Assembly: GCF_006542275.1 (NCBI RefSeq)
Contig: NZ_CP041217.1
Coordinates: forward strand, 1,225,501-1,289,500
Origin: Saccharibacillus brassicae
GTDB taxonomy: Bacteria; Bacillota; Bacilli; Paenibacillales; Paenibacillaceae
DNA length: 64,000 nt
Direction of reading: 5' to 3'
In this document: piece after piece, positions 1-64,000 of the stretch
Numbering within the stretch: position 1 is the first letter of the stretch
How the letters are laid out: the number at the start of each line of letters is the position of its first letter
The notes under the pieces: model-generated
Databases searched by the model: none
What the model saw: the letters and a program-made list of their open reading frames with translations, nothing else
Told to the model about the DNA's origin: nothing
Position numbers and translations under genes: made by a program

Positions 1-92
1 TAGCCCTCCGGAAGCCCTATGATTTTTACAGCACTTTATAAATGGGTAACTACCGGTTCAAGCATTCCATCCCCCCGAGGAGGTCAATCTTT

Positions 93-1511
93 ATGATCGC
101 AAAGGACACGATTGCAAAAGAATGGAATTCCGAAGAAGTGACGCAGATGCTCGAAGAGCATCGCGCTTTCTACGATACCGACCGCACGCGCAGCTACAAA
201 TTCCGGATTCGCCGGCTGGAGAAACTCAAAGCCGCCATCCAACGCTACGAGCCCGCGCTGATCGAAGCGCTGCAGGCGGATCTCGGCAAGCCCGCGTTCG
301 AAGCCTACACGACGGAAATCGGCTTCGTGCTGAACAGCATTTCCGAGATCAGCAAAGAGCTGTATCGCTGGTCCAAGCCGCAGCGCGTCGCGACGCCGAT
401 CACGCTGGCCGGCGCAAGCAGCTTCGTCATCAACGAACCTTACGGCACCGTGCTGATCATCGGACCGTTCAACTATCCGTTCCAGCTCGTCATGGAACCG
501 CTCGTCGGCGCGATCGCGACCGGCAACTGCGCGGTCATCAAAATGTCCGACAGCACGCCGAACGTCTCGCTCGTCGTGAAGCAGCTGCTCGCCGACGTGT
601 TCGAAGACCATTACGTCCGCGTCATCGACGGCGGCAAAGACACGGTCAACGCGCTGATCAACTCGCCGTTCGACTACATCTTCTTCACGGGCAGCACGGA
701 AGTCGGCCGCATCGTCGCCCAGGCGGCGGCCAAGCAGCTCATTCCGGTCACGCTGGAACTGGGCGGCAAAAGCCCGGCTATCGTCGACAAGCAGGCCGAT
801 CTGCGCATGGCGGCCAAACGCATCGTCTGGGGCAAGCTCGTCAATGCCGGGCAGACGTGCATCGCGCCGGATTACGTGCTCGTGCACGAGAGCAAGAAGA
901 TCCAGCTGCTGATCGCGCTCAAGAACGCGATTCGCGAGTTCCTCGGCGAAGACATGTGGAGCAGCCCGGACTTCGGGCGCATCATCAACCATCGCCACTT
1001 CGACCGTCTGACCGACATTCTGGAAAAAGACAAGGACAAGATCGTCTTCGGCGGCAGCGGCGACCGGGATACGAAGTTCATCGAACCGACGCTGCTGGAT
1101 ATCGATTCGTGGGATGCGGCCAGCATGCAGGAAGAACTGTTCGGACCGCTCCTGCCCGTGCTGACGTATACCGACCTGAACGACGCGATTCGCCAGGTCA
1201 ACGCGCATCCGCGTCCGCTTTCGCTGTACCTGTTCACGACCGACGAGGAAGTGCAGGATCGCGTACTCGAAAAAGTGCCGTTCGGCGGCGGCTGCATCAA
1301 CGATACGCTGCTGCATGTGTCGAACCCGCATCTGCCGTTCGGCGGAACCGGGGCATCGGGCACAGGCTCGTATCACGGCCTGCACAGCCTGCGCACGTTC
1401 TCGCACCAGAAGAGCATCCTGAAGCGCCCTTCGGCCGAAAGCGGCACGACGCTGTTCTTCCCGCCTTACGGCGAAGAGCAAATGCAGCTGGCCAAAAAAA
1501 TGCTCAAATAA
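93..1511 (+). CDS. NAD(P)-dependent aldehyde dehydrogenase (YwdH-like)
   Basis: A 472-residue cytoplasmic enzyme of the aldehyde dehydrogenase superfamily, oxidising an aldehyde to the acid with NAD(P). Visible landmarks are the oxyanion Asn in GPFNYPF (N127), the cofactor motif FTGS (198-201), the general base in LELGGKSP (E222) and the catalytic Cys in NAGQTC (C256). The length fits the short class 3-like branch (B. subtilis YwdH type), not the roughly 490-residue betaine or acetaldehyde enzymes. The ATG at 93 is chosen because GAGGAGG stands nine bases before it; an upstream ATG at 42 has no ribosome site. It is transcribed alone and ends at a strong terminator. The substrate cannot be told from sequence. 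Confidence 0.93.
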   Translation: MIAKDTIAKEWNSEEVTQMLEEHRAFYDTDRTRSYKFRIRRLEKLKAAIQRYEPALIEALQADLGKPAFEAYTTEIGFVLNSISEISKELYRWSKPQRVATPITLAGASSFVINEPYGTVLIIGPFNYPFQLVMEPLVGAIATGNCAVIKMSDSTPNVSLVVKQLLADVFEDHYVRVIDGGKDTVNALINSPFDYIFFTGSTEVGRIVAQAAAKQLIPVTLELGGKSPAIVDKQADLRMAAKRIVWGKLVNAGQTCIAPDYVLVHESKKIQLLIALKNAIREFLGEDMWSSPDFGRIINHRHFDRLTDILEKDKDKIVFGGSGDRDTKFIEPTLLDIDSWDAASMQEELFGPLLPVLTYTDLNDAIRQVNAHPRPLSLYLFTTDEEVQDRVLEKVPFGGGCINDTLLHVSNPHLPFGGTGASGTGSYHGLHSLRTFSHQKSILKRPSAESGTTLFFPPYGEEQMQLAKKMLK

Positions 1512-1585
1512 TTCGAACCGTTGACGGATCGAAGCTTCGCTTGAACCGAACGGTTCATCTCGAATCGAACCGTTCATCCTAACCG

Positions 1586-1630
1586 AACCGTTCCTGCCCC
1601 GGAAATTTCCGCGGCAGGAACGGTTTTTTT
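1586..1630 (+). terminator. Rho-independent terminator after the aldehyde dehydrogenase
   Basis: A 13-bp stem (AACCGTTCCTGCC with GGCAGGAACGGTT), itself enclosing a CGGAAATTTCCG inner palindrome, is followed by seven T. Confidence 0.92.
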
Positions 1631-1746
1631 GCGCTGCAACCTTTCCCGGCGGCTGCGCGTCTGAGGCAGTAAGAAAGATTATCGAAGCGGATGTTATCCA
1701 AGCCGGTCCCTTAAGCGCCGTCCGCCACCTTGAGGAGGAACAGAAA

Positions 1747-2457
1747 ATGAACAAAAAAAGCATGACTTCCGTGTTGGCCGTCTCCGTGCTCTCCGTGTCG
1801 CTTGGCGGTCAGCTGTTTGCCGCAGGCGCCGGCTTCGGCGACCTGAACGGTGTGAGCGGGCAGGCGAAAATCGACGCGCTCAAAACCGAAGGTCTGGTCA
1901 AAGGCGTAAGCGCGGCTTCGTTCCAGCCCAAGTCGGTGCTCAATTACGCGCAGGGCATCCAGTTTATCGCCGGCGGCCTGCAGCTCAGCCTCGCGGCGAT
2001 CTCGTTCGAAGCCGGCAAAGTGCCGACGGCGCACGATCTGTTCCCGGCTGTCTCGGACGAGGCCTGGTACGCGGAAGCGTTCGTCAACGCCCATTTCAAC
2101 GGCGTGAAGCTGCCGGAATCCGTCGATCCGACCGCGCCGATGACGAAGGAGACGTATATCCATTACTTGATGCAGGCGGTCGAGACGTCGGGCAACCTGC
2201 CGCTGATCAACATCAAGCCGCAGCCGATCGGCGACGAAGACCAGCTTACCCCGGAATATCAGGGTTCGATCCAGCGCGCGCTCTCGCGCGGCATTCTCAA
2301 ATTGAACGCCGACGGCACCCTGAATCCCAAAGCCAAAATTACCCGCGCCGAAGCCGCCGTGCTGCTGTATGACACGATCGATTTTCTGAAAAATACATCA
2401 AAAACCCCGGCCTCGACCCCGGACATGCCGGCCGATCCGGAACCGCCGGCCAAGTAA
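1747..2457 (+). CDS. Secreted protein with S-layer-homology-type repeats
   Basis: A 236-residue exported protein. Residues 1-26 form a signal peptide (basic start, hydrophobic core, cleavage near LFAAG). The mature part has repeats of the SLH kind: a helix pair around FGDLNGVSGQAKIDALKTEG, a central DLFPAVSDEAWYAEAF segment, and a C-terminal ILKLNADGTLNPKAKITRAEAAVLLYD segment that is a good SLH match. It ends in a short Pro-rich tail. Such domains bind pyruvylated secondary cell-wall polymer. The protein is too short to carry a separate enzymatic domain, so a small envelope-associated protein is the best description. GAGGAGG lies just upstream of the ATG. Confidence 0.8.
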   Translation: MNKKSMTSVLAVSVLSVSLGGQLFAAGAGFGDLNGVSGQAKIDALKTEGLVKGVSAASFQPKSVLNYAQGIQFIAGGLQLSLAAISFEAGKVPTAHDLFPAVSDEAWYAEAFVNAHFNGVKLPESVDPTAPMTKETYIHYLMQAVETSGNLPLINIKPQPIGDEDQLTPEYQGSIQRALSRGILKLNADGTLNPKAKITRAEAAVLLYDTIDFLKNTSKTPASTPDMPADPEPPAK

Positions 2458-2578
2458 GTCGGCTGTCTGCTTGAGCAAGACTGCTGCCCCGAATGCCTGA
2501 CCTCGAACAAAGCGCCGGGCAGCGTCTGCGCCCCGCCCGATCTATCGTTATTGCCCCGCCTCTTCATCCTGCACGCCC

Positions 2579-2618
2579 AAGAAACCCGGCTCTCCCTGAA
2601 GGAGAACCGGGTTTCTTG
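2579..2618. terminator. Bidirectional terminator between convergent genes
   Basis: AAGAAACCCGG and CCGGGTTTCTT form a stem around a CTCTCC/GGAG inner helix. It serves the SLH protein on the plus strand and can serve the CHAD gene ending at 2687 on the minus strand. Confidence 0.8.
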
Positions 2619-2686
2619 GCGATCTCGCCGCTAACGGCTCTTTGTGACTCTGTTGTCGGCTTGCGACGATTCCGATCCGATACCGC

Positions 2687-3568
2687 TTACAGTTCGCCCA
2701 CTTCTTCGAGCGCTTCTTTTAACTGGGCATCCAGCCGCTCCCGGAACGCGGTCCAGCCGGCCTCATCCGCGCCGAGCGCTTCGGGACCGTAGTCGTCGGC
2801 AATCCGGATACGCACATGGCGGTCGTTGACTTCGCCGAGACGCTTCTGCACGCTTTTGAAATGTTCGGCGTCTTCCGCCTGCTTGTCGCCGAGTGCAAAC
2901 GCCGCCGCTTCCGCGGTATACCGGCAGCGCTTGGCCGCGATCCGCACCTGATGCAGCGCATCCAGCGCTTCGTCGCTGTACAACCCTGCGCGATCCGCCG
3001 TTACCTGGTACACATGCCGCCGTTTGCGGTAATCGTCTTTCAGTTCGCGCACGCTGCCTACAACGTCCGCGCGCGCGGCCAGTTCCGGCAGGTCTTCTTT
3101 TAGAAACGTCTTCCACCGGCGATCCAGCTTCCCGTTCACGATCTTCGGCAGTTTGGCGCTGAGCTTTTTGCGTTGGCTGCGCCGTTCTTCTTTTTCCAGC
3201 TTGGCCATCCGTTTGAACAGTCTGGACTCGTCGCCCCGCCCGGCTTCCTTCGCTTCCTGCCGCAGCTGCTTGAACTCGCCGATCAGCACGTCCGCGTCCC
3301 GCACCCGGCCGAAGCGCTTCTGCGCTTTTTTGATCGGGCGGTACAGGCCGCTCTCGTCGTCCGGATCGAGCACCGGCAGCAGCGTCAATAGCTTGCGCGC
3401 GCTCACCCTCGCCTGATGCACGTCTTCGACGTCATAGTCTTTGAGCGCGGCCCGGCTGCGTTTGCGGAATTCCATATACAGTTCGTCCAGCGCGTCCCGC
3501 CACTGTTCGATCAGCTCCGGCGTATCCTCCTGCATCGTCAATACGTATGATTCCCGTTCGTTGCTCAT
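2687..3568 (-). CDS. CHAD domain protein
   Basis: A 293-residue, highly charged, all-helical protein of the CHAD family. CHAD domains bind inorganic polyphosphate through conserved His, Arg and Lys residues; here the two half-domains carry the signature helices VHQARVSARKLLTLL and LHQVRIAAKRCRYTAE. No CYTH triphosphatase domain is fused or adjacent, so this is a stand-alone CHAD protein. The ATG at 3568 is preceded by AAGGAGT; an earlier in-frame ATG at 3643 lacks a ribosome site and would overlap a terminator. Cytoplasmic, with no signal peptide. Confidence 0.85.
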   Translation of the reverse strand: MSNERESYVLTMQEDTPELIEQWRDALDELYMEFRKRSRAALKDYDVEDVHQARVSARKLLTLLPVLDPDDESGLYRPIKKAQKRFGRVRDADVLIGEFKQLRQEAKEAGRGDESRLFKRMAKLEKEERRSQRKKLSAKLPKIVNGKLDRRWKTFLKEDLPELAARADVVGSVRELKDDYRKRRHVYQVTADRAGLYSDEALDALHQVRIAAKRCRYTAEAAAFALGDKQAEDAEHFKSVQKRLGEVNDRHVRIRIADDYGPEALGADEAGWTAFRERLDAQLKEALEEVGEL

Positions 3569-3641
3569 CTGCTTCGCACTCCTTCTCGGTAGACTCCCTC
3601 TGCCTGCTTCAATGCTGTCTATCCGTATCATTACCCGAAAC

Positions 3642-3678
3642 AAAGCCCCCCGTCTGCCGGGAGGCTTCGTTTTTGACG
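3642..3678 (-). terminator. Terminator after the quinone-oxidoreductase-like gene
   Basis: An AAGCCTCCCGG/CGGGGGGCTT stem read on the minus strand, followed by TTTGTTT, lies between the oxidoreductase stop at 3729 and the CHAD start. Confidence 0.6.
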
Positions 3679-3728
3679 AATATTTTCAAACCGGGGCACG
3701 GCAGAAAAAGACAGCCCGCCGAACCGGT

Positions 3729-4655
3729 TTATTTTTCGCGAATGACGATCTTGCCGACGGCGTGGTGACTTTCGCTTTTGGTATGCGCGTCACGGACGCC
3801 TTCTTCGCTCAACCAGTAGGTCGAATCGATGACCGGCTTCAATTTGCCCTGCTTGATCAGTTCGGCCAGCTTCTCCAGCTGTTCGCCTTTGGGCTCCATC
3901 ATGAAATGGGCCGTATGGATGCCGAGGTCTTTCGCCAGATTTTCATCCGGCTTCTCGAGAATCGAGACGAGATGGCCGCCCGGCTTGAGCACTTTGAAGC
4001 TTTTGTGCTGAATATCGCCGCCCATCGTATCGAGCACCATATCGTAATCCGAGAGCACTTCGGAGAAGTCCTCCTGCGTATAGTCGATCACATGGTCCAC
4101 GCCAAGCGACTTCAACAGTTCGGCATTTTTGCCGCTTGCGGTCGAAGCCACTTCCGCGCCCAGCGCTTTGGCGATCTGGATCGCAAGCGTGCCGACGCCG
4201 CCGGCGCCCGCATGGATCAGCACTTTGTCGCCCGCCTTTACTTTGCCGTGATCGACCAGCGCCTGCCAGGCCGTGAGGCCGGCCAACGGAATCGACGCCG
4301 CTTCTTCGTAGCTCAGATTGTCCGGCTTCTTCACGACGACGTCCGCGTCTACCGCGACGTACTGCGCATAGGTGCCGAACACGCGGGGCCGGGCGAATAC
4401 CGCATCGCGCGGCTTGAAGCGGCTGACATTGTCTCCGACTTCCTTGACGATGCCCGCGACGTCTCCGCCGAGCACGAGCGGGAATGGACCGGCTGCCGCG
4501 CCCATCGCGCCTTCCCTGATTTTGGTGTCGACCGGATTCACCGACGTCGCATACAGTTTGATCAGGATCTGGTTCGCATCGATCTTCGGTTCGGGTACGT
4601 TCCGTTCTTGCAGTTTATCGGGTCCGCCAAACTCGTCAATTACGATTGCTTTCAA
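3729..4655 (-). CDS. Zinc-independent NADP-dependent alcohol/quinone oxidoreductase (MDR family)
   Basis: A 308-residue medium-chain dehydrogenase/reductase of the quinone oxidoreductase branch. The N-terminal GroES-like domain starts MKAIVIDEFGGPDKL and contains ATSVNPVDTKIREG. The Rossmann fold has HAGAGGVGTLAIQIAKALGA, with the AxxGxxG nucleotide motif near residues 148-153. The catalytic-zinc Cys and His ligands of alcohol dehydrogenases are absent. The start is a TTG: GGTGAGG stands seven bases upstream, and the nearby ATG at 4663 opens only a nine-codon reading frame. It probably reduces enones or quinones; the substrate is unknown. Confidence 0.88.
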   Translation of the reverse strand: MKAIVIDEFGGPDKLQERNVPEPKIDANQILIKLYATSVNPVDTKIREGAMGAAAGPFPLVLGGDVAGIVKEVGDNVSRFKPRDAVFARPRVFGTYAQYVAVDADVVVKKPDNLSYEEAASIPLAGLTAWQALVDHGKVKAGDKVLIHAGAGGVGTLAIQIAKALGAEVASTASGKNAELLKSLGVDHVIDYTQEDFSEVLSDYDMVLDTMGGDIQHKSFKVLKPGGHLVSILEKPDENLAKDLGIHTAHFMMEPKGEQLEKLAELIKQGKLKPVIDSTYWLSEEGVRDAHTKSESHHAVGKIVIREK

Positions 4656-4737
4656 ATTTCATCCTCACCTTTCTGTAGCAGGGTTGCCTTGCTTCCCATG
4701 CTATTACCCCTGCTGCCTTGCCCAGACCCTTTTTGCA

Positions 4738-4773
4738 TGAAAAAACCCTCCTTCCGATACGGAAGAAGGGTTC
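4738..4773 (-). terminator. Terminator of the GH42 beta-galactosidase gene
   Basis: On the minus strand AACCCTTCTTCCG pairs with CGGAAGGAGGGTT and a six-T run follows. Confidence 0.85.
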
Positions 4774-4871
4774 GAACGGGCTTGTTTCAGCGCTGTCAAG
4801 TCGCAAACGACGGTCCCCGGAACCGGGTCATAAGCCGGGTCGGTGGCTTCAAAAAGAAACCTTTCGTCCCT

Positions 4872-6941
4872 CTACGCGTCCCTGCGGCGTTCCAACACGC
4901 GAATATCGTACGGTGCCAGCTCAAGCTGCGCGCCGACCGGTTCGCCGCCGTCCAGATCCGTGTAAGAACGGGGGTCGAGCGGGAACGACACGGCTTCCGG
5001 CGTGTAATTCTGCACGAACACGAAGTCGCTCTCGCCGTCGGTCCGCAGATGCGCCGACGTGCCCGGCGGCAGCGGCACGTCCAGCGTGCGGGCGATGCCC
5101 GAGCGGCGGACAAGCGCCGTATAGAAATCGTCGTGGAACGTTCCGCCGGTGCGGGCCGCCATATAATACGCTTCGCCCGCGCCGAGACGGTTGACGGTCA
5201 GCGCCGGACGTCCCGCATAGAAGTCGGACGCGTACTCCGCCAGACTCTCCGCGCTTTCCAGATGGATCAGGTCGCACATTTCGGAAATTTCGTAGTCGCC
5301 GGACAGGCCGAGCTCGCCGCTGCCGTTCAGGCGAAGACGGTTCCGGTCGCGGTCGTGCAGCCCTTCCAGTTCTTCCGACCAGATGCCGAGCACTTTGCGC
5401 AGCGGACCCGGGAATCCGCCGAGGAAGCACAGGTCCGTCTCGTTCACGATGCCCGACCAGTACGTCACGACGAGCGTCCCGCCATTTTCGACGAACCGTT
5501 CCAGACGCTCGCCCACGCCTTCGCGCACCATGTACAGCATCGGGGCGACGATCAATTTGTACTTGGCAAAATCGGCATCCATGCTGATCACGTCCGTCGG
5601 CACGCCAAGCTTCCACAGCGCTTCGTGGTGGCTCTGCACGGTCTGCTCGTACTTGACGCCCATATTGCGCGGCCCCTGCGAATCGTTAACGGCCCAGCGG
5701 TTCTCCCAGTCGAATATAATCGCCGTTTCGGCCGGCACCGACGTGCCGACGATCCGGTCCATGCCTTCAAGCGCCGACCCGACATCCGTCACGTCGCGGA
5801 ACACGCGGGTATGTTCGTGCCCGGCGTGATCGACGACCGCCCCGTGCAGCTTCTCGCTCGACCCGCGGCTTTTGCGCCATTGGAAATACTGCACGCTGTC
5901 CGATCCGTGCGCGACGGCCTGCAGCGACGAGAGCCGATGCACGCCCGGACGCTTGAGCTTGCTGACGTCCTGCCAGTTGGTGAGGCTCGGCGTACTCTCC
6001 ATGAGCAGGAACGGACGGCCGCCCTTGATCGAGCGGACGATATCGTGCATCATAGCGATCTTCGCCGCCTGCTTCGATTCCGTATCGGCGTCATGCCACG
6101 TCGGGTAGCTGTCCCACGATAGGAAATCGAGCGCATCCGCGAACTGCCAATAATCCAATCCTTCGTAAAATTCCATAAAATTGGTCGTCACCGGCAGCTT
6201 GGGATTGATCTCGCGCAGCGGCACCGTTTCGTGCTTGACGAAATCGACGGTGCGTTTGGTGACGAACCGGCGCCAATCTAGGTTCATCGCGTGTACCTGC
6301 TTCTCCCCGTGCGGAGCCGGCGATTCGACCTGCGACCAGTCCGTCACGCTGTGGCTCCAGAACGTCGTCCACCAGGCGTGGTTGAGCTCGTCGAGCGTGC
6401 CGTACTTCTCCTGAACGAACTTGCGGAACTCGGTCTGGCACAGCTCGCAGTGGCAGTCGCCGCCGAATTCGTTCGAAATATGCCAGCCGATGACCGCGGG
6501 ATGTTCCGAATACCGTTCGGCCAGCTTGCGGTTGATGATCGACGTCTTCTCGCGGTACACGGGTGACGTCGGACAGTGGTTATGCCGGAACCCGAACAGG
6601 TTGCGGACGCGGTTCTCTTCGGTGCGCAGCACCTCGGGGTACTTCTGCGCCATCCAGGCCGGCCGCGCCGCGCTCGGCGTCGCCAGCAGCGCGTAGATGC
6701 CGTTCGCCGCGAAGCGGTCCAGCACCTGATCGAGCCAGTCGAACGTGAACACCCCTTCTTCCGGTTCCAGCATCGCCCACGAGAAAATGCCGACGGACAT
6801 GACGTTGCATTTGGCCAGCTTCATCAGGCGGATATCTTCTTCCAGCACTTCCGGGTAGCGGAGCCACTGCTCCGGGTTGTAGTCGGCTCCGTGCAGCATG
6901 TGAGGGACTTTGTCGCTCACGGGCGGGTAAACGTAGGTCAC
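4872..6941 (-). CDS. GH42 beta-galactosidase
   Basis: A 689-residue cytoplasmic glycoside hydrolase of family 42, releasing terminal beta-galactose from oligosaccharides. The TIM barrel starts at MLHGADYNPEQW. The acid/base Glu is E158 in HISNEF and the nucleophile is E315 in LLMESTPS. Four cysteines (C123, C163, C165, C168) match the structural zinc site of the family. The trimerisation domain (about 390-600) and the small C-terminal beta domain follow, so the protein is full length without a signal peptide. The start is GTG, with GAAGGAGAG ten bases before it. It lies downstream of the LplABC-like importer but is separated from it by 1 kb of repeats, so co-transcription is unlikely; a shared galactoside substrate is only an inference. 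Confidence 0.95.
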   Translation of the reverse strand: MTYVYPPVSDKVPHMLHGADYNPEQWLRYPEVLEEDIRLMKLAKCNVMSVGIFSWAMLEPEEGVFTFDWLDQVLDRFAANGIYALLATPSAARPAWMAQKYPEVLRTEENRVRNLFGFRHNHCPTSPVYREKTSIINRKLAERYSEHPAVIGWHISNEFGGDCHCELCQTEFRKFVQEKYGTLDELNHAWWTTFWSHSVTDWSQVESPAPHGEKQVHAMNLDWRRFVTKRTVDFVKHETVPLREINPKLPVTTNFMEFYEGLDYWQFADALDFLSWDSYPTWHDADTESKQAAKIAMMHDIVRSIKGGRPFLLMESTPSLTNWQDVSKLKRPGVHRLSSLQAVAHGSDSVQYFQWRKSRGSSEKLHGAVVDHAGHEHTRVFRDVTDVGSALEGMDRIVGTSVPAETAIIFDWENRWAVNDSQGPRNMGVKYEQTVQSHHEALWKLGVPTDVISMDADFAKYKLIVAPMLYMVREGVGERLERFVENGGTLVVTYWSGIVNETDLCFLGGFPGPLRKVLGIWSEELEGLHDRDRNRLRLNGSGELGLSGDYEISEMCDLIHLESAESLAEYASDFYAGRPALTVNRLGAGEAYYMAARTGGTFHDDFYTALVRRSGIARTLDVPLPPGTSAHLRTDGESDFVFVQNYTPEAVSFPLDPRSYTDLDGGEPVGAQLELAPYDIRVLERRRDA

Positions 6942-7170
6942 TTGGAGTCACTCTCCTTCATTTGGATAAAAAATTTCTGGATGACGGCTGAAAAGCTTCC
7001 GCTCTCGGTAGTAGAGGTGGCGGCGGTGGTGGAGGCGTTTGCGGTTGGGCGGCGCTGCGGAGAGCAATGGAGATAGGTAAAGGCTGTTTCATCCATCTTA
7101 CGCTATTCATGTTGGATATGGAGAACAACGAATCGAACCGATTTTCGGGAAAATAGGTGCCTGGTTAGCA

Positions 7171-7359
7171 TTGTTGACTTCTGGTCCACATTTCAAGGTT
7201 TTGAGCGAGCTTTTTGCGGAAAAGTTGACGTAAAGGCAACATTTTGTGCGTTTGCATGCCAATAAGGCTGGAATCGAGCTAAAATGCTGACTTAAAGTCA
7301 ACATTCGGAGAAAAAACTGCTCAATCACCCGAGAATGTTGACTTTTGGTGCACATTTCA
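7171..7359. repeat. Noncoding array of four 23-bp dyads
   Basis: Four imperfect palindromes of the form AATGTTGAC-N5-GTCAACATT occur, with the GTTGAC-equivalent hexamer at 7173, 7224, 7286 and 7337 (spacings 51, 62, 51). The segment between the first and second contains TTTTGAGCG. No convincing coding sequence covers it. Base composition is more AT-rich than the flanks. The spacing is almost the same as in the 232-bp repeats at 42.2 kb. Confidence 0.8.
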
Positions 7360-7382
7360 CGACCATAGAGGCGTACAACCCT

Positions 7383-7870
7383 CCTTCGCCCCGCAGCGCG
7401 CCAACGCGCATGCCAGCACGCATACCCACGCACCCAGCGAAGAGGCGAAGGAGTCGAAGGTCGCCTTTGAACCCTTATTTTCACCGCCCGCGATCTTATT
7501 CCAATCCGAAAATCAGGGTGAGATCAGCGACCGCAGACCCTTCGCCCCGCAGCGCGCCAACGTGCATGCCAGCACGCATACCTACGCACCCAGCGAAGGG
7601 GCGAAGGAGTCGAAGGTCGCCTTTGAACCCTTATTTTCACCGCCGGCGATCTTATTCCAATCCGAAAATCAGGGTGAGATCAGCGACCGCAAACCCTTCG
7701 CCCCGCAGCGCGCACGCAGCGCATACCCACGCACCCAGCGGAGGGGCGAAGGAGTCGAAGGTCGCCTTTGAACCCTTATTTTCACCGCCCGCGATCTTAT
7801 TCCAATCCGAAAAATCAGGGTGAGATCAGCGACCGCAGACCCTTCGCCCCGCAGCGCGCCAACGTGCACA
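7383..7870. repeat. 156-bp tandem repeat, about three copies
   Basis: Units start at 7383, 7539, 7695 and 7841 (156, 156 and 146 bp; the last copy is partial). Each unit has two inverted repeats: CCTTCGCCCC facing GGGGCGAAGG, and a CCCTTATTTTC arm facing GAAAATCAGGG. The copies are nearly identical. Reading frames cross the array because 156 is divisible by 3, but the products are Pro/Arg/Ser-rich repeats without a ribosome site, so it is treated as noncoding. With the dyad array it fills most of the 1 kb between the GH42 gene and the permease gene; 6942-7170 holds nothing I recognise. Confidence 0.9.
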
Positions 7871-7941
7871 TGTATCGCATACGCACACGCCCCGTCTTTT
7901 CCAACCCAATCGACGAACCTGTCAAAAGACACCAGCCGGAT

Positions 7942-8820
7942 TCAGCCTTTCACCGAGCCGACCGTCATGCCTTTGACGAAATACTTTTGCAGGAACGGAT
8001 ACACGATCAGGATCGGCGCGCTGCCGATAAAGATCTGGGCCGCTTTGACGGTCGTCTGCGAGATCAGTTCCATCTCTTTCGGATTCACGCTCATGGAACT
8101 CATATCCTGCTGGATGATGACCGTCTGCAGGAACGTGGCGAGCGGGAAATCTTTGGCGTTGTTGAGATACAGCAGGCCGTCGAACCAGGAATTCCAGTGG
8201 AACACCATGCTGAACAGCGCGACGGTCGCGATCGAAGGCAGCGAGATCGGCAGGAAAATGCGGAACAGCGTGCGGAAATGGCCGGCTCCGTCGATCAGCG
8301 CCGCTTCTTCGAGCTCTTTCGGAATGCCGCGGAAAAAGTTCAGCATCAAGATGACGAGGAACGTGTTCACCGCACCCGGCAGGACGAGCACCCAGAACGA
8401 GTTGATCAGGCCGAGTTTTTGGATCACGATGTAAAAAGGAACCAGGCCGCCGCTGAAGATCATGCTGAACACGAAGATCCACGAGTAGACGTTGCGGCCC
8501 CGGAACACGCTGTTTTCTTTGGACAGGGCGTAGGAGGCGAGGAACGTAATGAGCAGCGTGATCGCCGTGCCGATAACCGTGCGCATGACCGACACCCAGA
8601 GCGAATGCAGGAACAGCGGGTTGGCGGCCGTTTTTTTGTACGCTTCGAGCGAAAAGCCGACCGGCCAAAGTCCGACCAGATTGGCGTCGGCCGCCGCTTT
8701 GGTGCTGAACGAGACAGCCAGTACGTGTACGAGCGGGATGATGCACAAGACGGCGAGAAATACGAGAAAGCATGTGTTGAAAATGCTGAAGACGCGGTAA
8801 CCTGTCGTTTTATGATACAT
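7942..8820 (-). CDS. Sugar ABC transporter permease (YtcP/LplC-like)
   Basis: A 292-residue inner-membrane permease of the CUT1 family, second membrane subunit. Six hydrophobic segments are visible, beginning VFSIFNTCFLVFLAVLCIIPLVHVLAVSFS. The cytoplasmic EAA loop is EEAALIDGAGHFRTLFRIFLPIS (about 190-212), which docks the ATPase. It ends MTVGSVKG as in YtcP/LplC proteins. It is the last gene of a three-gene unit (lipoprotein, permease, permease), 51 bp after the first permease. No ATPase gene is present, as usual for importers that borrow MsmX. Confidence 0.92.
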   Translation of the reverse strand: MYHKTTGYRVFSIFNTCFLVFLAVLCIIPLVHVLAVSFSTKAAADANLVGLWPVGFSLEAYKKTAANPLFLHSLWVSVMRTVIGTAITLLITFLASYALSKENSVFRGRNVYSWIFVFSMIFSGGLVPFYIVIQKLGLINSFWVLVLPGAVNTFLVILMLNFFRGIPKELEEAALIDGAGHFRTLFRIFLPISLPSIATVALFSMVFHWNSWFDGLLYLNNAKDFPLATFLQTVIIQQDMSSMSVNPKEMELISQTTVKAAQIFIGSAPILIVYPFLQKYFVKGMTVGSVKG

Positions 8821-8871
8821 GGGATTCCCTCTTTCCCCGGAAGCGGGCCGCGCGGCTGCGCGGCGTCCGGA

Positions 8872-9762
8872 TTAGAAAATGCGATACCCGGCCCATTTGT
8901 AAGCGAGACGGTACGAGATCAGGATCAGGACCATGCTGATGATCGACTTGAACAATCCGACGGCGGTGCCGAAGCCCATTTCCCCGTTGAGGATAGCGGT
9001 CCGGTAGACGAACGTGTCGATAATGTCGCCTTTTTCGTACACGAGCGGGTTGTACAGGTTGAAGATCTGATCGAAGCCGGCGTTCAGCACGTTGCCGAGC
9101 GCAAGCGTACCGACGACCATCAGGATCGGAATCAGCGAAGGAATCGTAATATGCAGCGTCTGCTTCAGGCGGGTCGCGCCGTCGATCTCGGCCGCTTCGT
9201 ACTGCGACGGATCGATGCCGGCAAGCGCCGCGAGGAAGATGATCGTGCTGTAGCCGAACTCTTTCCAGATGTCCGAGACGATGACCGTGAAGCGGAACCA
9301 ATCATTGTCGCCGAGAAAAAAGTAAGGACCGAGACCGAAAAAGCCGAGCGCCCGGTTGACCAGGCCGCCGGTGGCGAGCAGGTCGATCAGAATGCCACCG
9401 AGGATAACCCACGACAGGAAGTGAGGCAGGTAGACGAGCGTCTGAATGCCCCGTTGAAGCGCCGTTTTGCGCACTTCGTTCAGCAAAATCGCGAACAGGA
9501 ACGGAACGATCAGGTTGAAGACCAATTTCAAGATGGCGATAAACAGCGTATTCCAGATTACCTGCACGCTGTCTTCGCGCTCGAACAGGTAGCGGAAATT
9601 GTCCAGTCCGACCCATTCCGAGCCGCCGATACCGAGCCAGGGCTTGTAATCCTGAAACGCCATGACGATGCCGCCCATCGGGATGTAACTGAAAATAATA
9701 AGGAAGATCATCGCCGGCAGGAGCATGACGTGAAACGGCCAAGTTTTTTTCAATGTTTTCAA
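8872..9762 (-). CDS. Sugar ABC transporter permease (LplB/YteP-like)
   Basis: A 296-residue CUT1 permease with six transmembrane helices, starting with WPFHVMLLPAMIFLIIFSYIPMGG, a pattern typical of the LplB/YteP group. The EAA loop is QYEAAEIDGATRLKQTLHITIPS. A TTG at 9762 is taken as the start because GGAGG lies seven bases upstream; the first ATG at 9804 would precede the ribosome site. Together with the lipoprotein gene upstream and the second permease downstream it forms a complete oligosaccharide importer apart from the ATPase. Confidence 0.9.
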   Translation of the reverse strand: MKTLKKTWPFHVMLLPAMIFLIIFSYIPMGGIVMAFQDYKPWLGIGGSEWVGLDNFRYLFEREDSVQVIWNTLFIAILKLVFNLIVPFLFAILLNEVRKTALQRGIQTLVYLPHFLSWVILGGILIDLLATGGLVNRALGFFGLGPYFFLGDNDWFRFTVIVSDIWKEFGYSTIIFLAALAGIDPSQYEAAEIDGATRLKQTLHITIPSLIPILMVVGTLALGNVLNAGFDQIFNLYNPLVYEKGDIIDTFVYRTAILNGEMGFGTAVGLFKSIISMVLILISYRLAYKWAGYRIF

Positions 9763-9924
9763 ACGATTCTCCTCCTTCGACTGAAAAAGGGCATGGGAAA
9801 GCAAAGGCCGCAGGGCTATCCCCCTGCCGCCTTCAATTTCCGCGTATGCCGCAGACCGGCGAGAAGCCGATTCCGGCCCGCTTCCCTCTTCGGGGAATGC
9901 GGACCGGACCCGGATTCGGGCGGT

Positions 9925-11613
9925 TTACTGTTTGACTTCGTCGTACCAGGCGTTGACTTCCTGCGTGATCTGCTCGCCGCCGCCCGCTTTCCACGTGGTG
10001 ACGAACTCGTCGAACGCATCGGCCGGTTTTTTGCCGTAGATGATTTCGTTAAACGTTTGGTTTTCCATTTTGTTGAGATAATCCATTTTGCTTTTCATCG
10101 TTTCGGTCGTCGGACCGGTGAACAGGTTTTTGCGCGAAATGTCGTCCTGCTTCAACAGCACCTGCGCCGCTGCCGGCGTCTCCGGACCGTAGTTGACAGC
10201 CACGTCTTTCTCAAGCTTGGTCTTCGGCTCGTTGCCTTCGGCCAGGCTTTGCAGAGCTTTCATCTGCGCGTCCGGAATCCGGGCGCCGTCGCGAACGAGC
10301 AGGTAGCGGACGACGTTCACGTAACCGCCGTCGATCTCTTCGATCGGCAGCTGCTTGCCGTTGGCGTCGAGCTGGTAATCGTAGCCGGCGAACAAGCCGT
10401 TATCGTACGGGCTGCCCGGCTCGGGATTCGCGTAGTTGTCGAACAGGTAGTTCTGGTACGTGAAGAAAGCTTCGGGATGCTCCATGCCTTTTTTGATCAG
10501 CGTGACGCCGTTCGTGAACTGCGTGCCGTGGCGCATCGCTTGTCCGTCCGGACCGGACGGAATTTCGATCGGCGCCCAGACCGCGCCCGGCGCGTTTTTG
10601 ACCGTGTCTTTGAGCGGCCAGCCGCTCATCCAGTACGGTCCCGGAATGATGCCCGCCGTGCCGGCAACCGCCGGTTCCGCCGTCTTGTTCTCGTCCCACA
10701 GCGCCGCTTCCTGCGGGATATAGCCTTTGGCCAGCCAGTCGCCAAGCTTCTGCAGGCCTTCCTTCATGCCCGGTTCGGTCGAACCGTACACCAGCTTGCC
10801 GTCCGCTCCGGCGTTCCACTGCTGAGGCAGCGTGCCGTAAGCGCCGAAGATCCAGGAAGGATCGCCCATCCACGTGTTCATCGACGTCTTGAAGCCGATG
10901 CTCAGCGGAACGACCTGATCCGGCGACAGTCCGTCCGGATTTTGGTTTTTGAACGCGTCCATCACTTTTTCCATTTCGTCGATCGTTTTCGGAGCTTTCA
11001 GGTTCAGCTTGTCCAGCCAATCCTGGCGAATCCAGAGCAGGTAATCGTGGTTGTAGGCGTAATCGAGTACCGGAATGCCCATTTTCTTGCCGTCGCGCAT
11101 ATAGGCGTTCCAGACGTTCGGGTCCTGATTGACCGCTTCTTTCCACGTGTCGGACGCGTATTTGTCGAACAGCGGCCCGACTTCTTCGTACATGCCGGAG
11201 TCGATCAGGTCCTGCGCAATCTGGTTGTCGGCGGTGCCGATCGTCAGCAGGTCGGGCATATCCTGTCCCGAAGACATCGCCAGGCGCAGCTTCGTGCCGA
11301 AAGCGCCGTTCGTATCGGTTACCGACCAGAGCGATTTGATATCGATGCCGAACTGCTCTTTGGCCCATTTGGTCGCCACGCTATTTTCGATCGTTTCTCC
11401 GTTTTTGAAAGTCAGTGCCGGATCGACGCCCCAAGCGGTCGTAATCGTAACCGGCGGATCGTATTTCTCTTTGTATACGTTCTCAAGGTTCGGCGCGGCG
11501 CCTGCCGCGCTTTCTTCCGTTTTGCCTCCGCCGGAGCATCCCGCCAGCGTCGTGGCCAGCATCGCGCCGGCCGCCAGCAGCGGCAGCCATCTTTTGCCGG
11601 ATATCGCTTTCAT
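9925..11613 (-). CDS. Sugar-binding lipoprotein of an ABC importer (LplA-like)
   Basis: A 562-residue extracellular solute-binding protein of the large LplA/YtcQ type. A lipoprotein signal peptide (about 1-25) ends in LAGC, with the lipidated C26 followed by a Gly/Ser/Ala-rich tether. The long body is typical of the class that binds pectin- or glycan-derived oligosaccharides. The ATG at 11613 follows CGAGGGGG. The promoter upstream has a perfect TATAAT but a poor -35 (see separate entry), fitting activation by the neighbouring AraC-type response regulator. The ligand is unknown. Confidence 0.92.
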   Translation of the reverse strand: MKAISGKRWLPLLAAGAMLATTLAGCSGGGKTEESAAGAAPNLENVYKEKYDPPVTITTAWGVDPALTFKNGETIENSVATKWAKEQFGIDIKSLWSVTDTNGAFGTKLRLAMSSGQDMPDLLTIGTADNQIAQDLIDSGMYEEVGPLFDKYASDTWKEAVNQDPNVWNAYMRDGKKMGIPVLDYAYNHDYLLWIRQDWLDKLNLKAPKTIDEMEKVMDAFKNQNPDGLSPDQVVPLSIGFKTSMNTWMGDPSWIFGAYGTLPQQWNAGADGKLVYGSTEPGMKEGLQKLGDWLAKGYIPQEAALWDENKTAEPAVAGTAGIIPGPYWMSGWPLKDTVKNAPGAVWAPIEIPSGPDGQAMRHGTQFTNGVTLIKKGMEHPEAFFTYQNYLFDNYANPEPGSPYDNGLFAGYDYQLDANGKQLPIEEIDGGYVNVVRYLLVRDGARIPDAQMKALQSLAEGNEPKTKLEKDVAVNYGPETPAAAQVLLKQDDISRKNLFTGPTTETMKSKMDYLNKMENQTFNEIIYGKKPADAFDEFVTTWKAGGGEQITQEVNAWYDEVKQ

Positions 11614-11649
11614 GTTGTTTCCCCCTCGTGTCGTCTGCCTTGCTTCTTT

Positions 11650-11678
11650 ATTATAGGGCGGACGAAGAAAGCGGCCTA
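11650..11678 (-). promoter_or_regulatory. Candidate activator-dependent promoter of the importer operon
   Basis: A perfect TATAAT at 11650-11655 (minus strand) has only TAGGCC 17 bp upstream, which is a poor -35. This pattern is common where an AraC-type regulator recruits polymerase. It sits 37 bp before the lipoprotein start. Confidence 0.4.
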
Positions 11679-11824
11679 TGTCGCGTTCGCAACATTCCTG
11701 CACCTTTGGAAAGGAATGACGGGTTCGCGGGCGGGCGGGCGGGCGGGAACCCCGCGCCGCGCGTTTTGGAGGTCGGACCTCCACAGGACGCCGCCAAGCC
11801 CAAAAGATGCGCAAACCAAAAAAA

Positions 11825-12073
11825 AGAAGCGGCTCGGCCGCTTCTCAGGCTGTCGAGAAGGTCCTATACGTATGAGAAGCTTGTCGACTGCGGGAGAAAT
11901 TCGTTCCGGTCGCGTGTTGAAATCAGGAAAAAGGATCAAATTTGAATGGGATTTTCCTGATTTCAAAGGCGAACGCTGGCGCTCCTACACTGAATTTCTC
12001 CCTTCGCCTCCTCGCTTCACTCGGAAGCAGACCGTTCTCGACACGTTGAGAAGCGGCTCGGCCGCTTCTTTTC
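11825..12073. repeat. Nested inverted-repeat element of about 245 bp between regulator and importer
   Basis: The ends are inverted copies of about 37 bp: each has the palindrome GAAGCGGCTCGGCCGCTTC followed inward by TGTCGAGAA and a GTC/GAC step. Inner complementary pairs are nested around the same centre (about 11945): GGGAGAAATTC (11892) with GAATTTCTCCC (11992), and GAAATCAGGA (11919) with TCCTGATTTC (11954). The whole element can fold into one long hairpin; each end can also act alone as a terminator, the right one ending the response-regulator gene. No open reading frame of note is inside. It may be a MITE-like repeat or a structured RNA. The rest of the 467-bp gap holds the importer promoter and a GGGC-rich stretch near 11730. 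Confidence 0.75.
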
Positions 12074-12080
12074 TGCTTGT

Positions 12081-13748
12081 TCAGCTTAATTCCCTGAATT
12101 CGTTCGGGGTCATGCCGTACTGCTTCTTGAACATCTTGCTAAAATACTGCGGGTTCTGATACCCCAGCTCGCCGGTAATCTCGTAAATCTTTTTGGACGT
12201 ATGCTTCAACAGATGCGCGGCGCGCTCCATCCGCATCCGGATAATGTAATCGCCGAGCGCTTCGCCGGTCTCGGCTTTGTAGATCTTGGACAGATATACC
12301 GGATGCAGGTACACCTGGTCGGCAAGCGTCTTGACGGACAGGTCGCCGTCGAGGCCGGCGCCGACCAGATGGCGAATCCGGCCGGCCACTTTGCTTCGGC
12401 CCTGGCCTTCGCCGCCGCCGTGCGACATCTGCTCGGCCAGGCCGTCCAGCAGGCGCATGCCCCAGCTGCGCAGCCGCTGCGGATGCTGCACGAGTCCGCG
12501 CGCAAGGACCGGGTCGAAGCCTTCTTCGCCGCCGAGTTCCCCGACAGGCTGGCCTTCGCGGTGCGAGATGAACAGGAACGCATTCGTCATCCACAAATAG
12601 ATCTCGTACATCGGCGGGCCGGCAAGGCCGGCCTGCTCCGCCGCGTCGAAGACGCCGCCCATTTTCGCTTTGGCTTCGTCCCACTGGTGGGACTCCAGCA
12701 GATGCAGCAGCGTCGGCGGCGCATACATCGCCTCGGCGATCGCTCCGCGCCCGTCCCCCGCCGGCGATACGGCGGAATGCGACACCGCCTGGCCCGATGC
12801 CGCGGCGCGAGCATCGGTATAGACGGTGCGCCCGCCCGTGCCCGCGGCGTAGAGCGAACCGAGCGTGCGCCGATAAGCGGCGGTCGGCGCTCCTCCGCCG
12901 AGTTCGAACACGGTCGAGACCGCGAGCGAGATCTCGCCCTTCAGATACAGGCGGATATGTTCCCGCAGCGTATCGAGCCGGCGATCGAGGCCGCCGGCCG
13001 TCTGTTCGAGCGCGAGACCGCCGCCGGCTTCGCTGGGCTGCAGCAGCAGCACGAGGCAGCCGTGCGGGCCGCTGCCGTACCAGAGCGGCTGGCCGCGCAG
13101 CACTTCGCCGGCGATATTGCCGGCCGCAAAGTCCATCAGCTCCAGCGAAGCCGCGTCCATCGACGCGAAGCGGCCTTCCAGCCGCGCGAGCAGCATGAGC
13201 GTCGGCGCTCCGGCTTGCAGCGGCAGTTCGTACGCGCGCAGCTGCTCGGCAAGCGCCCGGCCGCCCAGTTCGCGGCCGAGCAGCAGTTCCTGCAGCAGGT
13301 TCTCGCGCAGCACTTTGTAATCCGATTTGCGGCTGTACAGCAGCCGGTGCACTTTGTCGAATTCGTCCCATTCTTCCCGCAGCGAATCGATCGCTTCGGA
13401 CACGGCGGCGACGAACTCCGCGTCGTCTACCGGCTTGAGCACGTAGTCGCTCGCCCGCAGCTGCAGCGCTTTTTTGGCATAGGAGAAGTCGCTGTGGCCC
13501 GTGAGCAGAATGCAGCGCACCCCCGCGAACCGCCGCCCGATCTCCTCGATCAGCTGCAGCCCGTCCATGCCCGGCATGCGGATGTCCGTCACGACCAGAT
13601 CGATCGCTTCCTCTTCCATGATCGCCAACGCTTCCGCACCGGAAGCGGCGCGGCGTACCGTGCTCACCCCGATCTCTTCCCACGGAATCGTCAGTTCCAG
13701 ACTTTCCGTCACATACGTCTCGTCGTCCACAAGCAGCACTTCGATCAT
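12081..13748 (-). CDS. AraC-family response regulator (YesN-like)
   Basis: A 555-residue cytoplasmic response regulator. The N-terminal receiver has the acidic pair D8-D9, phosphoacceptor D55 in VVTDIRMPGMDG, and K105 in VLKP. A long, Ala/Gly-rich middle region of low conservation follows (about 130-440). The C-terminal two-helix-turn-helix AraC domain (about 450-555) ends KTSKKIYEITGELGYQNPQYFSKMFKKQYGMTPNEFRE, a canonical second HTH. It begins 22 bp after the kinase gene and lies just upstream of the importer operon it probably activates. It ends at the left-reading hairpin of the nested inverted repeat. Confidence 0.94.
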   Translation of the reverse strand: MIEVLLVDDETYVTESLELTIPWEEIGVSTVRRAASGAEALAIMEEEAIDLVVTDIRMPGMDGLQLIEEIGRRFAGVRCILLTGHSDFSYAKKALQLRASDYVLKPVDDAEFVAAVSEAIDSLREEWDEFDKVHRLLYSRKSDYKVLRENLLQELLLGRELGGRALAEQLRAYELPLQAGAPTLMLLARLEGRFASMDAASLELMDFAAGNIAGEVLRGQPLWYGSGPHGCLVLLLQPSEAGGGLALEQTAGGLDRRLDTLREHIRLYLKGEISLAVSTVFELGGGAPTAAYRRTLGSLYAAGTGGRTVYTDARAAASGQAVSHSAVSPAGDGRGAIAEAMYAPPTLLHLLESHQWDEAKAKMGGVFDAAEQAGLAGPPMYEIYLWMTNAFLFISHREGQPVGELGGEEGFDPVLARGLVQHPQRLRSWGMRLLDGLAEQMSHGGGEGQGRSKVAGRIRHLVGAGLDGDLSVKTLADQVYLHPVYLSKIYKAETGEALGDYIIRMRMERAAHLLKHTSKKIYEITGELGYQNPQYFSKMFKKQYGMTPNEFRELS

Positions 13749-13770
13749 TCCGTCGTCCCCTCTCTTTCGC

Positions 13771-15546
13771 TTAGCCGGATCGCCGCCGCAGCGTGTCCGC
13801 TTCGTCCGTTTTGCCGAGCGTATTCTCGTTCCAGACCAGACTGACGCTCAGCCCGCCGATCGGCGACCGTTCCGTCCGGACGCCGGCTTCCCGGCCGCCG
13901 CGCAGCTGTAGCCGCTGATTGACGTTCCATAAGCCGCAGCCCGTCTCTTCGCCCATCGGTTCGATCAGGCGCCGTTCCAACTGCTCCCGTTCGCCGGCTT
14001 CAAGTCCGCCGCCGTTGTCTTCGACGCGCAGAATCACGTCTCCGTCGTCGTTCAGCTCGCCCGTAATCCGGATCAGCCCGGCTTCCGCATGCGGCTCGAT
14101 ACCGTGAATGACCGCATTTTCGACGAGCGGCTGGAGCATGAGCGGCGGCACGTACAGATCGAGCAGCGTCTCCGGCAGGTCGATGACGTAATCCAGCCGG
14201 TTCATGCGCATCTTCTGGATCTCCAGATAATGCCGCACGAACTCCGCTTCTTCGCGCAGCGGGACCAATTCCCGTTCCTGCCGGGTCGTGTAGCGGTAAT
14301 ACCGCGACAGGCTGTGCGACATCGCCACGACCGCATCCATCCGGCCAAGCTTCGCCATGCTCGTCACGAACGACAGGCAGTTATAGAAGAAATGCGGATT
14401 GATCTGCGATTGCAGCTGCTTGAGCCGTGCTTCCTTGACGTGCAGCTGCTCCAGATAGACGTGCTCGAACAAATTCTGGATCTGGTCGACCATCTGGTTG
14501 AAGCGCTCCGACAGGAAGCTGAACTCGTTGCGTCCTTTGGGCTTGATCCGGACCGAATAATCTTCCTGCTGCAGGCTCTGGAAGCCCCGGATCAGCTGGC
14601 GGATCGGGATCTGCACCTGCACGTAGAGCAGATACGCCGCGACCGAACCCATCACGAGCAGCATCAGGATCGACGAGTAGAACAGCAGATTCGATTTGCG
14701 GATCGGCTCCAGCATGTCGGCCATCGGCATATAGTCGATCAGGTACCAGCCCGTCTCCTTGGACAGCACGATGCTGACCATATACGGCTCGCCGTCGATC
14801 CGCACCGTGAGATTGTCGCTTTCGGGCAGCGGCGATACGTTCAGCTTCTGCATCATCCGGCCGGTCAGATCGCGATCCGACGTCCGGTTGTAGATCGTTC
14901 CCATATCGCCCCGGTAATAAAAAGGATCGTGGCGGCCGTCGGTCTTGAACTTGTCGAGCATGTTCTGGATATTGCGGCTGTCGAATTCGAGTTCCACGAT
15001 CGTTTCCGCTTCGAGAGCCGGATCGTCGATCCCGTAAGGGGCGACCGTAAACCACGAGAAGCGGAAAATGTCTTCGCTGCCGTCTGTCGCCCGGTTCACC
15101 TGCCAGCCCGGCTTGATCTGCGCCTGCAGGGCGGTCGGATCGTAGGCGCGGGCATCGTTCTCGGACACTACGCGGCGCAGCGAAGGCGAATACAGATGCA
15201 GCCGGCTTTTCCAGTTCGACGAACTTTCCTGAATGCTCAGCTTGTTCTGAATCCGCTTGACCAGATTGATCTCGTCCAGATTAAAATAACCGCCGTTCGT
15301 ATACAGCTTGCGGAAGCTCTCGATGTCCGGATCGTGAATAAGCAGATTCGGCCAGGAAGCGAGCATCTCGATATTGGTATTGACCTGACTCTGGAAAAAG
15401 GCCAGCTGATTCCGGTTCGATTCGCCGAGTTCCTGCCTCAGCACGTCTGTCGTCGTCTTGTTGGAGTAACCGTAGAGCAGCGCGACCGGAATCCACATCA
15501 AGGTCAGAATAAGCATCATTTTCGCAAAAAGATTGGCGCGGGGCAT
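13771..15546 (-). CDS. Membrane sensor histidine kinase (YesM-like)
   Basis: A 591-residue HisKA_7TM-independent, LytS/YesM-class kinase. TM1 spans about 7-27, an extracellular Cache-like sensor about 30-280, and TM2 (LLFYSSILMLLVMGSVAAYLLYV) about 285-307. HAMP follows, then the His_kinase box QINPHFFYNCL and the ATPase N-box ENAVIHGIEPH with a downstream GGGLE G-box. GGAGGAG precedes the ATG. It forms an operon with the YesN-like regulator and probably senses an oligosaccharide or its binding protein outside the cell, controlling the adjacent importer. Confidence 0.94.
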   Translation of the reverse strand: MPRANLFAKMMLILTLMWIPVALLYGYSNKTTTDVLRQELGESNRNQLAFFQSQVNTNIEMLASWPNLLIHDPDIESFRKLYTNGGYFNLDEINLVKRIQNKLSIQESSSNWKSRLHLYSPSLRRVVSENDARAYDPTALQAQIKPGWQVNRATDGSEDIFRFSWFTVAPYGIDDPALEAETIVELEFDSRNIQNMLDKFKTDGRHDPFYYRGDMGTIYNRTSDRDLTGRMMQKLNVSPLPESDNLTVRIDGEPYMVSIVLSKETGWYLIDYMPMADMLEPIRKSNLLFYSSILMLLVMGSVAAYLLYVQVQIPIRQLIRGFQSLQQEDYSVRIKPKGRNEFSFLSERFNQMVDQIQNLFEHVYLEQLHVKEARLKQLQSQINPHFFYNCLSFVTSMAKLGRMDAVVAMSHSLSRYYRYTTRQERELVPLREEAEFVRHYLEIQKMRMNRLDYVIDLPETLLDLYVPPLMLQPLVENAVIHGIEPHAEAGLIRITGELNDDGDVILRVEDNGGGLEAGEREQLERRLIEPMGEETGCGLWNVNQRLQLRGGREAGVRTERSPIGGLSVSLVWNENTLGKTDEADTLRRRSG

Positions 15547-15612
15547 CGGAGTCTCCTCCCTCTCGGTGAACGCCCTGCGCGCGGCGCAGGCGGTTAATGG
15601 TCAAGCCAACTC

Positions 15613-15641
15613 ATTGTAAGCGGTGACACCGAAGTCGGCAA
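15613..15641 (-). promoter_or_regulatory. Sigma-A-type promoter of the YesM/YesN operon
   Basis: TTGCCG, a 17-bp spacer and TACAAT on the minus strand stand 67 bp before the kinase start. Confidence 0.6.
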
Positions 15642-15677
15642 GAGCACTATGGCAACATTTCGGCTGTTTTGGCAGCG

Positions 15678-15708
15678 AAAAAAGGAGCCGTTCGCTTGAA
15701 CGGCTCCC
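15678..15708 (-). terminator. Terminator after the Cache chemoreceptor gene
   Basis: GGAGCCGTTC and GAACGGCTCC form a 10-bp stem with a 4-base loop; read on the minus strand a run of six T follows. Confidence 0.92.
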
Positions 15709-15780
15709 CTGCCCTGCGTAAGCGGCTTCTATTTACGGGCCGAGCCCCGACGAATCAGGGCGCAGACCTATAGGTACAGA

Positions 15781-17514
15781 TCAAATCTTGAACTTGGCAA
15801 TCAGTTCGTTCAGTTCCAGCGCCATCTGGTTCAGCTCTTCCGACGAAGCGGATACGCTGCCCAGCGATTCGCGCTGCAGCTGCGAAGCCTGCGTCACTTC
15901 CATCGAGCTGCCGGCCGATTCTTTGGCAATGCCGGCAAGTTCCGCGACCGATGCGGACACTTCTTCCGAGCTTGCCGACATCTGCTCCGTCACGGCCGAC
16001 ATGTCTTCCGTCTGCGTCGAGACGCCGCCGATCGCCGCTTCGATCCGGCTGAATGCTTCGCCTGTGCGCTGCGACAGCTCGATGCCGGTCTGCACTTCGT
16101 GCAGCCCTTCTTCCATCAGCACGACCGCTTCGTCGGTCTCCTTGATCATCAGGCCGAGAATGCCGGAGATTTGGCCGGCCGACGTCGCCGATTGGTCCGC
16201 CAGCTTGCGCACTTCTTCCGCCACGACGGCGAAGCCGCGGCCGTGCTCGCCGGCTCTCGCCGCTTCGATCGCGGCGTTCAGCGCCAGCAGGTTCGTCTGC
16301 GAAGCGATACCCGAGATCAGTCCGGCGATGCCTTCGATCTCGCGCGAACGCTCCTGCAGCTGGCGAATCCGGGCCGCGGAGCGGCCGACGGAAGCGCTGA
16401 TCGCCGACATCTGCTCGCCGACGCGTTCGATCGATTCGCCGCCGGTTCCGGCTTCCGTTTTCATATCGGAAGCCGCGTCGGATACCTGGTAAGCGGTCTG
16501 GGCGATTTCCTGAATCGCGCGCGACATTTCTTCCATGACTCTCGACGTTTCTTCGGCCGAGCTTTCCTGTGTCCGGGCGCCGAGGCTCATCCGTTCCGCA
16601 CTCTCCAGCACGCCGCCCTGGATGCGCATATTCTGTTCGACTTCGTTCTTGAGAGCGGAAGACGACTTCGCGGCCTGCTGCGCACGGCTCTGCACGCCGG
16701 CGATGATCGTCTTGAGTTCGCCCGCCATTTCGGAGAACTTGCGGTTCAGATCGCCGAAATCGTCTTTGCGATCGGTGCGCAGCTGCACGTTCAGATCGCC
16801 GGCGTTCATCTGGCCGATCGCTCCGAACAGTTCGCGGATCGGCTGCATCATGCGGCGCATTGCGAAGAACTGGATCGCCAGGACGACGAGGAAGCAGAGA
16901 GCCAGCGCCAGCAGCGACGCGCGCAAAATGTCGCCCGTGTTGGCGGCAACGCTGGCTGCGTTGATATCCAGTCCCATGACGGCGATAACTTTGCCGGCAT
17001 CGTCCGTGATCGGCTGCACTACAGTTACCCAGTTGCCATAGATGTCCGTGAAAATGCCGGTGCTGGCCGGCTTTTTGTCGTTGATGGCGGTCTCCATGGC
17101 CGCCTGGAATTCGGCCGGGTTGTCGTACCGCGTCCCCTGCACCATGTCCGCGTCGATCAGACTGTTCGGCAGGGCGATAATACTCTCGGATCCGTTCTCC
17201 AGATCGGCGCCGTAGACATAGACCTGCGCGATGTTGGAATTGAGTTCCGACACTTGATCGAGCAGCGGAGTAAGCTTTTGACCTGCTGCGTTATCCGGTC
17301 CCGGATTCACGATCGCCTGGGCGACCAATTCCGTGCCAAGCTGCGCTTTGATGTAATTCGCGACGCCGACATACTGGCCGCGAAGATTGTCGAGTGCCAT
17401 GTTTTGCTGCAATTTTACGGTAATTCCTGTCAGCATTCCGCCGACCAACAACGTTCCCAGCGCAATCATCAGCATGTTTTTCGCAAAAAACGTAAGCCTG
17501 AATGTCTTTTTCAT
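15781..17514 (-). CDS. Methyl-accepting chemotaxis protein with Cache sensor
   Basis: A 577-residue transmembrane chemoreceptor. TM1 is about 10-32, the extracellular region (about 35-195) has Cache features ([53 protein letters not shown]), and TM2 is about 200-222. HAMP follows, then the long signalling coiled coil with the conserved hairpin tip [42 protein letters not shown]. The start at 17514 follows GGGGG and seven bases; a longer in-frame reading from 17553 has no ribosome site. It lies between the YesMN genes and the cystine importer but has its own terminator. The ligand is unknown. Confidence 0.93.
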
Positions 17515-17624
17515 CTGTTTTCCCCCGTCTTTTCCGTTCCTGTGCGGATGCAAGTGCTCACGTTAGTTTTTTCGACAAAAAAATGGATTTTTGAATAGTG
17601 AACAAGCAAATCGTATAAAAAAAT

Positions 17625-17666
17625 AAAAAAAGCCGGAGGATCGGCTGCGATCCTTCGGCTTTTTGT
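17625..17666 (-). terminator. Terminator after the cystine-type importer operon
   Basis: AGCCGAAGGATCG pairs with CGATCCTCCGGCT on the minus strand and a seven-T run follows. Confidence 0.9.
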
Positions 17667-17696
17667 CAAATTCTCCAATTTTTCTATCCTGCAAAC

Positions 17697-18449
17697 TCAG
17701 CTTTCTTTTTCGATCAGCACGTTCAGGAACTGCGCGGCGCGCTCGCTGGACGGGTTGCGGAGCACCTGATCCGGACGTCCCTGTTCGAGCACGATGCCGT
17801 CGTCCATCAGCACGACCGTGTCGGCGGCTTCGGCGGCAAACTTCATCTCGTGCGTCACGACGACCATCGTCATGCCTTCGGCGGCCAGCTGCTTCATGAC
17901 TTTCAGCACTTCGCCGACGAGTTCGGGATCGAGCGCGGAAGTCGGTTCGTCGAACAGCATCACCTGCGGATCGGTCGCAAGCGCCCGGGCGATGCCGACG
18001 CGCTGCTGCTGCCCGCCCGACAGCTGGTGCGGATACGAATCTTCCTTGCCGCTCAGACCGACTTTGGCCAGCAGCTCGGCGGAACGTTTGCGCGCGGCCG
18101 CCTTGTCTTTCTTTTGGACGATAATCTGCGCTTCCATCACGTTCTCGATCGCCGTCTTGTGCGGGAACAGATTGTACGACTGGAACACCATGCCGGTGCT
18201 TTGGCGCAGCTTGAGTATCTCCGCCTTGCCCGGTTTGCGCCCGGTGCCGAATTCGAGGACCGAATCGCCCAGCTTCAACGAACCGGCGCTCGGCATCTCC
18301 AGCAGGTTCAGGCAGCGCAGCAGCGTCGTCTTGCCGGAGCCGGACGGGCCGATAATGACGAGCACCTTGCCTTTTTCCAGCGACAGGTCTACGCCCTTAA
18401 GCACGTCGAGCGTTCCGAACGATTTATGCAAATTGCGAATTTCAAGCAT
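17697..18449 (-). CDS. tcyC: Amino-acid (cystine-type) ABC transporter ATPase
   Basis: A 250-residue ATP-binding subunit of the polar amino-acid family. Walker A is GPSGSGKTT, the signature is LSGGQQQRVGIARALA, Walker B is VMLFDEPTSALDPE, and the switch His lies in VVVTHEM. It is the last gene of a three-gene operon (binding protein, permease, ATPase), 24 bp after the permease stop, with GGAGAGGAG before the ATG. The family assignment is firm; cystine as substrate is inferred from the TcyA-like binding protein. Confidence 0.85.
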   Translation of the reverse strand: MLEIRNLHKSFGTLDVLKGVDLSLEKGKVLVIIGPSGSGKTTLLRCLNLLEMPSAGSLKLGDSVLEFGTGRKPGKAEILKLRQSTGMVFQSYNLFPHKTAIENVMEAQIIVQKKDKAAARKRSAELLAKVGLSGKEDSYPHQLSGGQQQRVGIARALATDPQVMLFDEPTSALDPELVGEVLKVMKQLAAEGMTMVVVTHEMKFAAEAADTVVLMDDGIVLEQGRPDQVLRNPSSERAAQFLNVLIEKES

Positions 18450-18473
18450 GGATTTGTCTCCTCTCCGAGCGGA

Positions 18474-19142
18474 TTAAGGGGCCGAGAAACGGGCCAGCCG
18501 CTTCTCCATCACGTTCTGCAGCGCATTGAGAATCGTGCAGAGAACGAGGTACAAGGCGGCAACTTCGCAGTAGATAAGCAAAGGTTCGTAGGTAGTGGCC
18601 TCGATTTGTTTGGCTACCTGGAACATTTCGATCACGGTGATCGTGTAGGCGAGCGACGTGTCCTTGACCAGGCTGATAAAAGAGTTCGACAGCGGCGGCA
18701 CCGAAACGCGGGCGGCCTGCGGCAGGATGATGCGCCGCAGCGCCTGTCCGCGCGTCATGCCGAGCGAAGAAGCCGCTTCCCACTGTCCGTTCGAGATCGA
18801 CTGGATCGCGGCGCGCACGATCTCGGAGTTGTAGGCGCCCATATTGAGCGTGAAGCCGATGACCGCGGCCGGGAACGGATCGAATTCGACCCCGATGCTC
18901 GGCAGTCCGTAGAAAATGATGAACAGCTGCACGAGCAGCGGCGTCCCCCGGATAATCCATACATAGATGCCGGCAATCTGGCTCAATACCGGGATCTTCC
19001 ACAGCCGCACCAAAGCGACGGCGATCGCCAGCACCAATCCCAGCGCGAACGAGATGAGCGTCAGCGGGATCGTAAACTGCAGGCCGGCTTTGATCATCGG
19101 CCACAGCGAGTCGATCAAAATCTGAATTTTACGTTCGTCCAT
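18474..19142 (-). CDS. tcyB: Amino-acid (cystine-type) ABC transporter permease
   Basis: A 222-residue His/Glu/Gln/Arg-type permease of the HisMQ family. It has about five hydrophobic segments and the conserved loops YVWIIRGTPLLVQLFIIFYGLP and AYNSEIVRAAIQSISNGQWEAASSLGMTRGQALRRIILPQA, the latter being the EAA ATPase contact. A single permease gene suggests a homodimer, as for TcyB. It starts 250 bp after the binding-protein stop; that gap contains no gene or clear terminator that I can see, so one transcript is likely. Confidence 0.87.
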   Translation of the reverse strand: MDERKIQILIDSLWPMIKAGLQFTIPLTLISFALGLVLAIAVALVRLWKIPVLSQIAGIYVWIIRGTPLLVQLFIIFYGLPSIGVEFDPFPAAVIGFTLNMGAYNSEIVRAAIQSISNGQWEAASSLGMTRGQALRRIILPQAARVSVPPLSNSFISLVKDTSLAYTITVIEMFQVAKQIEATTYEPLLIYCEVAALYLVLCTILNALQNVMEKRLARFSAP

Positions 19143-19392
19143 GCTCCGTTATACCCCTCTCCAGGCAAAATCGTTTTGGGAAAAGACGTCTTCTTCGTCA
19201 TTACACGCAATCGGCGTCTCCGAACAAAAGGAAGGGGGCCGCCTCCGGAATCGCCTGCGCGAATCCGAAGGTAGCCCCGGGCGGTTGAAACCGCGAACGG
19301 CTTCTTCCGTATCAGTAATGCGGATCGAAGCCCGCGGCGCCGAGCGCCTCGTCCCGCTTCAGGTAGGGACGGCAAGCTTGACTCTTACTTGC

Positions 19393-20229
19393 TTACTTGG
19401 ACACGTCTTCGCCGAAATATTTCTCGGAGATCGTCTTGTACGTGCCGTCTTCGTGCATGTCGGCCAGCGCTTTGTTGACTGCTTCGATCAGCTCCGGCTG
19501 GTTCTTGGCGAATACGCCGCCGCTTTGCGAAGCGTCGTCGGCTTCGGCCACGACTTTGAGCGCGATGTCCGGTTTTTGTTTCTTCAGATCGAGGAACGAC
19601 AGGTTATCGTTGATCGTCGCGTCGACGCGGCCGGAGTTCAGCAGGCCGATCGCCTGGTTGAAGCCTTCGATCGGCACGATCTCGGCGCCGTTCTCTTTGG
19701 CGATGTCAGCGAGGTTGCTGGTCAGCGACTGGGCGGACTTTTTGCCTTTGAGATCGGCCAGCGATTGGATGTCCGTGTTGTCTTCGCGCACGATCAGGAC
19801 CGCGCCGGAAGAAATGTACGGATCGGAGAAATCATATTTTTCTTTGCGATCGTCGCGGATCGAGACTTCGTTGAATACGGCGTTGAAGCGTCCGGCGTCG
19901 ATGCCGGCCAGCAGGCTGTCCCACGGCGCTTCCACGAATTCGGCTTCCACGCCGAGACGCTTGGCCACTTCGCGGGCGATCTCCACGTCGAAGCCGGTCA
20001 ATGCGCCGCTTGCGTCGTGGAAAGTGAACGGGGCGTACGTGCCTTCGGTTCCGATGACCATCTTGCCGTCGGACTTGATCTTCTCCAGCGCATTGGCTGC
20101 CGCGGCCGGCTTCTCTTCCGCCGTACCCGCGTTATTCGTAGCGGCCGGGCTGCTTCCGTTGCTGCCGCAGGCGGCGAGCATCAGGGTCATCAGGATGGCA
20201 ACAAGGCCGAGCAAAGTCGCTTTTTTCAT
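19393..20229 (-). CDS. tcyA: Cystine-type amino-acid-binding lipoprotein
   Basis: A 278-residue periplasmic-binding-protein-like lipoprotein. The signal peptide ends MLAAC with lipid-attachment C21, followed by a Ser/Asn/Ala tether. The body has the family-3 pattern: GTYAPFTFHDASGALTGFDVEIAREVAKRLG, WDSLLAGIDAGRFNAV, and DRKEKYDFSDPYISSGAVLIV. The stretch GKKSAQSLTSNLADIAKENGAEI matches the B. subtilis TcyA/YckK style as I remember it. The ATG at 20229 follows GGAGGAATTCACCC. A near-consensus promoter stands 62 bp upstream. Confidence 0.87.
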   Translation of the reverse strand: MKKATLLGLVAILMTLMLAACGSNGSSPAATNNAGTAEEKPAAAANALEKIKSDGKMVIGTEGTYAPFTFHDASGALTGFDVEIAREVAKRLGVEAEFVEAPWDSLLAGIDAGRFNAVFNEVSIRDDRKEKYDFSDPYISSGAVLIVREDNTDIQSLADLKGKKSAQSLTSNLADIAKENGAEIVPIEGFNQAIGLLNSGRVDATINDNLSFLDLKKQKPDIALKVVAEADDASQSGGVFAKNQPELIEAVNKALADMHEDGTYKTISEKYFGEDVSK

Positions 20230-20290
20230 GGGTGAATTCCTCCGATTGTGTCTAATGGATGTACAGTACAAGTAGGTCGTGCAAGATTGA

Positions 20291-20319
20291 ATTTTATACC
20301 CTTACCTTATGAAAGTCAA
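20291..20319 (-). promoter_or_regulatory. Sigma-A promoter of the cystine-type importer operon
   Basis: TTGACT, a 17-bp spacer and TAAAAT on the minus strand. The surroundings are AT-rich compared with the window. Confidence 0.75.
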
Positions 20320-20593
20320 TGGGGTTTCGTATAATTCCCATTCATTTTATCGGCTTTAGATCGAACATTCCGAATCCGCCCTTTTCGCCTTCTTCTTACC
20401 GCGCTTATTTCTCTCTTATTTTTACAGCGTGAAGGGAACCGGTTTCGTTTAAGTATATACATAGATCTGTCTTGCTTGGGCCGTAGTCCCCCTTACCCTC
20501 GACCCGGTCTCCGCACCTCTCCGGATAGGCAGCGGAGCGGCGTTTGCCGCAAGCTTCTCTTGCCGGAAGCATACTTTCACTAGGAGGATGTTC

Positions 20594-21688
20594 ATGTTCA
20601 AGAATCGCTTTTTCGTCGCGGGAGCGGGCGTCGCCCTGGTCCTGCTCATCATTCTCCTGGGAACGATGGTCAAATTCATCTTCACGCCGGTCGTATCGCT
20701 GGTCAGTTCGCTCGTCGTTCCCCTGCTGATCGCAGCTTTCTTCTATTACCCGCTGCGTCCGCTCGTCCGGTTCCTCGAACGCAAAAAATTGAAGCGCTCC
20801 TGGTCGGTCATGCTGATCTTCGTAGTCTTCATCCTGCTGATCGTCGGCGCTTCGTTCTGGGTATGGCCTACCCTGCGCGACCAGGTGGAGAGCTTCGTGA
20901 CCAACGCGCCGCAGCTCGCGCAGGACGCGGTATACCAGCTCCAGCAGCTGCAGCACAATCCGACGTTCAGCCGCTTCCTTCCGAGCGATGCCGGCCAGAA
21001 CCAGGAACTGCTCGACCGCCTGTCGGGCGTACTCGATACGTCGCTGACCTGGCTGTCGGATAATATTACCGGCATGTTCTCGTTCCTGTCGAGCTTCGTG
21101 CTCGTCATCGCGACGTTCCCGATCCTGCTCTACTTCCTGCTCCGCGACGATCACAAGCTTCCTCCGTACCTGATGAAGCTGTTCCCGGCGAACAACAAGG
21201 AAGACGGCAAAGCAATGCTCGGCGAAATGGACGATGCGCTGAACGGCTTCATCGCCGGGCGCGTCATCGTCAACCTGATGCTGTGCGTGCTGCTGTATAT
21301 CGGCTTCCTCATTATCGGGCTGCCGTACTCGCTGCTGCTCGTCATCATCTCGTTCTTCCTGAACTTTATTCCGTTCATCGGTGCCTTCCTCGCCGGCGTT
21401 CCGGTCGGCATCGTCGGCCTGATCGAATCGCCGAGCATGGCGCTCTGGTCGATCGTGATCGTCGTCGTGGCCCAGTTGGTCCAGAACAACCTGCTCGAAC
21501 CGCTCGTCTTCGGCAAGCAGCTCGACATGCACCCGCTGACCGTCATCGTGCTGCTGCTCGTCGGCGGCGACGTTATGGGCATTCTGGGCATGCTGATCTG
21601 CATCCCGATCTACATGGTCGTCAAGATCGCAATTCGCCACATTTACCAGATGTACATCAAGAGCAAGATCAAGCACACGCTAAACTGA
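20594..21688 (+). CDS. AI-2E family transporter (YtvI/PerM type)
   Basis: A 364-residue polytopic membrane protein of the AI-2E/UPF0118 family. About eight hydrophobic segments are seen: two near the N terminus, one at about 60-85, and a C-terminal cluster including IGLPYSLLLVIISFFLNFIPFIGAFLAGVPVGIVGLI and VGGDVMGILGMLICIPIYMVVKI. A soluble loop occupies about 95-160. The family includes AI-2 exporters and Na+/H+ antiporters, so the substrate is open. The ATG at 20594 is preferred: the AGGAGG at 20582 is six bases before it, whereas the ATG at 20588 directly abuts the ribosome site. Confidence 0.9.
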   Translation: MFKNRFFVAGAGVALVLLIILLGTMVKFIFTPVVSLVSSLVVPLLIAAFFYYPLRPLVRFLERKKLKRSWSVMLIFVVFILLIVGASFWVWPTLRDQVESFVTNAPQLAQDAVYQLQQLQHNPTFSRFLPSDAGQNQELLDRLSGVLDTSLTWLSDNITGMFSFLSSFVLVIATFPILLYFLLRDDHKLPPYLMKLFPANNKEDGKAMLGEMDDALNGFIAGRVIVNLMLCVLLYIGFLIIGLPYSLLLVIISFFLNFIPFIGAFLAGVPVGIVGLIESPSMALWSIVIVVVAQLVQNNLLEPLVFGKQLDMHPLTVIVLLLVGGDVMGILGMLICIPIYMVVKIAIRHIYQMYIKSKIKHTLN

Positions 21689-21727
21689 AGCCGGCCGTTC
21701 TCCCTGCGGGAGAGCGGCTTTTTTTGT
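21689..21727 (+). terminator. Terminator after the AI-2E family gene
   Basis: CCGTTCTCCC and GGGAGAGCGG form a stem with a TGC loop, and a seven-T run follows. Confidence 0.9.
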
Positions 21728-21909
21728 TTTGAAACAATTTTGAAAAAAAGATTGACTTTTATAAAAAACCCCTTGCCAGGCGGTTTAGAATCTCTTGGCG
21801 TGTGTAAATATGAAGCATGGCAGGAACATCGAAGCCTTGGAACAGCCCCATCGACGAATAACCAACACAACGAAATTCTACATTTCGACAACCACGAGGA
21901 GGTAACATC

Positions 21910-23064
21910 ATGAACAACAAAATCGTAGGCGTGTTCAATTCGGAAAGAGACGCTTCCCATGCAATCGAGGACCTGAAGAAATCGGGCTACAGCACGAACG
22001 ACATCTCGGTCATTACCCGGGACAAGAAAGACATGCGCAAGCTTGAAGACGAAACGGGAACCATGGCTCCCGAAGGCGCGGCAGGCGGCGCGGCTACCGG
22101 CGGCGTGCTCGGCGGTATCGGCGGCCTGCTGGCCGGTCTCGGCGCACTCGCCATTCCGGGCATCGGCCCGCTGCTGGCGGCAGGCCCGCTCGCGGCCACG
22201 CTTGCCGGAGCAGCGGTCGGCGCGGCAGGCGGCGGACTCGTCGGCGGTCTGATCGGCCTCGGCATTCCCGAGAACGAAGCGAAGGAATACGATGAAGCGG
22301 TCGACAGCGGCGGCATCCTCGTCATCGTCGATTCGGAAGATGCGAAGCGCGGCGAAATCTCCCGCATTTTCCGGGACAACAATTCCACGAACCGACGGCA
22401 CGAGATGGACATGAAGGGCGGCCTGGCCAGCGGAACGATGATGAACGACTCGACTTCCGATCCGGCGGTGGCCCGCGATACGATGGCCGAAGATACGCTG
22501 TACCGCGATACGCCGGCGATGGGCGCGACGAACCTCGACGCGAACCGTATGGACGGAACGCCGGTCGGCGACCGCGGACTTGCAAGCCCGGCCGATCTCG
22601 ATCTGGACCAGCATCGGGCCGGCCTTGATTCGGACAATCATGACGAAGCCCGCAAGCTGCAGCTGCGTGAAGAACAGCTCGACGTGACGACGAACACGGT
22701 GCGCAGCGGCGAAGTCGGCGTACACAAGGAAATCGTCGAAGAGCAGAAATCGATCGACGTTCCGGTCAGCCACGAAGAAGTCGTGATCGAACGCCGTGCG
22801 GTGAACAACGTGCCGACCGACGAGCCGGTCGGCATGGACGAGACGATTCGCGTGCCGCTCACCGAAGAGCAGGTCGAAGTGAACAAACGCAACGTCGTCA
22901 CCGGCGAAGTCGAAGTTCACAAACGCGAAGTGCATGAAACGGAGCAGGTTCGCGATACGCTGCGCCGCGAAGAAGCGCGCGTCGACAAAGACGGCCGCGT
23001 GGAAGTGCGCGACGGCGCGGACGCCGACAAGCTGAGAGAAAACGCGACGACACGTCGTCCGTAA
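21910..23064 (+). CDS. General stress protein with YflT and DUF2382 (YsnF/AvaK) domains, copy 1
   Basis: A 384-residue protein. Residues 1-55 form a YflT/17M-type domain (VGVFNSERDASHAIEDLKKSGYSTNDISVITR). A very Gly/Ala-rich, hydrophobic glycine-zipper-like stretch follows at about 57-125, which could associate with membrane. A polar linker leads to the C-terminal DUF2382 domain (about 250-370), with the repeated EQLDV..VRSGEVGVHKEIVEEQKSIDVPVSHEEVVIERRAV and VPLTEEQVEVNKRNVVTGEVEVHKREV pattern. Such proteins are stress-induced in Bacillales; the molecular role is unknown. GAGGAGG precedes the ATG. A tandem paralogue follows. Confidence 0.9.
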   Translation: MNNKIVGVFNSERDASHAIEDLKKSGYSTNDISVITRDKKDMRKLEDETGTMAPEGAAGGAATGGVLGGIGGLLAGLGALAIPGIGPLLAAGPLAATLAGAAVGAAGGGLVGGLIGLGIPENEAKEYDEAVDSGGILVIVDSEDAKRGEISRIFRDNNSTNRRHEMDMKGGLASGTMMNDSTSDPAVARDTMAEDTLYRDTPAMGATNLDANRMDGTPVGDRGLASPADLDLDQHRAGLDSDNHDEARKLQLREEQLDVTTNTVRSGEVGVHKEIVEEQKSIDVPVSHEEVVIERRAVNNVPTDEPVGMDETIRVPLTEEQVEVNKRNVVTGEVEVHKREVHETEQVRDTLRREEARVDKDGRVEVRDGADADKLRENATTRRP

Positions 23065-23113
23065 CGAGGCTGTGCGACCGCACACCGGAACCCGTTAAGC
23101 GATCCCGAAGAGA

Positions 23114-23170
23114 AAGCGCCGCTTCCCCCGCATCCTGATCAGGCTTCCATGACAGGAAGCGGCGCCCTTT
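23114..23170 (+). terminator. Hairpin/terminator after stress protein copy 1
   Basis: GCGCCGCTTCC and GGAAGCGGCGC are exact complements with a 28-base loop, followed by CCCTTTCC. A second stem, CGCGAATAAGCCCG with CGGGCTTGTTCGCG, lies at 23178-23217. Confidence 0.65.
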
Positions 23171-23223
23171 CCGAACGCGAATAAGCCCGGCTGGACTACA
23201 GCTCGGGCTTGTTCGCGTATTCG

Positions 23224-23242
23224 GGGCGATCGCCCTTTTTTA
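23224..23242 (+). terminator. Short terminator-like hairpin in the leader of stress protein copy 2
   Basis: The perfect palindrome GGGCGATCGCCC is followed directly by six T, 48 bp before the start codon of the next gene. It could terminate read-through or act as an attenuator. Confidence 0.5.
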
Positions 23243-23289
23243 CCCGTGCAAGATTTGCCCATTCAAGTTCCACCAAGGAGGATGACAAG

Positions 23290-24606
23290 ATGGAGACTCA
23301 AAAAGTAGCGGGCATCTTTCTGACGCAGCGCGAAGCTTCCGAAGCGATCGAGGAGCTGAAGCGGTACGGCTATGACGCCGACGATATTTCCGTCATTTCC
23401 AAAGACCATCAGGATGCGGCCGCGATCGGCGAACAGACCGGCACCAAAGCACCCGAAGGCGCCGCCGGAGGCGCGACGGCCGGAGGTATCCTGGGCGGCG
23501 TAGGCGGACTTCTGGCCGGACTCGGCGCGCTGGCGATTCCCGGCATCGGGCCGCTGCTCGCGGCGGGCCCGATCGCGACGGCGCTGGCCGGCATCGCCGT
23601 CGGCGCGACCGGCGGCGGGCTCGTCGGCGGCCTGATCGGCCTCGGCATTCCCGAAGAAGACGCGAAAGCGTACGATCAGCAGATCGGCGGCGGGCGCATG
23701 CTGGTGCTCGTCGATACGACAAGCGACCGCAAAGAAGAAGTCGAGGACATCTTCCGCCGGCATTACGCGCTGAACCATACCCGTCTGGGCGCGGACGGCG
23801 ACAACGACAACCTGACCGTCGCCGCGCCGCACGCTTCGGAGCGCGAAGCGGCCGATGTTCATGAGACGGCTGACGTTCGCGGTACAGCCGATGTTCGCGA
23901 CACAGTCGATGTTCGCGGTACAGCCGATGTTCGTGACACAGTCGATGTTCGCGGTACAGCCGATGTTCGCGACACAGCGCCGCTCGGCGTAATCGACGGA
24001 ATCGGGCAGCAGGAGCGGGATTCCGCTTATCCGGCCGATACCGGCCGCGATACGGAAGCCTCCCTGCAGCGCGAACTGGAGATGCACGCCGACCACAGTA
24101 CAGACCGTGACGCAGACCGCGACACAGACCGCGACGCGATCCAGCTGCGGGCCGAACAGCTCGATATCGACAAAAAGCAGGTTCGCACCGGCGAAGTCGA
24201 AGTCCGCAAAGAAATCGTTCACGAGGAAAAAGTGATCCGGGTACCGGTCAGCCACGAAGAAGTCGTGATCGAGCGGCGCGCGGTCAACGGCGAAGCGACG
24301 GACGAACAGATCGGCCGCGACGAGACGATTCGGATCCCGGTCAGCGAAGAGCGCATCGAAGTAAACAAGCGCAGCGTCGTGACCGGCGAAGTCGACGTCT
24401 ACAAGCAGGAAGTCGAAGAAACGCGGCATATCGAAGAGACGCTGCGGCATGAAGAAGCGCGGGTCGAACAGACCGGGCACGCGGCGGTCGACGAAACTTT
24501 GTCCGGCGAAGCGGCCGAACGGCGGCCGTCTGCGGGCTTGCCTTCTTCCCCGCCGGCGACCGATGCGGCCTCCCTGCCGCCGCGCAGCGAACGTCCAAGA
24601 CGTTAA
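23290..24606 (+). CDS. General stress protein with YflT and DUF2382 domains, copy 2, with internal minisatellite
   Basis: A 438-residue paralogue of the preceding gene with the same order: YflT domain (1-60), Gly-rich zipper segment (about 60-125), linker, DUF2382 domain (about 295-405), and a short Pro/Ser-rich tail. The linker is longer than in copy 1 and contains about seven tandem hexapeptides of the type DVRGTA/DVRDTV (bases 23851-23982), followed by TDRDADRDTDRDA. The start is the ATG after AAGGAGGATGACAAG. It has its own leader with hairpins, so the copies may be separately controlled. Confidence 0.9.
   Translation: METQKVAGIFLTQREASEAIEELKRYGYDADDISVISKDHQDAAAIGEQTGTKAPEGAAGGATAGGILGGVGGLLAGLGALAIPGIGPLLAAGPIATALAGIAVGATGGGLVGGLIGLGIPEEDAKAYDQQIGGGRMLVLVDTTSDRKEEVEDIFRRHYALNHTRLGADGDNDNLTVAAPHASEREAADVHETADVRGTADVRDTVDVRGTADVRDTVDVRGTADVRDTAPLGVIDGIGQQERDSAYPADTGRDTEASLQRELEMHADHSTDRDADRDTDRDAIQLRAEQLDIDKKQVRTGEVEVRKEIVHEEKVIRVPVSHEEVVIERRAVNGEATDEQIGRDETIRIPVSEERIEVNKRSVVTGEVDVYKQEVEETRHIEETLRHEEARVEQTGHAAVDETLSGEAAERRPSAGLPSSPPATDAASLPPRSERPRR
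23851..23982 (+). repeat. In-frame 18/36-bp minisatellite in stress protein copy 2
   Basis: An 18-bp unit close to GATGTTCGCGGTACAGCC repeats about seven times; alternate units (RGTA and RDTV) give a 36-bp higher-order period starting at about 23887, 23923 and 23959. Copy 1 of the gene has no such array. Confidence 0.92.
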
Positions 24607-24636
24607 CGCCCTTGCTGCAATTTGCAGTCCTCTATC

Positions 24637-24660
24637 TGCCGGCTCCGGCCGGCTTTTTCC
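24637..24660 (+). terminator. Terminator after stress protein copy 2
   Basis: GCCGG and CCGGC arms are followed by five T. A second hairpin, GCGGAACGTTCCG with CGGACGTTCCGC, follows at 24660-24692. Confidence 0.55.
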
Positions 24661-24755
24661 GCGGAACGTTCCGTGTATGCGGACGTTCCGCTTTGTCGCG
24701 CCTTTCTTCGGCGCTGCTGCCGTATTCCTATTCCCTATCGAAAGAGGTTGACGAC

Positions 24756-25745
24756 ATGACAGAACTTAATACCCGCTCCGAGATCCGGTGGGCGATCTTC
24801 GGACCCGGACAGATTGCCGGCGATTTCGCTTCCGCGATCCGCGCGGTGTGCGGAAGTATCGAGGCGGTCGGCGCCCGCAGCCTGGACAAAGCCCAAGCGT
24901 TCGCCCGCGAACACGATATTGCCAAAAGCTACGGAAGCCTGGACGAACTGCTGGACGACCCCGCCGTCGACGTCGTCTATATCGCCACGCCGCACAATAC
25001 GCACCACGAATTCATCCTGCGCGCGCTCGAAAAAGGCAAGCACGTCTTCTGCGAAAAAGCGATTACGCTGAACGGCGCCCAGCTTGCGGAAGCGGTCGAA
25101 GCCGCCCAATCGCGAGGTCTCGTGCTGGCCGAAGCGATGACCGTCTACCATATGCCGCTGTACCGGGAACTGCTTGACCTGCTTGCAGGCGGCAAACTCG
25201 GCGCGATCAAAAGTATCCACGTGGAAATGGGCGACGCCAAAGAATACCATCCGGGCAACCGCTTCTTCAATCCGGATCTGGCCGGCGGGGTGCTGCTCGA
25301 CATGGGTACGTACGCGCTGTCGCTTGTCAAGATGTTCATGCCGGGCGGTCCCGACCGTTTCCTCACGGACGTACGCAAAGCGGATACCTGCGTCGACGAA
25401 GAAGCGTTCATCCGGCTGCACGGCGGACTCGGCGAATCGGCTTCGGTCTCGATCAGCTTTTTGGCCGATACCGGGCATGTCGCCTTTATCGTCTGCGAAC
25501 GCGGCACGATCCTGATCAAAGATTTCACCCGCGCCGTGCGCGCCCTCATCTCGTACGAAGACGGGACGACGGAGACGATTCCGGCCGGCGAACGCGCCGA
25601 AGCGCTGTCGTACGAAGTGCGCGATTTCAACGCCTGGGTTCAGGGCGGCGAGACGCCTTCCACGCTCGGCTGGTCGATCGGCGTCATGGCGATGATGGAT
25701 CAGGCGCGCAGCAGTTGGGGACTCCGCTATCCCGACGAAGTTTGA
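24756..25745 (+). CDS. Gfo/Idh/MocA family oxidoreductase
   Basis: A 329-residue NAD(P)-dependent dehydrogenase. The Rossmann motif is IFGPGQIAGDFASAI, the acidic catalytic-site loop is VFCEKAITLN (Lys of the EKP motif kept, Pro replaced by Ala), and the C-terminal substrate domain contains GDAKEYHPGNRFFNPDLAGGVLLDMGTYALSL. The sequence is of the trans-dihydrodiol/xylose dehydrogenase-like branch. Substrate unknown, probably a sugar or cyclitol. The ATG at 24756 follows AAGAGGTTGACGAC; a longer in-frame reading from 24612 would start inside the terminator hairpins. It ends at a clear terminator. Confidence 0.9.
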   Translation: MTELNTRSEIRWAIFGPGQIAGDFASAIRAVCGSIEAVGARSLDKAQAFAREHDIAKSYGSLDELLDDPAVDVVYIATPHNTHHEFILRALEKGKHVFCEKAITLNGAQLAEAVEAAQSRGLVLAEAMTVYHMPLYRELLDLLAGGKLGAIKSIHVEMGDAKEYHPGNRFFNPDLAGGVLLDMGTYALSLVKMFMPGGPDRFLTDVRKADTCVDEEAFIRLHGGLGESASVSISFLADTGHVAFIVCERGTILIKDFTRAVRALISYEDGTTETIPAGERAEALSYEVRDFNAWVQGGETPSTLGWSIGVMAMMDQARSSWGLRYPDEV

Positions 25746-25763
25746 GGCATACGTTTTTTCGCA

Positions 25764-25791
25764 GGAGCCCCTACACCGTTAGGGGCTTTTT
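25764..25791 (+). terminator. Terminator after the Gfo/Idh/MocA gene
   Basis: AGCCCCTA and TTAGGGGCT form the stem and a T run follows. Confidence 0.9.
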
Positions 25792-25854
25792 GCCGATAAT
25801 AAATCTAAGTCTGTCATCGCGTACAACCAATTCCATAGATGGGGAAGTGAGCAT

Positions 25855-27366
25855 TTGAGCAATCTCGATCAAGTCATGCATCAGAGAAACAAAATCGTCA
25901 TGTGGATCTTGTGGGCCGTCTTTCTGCTTCTCGGCCTCGCCAGCTTGAACCTGTCGCTTCCGACGCAGCTCGCGGCCGGCGCCATGGGCGTTTTTACGGC
26001 GGTATTTACATGGCTGACGTGGACGGGAAAAGCACAGCCGGTTCTGCCGTATGCGGCCGCCTTGTTCTTCTTCGCCTGCTACGCCCTCGTGCTGACCGAT
26101 ACGATCAACGTGCTAGCGGCGCTGCTGCCGGTCGTGCTGCTGCTGCTCTATCCGCGGGCGCGCTACGTGCTGCTCTACTCGTGCCTGACGGCAATCGCGA
26201 TTTTCGTGTCGTGGCTGCGCGGCGCGGACGTGTTCGTGCCCGAAGGCCGGCTGGTATCACTCATCTTCACGGTCGGCTTGTTCGTCGTCATCGCGGCGAT
26301 CGCGGTCGCGATCGGTTATCTGGGCGAAAAATTGTTCGCCGATTCCGTCCGGCAGCGCCAACGCGCGGAAGCCGACGCCGAGCAGCTTGAGCGGGTATTT
26401 GCCCAAATCAAGTCGGCGGTCGATCAACTCGGGAAGTTCGCCCACAAGTCCAAAGAAAACATTACGCTGAACGAACTGATTACCGGCGAGATCACGAACG
26501 CTTTTGCCCAGGTGGCGGAAGGCGCGGAGAGTCAGGCCGGCAGCGTATCGGGCATCTCGGACAAAATGTCGGCCAGCGACGTGGAGATCGAAGGCGTCGT
26601 GCAGAACTCGTCGATCATGCGCGACCTGTCCGCCCATACGGCGAGCGTCACGCAGGAAGGCGCCAGCCGCATGGGCGACCTGCGCGAACAGATCGATCAG
26701 GTCTACTCGGTTATGAGCGATACGGCGCATGACATGGAGCTGTTCCGCGAACAGAACCGCCAGATCGCCCAGATTCTGACGACGATCTCCGAGATCGCCA
26801 GCCAGACGAACCTGCTGGCGCTGAACGCCGCGATCGAAGCGGCCCGGGCCGGCGACGCCGGACGCGGATTCGCCGTCGTGTCCGACGAAGTGCGCAAGCT
26901 GGCCGAGCATTCGCGCGAGTCCGCCGAACAGATCGGCGGCATCCTCGGCGAGCTGCAGAGCGGCACGGAACGGCTTATGAGCCAGGTGAACCGCGGCCGC
27001 GAAGCGGCGGAGAGCAGTCTGGCCGCCGCCCGGCGCTCCGAAGACGTGCTGACCGAGATCAACGAGAACACGCACAAACTGCTGGATCAGGCAGGCGAAG
27101 TCGAACTGCGCTCCGAGAAGATGAAAGCCTCGTCTTCCGAAGTTACCGATCAGACCGCCGCCATCTCCACGATCACGAAGCAGACCAGCTCCGCCATGGA
27201 AGAGATTCTGGCCGGCATGAGCGAACAGAAATACATCACCGACCAGATGGCGGGCAGCTTCGGCCAGCTGGAGAAGCTGATCGGCGATCTGCAGGATCTG
27301 ACCGCGGCCCCGGACCGGGAAGATGCTCAAAGTTCGCTGTCCGTCTCGTCCGGCACGAGCGGATAA
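25855..27366 (+). CDS. Methyl-accepting chemotaxis protein with an integral-membrane N-terminal domain
   Basis: A 503-residue chemoreceptor. Instead of a periplasmic ligand domain, residues 14-165 form about six hydrophobic helices with very short loops. A coiled coil follows, with no clear HAMP, and then the signalling domain with the tip [43 protein letters not shown]. This fits receptors that sense membrane state or small hydrophobic cues, as proposed for DUF4077-type MCPs; that role is inference. The start is TTG, with GGGGAAG upstream. Confidence 0.9.
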
Positions 27367-27420
27367 AGACCGGCTTCGGCGGGCGGGTTCGGTCGGCCTG
27401 ACCGGCCAGAGCCGACTCGG

Positions 27421-27442
27421 CTGGCTTGGCTTGGCTTGGCTT
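27421..27442 (+). repeat. Short GGCTT pentanucleotide run
   Basis: About four tandem TGGCT/GGCTT pentamers lie just after the chemoreceptor gene, before the shared terminator. Noncoding. Confidence 0.7.
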
Positions 27443-27512
27443 AACCGAATGGCCCGGATTGGCTGGATGCGACGCCTGGAAGCTGCGGGTTCGGCCGATC
27501 TTTTATTCTGAA

Positions 27513-27562
27513 CAAAAAAGGCAAATCCCGCGCGAACGCTCGCGCAGGATTTGCCTTTTTTT
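27513..27562. terminator. Bidirectional terminator between convergent chemoreceptor and peptidase genes
   Basis: AAAAGGCAAATCC and GGATTTGCCTTTT frame a CGCGCGAACGCTCGCGC inner hairpin, with A and T runs on the two sides. Confidence 0.93.
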
Positions 27563-27611
27563 GCCGAATGCCCCGTCTCAACGCTCACCCGATATACCCG
27601 ATTCACCCGGT

Positions 27612-28721
27612 TTAGCGAATCGTAAACACCCTCGAAGCCGCGTCCGCTCTCGCCTGGGACGACGCGTACAGCACCCGGTCCGGCTGCTTGTAGAACTGCG
27701 GCCACAAGCCGTGCCGATAAGCGGCCGACCCCGGAAAGGTCGGATCGGTCGCCCGGACCGCCACCGCATAGACGTGAACCTGTTGCCCGGTCCGGGCTCC
27801 GGTCGCCTGCCGCAGATCGATCCGATACCGGAACGTCCGGGCTTCGTACAGGCTGAAGCGGACCGGAGACATTTTCCACCTGCCGCCCGAACCGACCTTG
27901 TAATGCAGCCGAATCTCGGCCGGCGCGTTACGGTCATATCGATTCGTGCGCGGATTGTCGGTGCCCGCATAGGCGGTCAGGTACAGCAGGCTGCCGTCCT
28001 GCCAGTCGGCGGACACATAATCGAGATCCGAGCCGCCGTTCCACGTCGCAAGCGAAGCGTGGCGGTAGAACGGATACATCGGCATCGTCCGGCTGCTTGG
28101 ATCGCCGCTGCGGCCGCGGCTGACGTGCTGGATATGCAGATGCGGGTTATAGCGCTTGGCCCGGTCGACCGTGCCGATCACGGTCGTCTCGGTCACATAA
28201 TCGCCGACGCGCAGGCCCGAACCGCCGGAACCCGCCGGATCGATATGCACGTATTGGACGTAGTCGCCGTCGGGCGTGCCGTCCCCGTCGGTGTCGTGAT
28301 CAATGATCACGCTGCCGAGCTGGGCCGACGTGTCGGACTTGATCTCGGTCACCCTGCCGGGCAGAATCGCGTAGACGCGTTCTCCCGCGGCCATGGCCAA
28401 GTCCGCGCCGTTATGCGGATTGGTTCCGCCGACTACGCTGCGCGGCTGATTCGTCTTGCTTTCGATCGGCGCATAGCGTTCGAGCACGCCGTCCGCATCG
28501 CTGCGGGCCGGCGTCAGAGCCGGCGCGATCGACGTGCGGACGCCGTACTGCTGAACAAAGCGCGCGCCGTAATCGGCCGCCGAAGCCGTCGATACCGCGC
28601 CGAGCGCAAGCAGCGCGCAGACGACCGCGCCGATCCGGCGCAGCGGCCGATGGCGGCGCATGCCCTTACGCTCCCGAACGTACCCGGTTCCGGTTCCATA
28701 TCCGCTTCGCTGATGCTTCAT
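27612..28721 (-). CDS. Secreted M23-family metallopeptidase-like protein
   Basis: A 369-residue exported protein. A basic N terminus (1-30) precedes a hydrophobic signal segment (about 30-49, cleavage after STASA). The LytM/M23 fold is marked by the zinc ligands H103 and D107 (NPHNGADLA) and the HLH motif (H194, H196). Such domains cut peptidoglycan cross-links. An insert DHDTDGDGTPDGD (141-153) has a calcium-loop-like acidic pattern unusual inside this fold. The C-terminal ~150 residues form a beta-rich domain of unknown role. The ATG overlaps the stop of the upstream gene (ATGA), and GAGGAGG precedes it, so the two proteins are translationally coupled. Confidence 0.85.
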   Translation of the reverse strand: MKHQRSGYGTGTGYVRERKGMRRHRPLRRIGAVVCALLALGAVSTASAADYGARFVQQYGVRTSIAPALTPARSDADGVLERYAPIESKTNQPRSVVGGTNPHNGADLAMAAGERVYAILPGRVTEIKSDTSAQLGSVIIDHDTDGDGTPDGDYVQYVHIDPAGSGGSGLRVGDYVTETTVIGTVDRAKRYNPHLHIQHVSRGRSGDPSSRTMPMYPFYRHASLATWNGGSDLDYVSADWQDGSLLYLTAYAGTDNPRTNRYDRNAPAEIRLHYKVGSGGRWKMSPVRFSLYEARTFRYRIDLRQATGARTGQQVHVYAVAVRATDPTFPGSAAYRHGLWPQFYKQPDRVLYASSQARADAASRVFTIR

Positions 28722-29878
28722 GTCCCCGCCTCCTCGCCAATATCGATCGTATACGTCGATTCCGTCCCGGTTGCCCGGCTGCGCGTCCGAACGAGCAGCC
28801 GCTCGGCGTCCTGCCACGACAGGCCGAGGATCGAAGCGCCCGCGGGCTCCGCGATCGTGCGGCTTTTGAGCGTGCGCGCTTCGATCAGTATCAGCGTCGA
28901 CACGCGGCTCGAACGGTCGGGCGCGTTCAGAACCGCGAACGTTCCGCCGTCCGCGGACGCGGCCGCGGAACGGACATGCCCCAGTCCGCCGCCCTTGAAC
29001 GTGCGGGCCTTGCCGGCGGACAGATCGCGTACGCTCAGCGAACCGTCCTTCGTCTGCGACAGCAGATGCGTGCCGGAGACGGCCGAGACGGAATAGCCGG
29101 AGACGAGCTTGGCCGACGCTCCGGTCGAGCTGTCCACGCGCACGATGCCGCCGTCGCCCAGATCGAGATAGAAGCGATTGTCGTTATCCCAGCCGAGCAG
29201 CGTGTAGCCGGCTCCGTAGATCTTTTTCTCCGCTCCCGTCCGCAGGTCCTTGATCCAGTTCTCTCCGTCTTCGCTGCCGGTCGACGGGAAGCTGCGCGTC
29301 GTCCAGTACAGCAGCTTGTGCCCGTCGGGGCTGATCGAAGCACGCTTGCCCCAAACGACCATCTTGGGCGCTCCTCCGGCTGTCGCACTGCGGACAGTCT
29401 TGCGGTAGCCGCCCGTTTGTCCGAGCAGAAACGGGGACAGCGTCTTCCGCTGTGGATCGAGCTTGTAGAGGGACGACGCGTATTCGACCAGCGCCTGCCC
29501 GTCCGGAAGAGTATGCAGCTCGTAACCGAGATCCGGCGAAGGCAGCGGAACCAGTCGGCCGTCCGATTCGGCATAGCGGAAAGTCAGCGTCTCGTTCAGG
29601 CCGTCCGCCCGAAGCCTCGCCGTGAACGTGCCGGTCTGCCCCTGCGCGGCCCGCGTGCCGGCCAGACTTCCGGCGCGGCCGGTCGCCGGATCGATCGAAG
29701 CCGCGGCCCGCTGCTTCTCCGCCCGTCCGGGCAGCTTGAGCAGCGTACCGCCTTGCCCGGCCATCAGCCCGGGTTGTTTGCCCGCCCCCGTCCAGGCATC
29801 GGTATCCGCGAGCGCGGCGCCCGAAGCCACGGCGAGCAGCAGCGCGGCCGCGGCGGCGATTTTGAACGTTTTTCGCAT
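28718..29878 (-). CDS. Secreted protein of probable beta-propeller fold, unknown function
   Basis: A 386-residue protein with a clean signal peptide (1-28, ending GAALA). The body consists of recurring short beta blades with polar turns, for example KRASISPDGHKLLYWTTRSF, LLGWDNDNRFYLDLGDGGIVRVDS, and AAASADGGTFAVLNAPD, a style seen in TolB/WD40-type propellers. No catalytic motif is visible. It overlaps the M23 peptidase gene by four bases, so the two products may act together at the wall, perhaps with the propeller as binding partner (inference). The start at 29878 has a modest GAGAGGA site. Confidence 0.7.
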   Translation of the reverse strand: MRKTFKIAAAAALLLAVASGAALADTDAWTGAGKQPGLMAGQGGTLLKLPGRAEKQRAAASIDPATGRAGSLAGTRAAQGQTGTFTARLRADGLNETLTFRYAESDGRLVPLPSPDLGYELHTLPDGQALVEYASSLYKLDPQRKTLSPFLLGQTGGYRKTVRSATAGGAPKMVVWGKRASISPDGHKLLYWTTRSFPSTGSEDGENWIKDLRTGAEKKIYGAGYTLLGWDNDNRFYLDLGDGGIVRVDSSTGASAKLVSGYSVSAVSGTHLLSQTKDGSLSVRDLSAGKARTFKGGGLGHVRSAAASADGGTFAVLNAPDRSSRVSTLILIEARTLKSRTIAEPAGASILGLSWQDAERLLVRTRSRATGTESTYTIDIGEEAGT

Positions 29879-29982
29879 AGTCGGTTCATCCTCTCTTTCC
29901 GGTACGAAAGTTCTCTTGATGCGCCCTAATGTACGCGATAACTCGCATACATGCAATAAAACGGACAAATTGGAAATGGTTA

Positions 29983-30011
29983 TTGAAAAATAGGGCTAAA
30001 GGTATTATTCT
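29983..30011 (+). promoter_or_regulatory. Candidate promoter of the FapA-like gene
   Basis: TTGAAA, 17 bp and TATTCT on the plus strand in an AT-rich divergent intergenic stretch, about 100 bp before the start codon. Confidence 0.4.
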
Positions 30012-30108
30012 ATTCCATAACAAAGACTTAATTCCCTGTCCGTCTAGCTCTCAAGTTGCACGTCTATTTGCCGTGTTCTGATCTATCATCCCAAAGGAGG
30101 TTATTCGC

Positions 30109-31953
30109 ATGCCGGAATCCCTGATTGTGCCGGAAAAGCCAGACTTGTTCGATGTCCCTGCGTCTACCGGCTCCGGCAGCGTCACCCATCCTCCGTCTTC
30201 GCCGCCGGTCCATGCGGACGGCACGATCCGCGTGCGCGCGGGCAAATTTCAAGTGACCGATCCGGCGGGAGAAGGCGAACCCGCCGTTCTGCTGCCGGCC
30301 GCGCCGCTGCGATTTTGGCTCAACGGCGCCGAGCTGCTCTCCGCTTCGGCGGTTCGCTCGGTCGACCGGATCGAATGGGAATACCCGGACGAGCCGATGT
30401 ACGACATCGAAGTCTCGCCCGATCGCATGCAGGCGGTCATTCGCGTCTTCGCCGAGATCCGCCATGCCTGGACGCTTGCAGACACCGCCGCCGCACGCAC
30501 GCTTTCGCCGAGCGCGCGTCCCGACACTGACACCGTCGTTCGGCGGCTCGGGATCGCCGAGCTCATGGCCGAAGTCGGAGCGCTTGGCATTCGCCAGCAT
30601 CTGGACGTCCCCGCTATCGTGCAAGCGCTTCAACAGGCGAACGGCCAGCCGGCCGCTTTCGCTTTCGGGCGCCAGCCGCTGCCCGGCCGTGATGCCGAGC
30701 TGGAGCTTCGGTTCGAAGAGTGTATCGAAAATGCGTTCGAAGAAGCCGGCGGTTCCCTCGATTACCGCAGCCATCTGCGCATTCCGTCTGTCCAGCCGGG
30801 CGACCTGCTGGCCCGGGTCATCCCTTCGGAGCCGGGCATGCCGGGCTATGACGTATACGGCGAATCTATTGCCGCGCCTCCGGTACGCGAGCTCGACGTG
30901 CGCGCCCGGCAGCATGTTGAAGAACGGGAACCCGGCGTATTCGTCGCCGCCAAATCCGGCCGGCCGTGCATCACGGAAGGAGCCGTCCGCTATCTGGACG
31001 TCTCCGACGCTTACGTCGTGCAGGGCGACGTCAACCTGAAGACCGGGCATATCGTCTTTTCGGGCGACGTGACCATTCAGGGGAACGTGACCGACAACAT
31101 GATCGTCGAGTCGCTCGGCAACGTCTACGTATCGGGCGGCGTCTACCATTCGACGATCACGGCGGCCGGCAGCATCGTCGTGCAGGGCAGCACGATCGGC
31201 AGCTGTCTGTATTCCGGCAGCTTCGGCCTGACGTTCAACCGTCTCTATCACCTCTCGATGCAGCTCAAGGACGAGACGGCGATGCTGCTGCAGGCGGCGC
31301 GCACGCTGTATGCCGAAGTCGGCCGGCGGGGACAGTCTGCCCGCTTCGGCCAGGTCGTCCTGCTGCTCATGAAGACGAAGTTCAAAGAGATTCAGCCGCG
31401 GGTACGCGAGCTGCTGCAGGTGCTCGTCGCGGTGCAGCGCAGCACCGGCGGCGCTTCGAACGAGTTTGCCGACGACCTGAACCTGATGCTGTCGCCGGCC
31501 CAGATGATCGAATCGCTGGACGAGCCGCTGCTCGTCCGCCTGCAGGGCAGCCTGGAGCGGGAGCATTCGTTCGTGAACGATATGCAGCAGGGCGATTCGC
31601 GGATCGAATTGTCCCGCTGCCAGACCAGCACGATCAAATCGAACGGAGACCTCGTGATCCACCGCGAAGGCGTTATGCAGAGCGATCTGTATTCGACCGG
31701 CTCGATTACGTTCGTGCATCCGGTCTCGGTCTGCCGCGGCTCCTGCCTCGAAGCGGAAGAGCGGATCGACGCGCGGATCGTCGGCAGCGCCGGCGGCGCG
31801 CCCTGCATCCTGCGCGCCCGGCAGAGCATCCATGTGCACCGCATGTTCGAAGGGAAAATTTCCGTCGGCACCCAGCACCGCAATATCCTGACTCCGGTGC
31901 AGGATTATACGTTCGGCATCCCCGAGCCGGACGCGAACGCCGTGCCGGGCTGA
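30109..31953 (+). CDS. FapA/DUF342 family protein
   Basis: A 614-residue protein of the FapA (DUF342) family. The N-terminal ~200 residues are a poorly conserved alpha/beta region. From about residue 220 the family core appears (DYRSHLRIPSVQPGDLLARVIPSEPGMPGYDVYG). A parallel beta-helix-like run follows (AYVVQGDVNLKTGHIVFSGDVTIQGNVTDNMIVESLGNVYVSGGVYHSTITAAGSIVVQGST), then a helical hairpin, then a second beta-helix part (YSTGSITFVHPVSVCRGSCLEAEERIDARIVG). It has no signal peptide. FapA-like proteins are linked to surface or flagellar functions in other bacteria, but a biochemical role here is not evident. AAAGGAGG precedes the ATG. Confidence 0.85.
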   Translation: MPESLIVPEKPDLFDVPASTGSGSVTHPPSSPPVHADGTIRVRAGKFQVTDPAGEGEPAVLLPAAPLRFWLNGAELLSASAVRSVDRIEWEYPDEPMYDIEVSPDRMQAVIRVFAEIRHAWTLADTAAARTLSPSARPDTDTVVRRLGIAELMAEVGALGIRQHLDVPAIVQALQQANGQPAAFAFGRQPLPGRDAELELRFEECIENAFEEAGGSLDYRSHLRIPSVQPGDLLARVIPSEPGMPGYDVYGESIAAPPVRELDVRARQHVEEREPGVFVAAKSGRPCITEGAVRYLDVSDAYVVQGDVNLKTGHIVFSGDVTIQGNVTDNMIVESLGNVYVSGGVYHSTITAAGSIVVQGSTIGSCLYSGSFGLTFNRLYHLSMQLKDETAMLLQAARTLYAEVGRRGQSARFGQVVLLLMKTKFKEIQPRVRELLQVLVAVQRSTGGASNEFADDLNLMLSPAQMIESLDEPLLVRLQGSLEREHSFVNDMQQGDSRIELSRCQTSTIKSNGDLVIHREGVMQSDLYSTGSITFVHPVSVCRGSCLEAEERIDARIVGSAGGAPCILRARQSIHVHRMFEGKISVGTQHRNILTPVQDYTFGIPEPDANAVPG

Positions 31954-31987
31954 ACGCGGACGCCCGCCAGCTCCCGAGGCCGAATGC

Positions 31988-32030
31988 AAAAAGCGCGGAA
32001 ACGAAGTTCACCTTCGTTTCCGCGCTTTTG
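31988..32030. terminator. Bidirectional terminator between fapA-like gene and rdgB
   Basis: An 18-bp perfect stem (AAAAGCGCGGAAACGAAG with CTTCGTTTCCGCGCTTTT) and a 5-base loop. Confidence 0.95.
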
Positions 32031-32091
32031 CCGTTTCCGTTCTTATCCGATTCAGATCCAGTTCGCTCCCGAGTCTTGTGCGTTTCCGCCG

Positions 32092-32730
32092 CTAGCCGTT
32101 CAGCTTCTTCAGCAGTTCCTGCAGAGCCGCTCCGCGGTGGCTGATCCGCTGCTTCTCCTCGACGCTCAGTTCCGCCATCGTGCGCTCGTACTGCGGCACG
32201 AAGAACAGCGGATCATAGCCGAAGCCGCCCGCGCCGGCCGTCTCCGACGTGATCCAGCCTTCGACCTGGCCTTCGGACTCCAGCGTGCGGCCGGTCGCCG
32301 GATCGTACATCGCCAGCGCGCAGACGAACTTCGCCGGACTCAGCAGTGGCTGCTCCGTGTCGTCGCCGAGGCGTCTGCGCATCAGCTCGTCCATCAATTT
32401 GGCGTTGTTCGCCGCGTCGTTGCCGTGTTCGCCGGCGTATCGTGCCGAATGTATGCCCGGCGCTCCGTCCAGCATCTCGACGCACAACCCCGAATCGTCG
32501 GAAATGACCGGCAGATTCAGAAAATCGCCGATTTCTTTCGCTTTTTTGAACGCGTTCTCCGCGAAGGTCCGGCCGTCTTCCACGACTTCCGGCGCTTCCG
32601 GATACTCGTGCAGGCTGCGCACTTCCTTGCCGAGCGGTTCCAGCGCATGCCGGAACTCGCGCACCTTGCCCATATTGCGGGTCGCCATGACTATAATCTC
32701 TCTGCCGTTTCCGCTGCCTGCTTCGCTCAT
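32092..32730 (-). CDS. rdgB: XTP/dITP diphosphatase (non-canonical purine NTP pyrophosphatase)
   Basis: A 212-residue housekeeping enzyme that hydrolyses dITP, XTP and ITP to the monophosphates, keeping deaminated purines out of DNA and RNA. Family motifs are [12 protein letters not shown] near the N terminus, [25 protein letters not shown] with the catalytic Asp, and [11 protein letters not shown]. The start ATG overlaps the rph stop as ATGA, giving translational coupling; the rph-rdgB pair is also found in B. subtilis. About 14 residues precede the usual family start, so the internal Met (position 15) is an alternative start. Confidence 0.95.
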
Positions 32731-33485
32731 GCCAATCCTCCGCTTCCGTGACTGCCGATCTTCAGCGCGTTCGCGCCGAGCGCTTCCCGCTGGAGCCCGA
32801 TCATCTGCCGGACGCCATGCTCGCCGAGTTCGAGCAGGGCGTTCAATTCGGCGCGGCTGAACGGCCGCTCTTCGCCGGTCCCCTGCAGCTCGACGAATTC
32901 CCCGGCTCCGGTCATCACAATGTTCATATCGACCGCCGCGGAAGAATCTTCGTCGTAGCGCAGGTCGAGCAGCGCTTCGCCGTCGACGACGCCCACGCTG
33001 ACCGAAGCGAGGTAATCGGTAATCGGATACGTCTTGAGCTTGCCCTGCGCTTCGAGCTTGTTCATGGCCAGGCACATCGCCACAAACGCGCCGGTAATCG
33101 AAGTCGTTCGCGTGCCTCCGTCCGCCTGGATCACGTCGCAGTCGACGATGATCGTCCGCTCTCCGAGCGCCTGCAGATCGACGACCGCGCGCAGGGCGCG
33201 GGCGATCAGGCGCTGGATTTCCATCGTGCGTCCGCCCAGCTTTCCTTTGGCCGATTCCCGGATGCTGCGCGAATGCGTCGCCCGGGGCAGCATCGAGTAT
33301 TCGGCCGTGACCCAGCCGCGTCCCTGACCTTTCATAAACGGCGGCACTTTTTCTTCCACTGTGGCGTTGCAGAGCACTATCGTATCGCCTACCGTGATCG
33401 TAACCGAACCTTCCGCGTATTTGTTCGTGTCGATCTCAAGCTTGACGGGACGAATCTCGTCCGGTTTTCTGTCGTTCCTGCTCAC
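32727..33485 (-). CDS. rph: Ribonuclease PH
   Basis: A 252-residue phosphorolytic 3'-to-5' exoribonuclease that trims tRNA 3' ends. Characteristic stretches are [67 protein letters not shown], and [20 protein letters not shown] with the phosphate-binding Arg. Length and motifs are normal. The start is GTG with GGGAGG eight bases upstream. First gene of the rph-rdgB operon, divergent from pgpA. Confidence 0.96.
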
Positions 33486-33634
33486 TTTTGTATCCTCCCG
33501 TATCCGTCTGTTCGACGCTTCGTTGTGTTCATTTTAGCAAAATCCGCCGGGGAAAGCACATGTTCCTCGCCTTTTTGGACAGTTTTTGTTTCATCGGCAC
33601 CGAAATTGTACAGAAAGGAAGAGAGGTGATTAAC

Positions 33635-34231
33635 ATGCAAAATCCGGAAAAAATTACGCCCAAAGAAGAAAAAATGGGCATTCCCGAACGTCAGGCTTAT
33701 TCGCTCAACAGCCGCAAAGTAGCCGAGGCGACCCGAAGCTGGCTGGACAAGCGCGGCGTGAAAATCGAAGAGATTGCGGAACTGGTCCTTTTTCTGCAGC
33801 AAAAATATTACCCCGAACTGACAATGGAAGAATGCGTGCATAACGTGGAAAAAGTGCTCGAAAAGCGTGAGGTGCAAAACGCCGTGCTGACCGGCATCCA
33901 GCTCGACGTGCTTGCGGAAGAAGGCAAACTGCTGTCCCCGCTGCAGGAAATGATCAAAAACGACGAAGGGCTGTACGGCGTGGACGAGATTCTCGCGCTG
34001 TCGATCGTCAACGTGTACGGCAGCATCGGCCTGACCAATTTCGGTTACGTCGACAAGCTCAAGCCCGGCATTCTGGAGCGGCTGAACGACAAAAACCTCG
34101 GCCCCGTCCATACGTTTCTCGACGATATCGTCGGCGCGATCGCCGCGGCGGCCAGCAGCCGGATCGCGCACAACAAGCAGACCGAACGCGAAGTGTCGAT
34201 CGAGCTGCCCAAAGAACCCGGCGACGACTGA
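33635..34231 (+). CDS. pgpA: Phosphatidylglycerophosphatase A (YutG type)
   Basis: A 198-residue protein closely matching the Bacillales YutG/PgpA family: VKIEEIAELVLFLQQKYYPELTMEECVHNVEKVLEKREVQNAVLTGIQLD, GLYGVDEILALSIVNVYGSIGLTNFGYVDKLKPGI, and VHTFLDDIVGAIAAAASSRIAH. It dephosphorylates phosphatidylglycerophosphate to phosphatidylglycerol at the membrane. The first ~18 residues are an extension beyond the conserved core. GAGAGGTG precedes the ATG. It ends before two hairpins at 34239-34260 and 34306-34330. Confidence 0.93.
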   Translation: MQNPEKITPKEEKMGIPERQAYSLNSRKVAEATRSWLDKRGVKIEEIAELVLFLQQKYYPELTMEECVHNVEKVLEKREVQNAVLTGIQLDVLAEEGKLLSPLQEMIKNDEGLYGVDEILALSIVNVYGSIGLTNFGYVDKLKPGILERLNDKNLGPVHTFLDDIVGAIAAAASSRIAHNKQTEREVSIELPKEPGDD

Positions 34232-34299
34232 GCGATATGGAGCGATGCCCGCATCGCTCCAACCGGCATTGCCCGAACCGGCATCCCCCAAAACGCGCC

Positions 34300-34333
34300 A
34301 AAAAGAGGCAGGACCAAATCGGTCCTGCCTTTT
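34300..34333. terminator. Terminator after pgpA
   Basis: AGGCAGGACC and GGTCCTGCCT form a 10-bp stem followed by TTTT, with an A run on the other side. It can also serve the SseB-like gene that converges from the other strand. Confidence 0.9.
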
Positions 34334-34425
34334 CGCATGCCGCCGGTTCGCCGGAGTATCGCAGGGACGTCCCTTTTTCCCTGCCTCCGCGAACATAAGG
34401 CGGCCGCGCCGTCAAGCCACGCCCG

Positions 34426-35202
34426 TCAAGCCCGGCGCACGACCTGCTTGAGGCGTCCGAACTTGCGGTAGAACGGCTCGCAGTCCGCTTCGAAATAACG
34501 TTCCAGACCGCTGAGGCCGTCCAGCCGCACGAAATCGACAGGCGGATCGGGAATACACGCCGAGGAAGCGCGCAAGCTTGCCGCCCGTACCACTTCTTCC
34601 CATTCCCCTTCGGCTTCGACCGCGATCAGCGTGTGCGGCGGATCTCCGCTCTCGGGATTGTAATAATGCGCGCTGTACGCAAGCTTCACATTCGAGAACG
34701 ATCGAAACACTTCCGAGAGGCCGCTCAGCAGCTCGGTCGGTTCCTGCACCGGACGCCCGAGCATAATCTGACGGTCCGTATCCAGCGTATAGCTCTGCGG
34801 CATTGCCAGCAGGCTTCCGTCGAGAATCGATTCGATTTCGGTAGCCGGAAACTGCTTGGCGAACGGCGCGCCGGGATTTAGCCAGACGTCCGAACCGCGA
34901 ACGAGTCCGAACAAATCCATCGCGTTCATCGAGATATAACGCATCTCCTGCTCGATCGAACGCTGCAGCATCTCCAGGGAACTGAATACGGGCAAATACG
35001 TTTTGCCTTCGATTTCCACGCATGGCAGGCGCACTTCCGCTTTTTCCCGGATCATTCCGTCTTCGACCGGCACGTCGCCTTCCATATGTAGCGCATACAG
35101 TTCCGCACGTTGAAGCTCCTCATAGAATGCCCTGCGCCGTGACGGATATTCGACCGCCTCGCTTAGAGCTATTTCCAATCGGTTTTGGGGTGTAAAACTC
35201 AT
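34426..35202 (-). CDS. SseB-like protein (enhanced serine sensitivity family)
   Basis: A 258-residue cytoplasmic protein. The N-terminal half matches the SseB N-domain (YALHMEGDVP, LPCVEIEGKTYLPVFSSLEML, DLFGLVRGSDVWLNPGAPFAKQFPATEIESIL). The C-terminal half matches SseB_C (LGRPVQEPTELLSGLSEVFRSFSNVKLAYSAHYYNPESGDPPHTLIAVEAEGEWEEVVR). The family was named from serine sensitivity in E. coli; the biochemical role is unknown. Two adjacent ATG codons follow AAGGAGG; the second (35202) has the better spacing of six bases. Confidence 0.85.
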   Translation of the reverse strand: MSFTPQNRLEIALSEAVEYPSRRRAFYEELQRAELYALHMEGDVPVEDGMIREKAEVRLPCVEIEGKTYLPVFSSLEMLQRSIEQEMRYISMNAMDLFGLVRGSDVWLNPGAPFAKQFPATEIESILDGSLLAMPQSYTLDTDRQIMLGRPVQEPTELLSGLSEVFRSFSNVKLAYSAHYYNPESGDPPHTLIAVEAEGEWEEVVRAASLRASSACIPDPPVDFVRLDGLSGLERYFEADCEPFYRKFGRLKQVVRRA

Positions 35203-35289
35203 CATTTCCCTCCTTTCTTGTAGGTCTTCTATAATGAACATGGATTGAAAAAGGATTGCAGAAAAAGGATTACTGCTGTCTTATAAGAC

Positions 35290-35318
35290 ATTTTATACCT
35301 GTTTATAGGTAAAAGCAA
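35290..35318 (-). promoter_or_regulatory. Sigma-A promoter of the SseB-like gene
   Basis: TTGCTT, 17 bp and TAAAAT on the minus strand, 88 bp before the start. Its -35 lies in the T run of the upstream terminator. Confidence 0.55.
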
Positions 35319-35355
35319 AAAAAAAGAGGACTTCCCGGTTACAGGAAGTCCTCTT
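35316..35355 (-). terminator. Terminator after the stalk-domain protein gene
   Basis: AAGAGGACTTCC and GGAAGTCCTCTT form a perfect 12-bp stem with an 8-base loop; a nine-T run follows on the minus strand. Confidence 0.95.
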
Positions 35356-35404
35356 GAAGCTTGATTGAAAAGTGTCCGTCCGAAAGGACAGGTTGGCGAA
35401 CTGA

Positions 35405-37105
35405 TTACATCGATTTCGTGAGCGTGATCATCCAGTTGCTGCTGTCGACGTTGAAGTTCCAACCCAGCAGACCCGTGATGAAGCGAAGCGGTACGACGGT
35501 TCTGCCGTTCTCGTCCGCGAATACTTCGTGGCCGATCGACTGTCTTTTGCCGTTGACTTCCATGAAGTCTTTGCCCAACCAGAATTTCAGCGTATCTTTG
35601 CCGGCCATTACCGTTACAGCATTGGCTTTTTTGTCCCATTTCACGTTGGCGCCGATGCCTTCGCTCAGGAAACGAAGCGGTACGTAAGTGGTGTTATCCC
35701 AAACGCGCGGCATCGTGTCCATTTTGGTCGTTTTGCCGTTCAGCGTCAGGTTTTGGCTTCCGATCTGCATTTTGACCGTCATCATTTTGCCCGGTGCCGG
35801 TGCAGGTGTTGCCGGAGTTGTTGGAGCCGGTGTCATAGCCGGTTGTTGGAATTTAGGGTTGAACTGGTCCACGATCGCGCCGCTCAGCAGTTTACCCACG
35901 TCGAACATCAGGGCATAACCTTCGCGTTCCGTTTTGTACGAACCGGTGTAATCTTTGGCTGCGTATTGATCCAGCACTTTTTGCACTTGGTCTTCATGCG
36001 CAGTCAGTCCGGCCAATGCTCCGGCTTCCGGAATGCGGTTTTCGGTAGCCGCGCTCAAGAACGCCGCCATTTCTTTGGTGAATTTCGTGATTTGGGCTTT
36101 GGCTGCCGTAATGGCCGCTTGGTCCCCGCTCTTCACGGCCGCTACGTATTGAGCCTGCACGTTGATATGGTCGGTCGTCCAGAGCTTCTCGAACTGATCC
36201 GCTCCCGCATTGCCGTAGACCGAAGCGATTGCCGCTTTGAAGTCTTTGGTGTTGCCGGCTTCGGCAATCACGAGTGCGCTGCTGCTTGCGCTCATGCCGT
36301 CATACTGCTCTTGCATTTGCAGCGTAGCAAGTGCGAAGTGTTCCGCGAACAGGTAGTTCAGAGCCGATCTCAGATCGCCGGCAGGCGTATCGGATTTCGT
36401 GTTCTGGAATTTTTCCGGCATTTGCGTCACGATTGCCGTCGACAATGCTTCGCTGACCGTAAACATCGTGTTCAGGCCTGTACGGTAAGCGGTGTAAGCT
36501 CCCGTGAAGTCGCCTGCTACATATTTCTCGAAAGTATCCTGAACCTGGTCTTCGTGGAGACGAAGCACTTTTTCGGCTGTAGCTTGTGGCAGTTTGCCGC
36601 CTGTTGCCGTTCCGAGGAAGGCCGAGAATTCTTTGACGAATTTCTCGATTTTGGCTTCAGCTGCCTGTACGCCTGCCGTGTTGCCGGCTTTTTGCGCTTT
36701 GACCAGTTCATCGGTCGCTTGGTTGTGGGCGCTGAAGATGCGTCCGAATTCGGTTGCGCCCGCTTTGCCGTAGAGCGATTCGATCGCTGGCAGCATGTCG
36801 CTTGCGTTGGCGTTCAGTGCCGCGAACGAAGCAGCCGCGTCAGGCGAACCCTGGTACGCTTTGATCATCGAGTCTACCGCGAGTTGGTAATGTTCGGAAA
36901 GGAGACGGTCAAGCGCGGCTCTCAGTTCGACCGCAGGCGTCGTAGTCGAAGCTTTCATTGCTGTCATTTGCGCTGCCGTTGCCGCAATGTTCGTCGTTGT
37001 CGTTGTCGAAGCCTGTGCCGGAGCGGCCCCCGCCACTGTCGGAACTACCAGAGCCAGACCGAGTACCGGTGCCACGAGCTTCTTTGCATTGAACATTTTA
37101 AACAT
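35405..37105 (-). CDS. Secreted protein: duplicated His-containing helical domain plus copper-amine-oxidase-type stalk domain
   Basis: A 566-residue exported protein. Signal peptide 1-28 (cleavage near GAAPAQA). Two helical repeats of about 190 residues follow (about 50-230 and 235-415). Each has the same landmarks: L-R-[AS]-AL..L.[SA]EH[YF].LA, then a second helix with AHNQAT or DHINVQ, then [LA]HEDQVQ..[FL][ED][KQ]Y and a terminal F[ED]VG/SEALS.AIV.Q..PKFQ. Three His per repeat recur at equivalent places. A Pro/Thr linker (about 418-435) leads to the C-terminal copper amine oxidase N-domain-like stalk (MQIGSQNLTLNGK, TYVPLRFLSEGIGANVKWDKKANAVTV, TVVPLRFITGLLGWNFNVDSSNWMITL). GGAGG precedes the ATG at 37105; an in-frame ATG at 37120 has no site. 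Role unknown. Confidence 0.82.
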   Translation of the reverse strand: MFKMFNAKKLVAPVLGLALVVPTVAGAAPAQASTTTTTNIAATAAQMTAMKASTTTPAVELRAALDRLLSEHYQLAVDSMIKAYQGSPDAAASFAALNANASDMLPAIESLYGKAGATEFGRIFSAHNQATDELVKAQKAGNTAGVQAAEAKIEKFVKEFSAFLGTATGGKLPQATAEKVLRLHEDQVQDTFEKYVAGDFTGAYTAYRTGLNTMFTVSEALSTAIVTQMPEKFQNTKSDTPAGDLRSALNYLFAEHFALATLQMQEQYDGMSASSSALVIAEAGNTKDFKAAIASVYGNAGADQFEKLWTTDHINVQAQYVAAVKSGDQAAITAAKAQITKFTKEMAAFLSAATENRIPEAGALAGLTAHEDQVQKVLDQYAAKDYTGSYKTEREGYALMFDVGKLLSGAIVDQFNPKFQQPAMTPAPTTPATPAPAPGKMMTVKMQIGSQNLTLNGKTTKMDTMPRVWDNTTYVPLRFLSEGIGANVKWDKKANAVTVMAGKDTLKFWLGKDFMEVNGKRQSIGHEVFADENGRTVVPLRFITGLLGWNFNVDSSNWMITLTKSM

Positions 37106-37365
37106 TGTCCATTCCTCCATTGTATATCTGAATTTTGTTGTTTCCTGATTCCCGTTGTTTCTTGTGTTGTTTCCGCTGCTTACATGTCATGAAACGCAGC
37201 GGTTCGAAATTTGGATCACCTGTTTTCAAAATCTTTTTAAAAACTTTGGATTTCTTCGAAATTGCCTTTTTAAAATATTTTCCATTTGGACGTTTCTGGT
37301 TTTGATTTCCCGAAACTTTTTGGAGTGTCATATAATTGCCGGCATCTCTTATATAAACGCGGTTC
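37106..37365 (-). other. AT-rich untranslated leader and promoter region of the stalk-protein gene
   Basis: This stretch is much more AT-rich than the rest of the window. A Lys-rich reading frame (37098-37331, minus) has no ribosome site and looks accidental. A TATATAAG box on the minus strand near 37350 may be a -10 element, without a clear -35. The long leader suggests strong or controlled expression of the secreted protein. From 37366 to 37450 I see nothing; then comes the next terminator. Confidence 0.45.
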
Positions 37366-37450
37366 CTAAGAACTAACCAAGCGGCAAAGCTTATTTCGAA
37401 ATTTATTTTTGCGGGCTTGTCCGGGCTGCCGGTTCATACTTTGGTCGCAT

Positions 37451-37486
37451 AAAAAAAAGCCCGTCCCTCTTAATAGGGAGACAAGC
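37451..37486 (-). terminator. Terminator after the MBL-fold hydrolase gene
   Basis: Minus strand: an AGC/GCT and GTCTCCCT/AGGGAC imperfect stem, then eight T. Confidence 0.75.
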
Positions 37487-37523
37487 TCGTTCAAACAGGT
37501 TCGTTCGATTCGATAGCGGATCG

Positions 37524-38516
37524 TCAAAGGGAATGCCAAGTGCATACGTCTTCTTCCGTTCGGGAGACACGCCCCCGGTCTTCCAATTCGACCAGGTGGG
37601 CGAGCGTCTCCGACAGCGCGAAGCGGAGCTGGTGAATGCCGAGCGAACCGCCGAACAGTTCGATGCACACTTGGTAGGCGCTGCGCGGGTCGCCGCCGAG
37701 CATGCCCTGCATCCGGTCCAGCCGCTCCTCGTGATGGGCCAACAGCTGCGCTGTCCGTTCCGTGAAATTCCCGAACGGATCGCGGTGGCCGGGAAAAGCC
37801 TGGCTTACGTTCAGTCCGCCCAGCACGCGCAGCCCGTCCAGATACGAGCGCAGCGGATGTTCGTCGCCTCCGGGCGTATAGGAAATGTTCGGCGAGATTC
37901 TCGGCAGCACCGCATCCCCGCACAGGATCAGCCCCGTCTTCTCCTCGTAAAAAGACAGATGCCCTTCGGCATGCCCGCCCGTCTCCACCGGCTGCCACAG
38001 CCGGCCGCCGAAGCGGATCGGCATGCCCGTGTCGATCACCGAGATTTCGGGCTGCGGCTCGACCTGCGCGGCGAAGCCGGACAGATGCTCCGGCAGCTGC
38101 GCCAGACGGTCTTGTTCCATGCCGTGGCGGCGGTACAATTCGATCGTCGCCTGCGCGAAGCCGGCCCCGCCGGACGAATCCGACGCACTGCCCCAGTTGC
38201 GGCGGGCCGCTTCGCTTGCGGCGTGGGACATCCATACCTGCGCTCCGCCGCGCTGCTGGAACCAGCCCGCAAGGCCGTAATGGTCCGGGTGATGATGCGT
38301 CAGGACGATCGAAGCGATATCCCGCGGCGCAATGCCCATGTCCCGCAGCACCTCTTCCCACGCGGATTCGTTCTCGGCGGAACGGGGGCCGGGATCGACG
38401 ACCGTCCAGCCTTCTTCGCCGCGCAGCATATAGCTGTTAACCCAGCGCAGCGGAAAAGACATGCCCATCCGTACCCGTGTCAATTTGTCGTAGCTCGTGA
38501 TTCGTGATTGGCTCAT
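37524..38516 (-). CDS. Metallo-beta-lactamase-fold hydrolase
   Basis: A 330-residue cytoplasmic hydrolase. The dinuclear metal motif is THHHPDH (H74, H76, D78, H79), with a further His in GGHAEGHLSFY, the bridging Asp in LILCGDAVLP, and a C-terminal FPGHRDP. The overall form, with an HTH-like C-terminal helical part (residues 255-330), resembles the glyoxalase II-like/LACTB2-like group acting on thioesters or nucleic acid; the substrate is not evident. It starts 40 bp after the hybrid kinase gene on the same strand, so the two may form an operon. The ribosome site is weak. Confidence 0.87.
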   Translation of the reverse strand: MSQSRITSYDKLTRVRMGMSFPLRWVNSYMLRGEEGWTVVDPGPRSAENESAWEEVLRDMGIAPRDIASIVLTHHHPDHYGLAGWFQQRGGAQVWMSHAASEAARRNWGSASDSSGGAGFAQATIELYRRHGMEQDRLAQLPEHLSGFAAQVEPQPEISVIDTGMPIRFGGRLWQPVETGGHAEGHLSFYEEKTGLILCGDAVLPRISPNISYTPGGDEHPLRSYLDGLRVLGGLNVSQAFPGHRDPFGNFTERTAQLLAHHEERLDRMQGMLGGDPRSAYQVCIELFGGSLGIHQLRFALSETLAHLVELEDRGRVSRTEEDVCTWHSL

Positions 38517-38556
38517 GCCCTTGTTCCGTCCTTTCCTCGATTTGCCGCCGTTTCCG

Positions 38557-39828
38557 CTACAGACCGCGCTCCGGATCGCGATCGTGGTCGCGTCCCGCAG
38601 AACGGTCGTTTTTTTCCATGGCCAAAATCGCGTTCAACATATGCAGCTTGCGAATCGGCTTCGGGATGATCGAGCGGAAGAAACTGCGTTCCCCTTCTTC
38701 GATCTTCTCGCCCAGCCAGGCCAGCAGAAACAGGTTAAGATCCGGGATTTGCTGCAAATTGCGGAAAATTTCGCCCCGCTTGAGCGTGCTGCCGTCGATA
38801 AAGACGACGTCGAACGCGCCCATGCCGACGCGCTCCACCAGATCTTCTTCCATTTCGGCCGCGGACTCCGCATGGGCGCCCCAGCCTTCGAGCATGCCGA
38901 CGATCGTGCTGCGGCTCGTCGCCTGCTGGTCCACCACAAGGAAACGCATGCCTTCCAGCACGTCGTCCTCGAACGGTATCGAAGGCAGGTCGGTATACCG
39001 GTCGAACGACAGCATGATTTCGATCGACGTACCCCGGCCGGGTTCGCTGGACACTTCGATCGTGCCGCCGAGCAGCTCAACCAGATTTTTCGTGATCGTC
39101 ATGCCGAGTCCGGAGCCTTCGTACGTATGCTGCGACGACTCGTGCACCTGTGTGTAGACGTCGAAGATCCGGCCCGACTGTTCTTCGGACATGCCGATAC
39201 CCGTATCGTGAATAGCGAAGCTGACCGAGATACCGTCGCTTTTGAGCGAAGGAATCCGTTTGAGTTCGAACACGATCTCTCCTTCATGCGTAAACTTGAT
39301 CGCGTTCTGCATCAGGTTCAGGAAAATCTGGCGTACTTTCAGTACGTCTCCGACGACGAACAGCGGAATTTCCGATTCGACGTTCAAGATGACTTCGACG
39401 TTTTTGGCAAACGCCCGCGGAGCGAGCATATAGATCAAATCTTCGACCGTGTTGATCAGGTCGAACGGATTGTGGGACACGGTCATGCGGCCCGCTTCAA
39501 GGCGGCTCATATCGAGAATACCGTTGACGAGCTCAAGCAGCGAGTGGTTGCTGCTCTGGATAATCTCCAGATAATTCTCCTGCTCTTCCGTCAGTTCGGT
39601 ATCCTGCAGCAGATCGCTCATGGCGATGATGCCGTTGAGCGGATTGCGGATCTCGTGGCTGAGCACCGCGACGAAATGCGCTTTGTTCTGCGATTCGCGA
39701 TCCGCCGCTTCGCGCGCCGTCCGCTCTTGTTCCAGCAGCAGCCGCAGCCCGTCGATTTCGGTCCGCAGCTCTTGATGCTCCTGTTCGTATCGTTCTATTT
39801 TTCGATAATTTTCTTGTTCGTTTGACAT
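38557..39828 (-). CDS. Soluble hybrid histidine kinase with degenerate receiver domain
   Basis: A 423-residue kinase without membrane helix or recognisable sensor domain. Residues 1-50 form a charged coiled coil. The HisKA box is FVAVLSHEIRNPLNG (H58). The ATPase domain has N-box NLMQNAIKFTHEG (172-184), G1 HDTGIGMS (208-215) and G2 GSGLGMTI (239-246). A C-terminal receiver (about 295-405) has one acidic-pocket residue, D301, where most have two (DQ, not DD), phosphoacceptor D346 in VVFIDGS, and K391. The last 20 residues are a charged tail. It probably takes input from a partner protein. Expressed upstream of the MBL hydrolase gene. Confidence 0.88.
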   Translation of the reverse strand: MSNEQENYRKIERYEQEHQELRTEIDGLRLLLEQERTAREAADRESQNKAHFVAVLSHEIRNPLNGIIAMSDLLQDTELTEEQENYLEIIQSSNHSLLELVNGILDMSRLEAGRMTVSHNPFDLINTVEDLIYMLAPRAFAKNVEVILNVESEIPLFVVGDVLKVRQIFLNLMQNAIKFTHEGEIVFELKRIPSLKSDGISVSFAIHDTGIGMSEEQSGRIFDVYTQVHESSQHTYEGSGLGMTITKNLVELLGGTIEVSSEPGRGTSIEIMLSFDRYTDLPSIPFEDDVLEGMRFLVVDQQATSRSTIVGMLEGWGAHAESAAEMEEDLVERVGMGAFDVVFIDGSTLKRGEIFRNLQQIPDLNLFLLAWLGEKIEEGERSFFRSIIPKPIRKLHMLNAILAMEKNDRSAGRDHDRDPERGL

Positions 39829-39865
39829 TCCTTAGCACCTCTTCAGGCAAGCATAATAGTGCTAT

Positions 39866-39891
39866 ATACCCTCAGCTTGCCTGCTTATAAC
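39866..39891 (-). promoter_or_regulatory. Possible sigma-B-like promoter of the hybrid kinase
   Basis: GTTATA, 14 bp and a perfect GGGTAT on the minus strand, 38 bp before the start. The -10 matches the sigma-B consensus, the -35 four of six. The remainder of the 240-bp gap to 40067 shows nothing else. Confidence 0.3.
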
Positions 39892-40067
39892 CATTTTCCG
39901 ACAAAAATCATTTGGGGCGAATTCGACTCGAAACGTTTCTATTCATTGCTTCCGCGCCCTTCGCTGCTCGCCGCGCCTGCCTCGATGGTCTGTTCGGCCT
40001 TTACGGGCCGGATGACGTCGAAGTGTCGGAAATCCGCCGCCCGGCAGCTCATCCGCGAATTTTCTCT

Positions 40068-40994
40068 TCATATATAGACGATATTCATCTCTACCCGTCC
40101 GCCGTAATCGTGCTGCCGCCGGTCGCCTTCGGTCACGCCGCGGGCCGGCGAGTGCCCGGACACGATCCGCCAGGCACAGAGCGCAAGCGCCGCCGCGTCA
40201 AGCAGATCGTCGGGCGCGGCCTGTTTGCGCGCGAACGTCTGCAGCAGCCGATCCAGCTCCGCTTCGGGGAAGCCCGCGGCGGCCAGAATGTCCAGGCGCT
40301 CCTGCCGCCCGGCCGCTTCCTTCTTGCCATGCGCCGGCGCCTCGCCTCCGTTCAGCCGCAAAAAAGCAAGCTCCGGATGCGATTCGTCGAGCAGGCCCGT
40401 CACCGGCAGACCGCGCGCCAGCAGCCCGGCGACAAGTTCGTCGACTTCGCGAATCTTCGGCAGCAGGTTGAGGCTCTGGCGGCTCAGCCGTCGGCCGGTC
40501 GCCGCTTCGTTGGCCGCGGACGGATCGGCCGCATGCAGCGCCTGGCGCGCGGGCACCGGGAACACGCTCGATTTGCGCCGCTTCGGCAGCAGCTTGCGGC
40601 AGTCCCGGTCGCAGCGGCGGTCTTCGACGCGGTTGAGCGAGCCGTCCGCGCCTTCGGCCAAGCCGATCGGCATATCGAGCAGCATACGGTCGCGCGCCGG
40701 ATCGGGCTGAAGCGCCGCCCACAGCGCCGGGAGGTCCGGGTACACCGCCGAGCGGACAGCGAGCGCGGCATGCGGACCGTATTCCTCTTGATGGCCGGAT
40801 CGTTCGCCGTCGGTCTGTGTAACTTCGGCGGATCGTTCGCCGTCAGCCCGTGTGCCCTCGGCGGATTGTTCGCCGTCAGCCCGTATGCCCTCGGCGGCCC
40901 GTTCGCCTTCGATCCAAACGACCGCCCAGCCTCCGGGGCATCCGTCGATCCCGATTCCTCTATAAATGAGTTTCTCCCCCTCTTTGCCAGGCAT
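40068..40994 (-). CDS. DUF429 family protein with N-terminal minisatellite insert
   Basis: A 308-residue cytoplasmic protein of the DUF429 family, which has an RNase H-like fold. Core motifs: GIGIDGCPGGWAVVWIEGE at the N terminus, LLDMPIGLAEG in the middle, RDCRKLLPKRRKSSVFPVPAR, ESHPELAFLRLNGG, and DDLLDAAALALCAWRI near the end. After the first strand, a tandem 11-residue repeat of the form EGTRADGEQSA/EGIRADGERSA occupies about residues 30-70 (bases 40795-40910); the family normally has none. The start overlaps the GNAT-Nudix stop by about 35 bp; the exact start is uncertain, since the strongest ribosome-like site (AGGGGGAG) lies inside this overlap. Function unknown. Confidence 0.78.
   Translation of the reverse strand: MPGKEGEKLIYRGIGIDGCPGGWAVVWIEGERAAEGIRADGEQSAEGTRADGERSAEVTQTDGERSGHQEEYGPHAALAVRSAVYPDLPALWAALQPDPARDRMLLDMPIGLAEGADGSLNRVEDRRCDRDCRKLLPKRRKSSVFPVPARQALHAADPSAANEAATGRRLSRQSLNLLPKIREVDELVAGLLARGLPVTGLLDESHPELAFLRLNGGEAPAHGKKEAAGRQERLDILAAAGFPEAELDRLLQTFARKQAAPDDLLDAAALALCAWRIVSGHSPARGVTEGDRRQHDYGGRVEMNIVYI
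40795..40910 (-). repeat. 33-bp in-frame minisatellite in the DUF429 gene
   Basis: Copies begin at about 40797, 40830, 40863 and 40896, each with GG(A/C)(T/C)(C/T)GTTCGCC followed by TCAGCCCGT-like sequence. The unit is 33 bp, so length changes keep the frame. Confidence 0.9.
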
Positions 40995-42003
40995 CGCCCG
41001 AACCGCTCTGTTCCAGAAAGCTGCGCACAATCGCCAGATCGCGGCAGCGGATAAAATGACCCGACAAGCTGTTCGGCCGATCGCTCCGCATCAGGTGCAG
41101 CGCTTCTTCCGGCCGCGCCCACATAAGGGCAAACCCGTCGCCTTGTTCTTCTGCGGTCAGCGCGGAGACGCCGAGCGGGCCGGTGAGGCGCGCCGCGTAC
41201 GCGTACGAGAACTGCTTCAGCCGATACTCGGCGATATATTCGGCCGTCATGCCGATCTCGTCTGTCAGCTGAATCTCGCCGGCGCCGACTTCTTCGCGCA
41301 GTTCGCGCCGCAGCGCCGCAAATACGTCTTCGCCCGCTTCGATCCCGCCGCCGGGCAGCTTGTGACAGCCGCTGCGCGTCACACGCATCAGCGCCATGCG
41401 GCCGTCGGCGTCCAGCAGCACGGCGCGGGCCGCCTGGCGCAGCGCGAAGCCCGCCTCTTCCCACGGCGAAGCGTCTCGCCGGCCCGGGAACAGGTCAGCC
41501 TCCCGGATCTCCCGCAGCAGCGGCAGTTTCAGGTAATCGATCAGCCTGAAATCGGACGCGCGTTCGGCCCGGCTGCTCCCGACGTTGACGTAGCCCGCAT
41601 TTTCGTAAAAACGCCGGCTGCGTGCATCGAGCGCCGGCGTGTCGAGCGACCAGCGGCTCGCCTGCGGATACCGCCGTTCGATCGCGGCGAGCGCCCGGCT
41701 GCCGATGCCGCGCCCGTGCAGCGCCGGATCGACGAACAGCGAGCCGATCCGGAACACGCCTTCGCCGTAGTCGAACACCCGCGCCCCGCCCGCGAGTCGG
41801 CCGTCGGCCCGGATCGCGAGATAGCTGCCTTCCGCGCAGCCGCGCTCGTGCCAGCCGATAGTCTCGATCCCGTCCGGTCGTTTGCCGTAATCGCGCAGCC
41901 CTTGGGCAAACGCCGCGACCGCAATCACGCGCAGCGTCTCAAGTTCCGTGCGCCGCACCGTTTCCAGCGCGACGGACGGTCGATCTTTTTTTGACATCGA
42001 CAT
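40960..42003 (-). CDS. GNAT acetyltransferase-Nudix hydrolase fusion
   Basis: A 347-residue two-domain protein. Residues 10-165 form a GNAT N-acetyltransferase: acceptor strand YLAIRADGRLAGGARVFD, acetyl-CoA loop VDPALHGRGIGSRAL (91-105), and RRFYENAGYVNVG. Residues 185-345 are a Nudix domain with box GGGIEAGEDVFAALRRELREEVG (218-240), matching GX5EX7REUXEEXGU with all Glu ligands. Other Nudix landmarks are RAVLLDADGRMALMRVTRSGCHKLPGG. Both domains look intact. Such a fusion could couple acetylation of a small molecule to hydrolysis of a nucleoside-diphosphate derivative; the substrates are unknown. AAGGGGAG precedes the ATG; a second in-frame ATG follows two codons later. Confidence 0.87.
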   Translation of the reverse strand: MSMSKKDRPSVALETVRRTELETLRVIAVAAFAQGLRDYGKRPDGIETIGWHERGCAEGSYLAIRADGRLAGGARVFDYGEGVFRIGSLFVDPALHGRGIGSRALAAIERRYPQASRWSLDTPALDARSRRFYENAGYVNVGSSRAERASDFRLIDYLKLPLLREIREADLFPGRRDASPWEEAGFALRQAARAVLLDADGRMALMRVTRSGCHKLPGGGIEAGEDVFAALRRELREEVGAGEIQLTDEIGMTAEYIAEYRLKQFSYAYAARLTGPLGVSALTAEEQGDGFALMWARPEEALHLMRSDRPNSLSGHFIRCRDLAIVRSFLEQSGSGDAWQRGGETHL

Positions 42004-42180
42004 CTTGTTCTCCCCTTGACGGCGGCCCTTTTTCTCCGCATCCGCCCGCCCTTTTTCTACTATACCAAGCCGCGCCGACGACGCCTACGAAAAAAGCCGT
42101 TCTCCTGCTCGATCCCGCACCAGGGCCCTGCCGTATCCTGTCCTGCTCTAATCTGATTTGATCTGATCGCAATCGTATTC

Positions 42181-42860
42181 CGTGCCCTTTTTCCAAAATA
42201 ACGTCCTGAGCACCACTATTCCACGCAAAAAAGCCTTTTGAGCGCAAATAACGTCCTCACGGCAGTTATTTTCATCCAAAAGGCGGATTTCTTGATTTCC
42301 CGGGCGAAATAAATGCTCTGGCGCAGTTATTTCCCACACGCCGAGCCGCTCCGTCTAAATAACTGCATATCGGACGTTATTTCGGATGGCCGAAGGCTTG
42401 AAGCCTGCATACCGTGCCCTTTTTCCAAAATAACGTCCTGAGCACAACTATTCCACGTAAAAAAGCCTTTTGAGCGAAAATAACGTCCTCACGGCAGTTA
42501 TTTCCATCCAAAAGGCGACTTTCTTGATTTTCCGGGCGAAATAAATGCTCTGTCGCAGTTATTTCCCACATGCCGAGCCGTTCCGTCCAAATAACTGCAT
42601 ATCGGACGTTATCTAAGATGGGTGAAGGCTTGAAGCCTGCACACCGTGCCCTTTTCCAAAATAACGTCCTGAGCACAACTATTCCACGTAAAAAAGCCTT
42701 TTGAGCGCAAATAACGTCCTCACGGCAGTTATTTTCATCCAAAAGGCGGATTTCTTGATTTCCCGTTCAAAATAAATGCTCTGGCGCAGTTATTTCCCAC
42801 ACGCCGAACCGTTCCCTCCAAATAACTGCATAAAGGACGTTATTTCGCGCACGCCGAGCC
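42181..42860. repeat. 232-bp tandem repeat, nearly three copies, four AT-rich dyads per copy
   Basis: Copies start at 42181, 42413 and 42645 and are more than 90% alike by eye. Each has four boxes of the type AAATAAC-N12-GTTATTT, with left arms at +15, +65, +126 and +176 of the unit (spacings 50, 61, 50, the same in all three copies). Boxes 2 and 4 are inverted relative to each other (AAATAACGTCC...GCAGTTATTT against AAATAACTGC...GGACGTTATTT), as are boxes 1 and 3. TTTTGAGCG lies between boxes 1 and 2. No coding potential: 232 is not a multiple of 3 and frames break. The repeats fill the 0.9-kb gap between the metallophosphoesterase and GNAT-Nudix genes; 42004-42180 shows nothing clear. Confidence 0.95.
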
Positions 42861-42909
42861 AATACGCCGCACGGACCGCGGCCGTATCGCTCGCAGCGCC
42901 GCTTCCCCT

Positions 42910-44436
42910 CTATCTCCGCGTGGAAATCGCACCGGCTGCCGGATAAGGCACCGTATACTCGGCACCTTCGATCCACGCGCGCTTCACGAAATCGCGGCCG
43001 CGTACGACGACCCGGTCGCCGTAGACGTCGACCTGCAGCCCTTCGCTGCCGGTCAGATGTTCGTCGCCGTCGGTCCAGAGGTACGCGACCGACGAGGCGT
43101 TGAACATGCTCGGCATGACGCCCTGCCCGTCGTACATCGTACGCTCGGCTTCAAGCTGCCAATGCGTATGCCCGGTGAACAGGATGGCCTGCGGGCAGGC
43201 CGACAGTACCTTTTTCAATTCGGCATCCTGATTGACGCCGTACCAGCCCTGCCGCTCCATCGAACCGGCGACGGTGTCCATCAGCGGCTGATGCAGGAAG
43301 ACGAAGACCGGCCGGTCCGGCGACGACTTTTCGGTCAGGCGCTCTTGCAGCCAGCGCAGCTGCGCCGAAGAAAGGTCGCAGTCTTTCGGATGCGGAACTT
43401 CGCTGCCGAGGAAAATAAAATGGTAGCCGCCGATCCAATGAGCGTGATACGGCGCGGCGGCGCCCGTCCCTTCGGCAAACCGGCGCATGCGCCGGTTCCA
43501 CATCTCGCGCACGAGGCCGCCTTCCGCCTCGTCCCCGTCCAAGCTGTTCAAGCGCGCCGCCATGCCGCCCAGATCAAGCCCCGCCGCCGCGGCCGCTTCG
43601 GCCAACGCGTCTTTTGCGTTGACCGGCTGCGCAGCGCTTGGGCCCGCGGCGGCGTCTGCCACCTCGGCCGAAGCCTGCTTTGCGCCCAGGCTTGCCTCCG
43701 ACTCGGCGATCGCTTCCGCCCATGCGTCCTTCGCACTGGCGCCCGACGCCTCACCCACGCCTGACGCCTCCTCTCCGTCCATACCTCCCGCTTCCGCCGC
43801 GGCCGCTTCGCCCGGCTGTCCGACCGTCCCGGCCGGGAAATTCCCGTCCAGCACGTCCTCGATCTCGTCGCCGGAGAGCACGCTCAGATCGATCGGCTTA
43901 TCGCCTTCGCCCCATAGAATCGCGCCGATATCGTGGTTGCCGAGCGTGACGTACATCGGCGGCAGCTCAGCCGGGCGGCTGCTCCAGATTCGGGCGAATT
44001 CCCGGTATTCGGGCGCAAGGCCGCGATCGGTCACGTCTCCGGCGTGCATCACGCCCAGACTGCCCGCGCAAAAAGACGCAATATCCGCAAGCGCCTCTTC
44101 AAAATGCCGATTGTTGATATGGTCGGCGTCATCCCGAATATGGGTGTCCGTGATGACCTGAAACGTCGCGAGCGGCTTTTCGGCCGCCGCAGCCAGTTCT
44201 TTTCCCCACACCGTGTCCGCCGCTTCGCGCATCTCCATCCCGCTGCCCACTTCACTCTTTCCCCCCATCGGCTCGTGCGTCTCCGCTCCGCTTGTAACTC
44301 CGCCCGCGCCAGCCGCCGCTTCATGCGCCCCCATGCCGTGATGCCCTCTGCGTTCCCCGCGCTCCATCCCGAAGCCCGCCCCCGTATTCATCCTGCCCGT
44401 TTCGCGTTCCGATCCCCGCTGCGTTTCCCGTTCCAT
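42910..44436 (-). CDS. Calcineurin-like metallophosphoesterase with low-complexity insert
   Basis: A 508-residue cytoplasmic protein. Residues 1-88 are Gly/Glu/Met-rich and unstructured-looking. The phosphoesterase core has all family motifs: ITDTHIRDD, GVMHAGDVTDRG, VTLGNHDIG, VFLHQPLMD, and LFTGHTHWQLE. Between the GNHD motif and the next core strand lies an Ala/Glu/Ser/Gly-rich insert of about 90 residues (about 210-295) without aromatic residues, probably disordered or coiled coil. The C-terminal part contains substrate-domain strands. The substrate is unknown. ACGGAGGG precedes the ATG; it lies 72 bp after the SMR pump gene on the same strand. Confidence 0.88.
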   Translation of the reverse strand: MERETQRGSERETGRMNTGAGFGMERGERRGHHGMGAHEAAAGAGGVTSGAETHEPMGGKSEVGSGMEMREAADTVWGKELAAAAEKPLATFQVITDTHIRDDADHINNRHFEEALADIASFCAGSLGVMHAGDVTDRGLAPEYREFARIWSSRPAELPPMYVTLGNHDIGAILWGEGDKPIDLSVLSGDEIEDVLDGNFPAGTVGQPGEAAAAEAGGMDGEEASGVGEASGASAKDAWAEAIAESEASLGAKQASAEVADAAAGPSAAQPVNAKDALAEAAAAAGLDLGGMAARLNSLDGDEAEGGLVREMWNRRMRRFAEGTGAAAPYHAHWIGGYHFIFLGSEVPHPKDCDLSSAQLRWLQERLTEKSSPDRPVFVFLHQPLMDTVAGSMERQGWYGVNQDAELKKVLSACPQAILFTGHTHWQLEAERTMYDGQGVMPSMFNASSVAYLWTDGDEHLTGSEGLQVDVYGDRVVVRGRDFVKRAWIEGAEYTVPYPAAGAISTRR

Positions 44437-44507
44437 GACGTATCCCTCCGTTTTCCGGTTTCCGTTTTATTCGCTCTTGTTAACGCCTGTCCACGACCTG
44501 CGGCGTT

Positions 44508-44843
44508 TTACGATTCGCTCCATTTCAAGCCGACGATGCCGACGAGGATAAAGCCCATCCAGACCAGCGAGGCCGCTTTGAGGCGCTCGCCGAAAAAGTA
44601 ATGGCCGGCCACGCCGATCAGCGTGATGCCGACGCCGGACCAGATCGCGTAGGCGACGCCGAGCGGAATATGCCTGACGGAAAAATTGAGCAGCGTAAAG
44701 CTGACTCCGTAGCAGACGAACATGAACACCGACGGCCACGGCCGGGTGAATCCGTCCGACATTTTCATCAGCAGCGTTCCGCTCAGCTCCAGCGCGATCG
44801 CGCACGCCAGCAGCGTCCACCCGAGCGAGACGTTCGGGCTCAT
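44508..44843 (-). CDS. Small multidrug resistance (SMR) family transporter
   Basis: A 111-residue protein with four hydrophobic helices (about 7-24, 38-55, 62-81, 90-107). The membrane-embedded Glu of the family lies in ACAIALELSGTLLMKMSDG (E19), followed by FTRPWPSVFMFVCYGVSFTLLN and the conserved PLGVAYAIWSGVGITLIG. Such dimers export cationic or guanidinium-like compounds by proton exchange. The ATG overlaps the HAD stop (ATGA), so translation is coupled. Only one SMR gene is present, so a homodimeric EmrE/QacC-like pump is the simplest reading. Confidence 0.93.
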   Translation of the reverse strand: MSPNVSLGWTLLACAIALELSGTLLMKMSDGFTRPWPSVFMFVCYGVSFTLLNFSVRHIPLGVAYAIWSGVGITLIGVAGHYFFGERLKAASLVWMGFILVGIVGLKWSES

Positions 44844-45838
44844 CGCCGCACCGCGCTGCCCAGCAGCCTTTCAAACGAAGGCACCGTCACGTCGGCAAGC
44901 TTCAGCGTTCCGGCTTCGCCGATACCGATCTTCAACGCCGCCCCGGCCGCGCGGGCCATCTCTATATCGCCGTCGGTATCGCCGATCACGACGACGCGTT
45001 CGGGCGGCACGCCGAGACGTTCGCAGGCCAGCAGGCACAAATCGGGAAACGGCTTGCCGCGCCGCGCCAGATCGGTGCCGATGACGATATCAAAATAATC
45101 CGCGATCCCCAGCCATTCCAGATGGCGCAGCGCGCTGTCCGTCTCGTCGGCCGTCACGACGCCCATCGGCACGTTCAGTTCGCGGCAGCGGTCCAGAAAC
45201 TTCCGCACGCCGGGCAGCAGCTGCGCGGGACGTTCCGCTTCCATCGCCGCATCGGCCTGCTCCGCGCAGCGTCGCACGAGCAGTTTGGCTTCCGCCCACG
45301 ACAATCCCGCCCGGTAACCGTGCCAGGCCAACACGGCGTGCATCTCGTCCACCGTACCCATCGCAAGCGGCCCCCGCCGGTCGTAGTCGATCGTTTTGCC
45401 CTCTTCGTCATGCGTCGTGCCCCAGATCTGCGGCAGCCCCGCCTCCCTAAGCGCCAAGCCTCGCTCCGCCAACAGCGTCCGGAACAGCTTCAGCGCCCGA
45501 TCGGTCCAAAATCCCCACATGGCCGTAAAATCGAGCAGCGTCCCGTCCTTGTCGAACAAAATCGCACCCGCGCCCTCCAAATCGAGGCTGTACGCCTCTT
45601 CAACGTCCCGCATACTCCGCGGACTCTGCGTCTGCGGCTCGCCGCCCTCCCCCGTAATCTGCGCCTGCGGCGTGCCGCAAGTCTCCCCCGTACCTGTAAT
45701 CTGCGCCCGCGTATCCCGCGTATCCTCTGCGGCCGGTCTGCCTTGCACGTCTTGTCTATCCGGTCTGTCTTGCACGTCTTGCTCGCCTTGCACGTCTTGC
45801 CCGCCTTGCCCGCCTTGTATCCCTTGCTTCTCGGTCAT
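44840..45838 (-). CDS. HAD-family phosphatase (phosphoglycolate-phosphatase-like) with repetitive N terminus
   Basis: A 332-residue HAD hydrolase. The first ~90 residues are Gln/Asp/Gly-rich and repetitive (QGGQGGQDVQGEQDVQDRPDRQDVQG), clearly a later expansion. The HAD core starts AILFDKDGTLLDF (nucleophile Asp and acid/base Asp), has motif II VVTADETDS, motif III Lys in RRGKPFPDLCLLACERLG, and motif IV VVIGDTDGDIEMARAAG, with an alpha-helical type 1 cap. Two ATG codons (45841, 45838) follow GGGAGG; the second has the better spacing. It is coupled to the SMR gene and separated from the sugar importer by a terminator. Confidence 0.87.
   Translation of the reverse strand: MTEKQGIQGGQGGQDVQGEQDVQDRPDRQDVQGRPAAEDTRDTRAQITGTGETCGTPQAQITGEGGEPQTQSPRSMRDVEEAYSLDLEGAGAILFDKDGTLLDFTAMWGFWTDRALKLFRTLLAERGLALREAGLPQIWGTTHDEEGKTIDYDRRGPLAMGTVDEMHAVLAWHGYRAGLSWAEAKLLVRRCAEQADAAMEAERPAQLLPGVRKFLDRCRELNVPMGVVTADETDSALRHLEWLGIADYFDIVIGTDLARRGKPFPDLCLLACERLGVPPERVVVIGDTDGDIEMARAAGAALKIGIGEAGTLKLADVTVPSFERLLGSAVRR
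45736..45825 (-). repeat. In-frame 9/18-bp repeats in the HAD gene N terminus
   Basis: The motif CCTTGCACGTCTTG recurs three times in about 60 bp, with further CCGCCTTG-type 9-mers, encoding the QDVQG/GGQ repeats. Confidence 0.8.
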
Positions 45839-45928
45839 CATCCCGTCCTCCCGTTTCTCCTGCTGCCCGGATCGGCCTCGCGTCTTCGTTTCCGGCCGTC
45901 TTCGATCGAATGTTTTTGTCCAAAAGAA

Positions 45929-45963
45929 AACCGCAGGCACCGCGCGGAACGCGCGCTCCCTGC
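45929..45963 (-). terminator. Terminator after the UgpABE-like importer operon
   Basis: Minus strand: CCGCAGG/CCTGCGG with inner CGCGC/GCGCG stems, then TTTTCTTTT. A separate perfect palindrome, AAGCCCGGGCCCGGGCTT, lies at 46031-46049. Confidence 0.8.
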
Positions 45964-46060
45964 GGACAGTCTGTACGGCGGACGGCGCGGACGGCTCGCA
46001 TGGCCTCACCCCGCACGGCTCCCGGGCCCCTAAGCCCGGGCCCGGGCTTTACGCCGATCG

Positions 46061-47446
46061 TTACTTGGCCGCGCGGTCCAGTGCGCTCTGCGCCGTGGCC
46101 TGCGCTTCCTTGAGCGCCTGCTCGGCCGGCATGTTGTTGATCTGGACCTGGTCGGCCGCGACTTTGAGCGCGTCGGTAATCTTGCCGCCGGTCGGGTCCT
46201 GGAACGGCATCGACGCATGCGACGCCTGCTGGAGCGGAACGCTGATCTGCGGATTTTTGGCGCTGAACGCTTTGAACGCCGGATCTTCGAGCGCGGATTG
46301 GCGCACCGCGATATAGCCTGTCTTCATCGACCAATCGGCCGTGTTCTCCGACTTCATGAAGTACATGAACCATTTGAACGCGGCCTGCTGCTGCTCGGGA
46401 GTCGCTTTGGCCGGAATACCGGCCTGGCTCGCGCCGGCGACCGGCTTGCCCGCGCCCATCCCTTCCCAGCCCGGCTGCTCCATTGCGGCTACGACTTTGA
46501 AGTCGAGGTCGCCCTGGTCGCCGCTCGAACCGGTGTAACCGGCCGCCTGGCCTTTCATCACGTCGTCGATCGTCTTGTACCAGTATTCCCAGCCTTGTCC
46601 GCCGGAGTGGATCCGCATGATTTTGTCTTCGTGAATCCATTTGCGGAACTGCTCCCACGTGTCGATCCATTCCGGCGAATCGATCGTGACGGTCTTGCCG
46701 TCTTCGCTCAGAATGCTGCCGCCCCGGCTCAGCACGGCATCGGTCATATTCGCTTCACCCCACATCGGCTCCCAGCCGTAGACGGTCGTCTTGCCGCCTT
46801 CTTGCTTCGTCATCTTGGCCGCGGCTTCGCCGAGCGCTTCCCACGTCGTGAGCGACGCCGGGTCGATTCCGTGCTCTTTGAACAGATCCTGACGGTAATA
46901 CATGATCTGGGTCGAACCGTACATCGGCAGGAAATACTGCTTGCCGTCCACTTTTCCGCCTTCGAGGAACGTCTGCACGAAATCGTCGCCGTTGAAGTCC
47001 GACTCGGCCGCGATCAGTTCGTCCAGCGGAGCGTAATAGCCTTTGCGTGCCCAATCCGCGTTTGCGCTGAGGACCGCCGCCGGCACGTTGTTCGAAGCGA
47101 TCGCCGCCTGGAGCTTCTGCTCCGTCTCCGTATAATCCGCCTGGGCGATGCCGGTGACGATCACTTCATCCTGCGAAGCGTTGAAGGCGTCGATCTTCGC
47201 TTTCATGTTATCGCCGAGCTTGCCGCCCAGGCCGTACCAGAATTCGATCTCGACCGGCTTGCCCGATTCCGCGGCGGCTGGCGCCGCGGTCGCGACCGCG
47301 CCCTGAGGATCCGCCCCCTGCGAACCGCAGGCGGCCAGCAGTGCGAAGCTTGCCGCAAGCAGCATCGACAGACCGCCTCTCCGATAACGTGCGCTTGCAT
47401 CCGGCTTCTTCATGGCGAAATTTGCTGCGTTCAGGCGTAATTTCAT
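46061..47446 (-). CDS. Sugar-binding lipoprotein of a CUT1 ABC importer (UgpB/MalE-like)
   Basis: A 461-residue extracellular solute-binding protein (SBP family 1). The signal peptide ends ALLAAC with lipid-attachment C40. The N-terminal part before it is long because the ATG used (47446, eight bases after AGGAGG) lies 11 residues before another Met. The body has family features: IEFWYGLGGKLGDNMKAKIDAFNAS, FLPMYGSTQIMYYRQDLFKEHGIDP, and a C-terminal helical part that includes WFMYFMKSENTADWSMKTGYIAVR. It is the third gene after two permeases. The substrate may be a glycerophosphodiester or an oligosaccharide. Confidence 0.92.
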   Translation of the reverse strand: MKLRLNAANFAMKKPDASARYRRGGLSMLLAASFALLAACGSQGADPQGAVATAAPAAAESGKPVEIEFWYGLGGKLGDNMKAKIDAFNASQDEVIVTGIAQADYTETEQKLQAAIASNNVPAAVLSANADWARKGYYAPLDELIAAESDFNGDDFVQTFLEGGKVDGKQYFLPMYGSTQIMYYRQDLFKEHGIDPASLTTWEALGEAAAKMTKQEGGKTTVYGWEPMWGEANMTDAVLSRGGSILSEDGKTVTIDSPEWIDTWEQFRKWIHEDKIMRIHSGGQGWEYWYKTIDDVMKGQAAGYTGSSGDQGDLDFKVVAAMEQPGWEGMGAGKPVAGASQAGIPAKATPEQQQAAFKWFMYFMKSENTADWSMKTGYIAVRQSALEDPAFKAFSAKNPQISVPLQQASHASMPFQDPTGGKITDALKVAADQVQINNMPAEQALKEAQATAQSALDRAAK

Positions 47447-47500
47447 TCTTTTTGCCTCCTAATGGATGTCGGTTGTCCCTGTTCGGGTTCGACTCGGAAT

Positions 47501-48424
47501 TCAGCTCTTGTTGACGCCGGCGGACATATTGACGCTCTGCATGATCGTCTTCTGGGCGAACAGGAACAGGATCAGCAGCGGAGCGATGGTAAAAGCGCTG
47601 GCAGCCATAATCTGCGGCCAGGCCAGCCCGTACGAACCGCCTTCGACGAAGAAGCTGCGCAGCCCCGCCGAGACGAGCCTCAGATCCGGGTCTTTCGTAA
47701 TCAGCATCGGCCAGAAGTAATTGTTATACTGTTCGATAAACGTAATAAGGATCATGACGGCGAACGACGAACGGATCAGCGGAGCCATGATCGTCCACAG
47801 AATCCGGAAGTGCGAAGCTCCGTCCAGCTGCCCCGCTTCGACGAGCTCGTGCGACACCTGCAGGAACGCCTGACGCAGCAGGAAGATCGCGAACACGCTC
47901 ACGCAGTTGGACAGGATCAGCCCGGCGTAGCTGTCCAGCAGATGCAGCTCGTTCAGGATCAGATAGCTCGGCAGGTACACGGCCGTGCTCGGAATCATGT
48001 AGCCGACCAGCACGATTGCGGTGAACGCGCCTTTTAACCGAAACTTCATGTGGGTCAGCGCATAAGCCATCATGCTGGCGTTGATCACCTGCAGCACGCA
48101 GATCGACAGGGCCACGAAAATGCTGTTGAACATATAGCGGGCGAACGGCGCCGAATTCCACGCATCGGCATAGTTGTTCCAATGGATTGACTCCGGCCAG
48201 AACGTCGGCGGGAACCGCCAGATCTCGTCGTTCGTCTTCAGTCCGCTCGTCACCATCCAATAGAAGGGGAACGCCATCGCCAGACTGATTACGGCCAGCA
48301 GGATGTAGCGCGCGGCGCGGCCGAACCGTTCCCCGGCCGGGACGAACCGGCGGCTGCCCGCCTGCCCGGCTCCCCGGCGTACGGCGCGTTTCTTGCTTGC
48401 CTTGCTTGCTTCGGTCATGTTCAT
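47501..48424 (-). CDS. CUT1 ABC transporter permease (UgpE-like)
   Basis: A 307-residue permease with six transmembrane segments, starting about residue 40 after a basic N-terminal tail (KASKKRAVRRGAGQAGSRR). The EAA loop is ELVEAGQLDGASHFRILWTIMAPLIRS. The start overlaps the previous permease stop (ATGA), so both membrane subunits are made together. It ends VNMSAGVNKS, typical of UgpE-type proteins. The ATPase subunit is missing from the operon. Confidence 0.93.
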   Translation of the reverse strand: MNMTEASKASKKRAVRRGAGQAGSRRFVPAGERFGRAARYILLAVISLAMAFPFYWMVTSGLKTNDEIWRFPPTFWPESIHWNNYADAWNSAPFARYMFNSIFVALSICVLQVINASMMAYALTHMKFRLKGAFTAIVLVGYMIPSTAVYLPSYLILNELHLLDSYAGLILSNCVSVFAIFLLRQAFLQVSHELVEAGQLDGASHFRILWTIMAPLIRSSFAVMILITFIEQYNNYFWPMLITKDPDLRLVSAGLRSFFVEGGSYGLAWPQIMAASAFTIAPLLILFLFAQKTIMQSVNMSAGVNKS

Positions 48425-49305
48425 GAGTAGTGCACCAGGCGCCGGCTGATCAGGAACGACAATCCCGACAGCAGGACGCAGATCAGAATGATGATTACGG
48501 CGATCGCGGAAGCTTCGCCGACGTTGAACGTCTCGAACGCCGATTGGTAATACATGTACAGCAGCGTGCGCGTCGATCCGGCCGGTCCGCCCTGCGTCAT
48601 GACGTTGATCTGGTCATAGGCCTGCAGCGACTGGATCGTCAGGATGATCGAGAGGAACAGCGTCGTCGGCGAGATCAGCGGCAGCGTGATCGCCCGGAAC
48701 TTGTCCCAGGTGCCGGCTCCGTCGATCGAAGCGGCTTCCAGCAGGTCGGACGGCAGATTGCGCAGCGCGACGAGGTAGAACACCATCGACCAGCCGATCG
48801 ATTTCCAGATCGTGACGATCATGACGGCCACGAGCGCCCAATTCGGGTCCTGCAGCCAGCCGACCGGCGAGAATCCCATCCAGCCGAGCAGCAGATTCGC
48901 AAGTCCGACGTCCGGTTCGAAGATCCACGACCAGGCGATCGAGACCGCGACGGTCGGCGTGACCCACGGCGAGAACATCATGGCCCGGAACAGGCCGGTC
49001 GATCTCAGCTTGCTGTTCATCAGCAGCGCAAGCGCAAGCCCGCCCACGATGATCGGAACGACGGTGCCGAGTCCGAATGTCAGCGTCACCCGAAGCGCTT
49101 GATAGAATTCGGCGTGCGTCAGCAGATACGTATAGTTGTCCAGGCCGACGAAGAGTTTCTCGGGACTCATGAAGTCCCACTCCGTGAAGCTTAAGTACAG
49201 GATGTAACCGAGCGGCCCCATCCAGAAGATCAGCAGCGGAACGAGCGCAGGCAGGGTAAACAGCACCGCCTCGCCTTCCCTGAACGCTTTAAGACGCAAA
49301 TCCAC
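48421..49305 (-). CDS. CUT1 ABC transporter permease (UgpA-like)
   Basis: A 294-residue permease, first gene of the importer operon. Six hydrophobic segments; LFTLPALVPLLIFWMGPLGYILYLSF marks the first. The EAA loop is DLLEAASIDGAGTWDKFRAITLPLISP. The conserved QGGPAGSTRTLLYMYYQSAF sequence before the last helices is typical of UgpA/MalF-like proteins. The start is GTG with GGAGGA four bases upstream. The divergent GbsR-like regulator begins 197 bp away, with a dyad operator candidate between. Confidence 0.93.
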   Translation of the reverse strand: MDLRLKAFREGEAVLFTLPALVPLLIFWMGPLGYILYLSFTEWDFMSPEKLFVGLDNYTYLLTHAEFYQALRVTLTFGLGTVVPIIVGGLALALLMNSKLRSTGLFRAMMFSPWVTPTVAVSIAWSWIFEPDVGLANLLLGWMGFSPVGWLQDPNWALVAVMIVTIWKSIGWSMVFYLVALRNLPSDLLEAASIDGAGTWDKFRAITLPLISPTTLFLSIILTIQSLQAYDQINVMTQGGPAGSTRTLLYMYYQSAFETFNVGEASAIAVIIILICVLLSGLSFLISRRLVHYS

Positions 49306-49375
49306 AACTCCTCCGTGTTCAATTTTTTTTGATCGAAGATTTTCTCAGCTCTTTTTTTCGACTTTTTAATCTACC

Positions 49376-49393
49376 GTACAAACATGATTGTAC
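49376..49393. promoter_or_regulatory. Candidate operator between the importer and its divergent regulator
   Basis: GTACAA-N6-TTGTAC is a perfect 6-bp-arm dyad in the AT-rich intergenic region, 71 bp from the importer start and 109 bp from the regulator start. It is suited to a dimeric winged-HTH regulator such as the adjacent GbsR-like protein. Confidence 0.5.
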
Positions 49394-49501
49394 ATTCGAT
49401 TTGAAAAATGGGGATTATCCCGGTGTTAAATGTGCAGGGAATCGTGTAAAATATGGGGGCAACGGGGAACAAAGTCCGAATTCCGATTCAGGGGTGACAG
49501 C

Positions 49502-50065
49502 GTGGAACAGGAATCCGCCGGCACGTCCGGCCTTTCCGCAGCGTCCGGGCAGGAGCAGCGGCGCGAACTGCGGAAGAAAATGATCGAGTCTATCGCTTCG
49601 ACGATGGATCTGTACGGAGTGAACCATTCGTTCGGGCAGCTCTACGGCATCATGTACTTCGAAGACCGGCCGATGACGCTGGAAGAGATGAAAGACTTCA
49701 TGAACATGAGCAAAAGCAATATGAGTTACGCCGTGCGCGCGCTGACGGAATCGCAAATGATTTACAAACTTGACGAGAAAAAAGAACGCAAAGACCAATA
49801 CGTCGCCGAGACCGACTTTTTCCGCACGTTCCGGAACTTTTTCGGCGCCAAGCTTCAGCGGGAGATCGACGTGATGCTGTCCACGATCCGCGAAGTCTCG
49901 CCCGAGCTGTCGGAGATTGTCCTCTCGCGGCATACGCAGGCCGACGAGCGCGAGCAGGCGCTGCGCGACCTGCACAAACTTCAGCATGCCGAGCAGTATT
50001 ACGTCTGGCTGCAGGGGTTTGTCGACCGGATGCAGGGCGGAGATTTTTTCGAAGAAAAAAAGTGA
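49502..50065 (+). CDS. GbsR/MarR-like transcriptional regulator
   Basis: A 187-residue DNA-binding protein of the GbsR family. The winged HTH lies at about 35-100: YGVNHSFGQLYGIMYFEDRPMTLEEMKDFMNMSKSNMSYAVRALTESQMIYKLDEKKERKDQYVAE, where MSKSNMSYAVRAL is the recognition helix. A helical dimerisation region follows (about 105-180). In B. subtilis GbsR and OpcR of this family control osmoprotectant genes, so the neighbouring UgpABE-like importer may transport a related solute (inference). GTG start at 49502 with AGGGGTG upstream. Confidence 0.85.
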   Translation: MEQESAGTSGLSAASGQEQRRELRKKMIESIASTMDLYGVNHSFGQLYGIMYFEDRPMTLEEMKDFMNMSKSNMSYAVRALTESQMIYKLDEKKERKDQYVAETDFFRTFRNFFGAKLQREIDVMLSTIREVSPELSEIVLSRHTQADEREQALRDLHKLQHAEQYYVWLQGFVDRMQGGDFFEEKK

Positions 50066-50152
50066 ACGCAGTTGAACGCGGCTGCGGATCGGAGGTCGGG
50101 CGACGGCCGGCTCCGCTCCGCGACGCGGCCCTGATGTCCGGCTGAATGCCAA

Positions 50153-50188
50153 AAAACCCGAAGCTCCAGGCTGGAGCTTCGGGTTTTT
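50153..50188. terminator. Bidirectional terminator between regulator and Gfo/Idh gene
   Basis: AAAAACCCGAAGCTCCAG and CTGGAGCTTCGGGTTTTT form a perfect 18-bp stem. Confidence 0.95.
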
Positions 50189-50204
50189 CGATATTTCGGC
50201 CCGT

Positions 50205-51308
50205 TTAGAAAACGTGCCGGTTCCCGGTGCGGGCAGATTCTTCGACGGCGTCCAGCAGTTGATGCAGCTTGACCGCTTCATCGAAATTCGGAGCCGTGGA
50301 CGTGCCTTCGGCGATGTCCGCCGCAAATTTCCGGTACGCGTGGGCGACGTTCAAGACGAAGCCCGAATCGCTTTGCAGCGAATCCGGCACGTCGACGTAA
50401 GACGCGGGAACGTCCAGATCCCGCAGCTCCGCGTCGGACGCGCCCGCTCCGCGCAGCCGATGCGATCCGAACTGGATGGTGGCCGGCGCGCTCAGCACGA
50501 GCGTACCCTGGTCGCCGAAGATTTCGATCGTCAGGCCGGTCCCGTGCTTCACGCCGCCCTGGACGTGAACCTGGGCCGCGGCGCCGCTCTCCAGCAGGCC
50601 GTTGATCAGAATCTGATCGTCGGTCGTCTTGGTCATACGCTCGTTCGTATCCGTGATCCGAACTTCCGCGAACTGCTGCGCCGTGACGGCCGACAGTTCC
50701 TTGAACTCTCCGAGCATGTACGTGAACGCGTCCAGATTGTGGCCGGTCACGATCGTCAGCAGATTGCCGCCGACTTCGCGGTCGAACAGATACGAGTTGG
50801 CTTTGTCGGATTCGCCGCCCATCCCTTCGATCGACAGGTTCAGCTTGGCCGACAGCACTTTGCCGACGAATCCCTGCTTCAGCAGGTCTTTGACGTAGTT
50901 GACGGCCGGAGCCTGCCTCGCCTGCAGGCCGATCGCGTTCGGGATGCCGCTCTCGGTGACCCACTGCCGCATCTCCAGCGCTTCCGCCGTGTTCGAGCCG
51001 AGCGGCCATTCGCAGTAAATCGGCTTGCCCGCGGGAACGATCGCCCGGACCGCCGCATGATGCTCTTTGACGTTGATGCTGACGACCGCCAGATCCACGT
51101 CGGGATGACCGGCCAGATCGGCCGCCCGGTCGAACGCGTGAGCCGCGCCGAACGCTTCGGCGCTTTGGCGCGCGCTCTCCATCCGGCTCGTGCCGACCGC
51201 CGTCAGTTCGTACTCTTCCAACTGCTGCAGGGCCGGGATATGCGTGCCTCTCGCCCAACCGTTGTTGATCGATCCTCCGATAATGCCCGTTCTGATTTTT
51301 CGGCCCAT
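50205..51308 (-). CDS. Gfo/Idh/MocA oxidoreductase, Gal80-like
   Basis: A 367-residue protein of the Gfo/Idh/MocA superfamily. The N terminus GIIGGSINNGWARGTHIPAL resembles the Gal80 variant, where the dinucleotide loop is altered from GxGxxG to GGSxxxGWA. PIYCEWPLG replaces the usual EKP lysine motif (CEWP), so the catalytic Lys is missing, as in Gal80. The C-terminal domain is intact (NSYLFDREVGGNLLTIVTGHNLDAFTYMLG). It may therefore be a sensor or an atypical oxidoreductase. AAGGAGAG precedes the ATG. Last gene of the MarR-monooxygenase-Gfo operon. Confidence 0.83.
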   Translation of the reverse strand: MGRKIRTGIIGGSINNGWARGTHIPALQQLEEYELTAVGTSRMESARQSAEAFGAAHAFDRAADLAGHPDVDLAVVSINVKEHHAAVRAIVPAGKPIYCEWPLGSNTAEALEMRQWVTESGIPNAIGLQARQAPAVNYVKDLLKQGFVGKVLSAKLNLSIEGMGGESDKANSYLFDREVGGNLLTIVTGHNLDAFTYMLGEFKELSAVTAQQFAEVRITDTNERMTKTTDDQILINGLLESGAAAQVHVQGGVKHGTGLTIEIFGDQGTLVLSAPATIQFGSHRLRGAGASDAELRDLDVPASYVDVPDSLQSDSGFVLNVAHAYRKFAADIAEGTSTAPNFDEAVKLHQLLDAVEESARTGNRHVF

Positions 51309-51343
51309 GCTTAATCTCTCCTTTTTGATTCAAAGATTTTTAT

Positions 51344-52480
51344 TCAACGATGCGAGTTGGCGTGCCGGTGCTCGGGGTAAGGCAGTTCCAGCAGGCCGCG
51401 CAGCGTGTCATGCTCGTATTCCGTACGGAACAGCCCCCGGTCCCGCAGGATCGGAACGACCAGCCGGATAAAGTCCGCGAAGCCTTCGGGATGGTCCTGC
51501 CGGATCAGCAAAATATCCATCAGGCCGGCAAGGTGCCAGCGTTCGATCCGGTCGGCGACCTGCTCGGCGGACCCCATAAACGTCGGCTTGGGCATCCGAT
51601 ACCCGCGCGGCATCCACGATTCGATCTCCCGCATTTTGTCCAGCGCTTCCTGCTCCGTTTCGCCCACGATCGGATTCTGCGAAGGCATCATCAGCAGGTC
51701 GTGCGGCGAACGTCCTTGAGCGGCGGCTTTGCTTCTAAGTTCGGCCGCGTATCCGGTCAGGTAAGCGAAATCGTCGCCCGGTGCCATGATGACTTCGGCA
51801 TGCCGCGCGGCGATGTCCATAAACGTCGGCGAAGTGCCGGCTTGAAACACGACCGGTCTCCCCTGCCTGGAACGACTGACGTTCAGCGGTCCGTCCACCG
51901 AGAAATAGTTCCCTCTATAATTCAGCGCGTGCATCTTGCGGGGATCGTAGAAAACTCCGCTTTCTTTGTCCCGGATAAAAGCGTCGTCTTCATACGAATC
52001 CCACAGCCCTTCGACGATGTCCAGAAACTCTTTTTGCATCGGATACAGATCGGACTTGCGCAGATGGCCCCGGCTGTAATTGACCAGTCCGCCCGGATTC
52101 GACGTGACCGCGTTCCACCCGGCGCGTCCCCGGCTGATCTTGTCCAGCGAAGCGATCTGCCGCGCCACCGTGAACGGATCGGCATACGAAGTCGCGATCG
52201 TGGCCGCAAGGCCGATCGATCGGGTGACCATGCTCAAAGCGGACAAGATCGATACCCCTTCGAACATGCTCAAATAATGCGGAATCATGCCGGGACCGAT
52301 ATGGCTGACGTCCGCCAGAAAGATCAGGTCGAACTTCGCCTCTTCCAACTGGATCGCTTTTTCGGCGTAGTAATCTATGTTTTCGCTGCCGTCCGCCGGC
52401 ATGCCGGGATGTCTCCAGCCCGTATGATTCCAGCCGACGCCGTCAATGATGCCTCCCAATTTGAGCTTTCTTTGTTCCAC
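51344..52480 (-). CDS. LLM-class flavin-dependent monooxygenase (NtaA/SnaA/DszA family)
   Basis: A 378-residue FMNH2-dependent monooxygenase of bacterial luciferase-like fold, closest in style to NtaA/SnaA/SoxA/DszA enzymes, which oxidise carbon next to N or S. Family motifs: KFDLIFLADVSHIGPG, LSMVTRSIGLAATIATSYADPFTVARQIASLDKISRGRAGWNAVTS, and GRPVVFQAGTSPTFMDIAARHAEVIM. It needs reduced flavin from a partner reductase. A GTG at 52480, 15 bases after AAGGAGA, is the likely start. It lies 40 bp after the MarR gene and 35 bp before the Gfo/Idh gene. Confidence 0.87.
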   Translation of the reverse strand: MEQRKLKLGGIIDGVGWNHTGWRHPGMPADGSENIDYYAEKAIQLEEAKFDLIFLADVSHIGPGMIPHYLSMFEGVSILSALSMVTRSIGLAATIATSYADPFTVARQIASLDKISRGRAGWNAVTSNPGGLVNYSRGHLRKSDLYPMQKEFLDIVEGLWDSYEDDAFIRDKESGVFYDPRKMHALNYRGNYFSVDGPLNVSRSRQGRPVVFQAGTSPTFMDIAARHAEVIMAPGDDFAYLTGYAAELRSKAAAQGRSPHDLLMMPSQNPIVGETEQEALDKMREIESWMPRGYRMPKPTFMGSAEQVADRIERWHLAGLMDILLIRQDHPEGFADFIRLVVPILRDRGLFRTEYEHDTLRGLLELPYPEHRHANSHR

Positions 52481-52520
52481 CTTGGCCTGTTCTCCTTGTC
52501 TGCGCGGATCGAGACGGCGG

Positions 52521-52976
52521 CTAAGCCAGATTGCTCTCCATGTGCCGCATAAGCGTGCGGAGCATGAGCCGGTCTTCTTCGGAAATGCCGTGCAGCAGCT
52601 TCTCCCGCAGCTCTCTCCACTTGTTCTCGACCGGCTGCTGGAGCGCACGACCTTCGTCGGTGAGGAAAATCCGCATGACCCGCGCGTCCGCCCCGTCTTT
52701 TTTGCGATAAATGAATCCGTTCTGTTCCAGCGTCTTGACCATGTTCGTGACGGTCGGCGGCTCGCACTTGAGATGTTCGCACAGCTGCATCTGCGTAATG
52801 CCGTCGCCCAGCCATAACCGATACAACAAATTGTCCTGTCCGGCATAAAGATTGAGTTCTCTCAGCGATTCGCCGTAATTGCGCCGCATCTGCGAGGAGA
52901 CCCGGTCCAACGATTGGCGAATCTCGCAATCCACTGCATCTGTATCTGTATCTGTATTTGTATCTGTATCTGTCAT
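52521..52976 (-). CDS. MarR-family transcriptional regulator with N-terminal Thr-Asp repeat
   Basis: A 151-residue winged-helix regulator. Residues 2-13 are TD/TN repeats (TDTDTNTDTDTD) encoded by a GATACA hexanucleotide microsatellite. The MarR core follows: YRLWLGDGITQMQLCEHLKCEPPTVTNMVKTLEQNGFIYRKKDGADARVMRIFLTDEGRAL, with recognition helix PPTVTNMVKTLEQ. A DNA palindrome overlapping its own -10 box suggests autorepression. It heads an operon with a flavin monooxygenase and the Gal80-like protein. The first ATG has only a weak ribosome site, so the repeat may in part be outside the protein. Confidence 0.88.
   Translation of the reverse strand: MTDTDTNTDTDTDAVDCEIRQSLDRVSSQMRRNYGESLRELNLYAGQDNLLYRLWLGDGITQMQLCEHLKCEPPTVTNMVKTLEQNGFIYRKKDGADARVMRIFLTDEGRALQQPVENKWRELREKLLHGISEEDRLMLRTLMRHMESNLA
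52934..52974 (-). repeat. GATACA-type hexanucleotide microsatellite at the MarR start
   Basis: About six tandem copies of TGTATC (plus strand), one with a T/C change, lie directly at the start codon and encode alternating Thr-Asp. Confidence 0.9.
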
Positions 52977-53002
52977 GAGTCAACCATCCATTCTTTCCCG
53001 AT

Positions 53003-53018
53003 ATTTAGCAGGCTAAAT
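53003..53018. promoter_or_regulatory. MarR operator candidate, site 1 (autoregulation)
   Basis: ATTTAGC-AG-GCTAAAT is a 7-bp-arm perfect palindrome 27 bp before the MarR start. It overlaps the -10 box of the MarR promoter. Its minus-strand reading TTAGCCTGCTAAATAT matches site 2 at 55234 in 15 of 16 positions. Confidence 0.65.
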
Positions 53019-53044
53019 TTATCATGGACGGGAAGGGGTGTCAA
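53016..53044 (-). promoter_or_regulatory. Sigma-A promoter of the MarR-monooxygenase operon
   Basis: A consensus TTGACA, 17 bp and TAAATT on the minus strand. The -10 overlaps operator site 1. Confidence 0.8.
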
Positions 53045-53059
53045 TTTGCCGCAGCCTCT

Positions 53060-53800
53060 TCATTTTCTGGCGAAGCCCTGCTTGTTCAAGTAGTCCATCA
53101 TGCCGGGCAAAATGCTCCGCTCCAGATGATCCTGTACGTGATCGCTCCATCCTTTGACCTTTTTGGCGGTAAAAGGCGCTTTGACCGGACGCTGCTCGTA
53201 ATAATCCAGCACGATTCGGTCGTATTCGGCCAGTTCGTCGCGGTCCAGCGTCCGGTACCGGTCTTCGAACAGCACCATGGACTGCGGCAGTCTCGGCTTC
53301 AAGCCGGCTTTCTCTCCCGCCGGCACGCCGAGGCACAGTCCGACGAGCGGAATTGTGTATTCCGGCAGTTCGAGCAGGTCGGACAGAGCTTCGATATTCG
53401 CGCGCACCCCGCCGATGTATACGCCGCCGAGGCCAAGCGATTCGGCGGCCGTCAGCGCGTTTTGCGCCATCAGGCCCGCGTCGAACGCTCCGATCAACAG
53501 GAATTCGATATAGGACAGGTCCACGTCTGGCGCGATGCGATGATTGCGGTTGAAGTCCGCGCAGAAAATCCAGAATTCGCCCGCTTCTTCGATATACGGC
53601 TGATCCACGCACAGCGCTCTGACCTGCTTGCGCAGCTCCGGGTCCGTGATGCGGATAATGGAGACGGCTTGAAGCAGGCTGAACGACGACGTCTGGTTGG
53701 CGGCCCGGAAAATAACTTCCCGCTGCTCGTCGGTCAGCGGTTCGGGGGCATAGGAACGGACGGATACGTGATTGTGCAGCAGTTCGATCGTAGGATTCAA
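53060..53800 (-). CDS. Oxygen-insensitive NAD(P)H nitroreductase / FMN reductase (NfsA/NfrA-like)
   Basis: A 246-residue flavoenzyme of the NfsA/NfrA group. Motifs are IELLHNHVSVRSYAPEPLTDEQREVIFRAANQTSSF (FMN phosphate-binding Arg), DAGLMAQNALTAAESLGLGGVYIGGVR (the family core), and LVGLCLGVPA. It can supply reduced FMN or reduce nitro and quinone compounds. It follows the second monooxygenase by 62 bp on the same strand, so it is a plausible FMNH2 source for both monooxygenases (inference). TTG start with AAGAGGA upstream. Confidence 0.9.
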   Translation of the reverse strand: MNPTIELLHNHVSVRSYAPEPLTDEQREVIFRAANQTSSFSLLQAVSIIRITDPELRKQVRALCVDQPYIEEAGEFWIFCADFNRNHRIAPDVDLSYIEFLLIGAFDAGLMAQNALTAAESLGLGGVYIGGVRANIEALSDLLELPEYTIPLVGLCLGVPAGEKAGLKPRLPQSMVLFEDRYRTLDRDELAEYDRIVLDYYEQRPVKAPFTAKKVKGWSDHVQDHLERSILPGMMDYLNKQGFARK

Positions 53801-53862
53801 TGCTTTTCCTCTTTTCTATTGAATGTGATTGGGGACAGGGACGGAAACGGGAGCGCCAAGGT

Positions 53863-55197
53863 TCAGGGCTGCATCGCTCCGTATTGGTACGGCACGCCCA
53901 TATTCTCGCGCAGCGTCGCGCCTTCGTAGTCCCGATGGAACAAGCCGCGTTCCTGCAGGATCGGGACGACCTGTTCCACGAAATCGGCTACGCCGTCATG
54001 CGCGATGTCCGGCACGACCGAGAATCCGTCGCAGGCGCCGGCTTCGAACCATTCCTGCAGAAAATCGGCGACCTGCTCGGCGGTGCCGGCAACGACCGGA
54101 TGGTAATTGATGACGCCGTGGGCCAGCACGTCAAGCACGGACAGTCCCTGCTTGAGCAGCTGCAGCGCACGCGGAGAACGCGGGTCGCGCGGACTGGCGT
54201 ACGCTTGTGCCAGCAGCTCGTCGGGCAGCGGCGCGTGAATATCCACGGTGCTTACCGACAGCGGCAATCCGACCATCGAGCCGAGATAGCTCACCCGGCC
54301 CGGAATCTCCGCGGGATTGAAGCGCATCAGCTGCCTGCGCCGCTCCAGCGCTTCTTCTTCCGTCGCGCCGAGCGAGAACATGAAGCCCGCGTACATTTTG
54401 ATTTCGTCGGGATCGCGCCCGAACCGGACCGCGCTCTGCCGAATAGCCTGCCTGTGCTCGCGGGCCGATTCGATATCGTACGGATTGGCGTAGACGCCCG
54501 AAGCGTATCGGCCGGCCAGCTCCAGCCCTTCCCGGCCTCCGCCCGCCTGAAAAATAACAGGCTGTCCCTGCTCGGACGGCGGGATCGGCAGAGGGCCGCG
54601 CGACGCGTAATACTCGCCCTGCAGGTTGACCGGGCGAACCTGATCCATGTCGGCAAAAACGCCGCCTTCCGCGTCCAGCTTCCAGGCGTTTTCTCCCCAG
54701 CTTCCCCACAGCGCCTGCACAATCTCGATACTCTCCTGCGCGCGGGCATAACGTTCTTCGCGGCCGGCGACCCGGGCCCCGAAATTGGCGGCGGCCAGCG
54801 GCTCGGACGTCGTTACCGCATTCCAGCCTACGCGCCCGCGGCTGATAACGTCCAGCGCTTTGAACTGGCGGGCGATCGAGTACGGGTAGTTGAACGTCGT
54901 CGACAGCGTCGCGACCAGTCCGATGCGCGACGTCTCCCGGGCCACCGCCAGCAGCGCCAGCATCGGGTCCATCGGGAACATCGGCGTCTGCGGACCGAGA
55001 TCGACGGTCAGCGCCGGCGTATCGGCGATAAAGATCATATGGAATTTGCCTTGTTCGGCGATTTGCGCCCGCCGTACGTAGGCGTCCGTGTCGGCGTAAG
55101 CCGCCGGATCGGTGCCCGGCATACGCCAGGCGCTGAATTCGGCGCCGTAGCCGGACACCATTTGCAGAGCAAGCTGCATCTGTTTGCGAGAGGTCAT
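53863..55197 (-). CDS. LLM-class flavin-dependent monooxygenase (NtaA/SnaA/DszA family), second copy
   Basis: A 444-residue NtaA-type monooxygenase with the full family length. Motifs are FHMIFIADTPALTVDLGP, ARETSRIGLVATLSTTFNYPYSIARQFKALDVISRGRVGWNAVTTSEPLAAANFG, and GQPVIFQAGGGREGLELAGRYASGVYA. B. subtilis members of this family (YxeK, YtnJ) work in breakdown of S-modified cysteines, so sulfur or nitrogen scavenging is the best guess. AAGGAGAAAAGAACC precedes the ATG. First gene of a two-gene operon with the nitroreductase, divergent from the HxlR regulator. Confidence 0.9.
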   Translation of the reverse strand: MTSRKQMQLALQMVSGYGAEFSAWRMPGTDPAAYADTDAYVRRAQIAEQGKFHMIFIADTPALTVDLGPQTPMFPMDPMLALLAVARETSRIGLVATLSTTFNYPYSIARQFKALDVISRGRVGWNAVTTSEPLAAANFGARVAGREERYARAQESIEIVQALWGSWGENAWKLDAEGGVFADMDQVRPVNLQGEYYASRGPLPIPPSEQGQPVIFQAGGGREGLELAGRYASGVYANPYDIESAREHRQAIRQSAVRFGRDPDEIKMYAGFMFSLGATEEEALERRRQLMRFNPAEIPGRVSYLGSMVGLPLSVSTVDIHAPLPDELLAQAYASPRDPRSPRALQLLKQGLSVLDVLAHGVINYHPVVAGTAEQVADFLQEWFEAGACDGFSVVPDIAHDGVADFVEQVVPILQERGLFHRDYEGATLRENMGVPYQYGAMQP

Positions 55198-55232
55198 GGT
55201 TCTTTTCTCCTTTGAAATTTGTTACACTGGTA

Positions 55233-55248
55233 GTTAGCCTACTAAATA
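55233..55248. promoter_or_regulatory. MarR operator candidate, site 2
   Basis: TTAGCCTACTAAATAT at 55234-55249 repeats the motif seen at site 1 (TTAGCCTGCTAAATAT). It lies 37 bp before the second monooxygenase start, beside a TATATT sequence that may be its -10. This puts the monooxygenase-nitroreductase operon under the same regulator, or under the divergent HxlR protein. Confidence 0.55.
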
Positions 55249-55372
55249 TATAAAACGCATGCTGCGTTCGACGGCGTGAACCTATCATAAGTCCGGCGCT
55301 TTGCTTTGCAAAGAAGGCAATTTAAATAGGCATAGTCCATAATTTTGTACCTTTGGATCGGGAGGGATCGCC

Positions 55373-55822
55373 ATGAGAGTCTGTTTGAACGGATTCGAGC
55401 CGGCCTTTATTGAAGAAAAAGAAGACCTGTACGCAATCGTCCTGACGCAGAACATCCTGTCGGGCCGATGGAAATATTTCATTCTCTGGTATCTCAAAAG
55501 CGGAACCCGCCGTTTCGGCGATATCCAGCACTTTCTCGGCGGACTGTCGCAAGGTTCGCTCACCAAGCAGCTCAAAGAGCTGGAAAAAGACGGCGTCGTG
55601 CACCGGAAAGTGTACCCGGAAGTTCCGCCCAAAGTCGAATATTCGCTGACCGAAAAAGGCGTTCGGCTGCTGCCGATTCTGGAGCAGATGGAAGCTTTCG
55701 GAAAAGAGTACGGGGAAAACGGGCCGCACGGAGAGCGCGAAGCGAACAGAGCGCGCGGGAAATCGGACGAAGCGGGAGAATCCGAAGAAACGACCGAATC
55801 CGGCGAAACGGAATTTTCGTGA
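55373..55822 (+). CDS. HxlR-family transcriptional regulator
   Basis: A 149-residue winged-helix protein of the HxlR (DUF24) family. The core is ILSGRWKYFILWYLKSGTRRFGDIQHFLGGLSQGSLTKQLKELEKDGVVHRKVYPEVPPKVEYSLTEKGVRLLPILEQM, nearly as in B. subtilis HxlR. There is one Cys (C4); the usual redox Cys before GKWK is replaced here, so thiol sensing as in YodB is doubtful. The C-terminal ~35 residues are Glu/Ser/Arg-rich and atypical. GGGAGG precedes the ATG. Divergent from the monooxygenase-nitroreductase operon, its likely target. Confidence 0.9.
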   Translation: MRVCLNGFEPAFIEEKEDLYAIVLTQNILSGRWKYFILWYLKSGTRRFGDIQHFLGGLSQGSLTKQLKELEKDGVVHRKVYPEVPPKVEYSLTEKGVRLLPILEQMEAFGKEYGENGPHGEREANRARGKSDEAGESEETTESGETEFS

Positions 55823-55827
55823 ACAAG

Positions 55828-55876
55828 AAAAAGGCATTCCGAGGCAGAAGAATCTGCAAGCGGAATGCCTTTTTTG
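55828..55876. terminator. Bidirectional terminator after the HxlR gene
   Basis: AAAAGGCATTCCG and CGGAATGCCTTTT enclose a loop with a GCAGA/TCTGC inner stem. Confidence 0.9.
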
Positions 55877-55929
55877 GCGCGGTCCGATTCGGATAATTTG
55901 CCCGATCCGGTACGGGCCGTGCTTTTCGA

Positions 55930-56005
55930 ACCCCTATTGTTGGGGTTCGTATTGTTAGAGCTCATATCGTTGGAGTTCGCATTGTCGGAGTTCTCGTTGT
56001 TCGGG
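55930..56005. repeat. Degenerate 15-bp tandem repeat
   Basis: Five 15-bp units of the kind ATTGTTGGGGTTCGT run downstream of the SLH-module stop codon (56032). A minus-strand frame through them encodes Asn/Ser-rich pentapeptides but has no ribosome site. Confidence 0.7.
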
Positions 56006-56031
56006 ATGCTCTTTTTGCAGGGCTCGGTTTT

Positions 56032-56871
56032 TCAGGGAGCGGTTTTGTCGAGCAGCAGCGAGACGGCCTGCGCCGTCTCCGCACGGCTTACCGTCGCCTG
56101 CGGCATGAACCGGTCTCCTCCCCGACCCTGCATCAGTCCGAGGTTCTTCGCGGCGGAGACGGATTCTTGCGCCCACTTGCCGACGTCATCGACGTCTTTG
56201 AAATCGGCACGTTTCCCTGCCGAGGACGCTTCGCGGCCTGCCCGGAATCGATAGGCGTTCATGAGCATGACCGCCATTTCTTCCCGGCTCAGCGTGTCTT
56301 CCGGACCGAACGTATCCCGGCTTCGGCCGCCTGCGATTCCCGCTTCGAATACGGCGGCAATCGCAGGCGCATAAGCCCGGCGGGCATCGATGTCCCTGAA
56401 CGGATTCGGCTTCGCCGAATCCAGGTCCAGTGCCCGGGCGATCAGCGCGGCGAATTCGGCCCGGGTCACGTCGCGCTTGGGCGCAAACGACGCCCCGTCG
56501 AATCCCTGCACGATTTGCCTGGCGGCCATGCGCCGGATCGCTTCATGCGCCCAATACGAAGCCGGCACGTCGTCGAATGACTTGTCGTAACGCAGGAGGC
56601 CGTACCGGCCGGAGCGGTCCACCTGCGCCGTCCATCCGCTGTCCGTCTGCGTGCCGCCCATATACTCAAGGCTTCCGTTTTCGGCGATCGCGTAGATGCC
56701 GTCCGGCTTCTGCGGCGAATTCCCGTCGGCGCGCAGCCGGAGCGTGACCGGCTTCGAGAACGCCTTCAGCGGGCGAACGGTACCGTCGGCTTGAACGACC
56801 GACAATTCGAAATCGAATATTTCGCCCGCAGCGGCGATCTCCGCTTGGCTGCGGCCTGCGGCGCGTTCAAG
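56032..56871 (-). pseudogene. SLH cell-wall-anchor module, in-frame continuation of the GH32 protein past an amber codon
   Basis: These 279 codons follow the TAG at 56872-56874 without any frame change. The reading runs from LERAAGRSQAEIAAAGEIFDFELSVVQADG, completing the beta-sandwich domain interrupted by the stop, to three SLH domains: YDKSFDDVPASYWAHEAIRRMAARQIVQGFD, NPFRDIDARRAYAPAIAAVFEAGIAGG, and DFKDVDDVGKWAQESVSAAKNLGLMQG, each followed by a TRAE/SREE/SRAE motif. It ends SLLLDKTAP with a normal stop. No ribosome site or promoter stands before it; a TTG at 56805 is the only possible internal start and would split a domain. Without read-through this part is not made. The frame is intact to its end, so decay is recent or the stop is functional. 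Confidence 0.85.
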
Positions 56872-59800
56872 CTACGCCCGGCGCACATCGGCGGGCAGCA
56901 CATCCAGTTCGACGGAGATTCGGGCTTGTCCCCATGCCGCAGCCGGAATCAGCGGCCGCAGCTGCATCAGAACGTCCGCCGGAATATCGATCTCCACTGC
57001 GCCCCGGACGATCTTCAGGGCATTTTCCCCGCCGTTCGCGGCCAGGTCGGCCGGGAAGAGCAGCTGACGCTGCCCCGGTTGAAGCCTGAACGACAAGCTG
57101 CCGGGCTCAAGCGGCTTATCCGTGACGTTCAAGGAACCGGCCGGAGAAACGACGTTCGGCCCCGAAGCGGGCGCAGCGGGTGCAGCGCCCGGATCGTTCG
57201 GATTGGTTGGGTTGACCGGAACGGACGGATTACCCGGATCGGTCGGTTGTCCCGGCTCCGCCGGTTCCGACGGACCGGTCGGCTCTCCCGGATCAACGGG
57301 AGCACTTCCCTGGACCGGCACGTTGAAATCGTCGACGTTGATATGCCCGAACCCGCCGGCCGATTGATCCACCACTTTCAAGTAAAGTTGTTCACCCACG
57401 TAGGCCGAAGCGTCCCAAATTTTGCGCTGGTACTCTTCGTAATTCGTCGCCGTTTCCTTGAACAGCTCCTGCCCGTCCGAGGCCCGGACAAGCGCGACGT
57501 ACAGCTTGTCCGGATCGCGTCCGCCGCTGACGAGGAAATCGATTCGGCCGTTCCCGCCGAGCACGAAATTTTGCGATTTCAGCGTTCCCGTCAAGCGGTC
57601 GCCGCCCGCGGCTTCGTTGAAGCCCCACAGATGATAACCGCCGGGAATCTTGTGCGACGGATTGAAGTAGATCGTGTCCCAGAAGAACGCTTCATCGGTC
57701 ACATGGACATTCTGGAAAGCTTCGCCTTCCGCGATCCAGCCGGTCAGGTCCCCCGTGGCAAAATCGTGATTGGGCAGTTCCGTCAAGCCGGGATAAGCGG
57801 AATTGTCCCAATCGGCGGGCACGTCGACCGGAGCCGCCGCTTTGCCCGTCAAAGCGTTCATGTTCCACACTTCCATCGACTTGACCGTAATGTCCTGATC
57901 GCCCCAGACCTGCAGCCCGAGCGAATCGTACCGGCCGACGTAGACGCGCGTCGTCAGCTTTTTCTTGTCGTTGGCAAACGCTTCGACGACCGATCGATCC
58001 AGGAACACGTGCAGCTTGAGATTTTCGCCGTCCAGGTCCACGTACCCGCCCTGAACGCCGTCCACCCGCACGTCCGGATCGATACTGCTTCGGGTCCGGT
58101 CCACGTTGAACGTCGAGTCCGCTTTGTCGTAATAGATCAGCGTCTCTTCTTCGCCGTTGTCGGAACGGCGCACCTTGAGCCCGAACTGCTGCGCTTCGCC
58201 CGGATCGATCTCCATGACGATTTCCAGCATGTCGCCTTTGACGTCCTTGATCGACCGGTTGGCGTCCGCCAGACTTTCGTTGCTCAGGTCGACCAGCTTG
58301 TCCGCCCGCAGGCTTTGCAGTTCCGCGATCGGCTCGATACGCAGCTCGTCTTGATCGTCGAGGCTCAGCGAGATCGGCAGCGCCAGATTGTGCGCCCATC
58401 CCGCCTGGTATTCGGCCTGCGGCGTTCTGACGTTCTGCACCATGGAGAAGACGACCGTTCTGCCGTCGGGCGTCACCATGCCGCTCTCCGCCGTCAAATA
58501 ACCGTCGCCCACGTCGAGTTTGGACGGCGCGTCCCGGTCGGGGACGAACCTGAAATTGTCGCGGTCCCACGTGCCGATCCAGTAGAAGACTTCAACGTCC
58601 CGCTGCACGTCGTTCGCCGGCGGAACCTGTTCCGGCTTCTCGTGCGGATTCACCATGAAAATATACTTTTCTTTGCCGGTGCTGTCTGTGCCGAGCGGAA
58701 GCAGCACCGGCAGTTCCCATACCGTGCCGAGTTCCGGGTACAGGCTTCGGTCGCTCGTATACAGCGGACCTTTGTATTCCCAATTGTACATGTCGTCGGA
58801 CACGTAGACCAAGGCCGTTCCGCTGCTGAAGTCTTTCAGGCCGGAAGTGACCAGTTGGTACCATTTGTCCGTCTCTTGGTCGTACCAGACGAACGGGTCC
58901 CTGAACTCGTTCGGGATACCATTGCCGCCTTGCTCGGTGACCGGCACCGGATGCTTGTTCCATTTTTCCAGATCGGGATCGGTCAAATCGGCCGGAGTAG
59001 CCAGTCCCGTCCGCTGGTTGGGCGACAATGCGTCGTTGCCGGCCGTGTAGAACAGCACCGGATTGCCGGAGCGGTCGTACGCGGCGCTGCCCGACCACGC
59101 GCCGTCGGGGTCCAGCGAACCCGCTTCGGGCGCAAGCGCCGGCCGCACGTTCTCCCAGTGGACCATGTCGTCGCTGACCCAATGGCCCCAATGGATCTGA
59201 TGCCAGTACGGGCCCTGCGGATTATGCTGGTAGAACAGATGGTATTTGCCGTTGTAATAGATCGGCGCGTGCGCTTCGTTCATCCAGTTCTGCGGAGGCA
59301 TCGCATGGTACTGCGGACGATGTTGGTCCCCGTCGAAGACCGCAGGGTCCTCGTCGATATCGCCTCTCGGAATTTGCGGAATGCTGCCGCCGTGCAGCGT
59401 CTTCACGCTGTCGTATTCGGCGCGAATCTCCGCGGCGCCGAGCGCGCGGTTCTGCAATTTCACTTCGTCGATCAGTCCGCTGAACATGTTGTAAGAGAAC
59501 AGGCCCGCAAGCTCTACGGGCTTGTTGTTTTTGCCGATCAGCAGGCTCGCGGAAGACGCGGTGATCGGGACGTTCGCGGGCGTATCCTGCGAAGCCACTT
59601 CCTCGCCGTTCAGGTACAGTTTGATTTTGCCTGCCTGCTTGTCGAACGTCGCGGCCACGTAGTTCCAGGCGTACTTTTCCAGCGGATGATCTTTTACCCA
59701 GACCTGAACCCACTGTCCCCCGATGCCCATCTGCGCGGACCAGGTGCCGTGCCGGTACATGCCCAGGGCAAAACCTTCCGCCTTGTCCGCGTCGGACTGG

Positions 59801-61773
59801 TTCACGATAGCGGACAGCTTGCCGCCGTCTCCCCATTCGTAGCTGCGCGGAGCGACCCAGGCTTCGATCGTCAGCGCGTCGCCGACAGGAACGGTGTCCG
59901 CCGCGGGAACTTCCACGTCGTTCGAATAGCCGTCGAAGAGCAGCGCTCCGCCTTTGACTCCGCGGGGCGTCCATCTCGGGTCTTTGGAATCCATGTATCT
60001 CGCGGCGTTGAAGACGTAGCGCACGTCGTACCGACGGTTCTGCACTTCTTCAAGCGCCTCCTTGCCCGTGCCTTCGTCGAATTTCATATGGAACACGCTG
60101 CCTGTCCCGTTCGTCTCAAAAGCATCGACGGCAATGCGGGCTTGGTCGGACGCGTCCACGATTTTGAGATACAGACTTTTGCCGTAATGCTTCTGCATGT
60201 TCCAGGAGATCTTCCCGCCGGGTTCGGCCGCGCCGGTTCTGGCCAGCAGCGTATCGGTCCCCGCTTCGTACAGGGCGACATAGGCTTCTTCCGGACGCAT
60301 GACGTCGATCAGGCTGAACGCGACCGTTCCGCTGCCCTGCAGGGTGAACGCGCCGGAAGTGATCGAACCCTGGCCTTCCGCAGAAGAAGCGGCGTAGAAA
60401 GTGCCTTCTTTGCCGGCTGCCGCCTCGTCGCTCACTTCAAAAGCATTCCCTTCGACGGTCCAGCCGGCCAAAGTGCCGGTCTCGAACCCGGGATTGCCGA
60501 TCGCGCTCGGGATCAGGTTGACCGCGATCGCTCCGTCTTCGGGCCGGCTTTCGTGGAACGTATCGAAAGCGTCGGCGAACAGCACGCCCCAATCCGAGAC
60601 GGCCCGATCGACGAGTTCGAGATGCAGCTTCCTGCCGATATACCTGGACAAGTCGGCCCGGTATATCTGCATGTTCGCCAGCCGCATGCCCTGGGCCGGG
60701 TCCGGGAACCCGTCTTCGCTGAATGCGTCGTTGCCGTATCTGGCGATCAGGCTGCCCGTCTCCGCGTCGCGGACACTGATGTAAGCCTGGTCCGAATGTT
60801 TGCCTCCGCCGAGCCGGAACGTGATCCAGCCGCTGCCGCCGAGTTCGAAATCGCTCGACCGCAGCACGCCGGTCGCCGCTTCGCCGGCTTTCCAGCCGTT
60901 CAGGTGATAGATTCCCTGCTGCTGATAAGGAATGTCTTCTTCCCACCAGACGCTCTCGTCAGAGACGCTTCCCGGTCCGAACGCGTCGCCTTCGGTGACG
61001 GTCCAGCCGGTCAGATCACCGGTCTCGAAGCCGGGATTCTGGATCTGATACCGCTTGAAGTCCGGCTTGATATCGGCCGCGAGCACGCCTTCGGCCGGCT
61101 CCGCCGGGTGATTCGTGAAGAACGCGTCGGCGAAGACCACGCCCCAGTCCGACACGGCGCGGTCCACGATCTCGATGTACAGCTGCCGGCCCTTATAATC
61201 GGACAGATTCGCTTTGTACGTCTCCATGTTGGCCAGCCGCATCCCTTGAGCCGGATTCGGGAAGCCTTTGTCCGAGAAGGCGGAATTGCCGTACCGGGCG
61301 ATGACCTGCTTCGTATCGGCATCGACGATGTCGATATAGGCTTTGGCCGGGTTCTTGGCGCCGCCGAGCTTGAAGCTGATCCAGCCGCTGCCGCCGAGTT
61401 CGAACGTACCGGAGCGAAGCGTGCCGGTGGCCGCTTCGTCGGCTTTCCAGCCGTTCAGGTGATGGCTGCCTTCCTGGGCATAAGGAATGTTCTCCGCCCA
61501 CCAGGTCGTCTCGTCGGATACGCTCTGCGGGCCGAACGCTTGACCTTCGACGACCGTCCAGCCGCTCAGGTCTCCCGTCTCAAAGCCCGTATTGTCCGGT
61601 TGATAGACGGAATCGGTGACGGACACCGCGGCTGTCTGCGGGGAGTCTGAAGCGGCCGCGCCTCCGGAACTTTGTTCGGCCGACGACGACAATCCGGGAA
61701 CCGCGAGTTGGATCAGCATCGCTCCGATGACCATTTTGGCCATTCGGGATTTGTTGAACGCGAATTTTCCCAT
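56872..61773 (-). CDS. Giant secreted GH32 fructan hydrolase (levanase/inulinase type), ended by an in-frame TAG
   Basis: A 1633-residue exported multidomain enzyme. Signal peptide 1-32. Two near-identical carbohydrate-binding-like repeats (about 58-218 and 240-400; GFETGDLSGWTVVEG..., LRSGTFELGGSGWISFKLGG, ANMETYKANLSDYKGRQLYIEIVDRAVSDWG) and a divergent third (about 408-550). A LamG/concanavalin-like domain (about 555-790). GH32 five-blade propeller (about 815-1150) with catalytic candidates E833 in NWMNEAHAP, D959 in FRDPFVW, E1020 in VWELP, then the GH32 beta-sandwich (to about 1345). A fourth binding repeat (about 1360-1505), Pro/Gly/Thr linker, and the start of another beta domain cut by TAG. 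AAGGAGG precedes the ATG. Last gene of the GH32 operon. Confidence 0.92.
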   Translation of the reverse strand: MGKFAFNKSRMAKMVIGAMLIQLAVPGLSSSAEQSSGGAAASDSPQTAAVSVTDSVYQPDNTGFETGDLSGWTVVEGQAFGPQSVSDETTWWAENIPYAQEGSHHLNGWKADEAATGTLRSGTFELGGSGWISFKLGGAKNPAKAYIDIVDADTKQVIARYGNSAFSDKGFPNPAQGMRLANMETYKANLSDYKGRQLYIEIVDRAVSDWGVVFADAFFTNHPAEPAEGVLAADIKPDFKRYQIQNPGFETGDLTGWTVTEGDAFGPGSVSDESVWWEEDIPYQQQGIYHLNGWKAGEAATGVLRSSDFELGGSGWITFRLGGGKHSDQAYISVRDAETGSLIARYGNDAFSEDGFPDPAQGMRLANMQIYRADLSRYIGRKLHLELVDRAVSDWGVLFADAFDTFHESRPEDGAIAVNLIPSAIGNPGFETGTLAGWTVEGNAFEVSDEAAAGKEGTFYAASSAEGQGSITSGAFTLQGSGTVAFSLIDVMRPEEAYVALYEAGTDTLLARTGAAEPGGKISWNMQKHYGKSLYLKIVDASDQARIAVDAFETNGTGSVFHMKFDEGTGKEALEEVQNRRYDVRYVFNAARYMDSKDPRWTPRGVKGGALLFDGYSNDVEVPAADTVPVGDALTIEAWVAPRSYEWGDGGKLSAIVNQSDADKAEGFALGMYRHGTWSAQMGIGGQWVQVWVKDHPLEKYAWNYVAATFDKQAGKIKLYLNGEEVASQDTPANVPITASSASLLIGKNNKPVELAGLFSYNMFSGLIDEVKLQNRALGAAEIRAEYDSVKTLHGGSIPQIPRGDIDEDPAVFDGDQHRPQYHAMPPQNWMNEAHAPIYYNGKYHLFYQHNPQGPYWHQIHWGHWVSDDMVHWENVRPALAPEAGSLDPDGAWSGSAAYDRSGNPVLFYTAGNDALSPNQRTGLATPADLTDPDLEKWNKHPVPVTEQGGNGIPNEFRDPFVWYDQETDKWYQLVTSGLKDFSSGTALVYVSDDMYNWEYKGPLYTSDRSLYPELGTVWELPVLLPLGTDSTGKEKYIFMVNPHEKPEQVPPANDVQRDVEVFYWIGTWDRDNFRFVPDRDAPSKLDVGDGYLTAESGMVTPDGRTVVFSMVQNVRTPQAEYQAGWAHNLALPISLSLDDQDELRIEPIAELQSLRADKLVDLSNESLADANRSIKDVKGDMLEIVMEIDPGEAQQFGLKVRRSDNGEEETLIYYDKADSTFNVDRTRSSIDPDVRVDGVQGGYVDLDGENLKLHVFLDRSVVEAFANDKKKLTTRVYVGRYDSLGLQVWGDQDITVKSMEVWNMNALTGKAAAPVDVPADWDNSAYPGLTELPNHDFATGDLTGWIAEGEAFQNVHVTDEAFFWDTIYFNPSHKIPGGYHLWGFNEAAGGDRLTGTLKSQNFVLGGNGRIDFLVSGGRDPDKLYVALVRASDGQELFKETATNYEEYQRKIWDASAYVGEQLYLKVVDQSAGGFGHINVDDFNVPVQGSAPVDPGEPTGPSEPAEPGQPTDPGNPSVPVNPTNPNDPGAAPAAPASGPNVVSPAGSLNVTDKPLEPGSLSFRLQPGQRQLLFPADLAANGGENALKIVRGAVEIDIPADVLMQLRPLIPAAAWGQARISVELDVLPADVRRA

Positions 61774-61800
61774 TCGAGAACCTCCTTCATTCGATTCGGA

Positions 61801-63246
61801 TCACCCTAGCTTATGAATCTGCACATTCCCGAACGCCGCTTCTCCCTGATTGACGAACAGACCGAGCCGGCCTTGTTCGATGTCGTACATGCGGGCGCTC
61901 ATCGCGACCCGGCCGCCGACGTAGATTTCGCAGATCGTGCCGTCGATCAGAATACGAATCCCGACGGCTTCGCCCGGCTCGTAATCGAACGGACGCTCCA
62001 GTTCGACTTCGTAAGGAAACGTCTTCCCGCCTTCTTCCGACTGCATGATCGGCCCGCGGAACGTGACGCGGCCGCGCTGCGGCTCAAGCGTCACGTAATA
62101 AGCGGCATCCAGGCTGCCCTGCGTCCGCAGCATGAAGCCGGCGCCCTGCGTGCCGGGCGAGAAGCTCAGGTCGGCCGATATCCGGCAGACCCCGGGCAGC
62201 TCGCCGCGCGTGGCGCAGGCGGCGAACGCGTAAGGTTCGCCGCACGTCAGCGTCGGACCTCCGGCATCGCCTCCGCCGGTCTCCGTCCACTCTCCCTCAA
62301 GGCCGGAGAACGAAGCCGGTACGGGCACGGAGAACGCCGCGTCGATCGACTCGGGCACCCGCGTGCCGAGCGTGCCGTCGGGCCGTTGGAAAATCTCGTG
62401 CACGACCAGATTGCCGCCCCAATCCCACGTATCGTAATCCTGTCCCGCCGCCTGCGGAGGATTCCAGCCGAACAGGTCGTCGCGCTTGGTCGGATTCCAG
62501 CCGAACAGATACCGCTTCGTTCCGTCGGATGCCGACTTGGCCGCGTAATAAGCGCGGCCGTCGAACGCTTCTTCGCGCGGCGAGAGCCAGGGGCCTCGCG
62601 GCGACCGGCTCATCCGGTAAAAAGTGCCGAAGCGGCCCGTATACGAAGAGTAGACCAGATACCACCATTCCCCGATCCGGAACAACTCCGGGCATTCGTG
62701 CGCGCCGACATGCAGCTTCGGCGCGTACAGCGGCGGTTGATATTCCCAATGCTTGAGATCCGCGGACGTCAGCAGCCCGACGCAGCCTTTGCGGGCTGTC
62801 GTCCCTGCGGCCAACGCGGCGACCAGCATCCAGTAACAGCCTTCTTCCTCGTTCCAGAACACGAACGGATCGCGCCAGTCCGCCATTTCGTAGATCTCTC
62901 CGTCCGGCCCGAACGTCTCTTCGGGCAGCTTCTCCCAATGCTTCAGGTCGGTGCTGACCGCATGGCAGACCAACTGCCTGCCTTCGGGGAAGACGCAGTA
63001 GAACATATGGTAGGTCCCGTCGACCTTGAGCACATGCCCGGTCCCGCCTTCGATGCCGCACGCTCCGCGTTCGTCGTACCGCACGAAATCGGTCGTGCCG
63101 AGCAGATGCCACCCGTGGTCCAGCCCTTCCCGGTGATTCTCCCTCCAGCCGTGCAGGTAGAACAACTTAAACTCCCCGTCTTCGTAATAAGGAATGACAT
63201 CGCCGACCCATGCCTGTTCGGGACGGTAGAAAAATTCCTGCGCCAT
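61801..63246 (-). CDS. GH32 family beta-fructosidase-like protein, cytoplasmic
   Basis: A 481-residue protein without signal peptide. The five-bladed propeller shows D16 in WVGDVIPYYEDGEFKLFYLHGW as nucleophile position, D126 in WRDPFVFW as transition-state stabiliser, and E184 in HECPELF as acid/base, which fits GH32. The C-terminal part (about 305-480) is a beta-sandwich (VYVTLEPQRGRVTFRGPIMQ-like strands; FDYEPGEAVGIRILIDGTICEIYVGGRVAMSARMY). It probably cuts short fructo-oligosaccharides brought into the cell. AAGGAGG precedes the ATG; it lies 27 bp before the giant enzyme gene and 46 bp after the partial GH32 gene, so one operon. Confidence 0.9.
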   Translation of the reverse strand: MAQEFFYRPEQAWVGDVIPYYEDGEFKLFYLHGWRENHREGLDHGWHLLGTTDFVRYDERGACGIEGGTGHVLKVDGTYHMFYCVFPEGRQLVCHAVSTDLKHWEKLPEETFGPDGEIYEMADWRDPFVFWNEEEGCYWMLVAALAAGTTARKGCVGLLTSADLKHWEYQPPLYAPKLHVGAHECPELFRIGEWWYLVYSSYTGRFGTFYRMSRSPRGPWLSPREEAFDGRAYYAAKSASDGTKRYLFGWNPTKRDDLFGWNPPQAAGQDYDTWDWGGNLVVHEIFQRPDGTLGTRVPESIDAAFSVPVPASFSGLEGEWTETGGGDAGGPTLTCGEPYAFAACATRGELPGVCRISADLSFSPGTQGAGFMLRTQGSLDAAYYVTLEPQRGRVTFRGPIMQSEEGGKTFPYEVELERPFDYEPGEAVGIRILIDGTICEIYVGGRVAMSARMYDIEQGRLGLFVNQGEAAFGNVQIHKLG

Positions 63247-63292
63247 ATCGGACCTCCTTCGCGTTAAGCTCGAACTTCTGTCTGCGTACGCT

Positions 63293-64000
63293 TCAGCCGA
63301 CTTCCCAAATCGACCGCATTTCCCAAATTTCCAGCGACGTCACCTGCACGCCGCCGTTCCCCCATACTTGCACGCCAAGCGCATCGGTTCGGCTCGGATA
63401 AGCCCTTGTCGTCACGCTTTTCAATCCGTTCGCGTACGCTTCGATCATCGAGCGGTCCAGATACACATGCAGCTTGAGCGTGTCGCCGCCGAGATCCAGC
63501 CGTCCGCTCTGCACACCGCCGCCCTGCTCGCGCGGGTCGAGCGTCGTCTTCGAACGGTCGACGCCAAGCCGCGATTCGGCGCTGTCGTAGAACAGCGTCG
63601 TCTCTTCCTCGCCGCCCGGAGAACGTCTGACCGCAAGCCCCCATCGGTCCGCACCGTCCGCCCGCAGTTCAACCTTGATCTCCAGCATGTCGCCTTCGAT
63701 GCCGGACAGCAGACGGTTCGCTTCGTCCGCTCCGACGTCGCGGAGATCCGCCAGCTTCTCGCCGCGCAGACTCTCCAGCTCTTCGATCGGCCCGAGGCCG
63801 AGCCTGCCGTCTTCGCGCAGCCATACCTGCAGCGGAAGCCCCGCGTTATGCGCCCAGCCCGACGCGTATTCCATCTCCGGCGTGCGATCGCCCTGCGCGA
63901 TCGTGAAGACGATCAAGCGGCCGGTCTTCGGATCGACCATGCCGCTCGGCCCGGTAAAATGGAAATCGCCGACGTCGATCAGCTGCGGTTCTTCGTCGTC
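63293..64000 (-). CDS. GH32 fructan hydrolase, C-terminal part only (gene runs past the window end)
   Basis: The last 235 residues of a further GH32 enzyme. It reads in frame from the window edge through DVGDFHFTGPSGMVDPKTGRLIVFTIAQGD (the last propeller blade) and the family C-terminal beta-sandwich: GDMLEIKVELRADGADRWGLAVRRSPGGEEETTLFYDSAESRLGVDRSKTT, LKLHVYLDRSMIEAYANGLKSVTTRAYPS. It ends normally at 63293. The sandwich is clearly similar to that of the giant enzyme (DNGEEETLIYYDKADSTFNVDRTRSS; LHVFLDRSVVEAFAND). The N-terminal part and catalytic residues are outside the window. Confidence 0.93.
   Translation of the reverse strand, partial: DDEEPQLIDVGDFHFTGPSGMVDPKTGRLIVFTIAQGDRTPEMEYASGWAHNAGLPLQVWLREDGRLGLGPIEELESLRGEKLADLRDVGADEANRLLSGIEGDMLEIKVELRADGADRWGLAVRRSPGGEEETTLFYDSAESRLGVDRSKTTLDPREQGGGVQSGRLDLGGDTLKLHVYLDRSMIEAYANGLKSVTTRAYPSRTDALGVQVWGNGGVQVTSLEIWEMRSIWEVG

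Follow-up and report, generated by a model that had tools for sequence, protein, structure and literature searches.

The product of the inlA gene of Listeria carries a sortase-type cell-wall anchor, and it differs from the enzyme described here in that this anchor is not SLH and that the protein and its function are different. What the two have in common, according to parts of two reports (PMC12427964, PMC5131979), is that nonsense mutations truncate a surface protein, recurrently in some niches. In a sulfotransferase family of Paenibacillus, described in part of a survey of in-frame stops (PMC7918605), an in-frame TAG is likewise followed by a conserved downstream frame; there, TAG is present in eight sequences and CAG in ten, whereas the TAG analysed here was found in a single genome. 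The literature on loss of SLH domains in this enzyme, or on SLH-tailed GH32 enzymes, was covered in part and contained nothing on point; one report that came up concerns a Caldicellulosiruptor xylanase.

Intact orthologues of the enzyme, such as those of P. helianthi (L047), P. ihuae (L067) and P. camerounensis (L045), comprise GH32 domains, a spacer and three SLH domains, like the window (i.e. the whole 64,000-nucleotide stretch of DNA analysed here), and in the 30 orthologues with an intact tail the GH32 segment has 83-88% identity to that of the window. They differ from it in having Leu or Arg at the site of the stop and in encoding the anchored enzyme in one frame. On the other hand, tail-less orthologues, exemplified by those of P. 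nuruki (L057), P. pabuli (L072) and P. illinoisensis (L050), end without SLH domains, as the product of the window should, but their tail has been deleted or has decayed, while that of the window is intact. We consider it probable that in the window a recent, ordinary nonsense mutation has cut a multi-domain GH32 fructan enzyme off its C-terminal SLH cell-wall anchor, and that this is one of several independent losses.

Layout of the interrupted gene

The earlier note had described the frame at 61773-56032 (-) as continuous apart from one TAG, and this was borne out: its translation comprises 1633 codons, a single internal stop (TAG, 56872-56874, minus strand), 279 codons and the terminal stop. 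Pfam domains Laminin_G_3, GH32 N and GH32 C were found on the N-terminal side of the TAG and SLH on the C-terminal side, and the N-terminal segments of the enzyme appear by eye to be repeated. A Shine-Dalgarno-like GGAGG is present just 5' of the start codon, which is located 27 bp downstream of the preceding GH32-like gene. The features of the locus, in window coordinates, are as follows:

61801..63246, minus strand: upstream neighbour, a 481-residue GH32-like protein (PF00251, E 4.3e-21; PF08244, E 7e-09)
56872..61773, minus strand: enzyme frame up to the TAG, a 1633-residue secreted GH32 protein (translation, Pfam; signal-peptide-like N-terminus by eye)
61678..61773, minus strand: probable signal peptide, approximate (basic residues and a hydrophobic stretch, by eye)
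59425..59934, minus strand: Laminin_G_3 / concanavalin-A-like domain (PF13385, E 2.1e-24, residues 614-783)
58330..59307, minus strand: GH32 N-terminal (propeller) domain (PF00251, E 7.5e-65, 219.9 bits, residues 823-1148; alignment to 2xqr)
57862..58323, minus strand: GH32 C-terminal domain (PF08244, E 1.3e-31, 110.2 bits, residues 1151-1304)
56581..57102, minus strand: spacer domain interrupted by the TAG, approximate (coordinates transferred from the P. ihuae orthologue)
56872..56874, minus strand: in-frame TAG (translation; orthologue residues Leu 28/31, Arg 3/31)
56032..56871, minus strand: severed tail, 279 codons and terminal stop (translation, Pfam, tblastn)
56041..56580, minus strand: three SLH domains, outer limits approximate (PF00395, three stretches, E 1.5e-35)

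Both GH32 domains score above the curated cut-off, which places the enzyme in this family. The SLH domains 3' of the stop are intact, as had been claimed, but they lie outside the enzyme's coding frame, which sets its present product apart from SLH-anchored enzymes. With termination at the TAG, the secreted product would have about 1633 residues, break off halfway through the spacer domain and lack SLH wall binding; it would be exported and perhaps still be attached to fructan through its lectin-like domains. Judging by coordinates, none of the other GH32 matches of the genome is in frame with an SLH match, so the strain is probably without an SLH-anchored GH32 enzyme at present.

In a tblastn search, the 279 tail residues matched 19 orthologous loci along almost their full length, with identities of 43-56%, and in 18 of these the tail runs on from the enzyme, the remaining one (L060) having a frameshift. 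Since the open frame 3' of the TAG is homologous along its whole length to orthologue tails, a chance open frame is excluded. One could still suppose that the remaining 279 codons have a start of their own and give rise to a separate SLH protein, and a TTG-initiated frame of 257 aa, with its start at 56805, would be available for that purpose. This start, however, would lie inside the cut spacer domain, no signal peptide is visible by eye, a scan of 55800-57300 with a sigma-70-type consensus gave no promoter-like site, and 30 orthologues encode tail and enzyme in one frame, all of which makes separate expression hardly credible. For annotation, the SLH remainder should not be taken here for a separate gene. 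On the opposite strand, an open frame of 1619 codons lies antisense to the enzyme (56791-61650, plus strand); it is probably a by-product of high G+C content and codon bias.

The catalytic residues of GH32 enzymes comprise the nucleophile Asp in WMND(P), the Asp of RDP and an acid/base Glu. RDP and WELP are kept. The nucleophile motif (59266-59286 in the window, minus strand) reads WMNE(A/S/P)HA in all 53 aligned rows, the window included, and in all four outgroups, with WMNE in place of WMND, and may be the sign of a subfamily whose chemistry is unusual. An adjacent gene for a 771-residue GH32 protein (starting at 63293 on its low side) also has WMNEPHA. Just past the end of the window, in the same gene run, a single frame (L199:4306-6786; about 1291105-1293585 of G000:C1) encodes a PfkB sugar kinase (E 1.8e-61) together with a complete GH32 (E 1e-97), a probable fructokinase-fructosidase fusion. 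Downstream of the enzyme and on the same strand, a solute-binding protein and two ABC permeases (46064-49305, minus strand) form a sugar-uptake-like set. A scan of the 64,000-nucleotide window against Rfam found no family.

The site of the stop in orthologues

A contig scan for the enzyme gave 30 loci, all with Paenibacillus in the title, and of 394 genomes of the family that were scanned, 65 matched at E <= 1e-180. The final set comprises 55 rows: the window, 50 genomes with orthologues that share 80-89% identity with it across a GH32-containing segment of 669 residues, and four more distant GH32-SLH outgroups, which match through the tail. The other ten of the 65 genomes, with 43-59% identity, were excluded because they are too far removed or paralogous. 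A first alignment had 53 rows, including G058, one of these ten, and a second, identical copy from G235; neither is in the final tree. This tree has 13 open forks among its 52 inner branches. Host groups are referred to by their GTDB genus codes; the window's genome is in g1.

In the 31 orthologues with a full-length tail, which include one (G248) that has its own stop further on, the alignment places a sense codon at the TAG site in every case, Leu in 28 and Arg in three; Gln, Lys and Glu are found in none of them, and none shares the stop. In a previous alignment, whose 19 named loci come in part from the same genomes, Leu was found in 18 and Arg in one. With a sense codon in 31 of 31, the TAG is derived. 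A single substitution can turn a Leu codon into TAG. The comparison with orthologues suggested in the earlier note thus speaks for a mutation, which that note had regarded as the simplest explanation and which is now the best supported one; its proposal of an ancestral CAG, AAG or GAG, on the other hand, finds no support in the residues of the relatives.

The spacer of the P. ihuae orthologue (L067:12972-13649) was modelled with AlphaFold from a 16-sequence alignment (mean pLDDT 77, about 90 across most of the folded part). The model is folded at approximately residues 45-218, and the TAG site corresponds to residue 121, within a helix comprising residues 115-129. The matches retrieved by Foldseek, to entries with GAIN or ZU5 domains, are weak (best E 1e-4, TM about 0.4) and suggest a ZU5/GAIN-like fold. 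The stop had been said to lie inside a beta domain, and this holds for the domain, which is beta-rich, but the site itself is in a predicted alpha helix. According to the model, the TAG would fall in the middle of the domain and away from its boundary, and with the stop in mid-helix, termination leaves half a spacer domain. If a stop served to produce two functional forms, one would expect to find it at a domain boundary.

Read-through and the age of the lesion

The earlier note had listed, beside a nonsense mutation and a sequencing error, a leaky stop that makes a soluble and an anchored form of the same enzyme; on this reading termination prevails and a small fraction of read-through supplies the anchored form. 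The tail, intact and conserved, would also fit low-level read-through under selection, and the base following the TAG (+4) is C rather than U. In the part of a comparative-genomics paper (PMC5289835) that bears on this point, U after the stop is associated with low read-through, and a yeast study is cited in which a C at +4 leads to more read-through at each of the three stops. Moreover, Belinky et al. (PMC7918605), in the part of their survey concerned with this question, conclude that bacterial genes with an in-frame stop are in many cases no pseudogenes and that the stop may serve to regulate expression, which leans against a recent mutation; they also report that such stops tend to last only for short evolutionary times, which supports a recent mutation and counts against a maintained leaky stop. 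The +4 C is the sole local feature that leans to read-through and the only positive support for the proposal. The features that would characterize programmed read-through point the other way: the stop is shared by 0/31 orthologues, it is placed in mid-helix, and the RNA 3' of it folds barely better than its shuffles (z -0.93), which led us to reject a stimulatory structure.

The suppressor tRNA that the earlier note had suggested looking for was not found among the tRNA genes of this genome: Infernal detected 70 (150 of 177 first-look candidates were scored), ARAGORN gave the same number in the fetched stretches, and none of the 70 has a CUA anticodon. RF1 is encoded in the genome, with a score above the cut-off, and every match to PylS is below the cut-off for that protein (26 bits for the best one, vs 178). 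Recoding, pyrrolysine insertion and a reassigned TAG were rejected on these grounds. Altogether, regulated read-through at the TAG is unlikely, and a functional leaky stop that yields both forms of the enzyme appears highly improbable.

To judge the age of the lesion, columns after the TAG were considered conserved if the same residue is present in at least 90% of the other rows. The window keeps 91 of 115 such columns (79%), similarly to intact orthologues with equally divergent tails (95/120 in G366, 96/120 in G347 and 94/119 in G344), and four less divergent rows keep 88-96%. Over its comparisons with the 31 orthologues, the mean identity of the window is 41% for the 60 columns that precede the TAG and 50% (42.8-55.4%) for the part that follows. 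Among pairs with 87-89% catalytic identity, the 12 that involve the window exhibit about 51% identity after the TAG vs 63-66% in 36 other pairs, and 40-41% vs 67-68% in the 60 columns before it; at 82-87% catalytic identity the other pairs are low too (51-53% after and 48-55% before). On either side of the TAG, the tail of the window has diverged further than one would expect from its catalytic part. As the shortfall before the stop is at least as large as that after it, it does not point to decay caused by the stop; decay after the TAG was rejected, the spacer just ahead of it being the more divergent side, and we read the divergence as fast evolution of the whole tail.

Because the post-TAG columns are kept as in equally divergent intact orthologues, the lesion is either young or a sequence error. 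In the former case the tail would read as a normal orthologous tail for want of time to decay. The lack of decay, called notable in the earlier note, stands as an observation, but all it indicates is a young lesion, and different lesions, just as fresh, are present in the tails of two relatives. An error of sequencing or assembly would mean that the true codon is a sense codon and that the enzyme has its anchor, like those of most g9, g3 and g17 relatives in the sample. A solitary in-frame stop before an otherwise intact, conserved tail would fit such an error; however, the genome is a single contig with 99.94% completeness, none of its other 34 matches to the SLH tail is interrupted by a stop within the stretch that matches, and the error would need to have hit the very tail that independent lesions have broken in relatives. 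We therefore hold an error to be rather unlikely.

Repeated loss of the anchor

Among the 51 ingroup rows, the tail is intact in 30, broken by one lesion in three and lost in 18. The single lesions are the TAG of the window, a fresh TGA in G248 (L196), at a position where 30 of 31 other rows have Trp, and a fresh frameshift in the SLH region of the orthologous enzyme of G260 (L192). A deletion cuts the spacer domain in G201, and G105 and G149 have frame-broken remnants of the spacer. On the 55-row tree, presence or absence of the tail requires 10 changes (bootstrap 5-95%: 10-10), three of which are forced by well-supported branches alone; for tail intact or not intact the numbers are 12 (11-13) and five. 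Since the outgroups have a homologous tail, its presence is ancestral and its absence derived. A single ancestral loss, with all 18 tail-less rows as one clade, was rejected (p-AU 2.1e-05, a somewhat optimistic value as the groups were picked after the first tree had been viewed). Stops, a frameshift and deletions have repeatedly removed this anchor from orthologues. In contrast to the tail, the catalytic segment is free of stops in 53 of 53 rows (the window, the G235 duplicate and G058 included), chosen by their catalytic match, so that strongly broken catalytic domains would be missed. With a derived stop, sense codons in the orthologues and a tail that relatives dispense with, the lesion of the window has the characteristics of a unitary nonsense mutation.

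Sorted by host genus, the tail of the fructanase is lost in all 15 g5 genomes that carry the enzyme, even though the g5 enzyme genes are not one clade (p-AU 1.3e-4, optimistic in the same way), and in g2 it is lost in the single ingroup genome. In g1 the enzyme was found in only two of 16 genomes searched, P. nuruki, where the tail is lost, and the window, where it is stopped by the TAG; we did not rely on the pairing of these two enzymes, which has an SH-aLRT of 95 in the quick tree and only 73/93 in the careful one. The tail is intact in 18 of 21 rows of g9 (two with lesions, one lost), in 5/5 of g3 and in 7/7 of g17.

As a control, an unrelated SLH-tailed metallophosphoesterase of the window's genome was sought in 197 genomes of the family and matched in 43, its tails being judged from the extent of the match alone. 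Among the genomes with a match, 11 of 11 in g5 and six of six in g1, the window's genome included, have at least one that extends as far as the SLH region does, and four of these g5 genomes (G105, G113, G114 and G164) also carry a tail-less fructanase. On this basis we rejected the idea that g5 hosts have given up SLH anchoring in general; it is kept in g5 and g1 while the fructanase loses its anchor. The control itself is not uniformly tailed across genera, as 24 of the 43 reach the SLH end, most of the remaining 19 being weaker or partial matches. Another control (L207) was too rare to help: it matched in eight of 388 genomes, and in six of these the match ran through to its SLH end.

A sharper form of the favoured explanation is that the TAG was selected, a diffusible fructanase paying better in the niche of the host. 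It would account for the repeated losses of the tail next to a stop-free catalytic segment, for the uniform state of g5 in spite of its mixed gene ancestry and for the tails retained by the control in g5 and g1. However, relaxed constraint predicts the same pattern, and the incomplete reach of the control overall means that tails are missing or unalignable elsewhere too, so that adaptive release is to us a tentative suggestion, on the doubtful side. With similar reserve, we can imagine that the fructanase spreads between genera of Paenibacillaceae in an SLH-anchored form, spread being inferred from the disagreement between gene tree and genus, and is then repeatedly stripped of the anchor in certain hosts (15/15 in g5, both in g1) in which the control keeps its tail.

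The enzyme family offers a natural series that leads from the anchored form, through a single fresh lesion and a decayed remnant, to clean loss, and this series makes it testable when a polysaccharide-degrading enzyme is to be kept on the cell and when it is to be released. If the losses are selected, they would represent a parallel shift in which an enzyme that is bound to the cell and private to it becomes diffusible and shared, with the window at the first mutational step.
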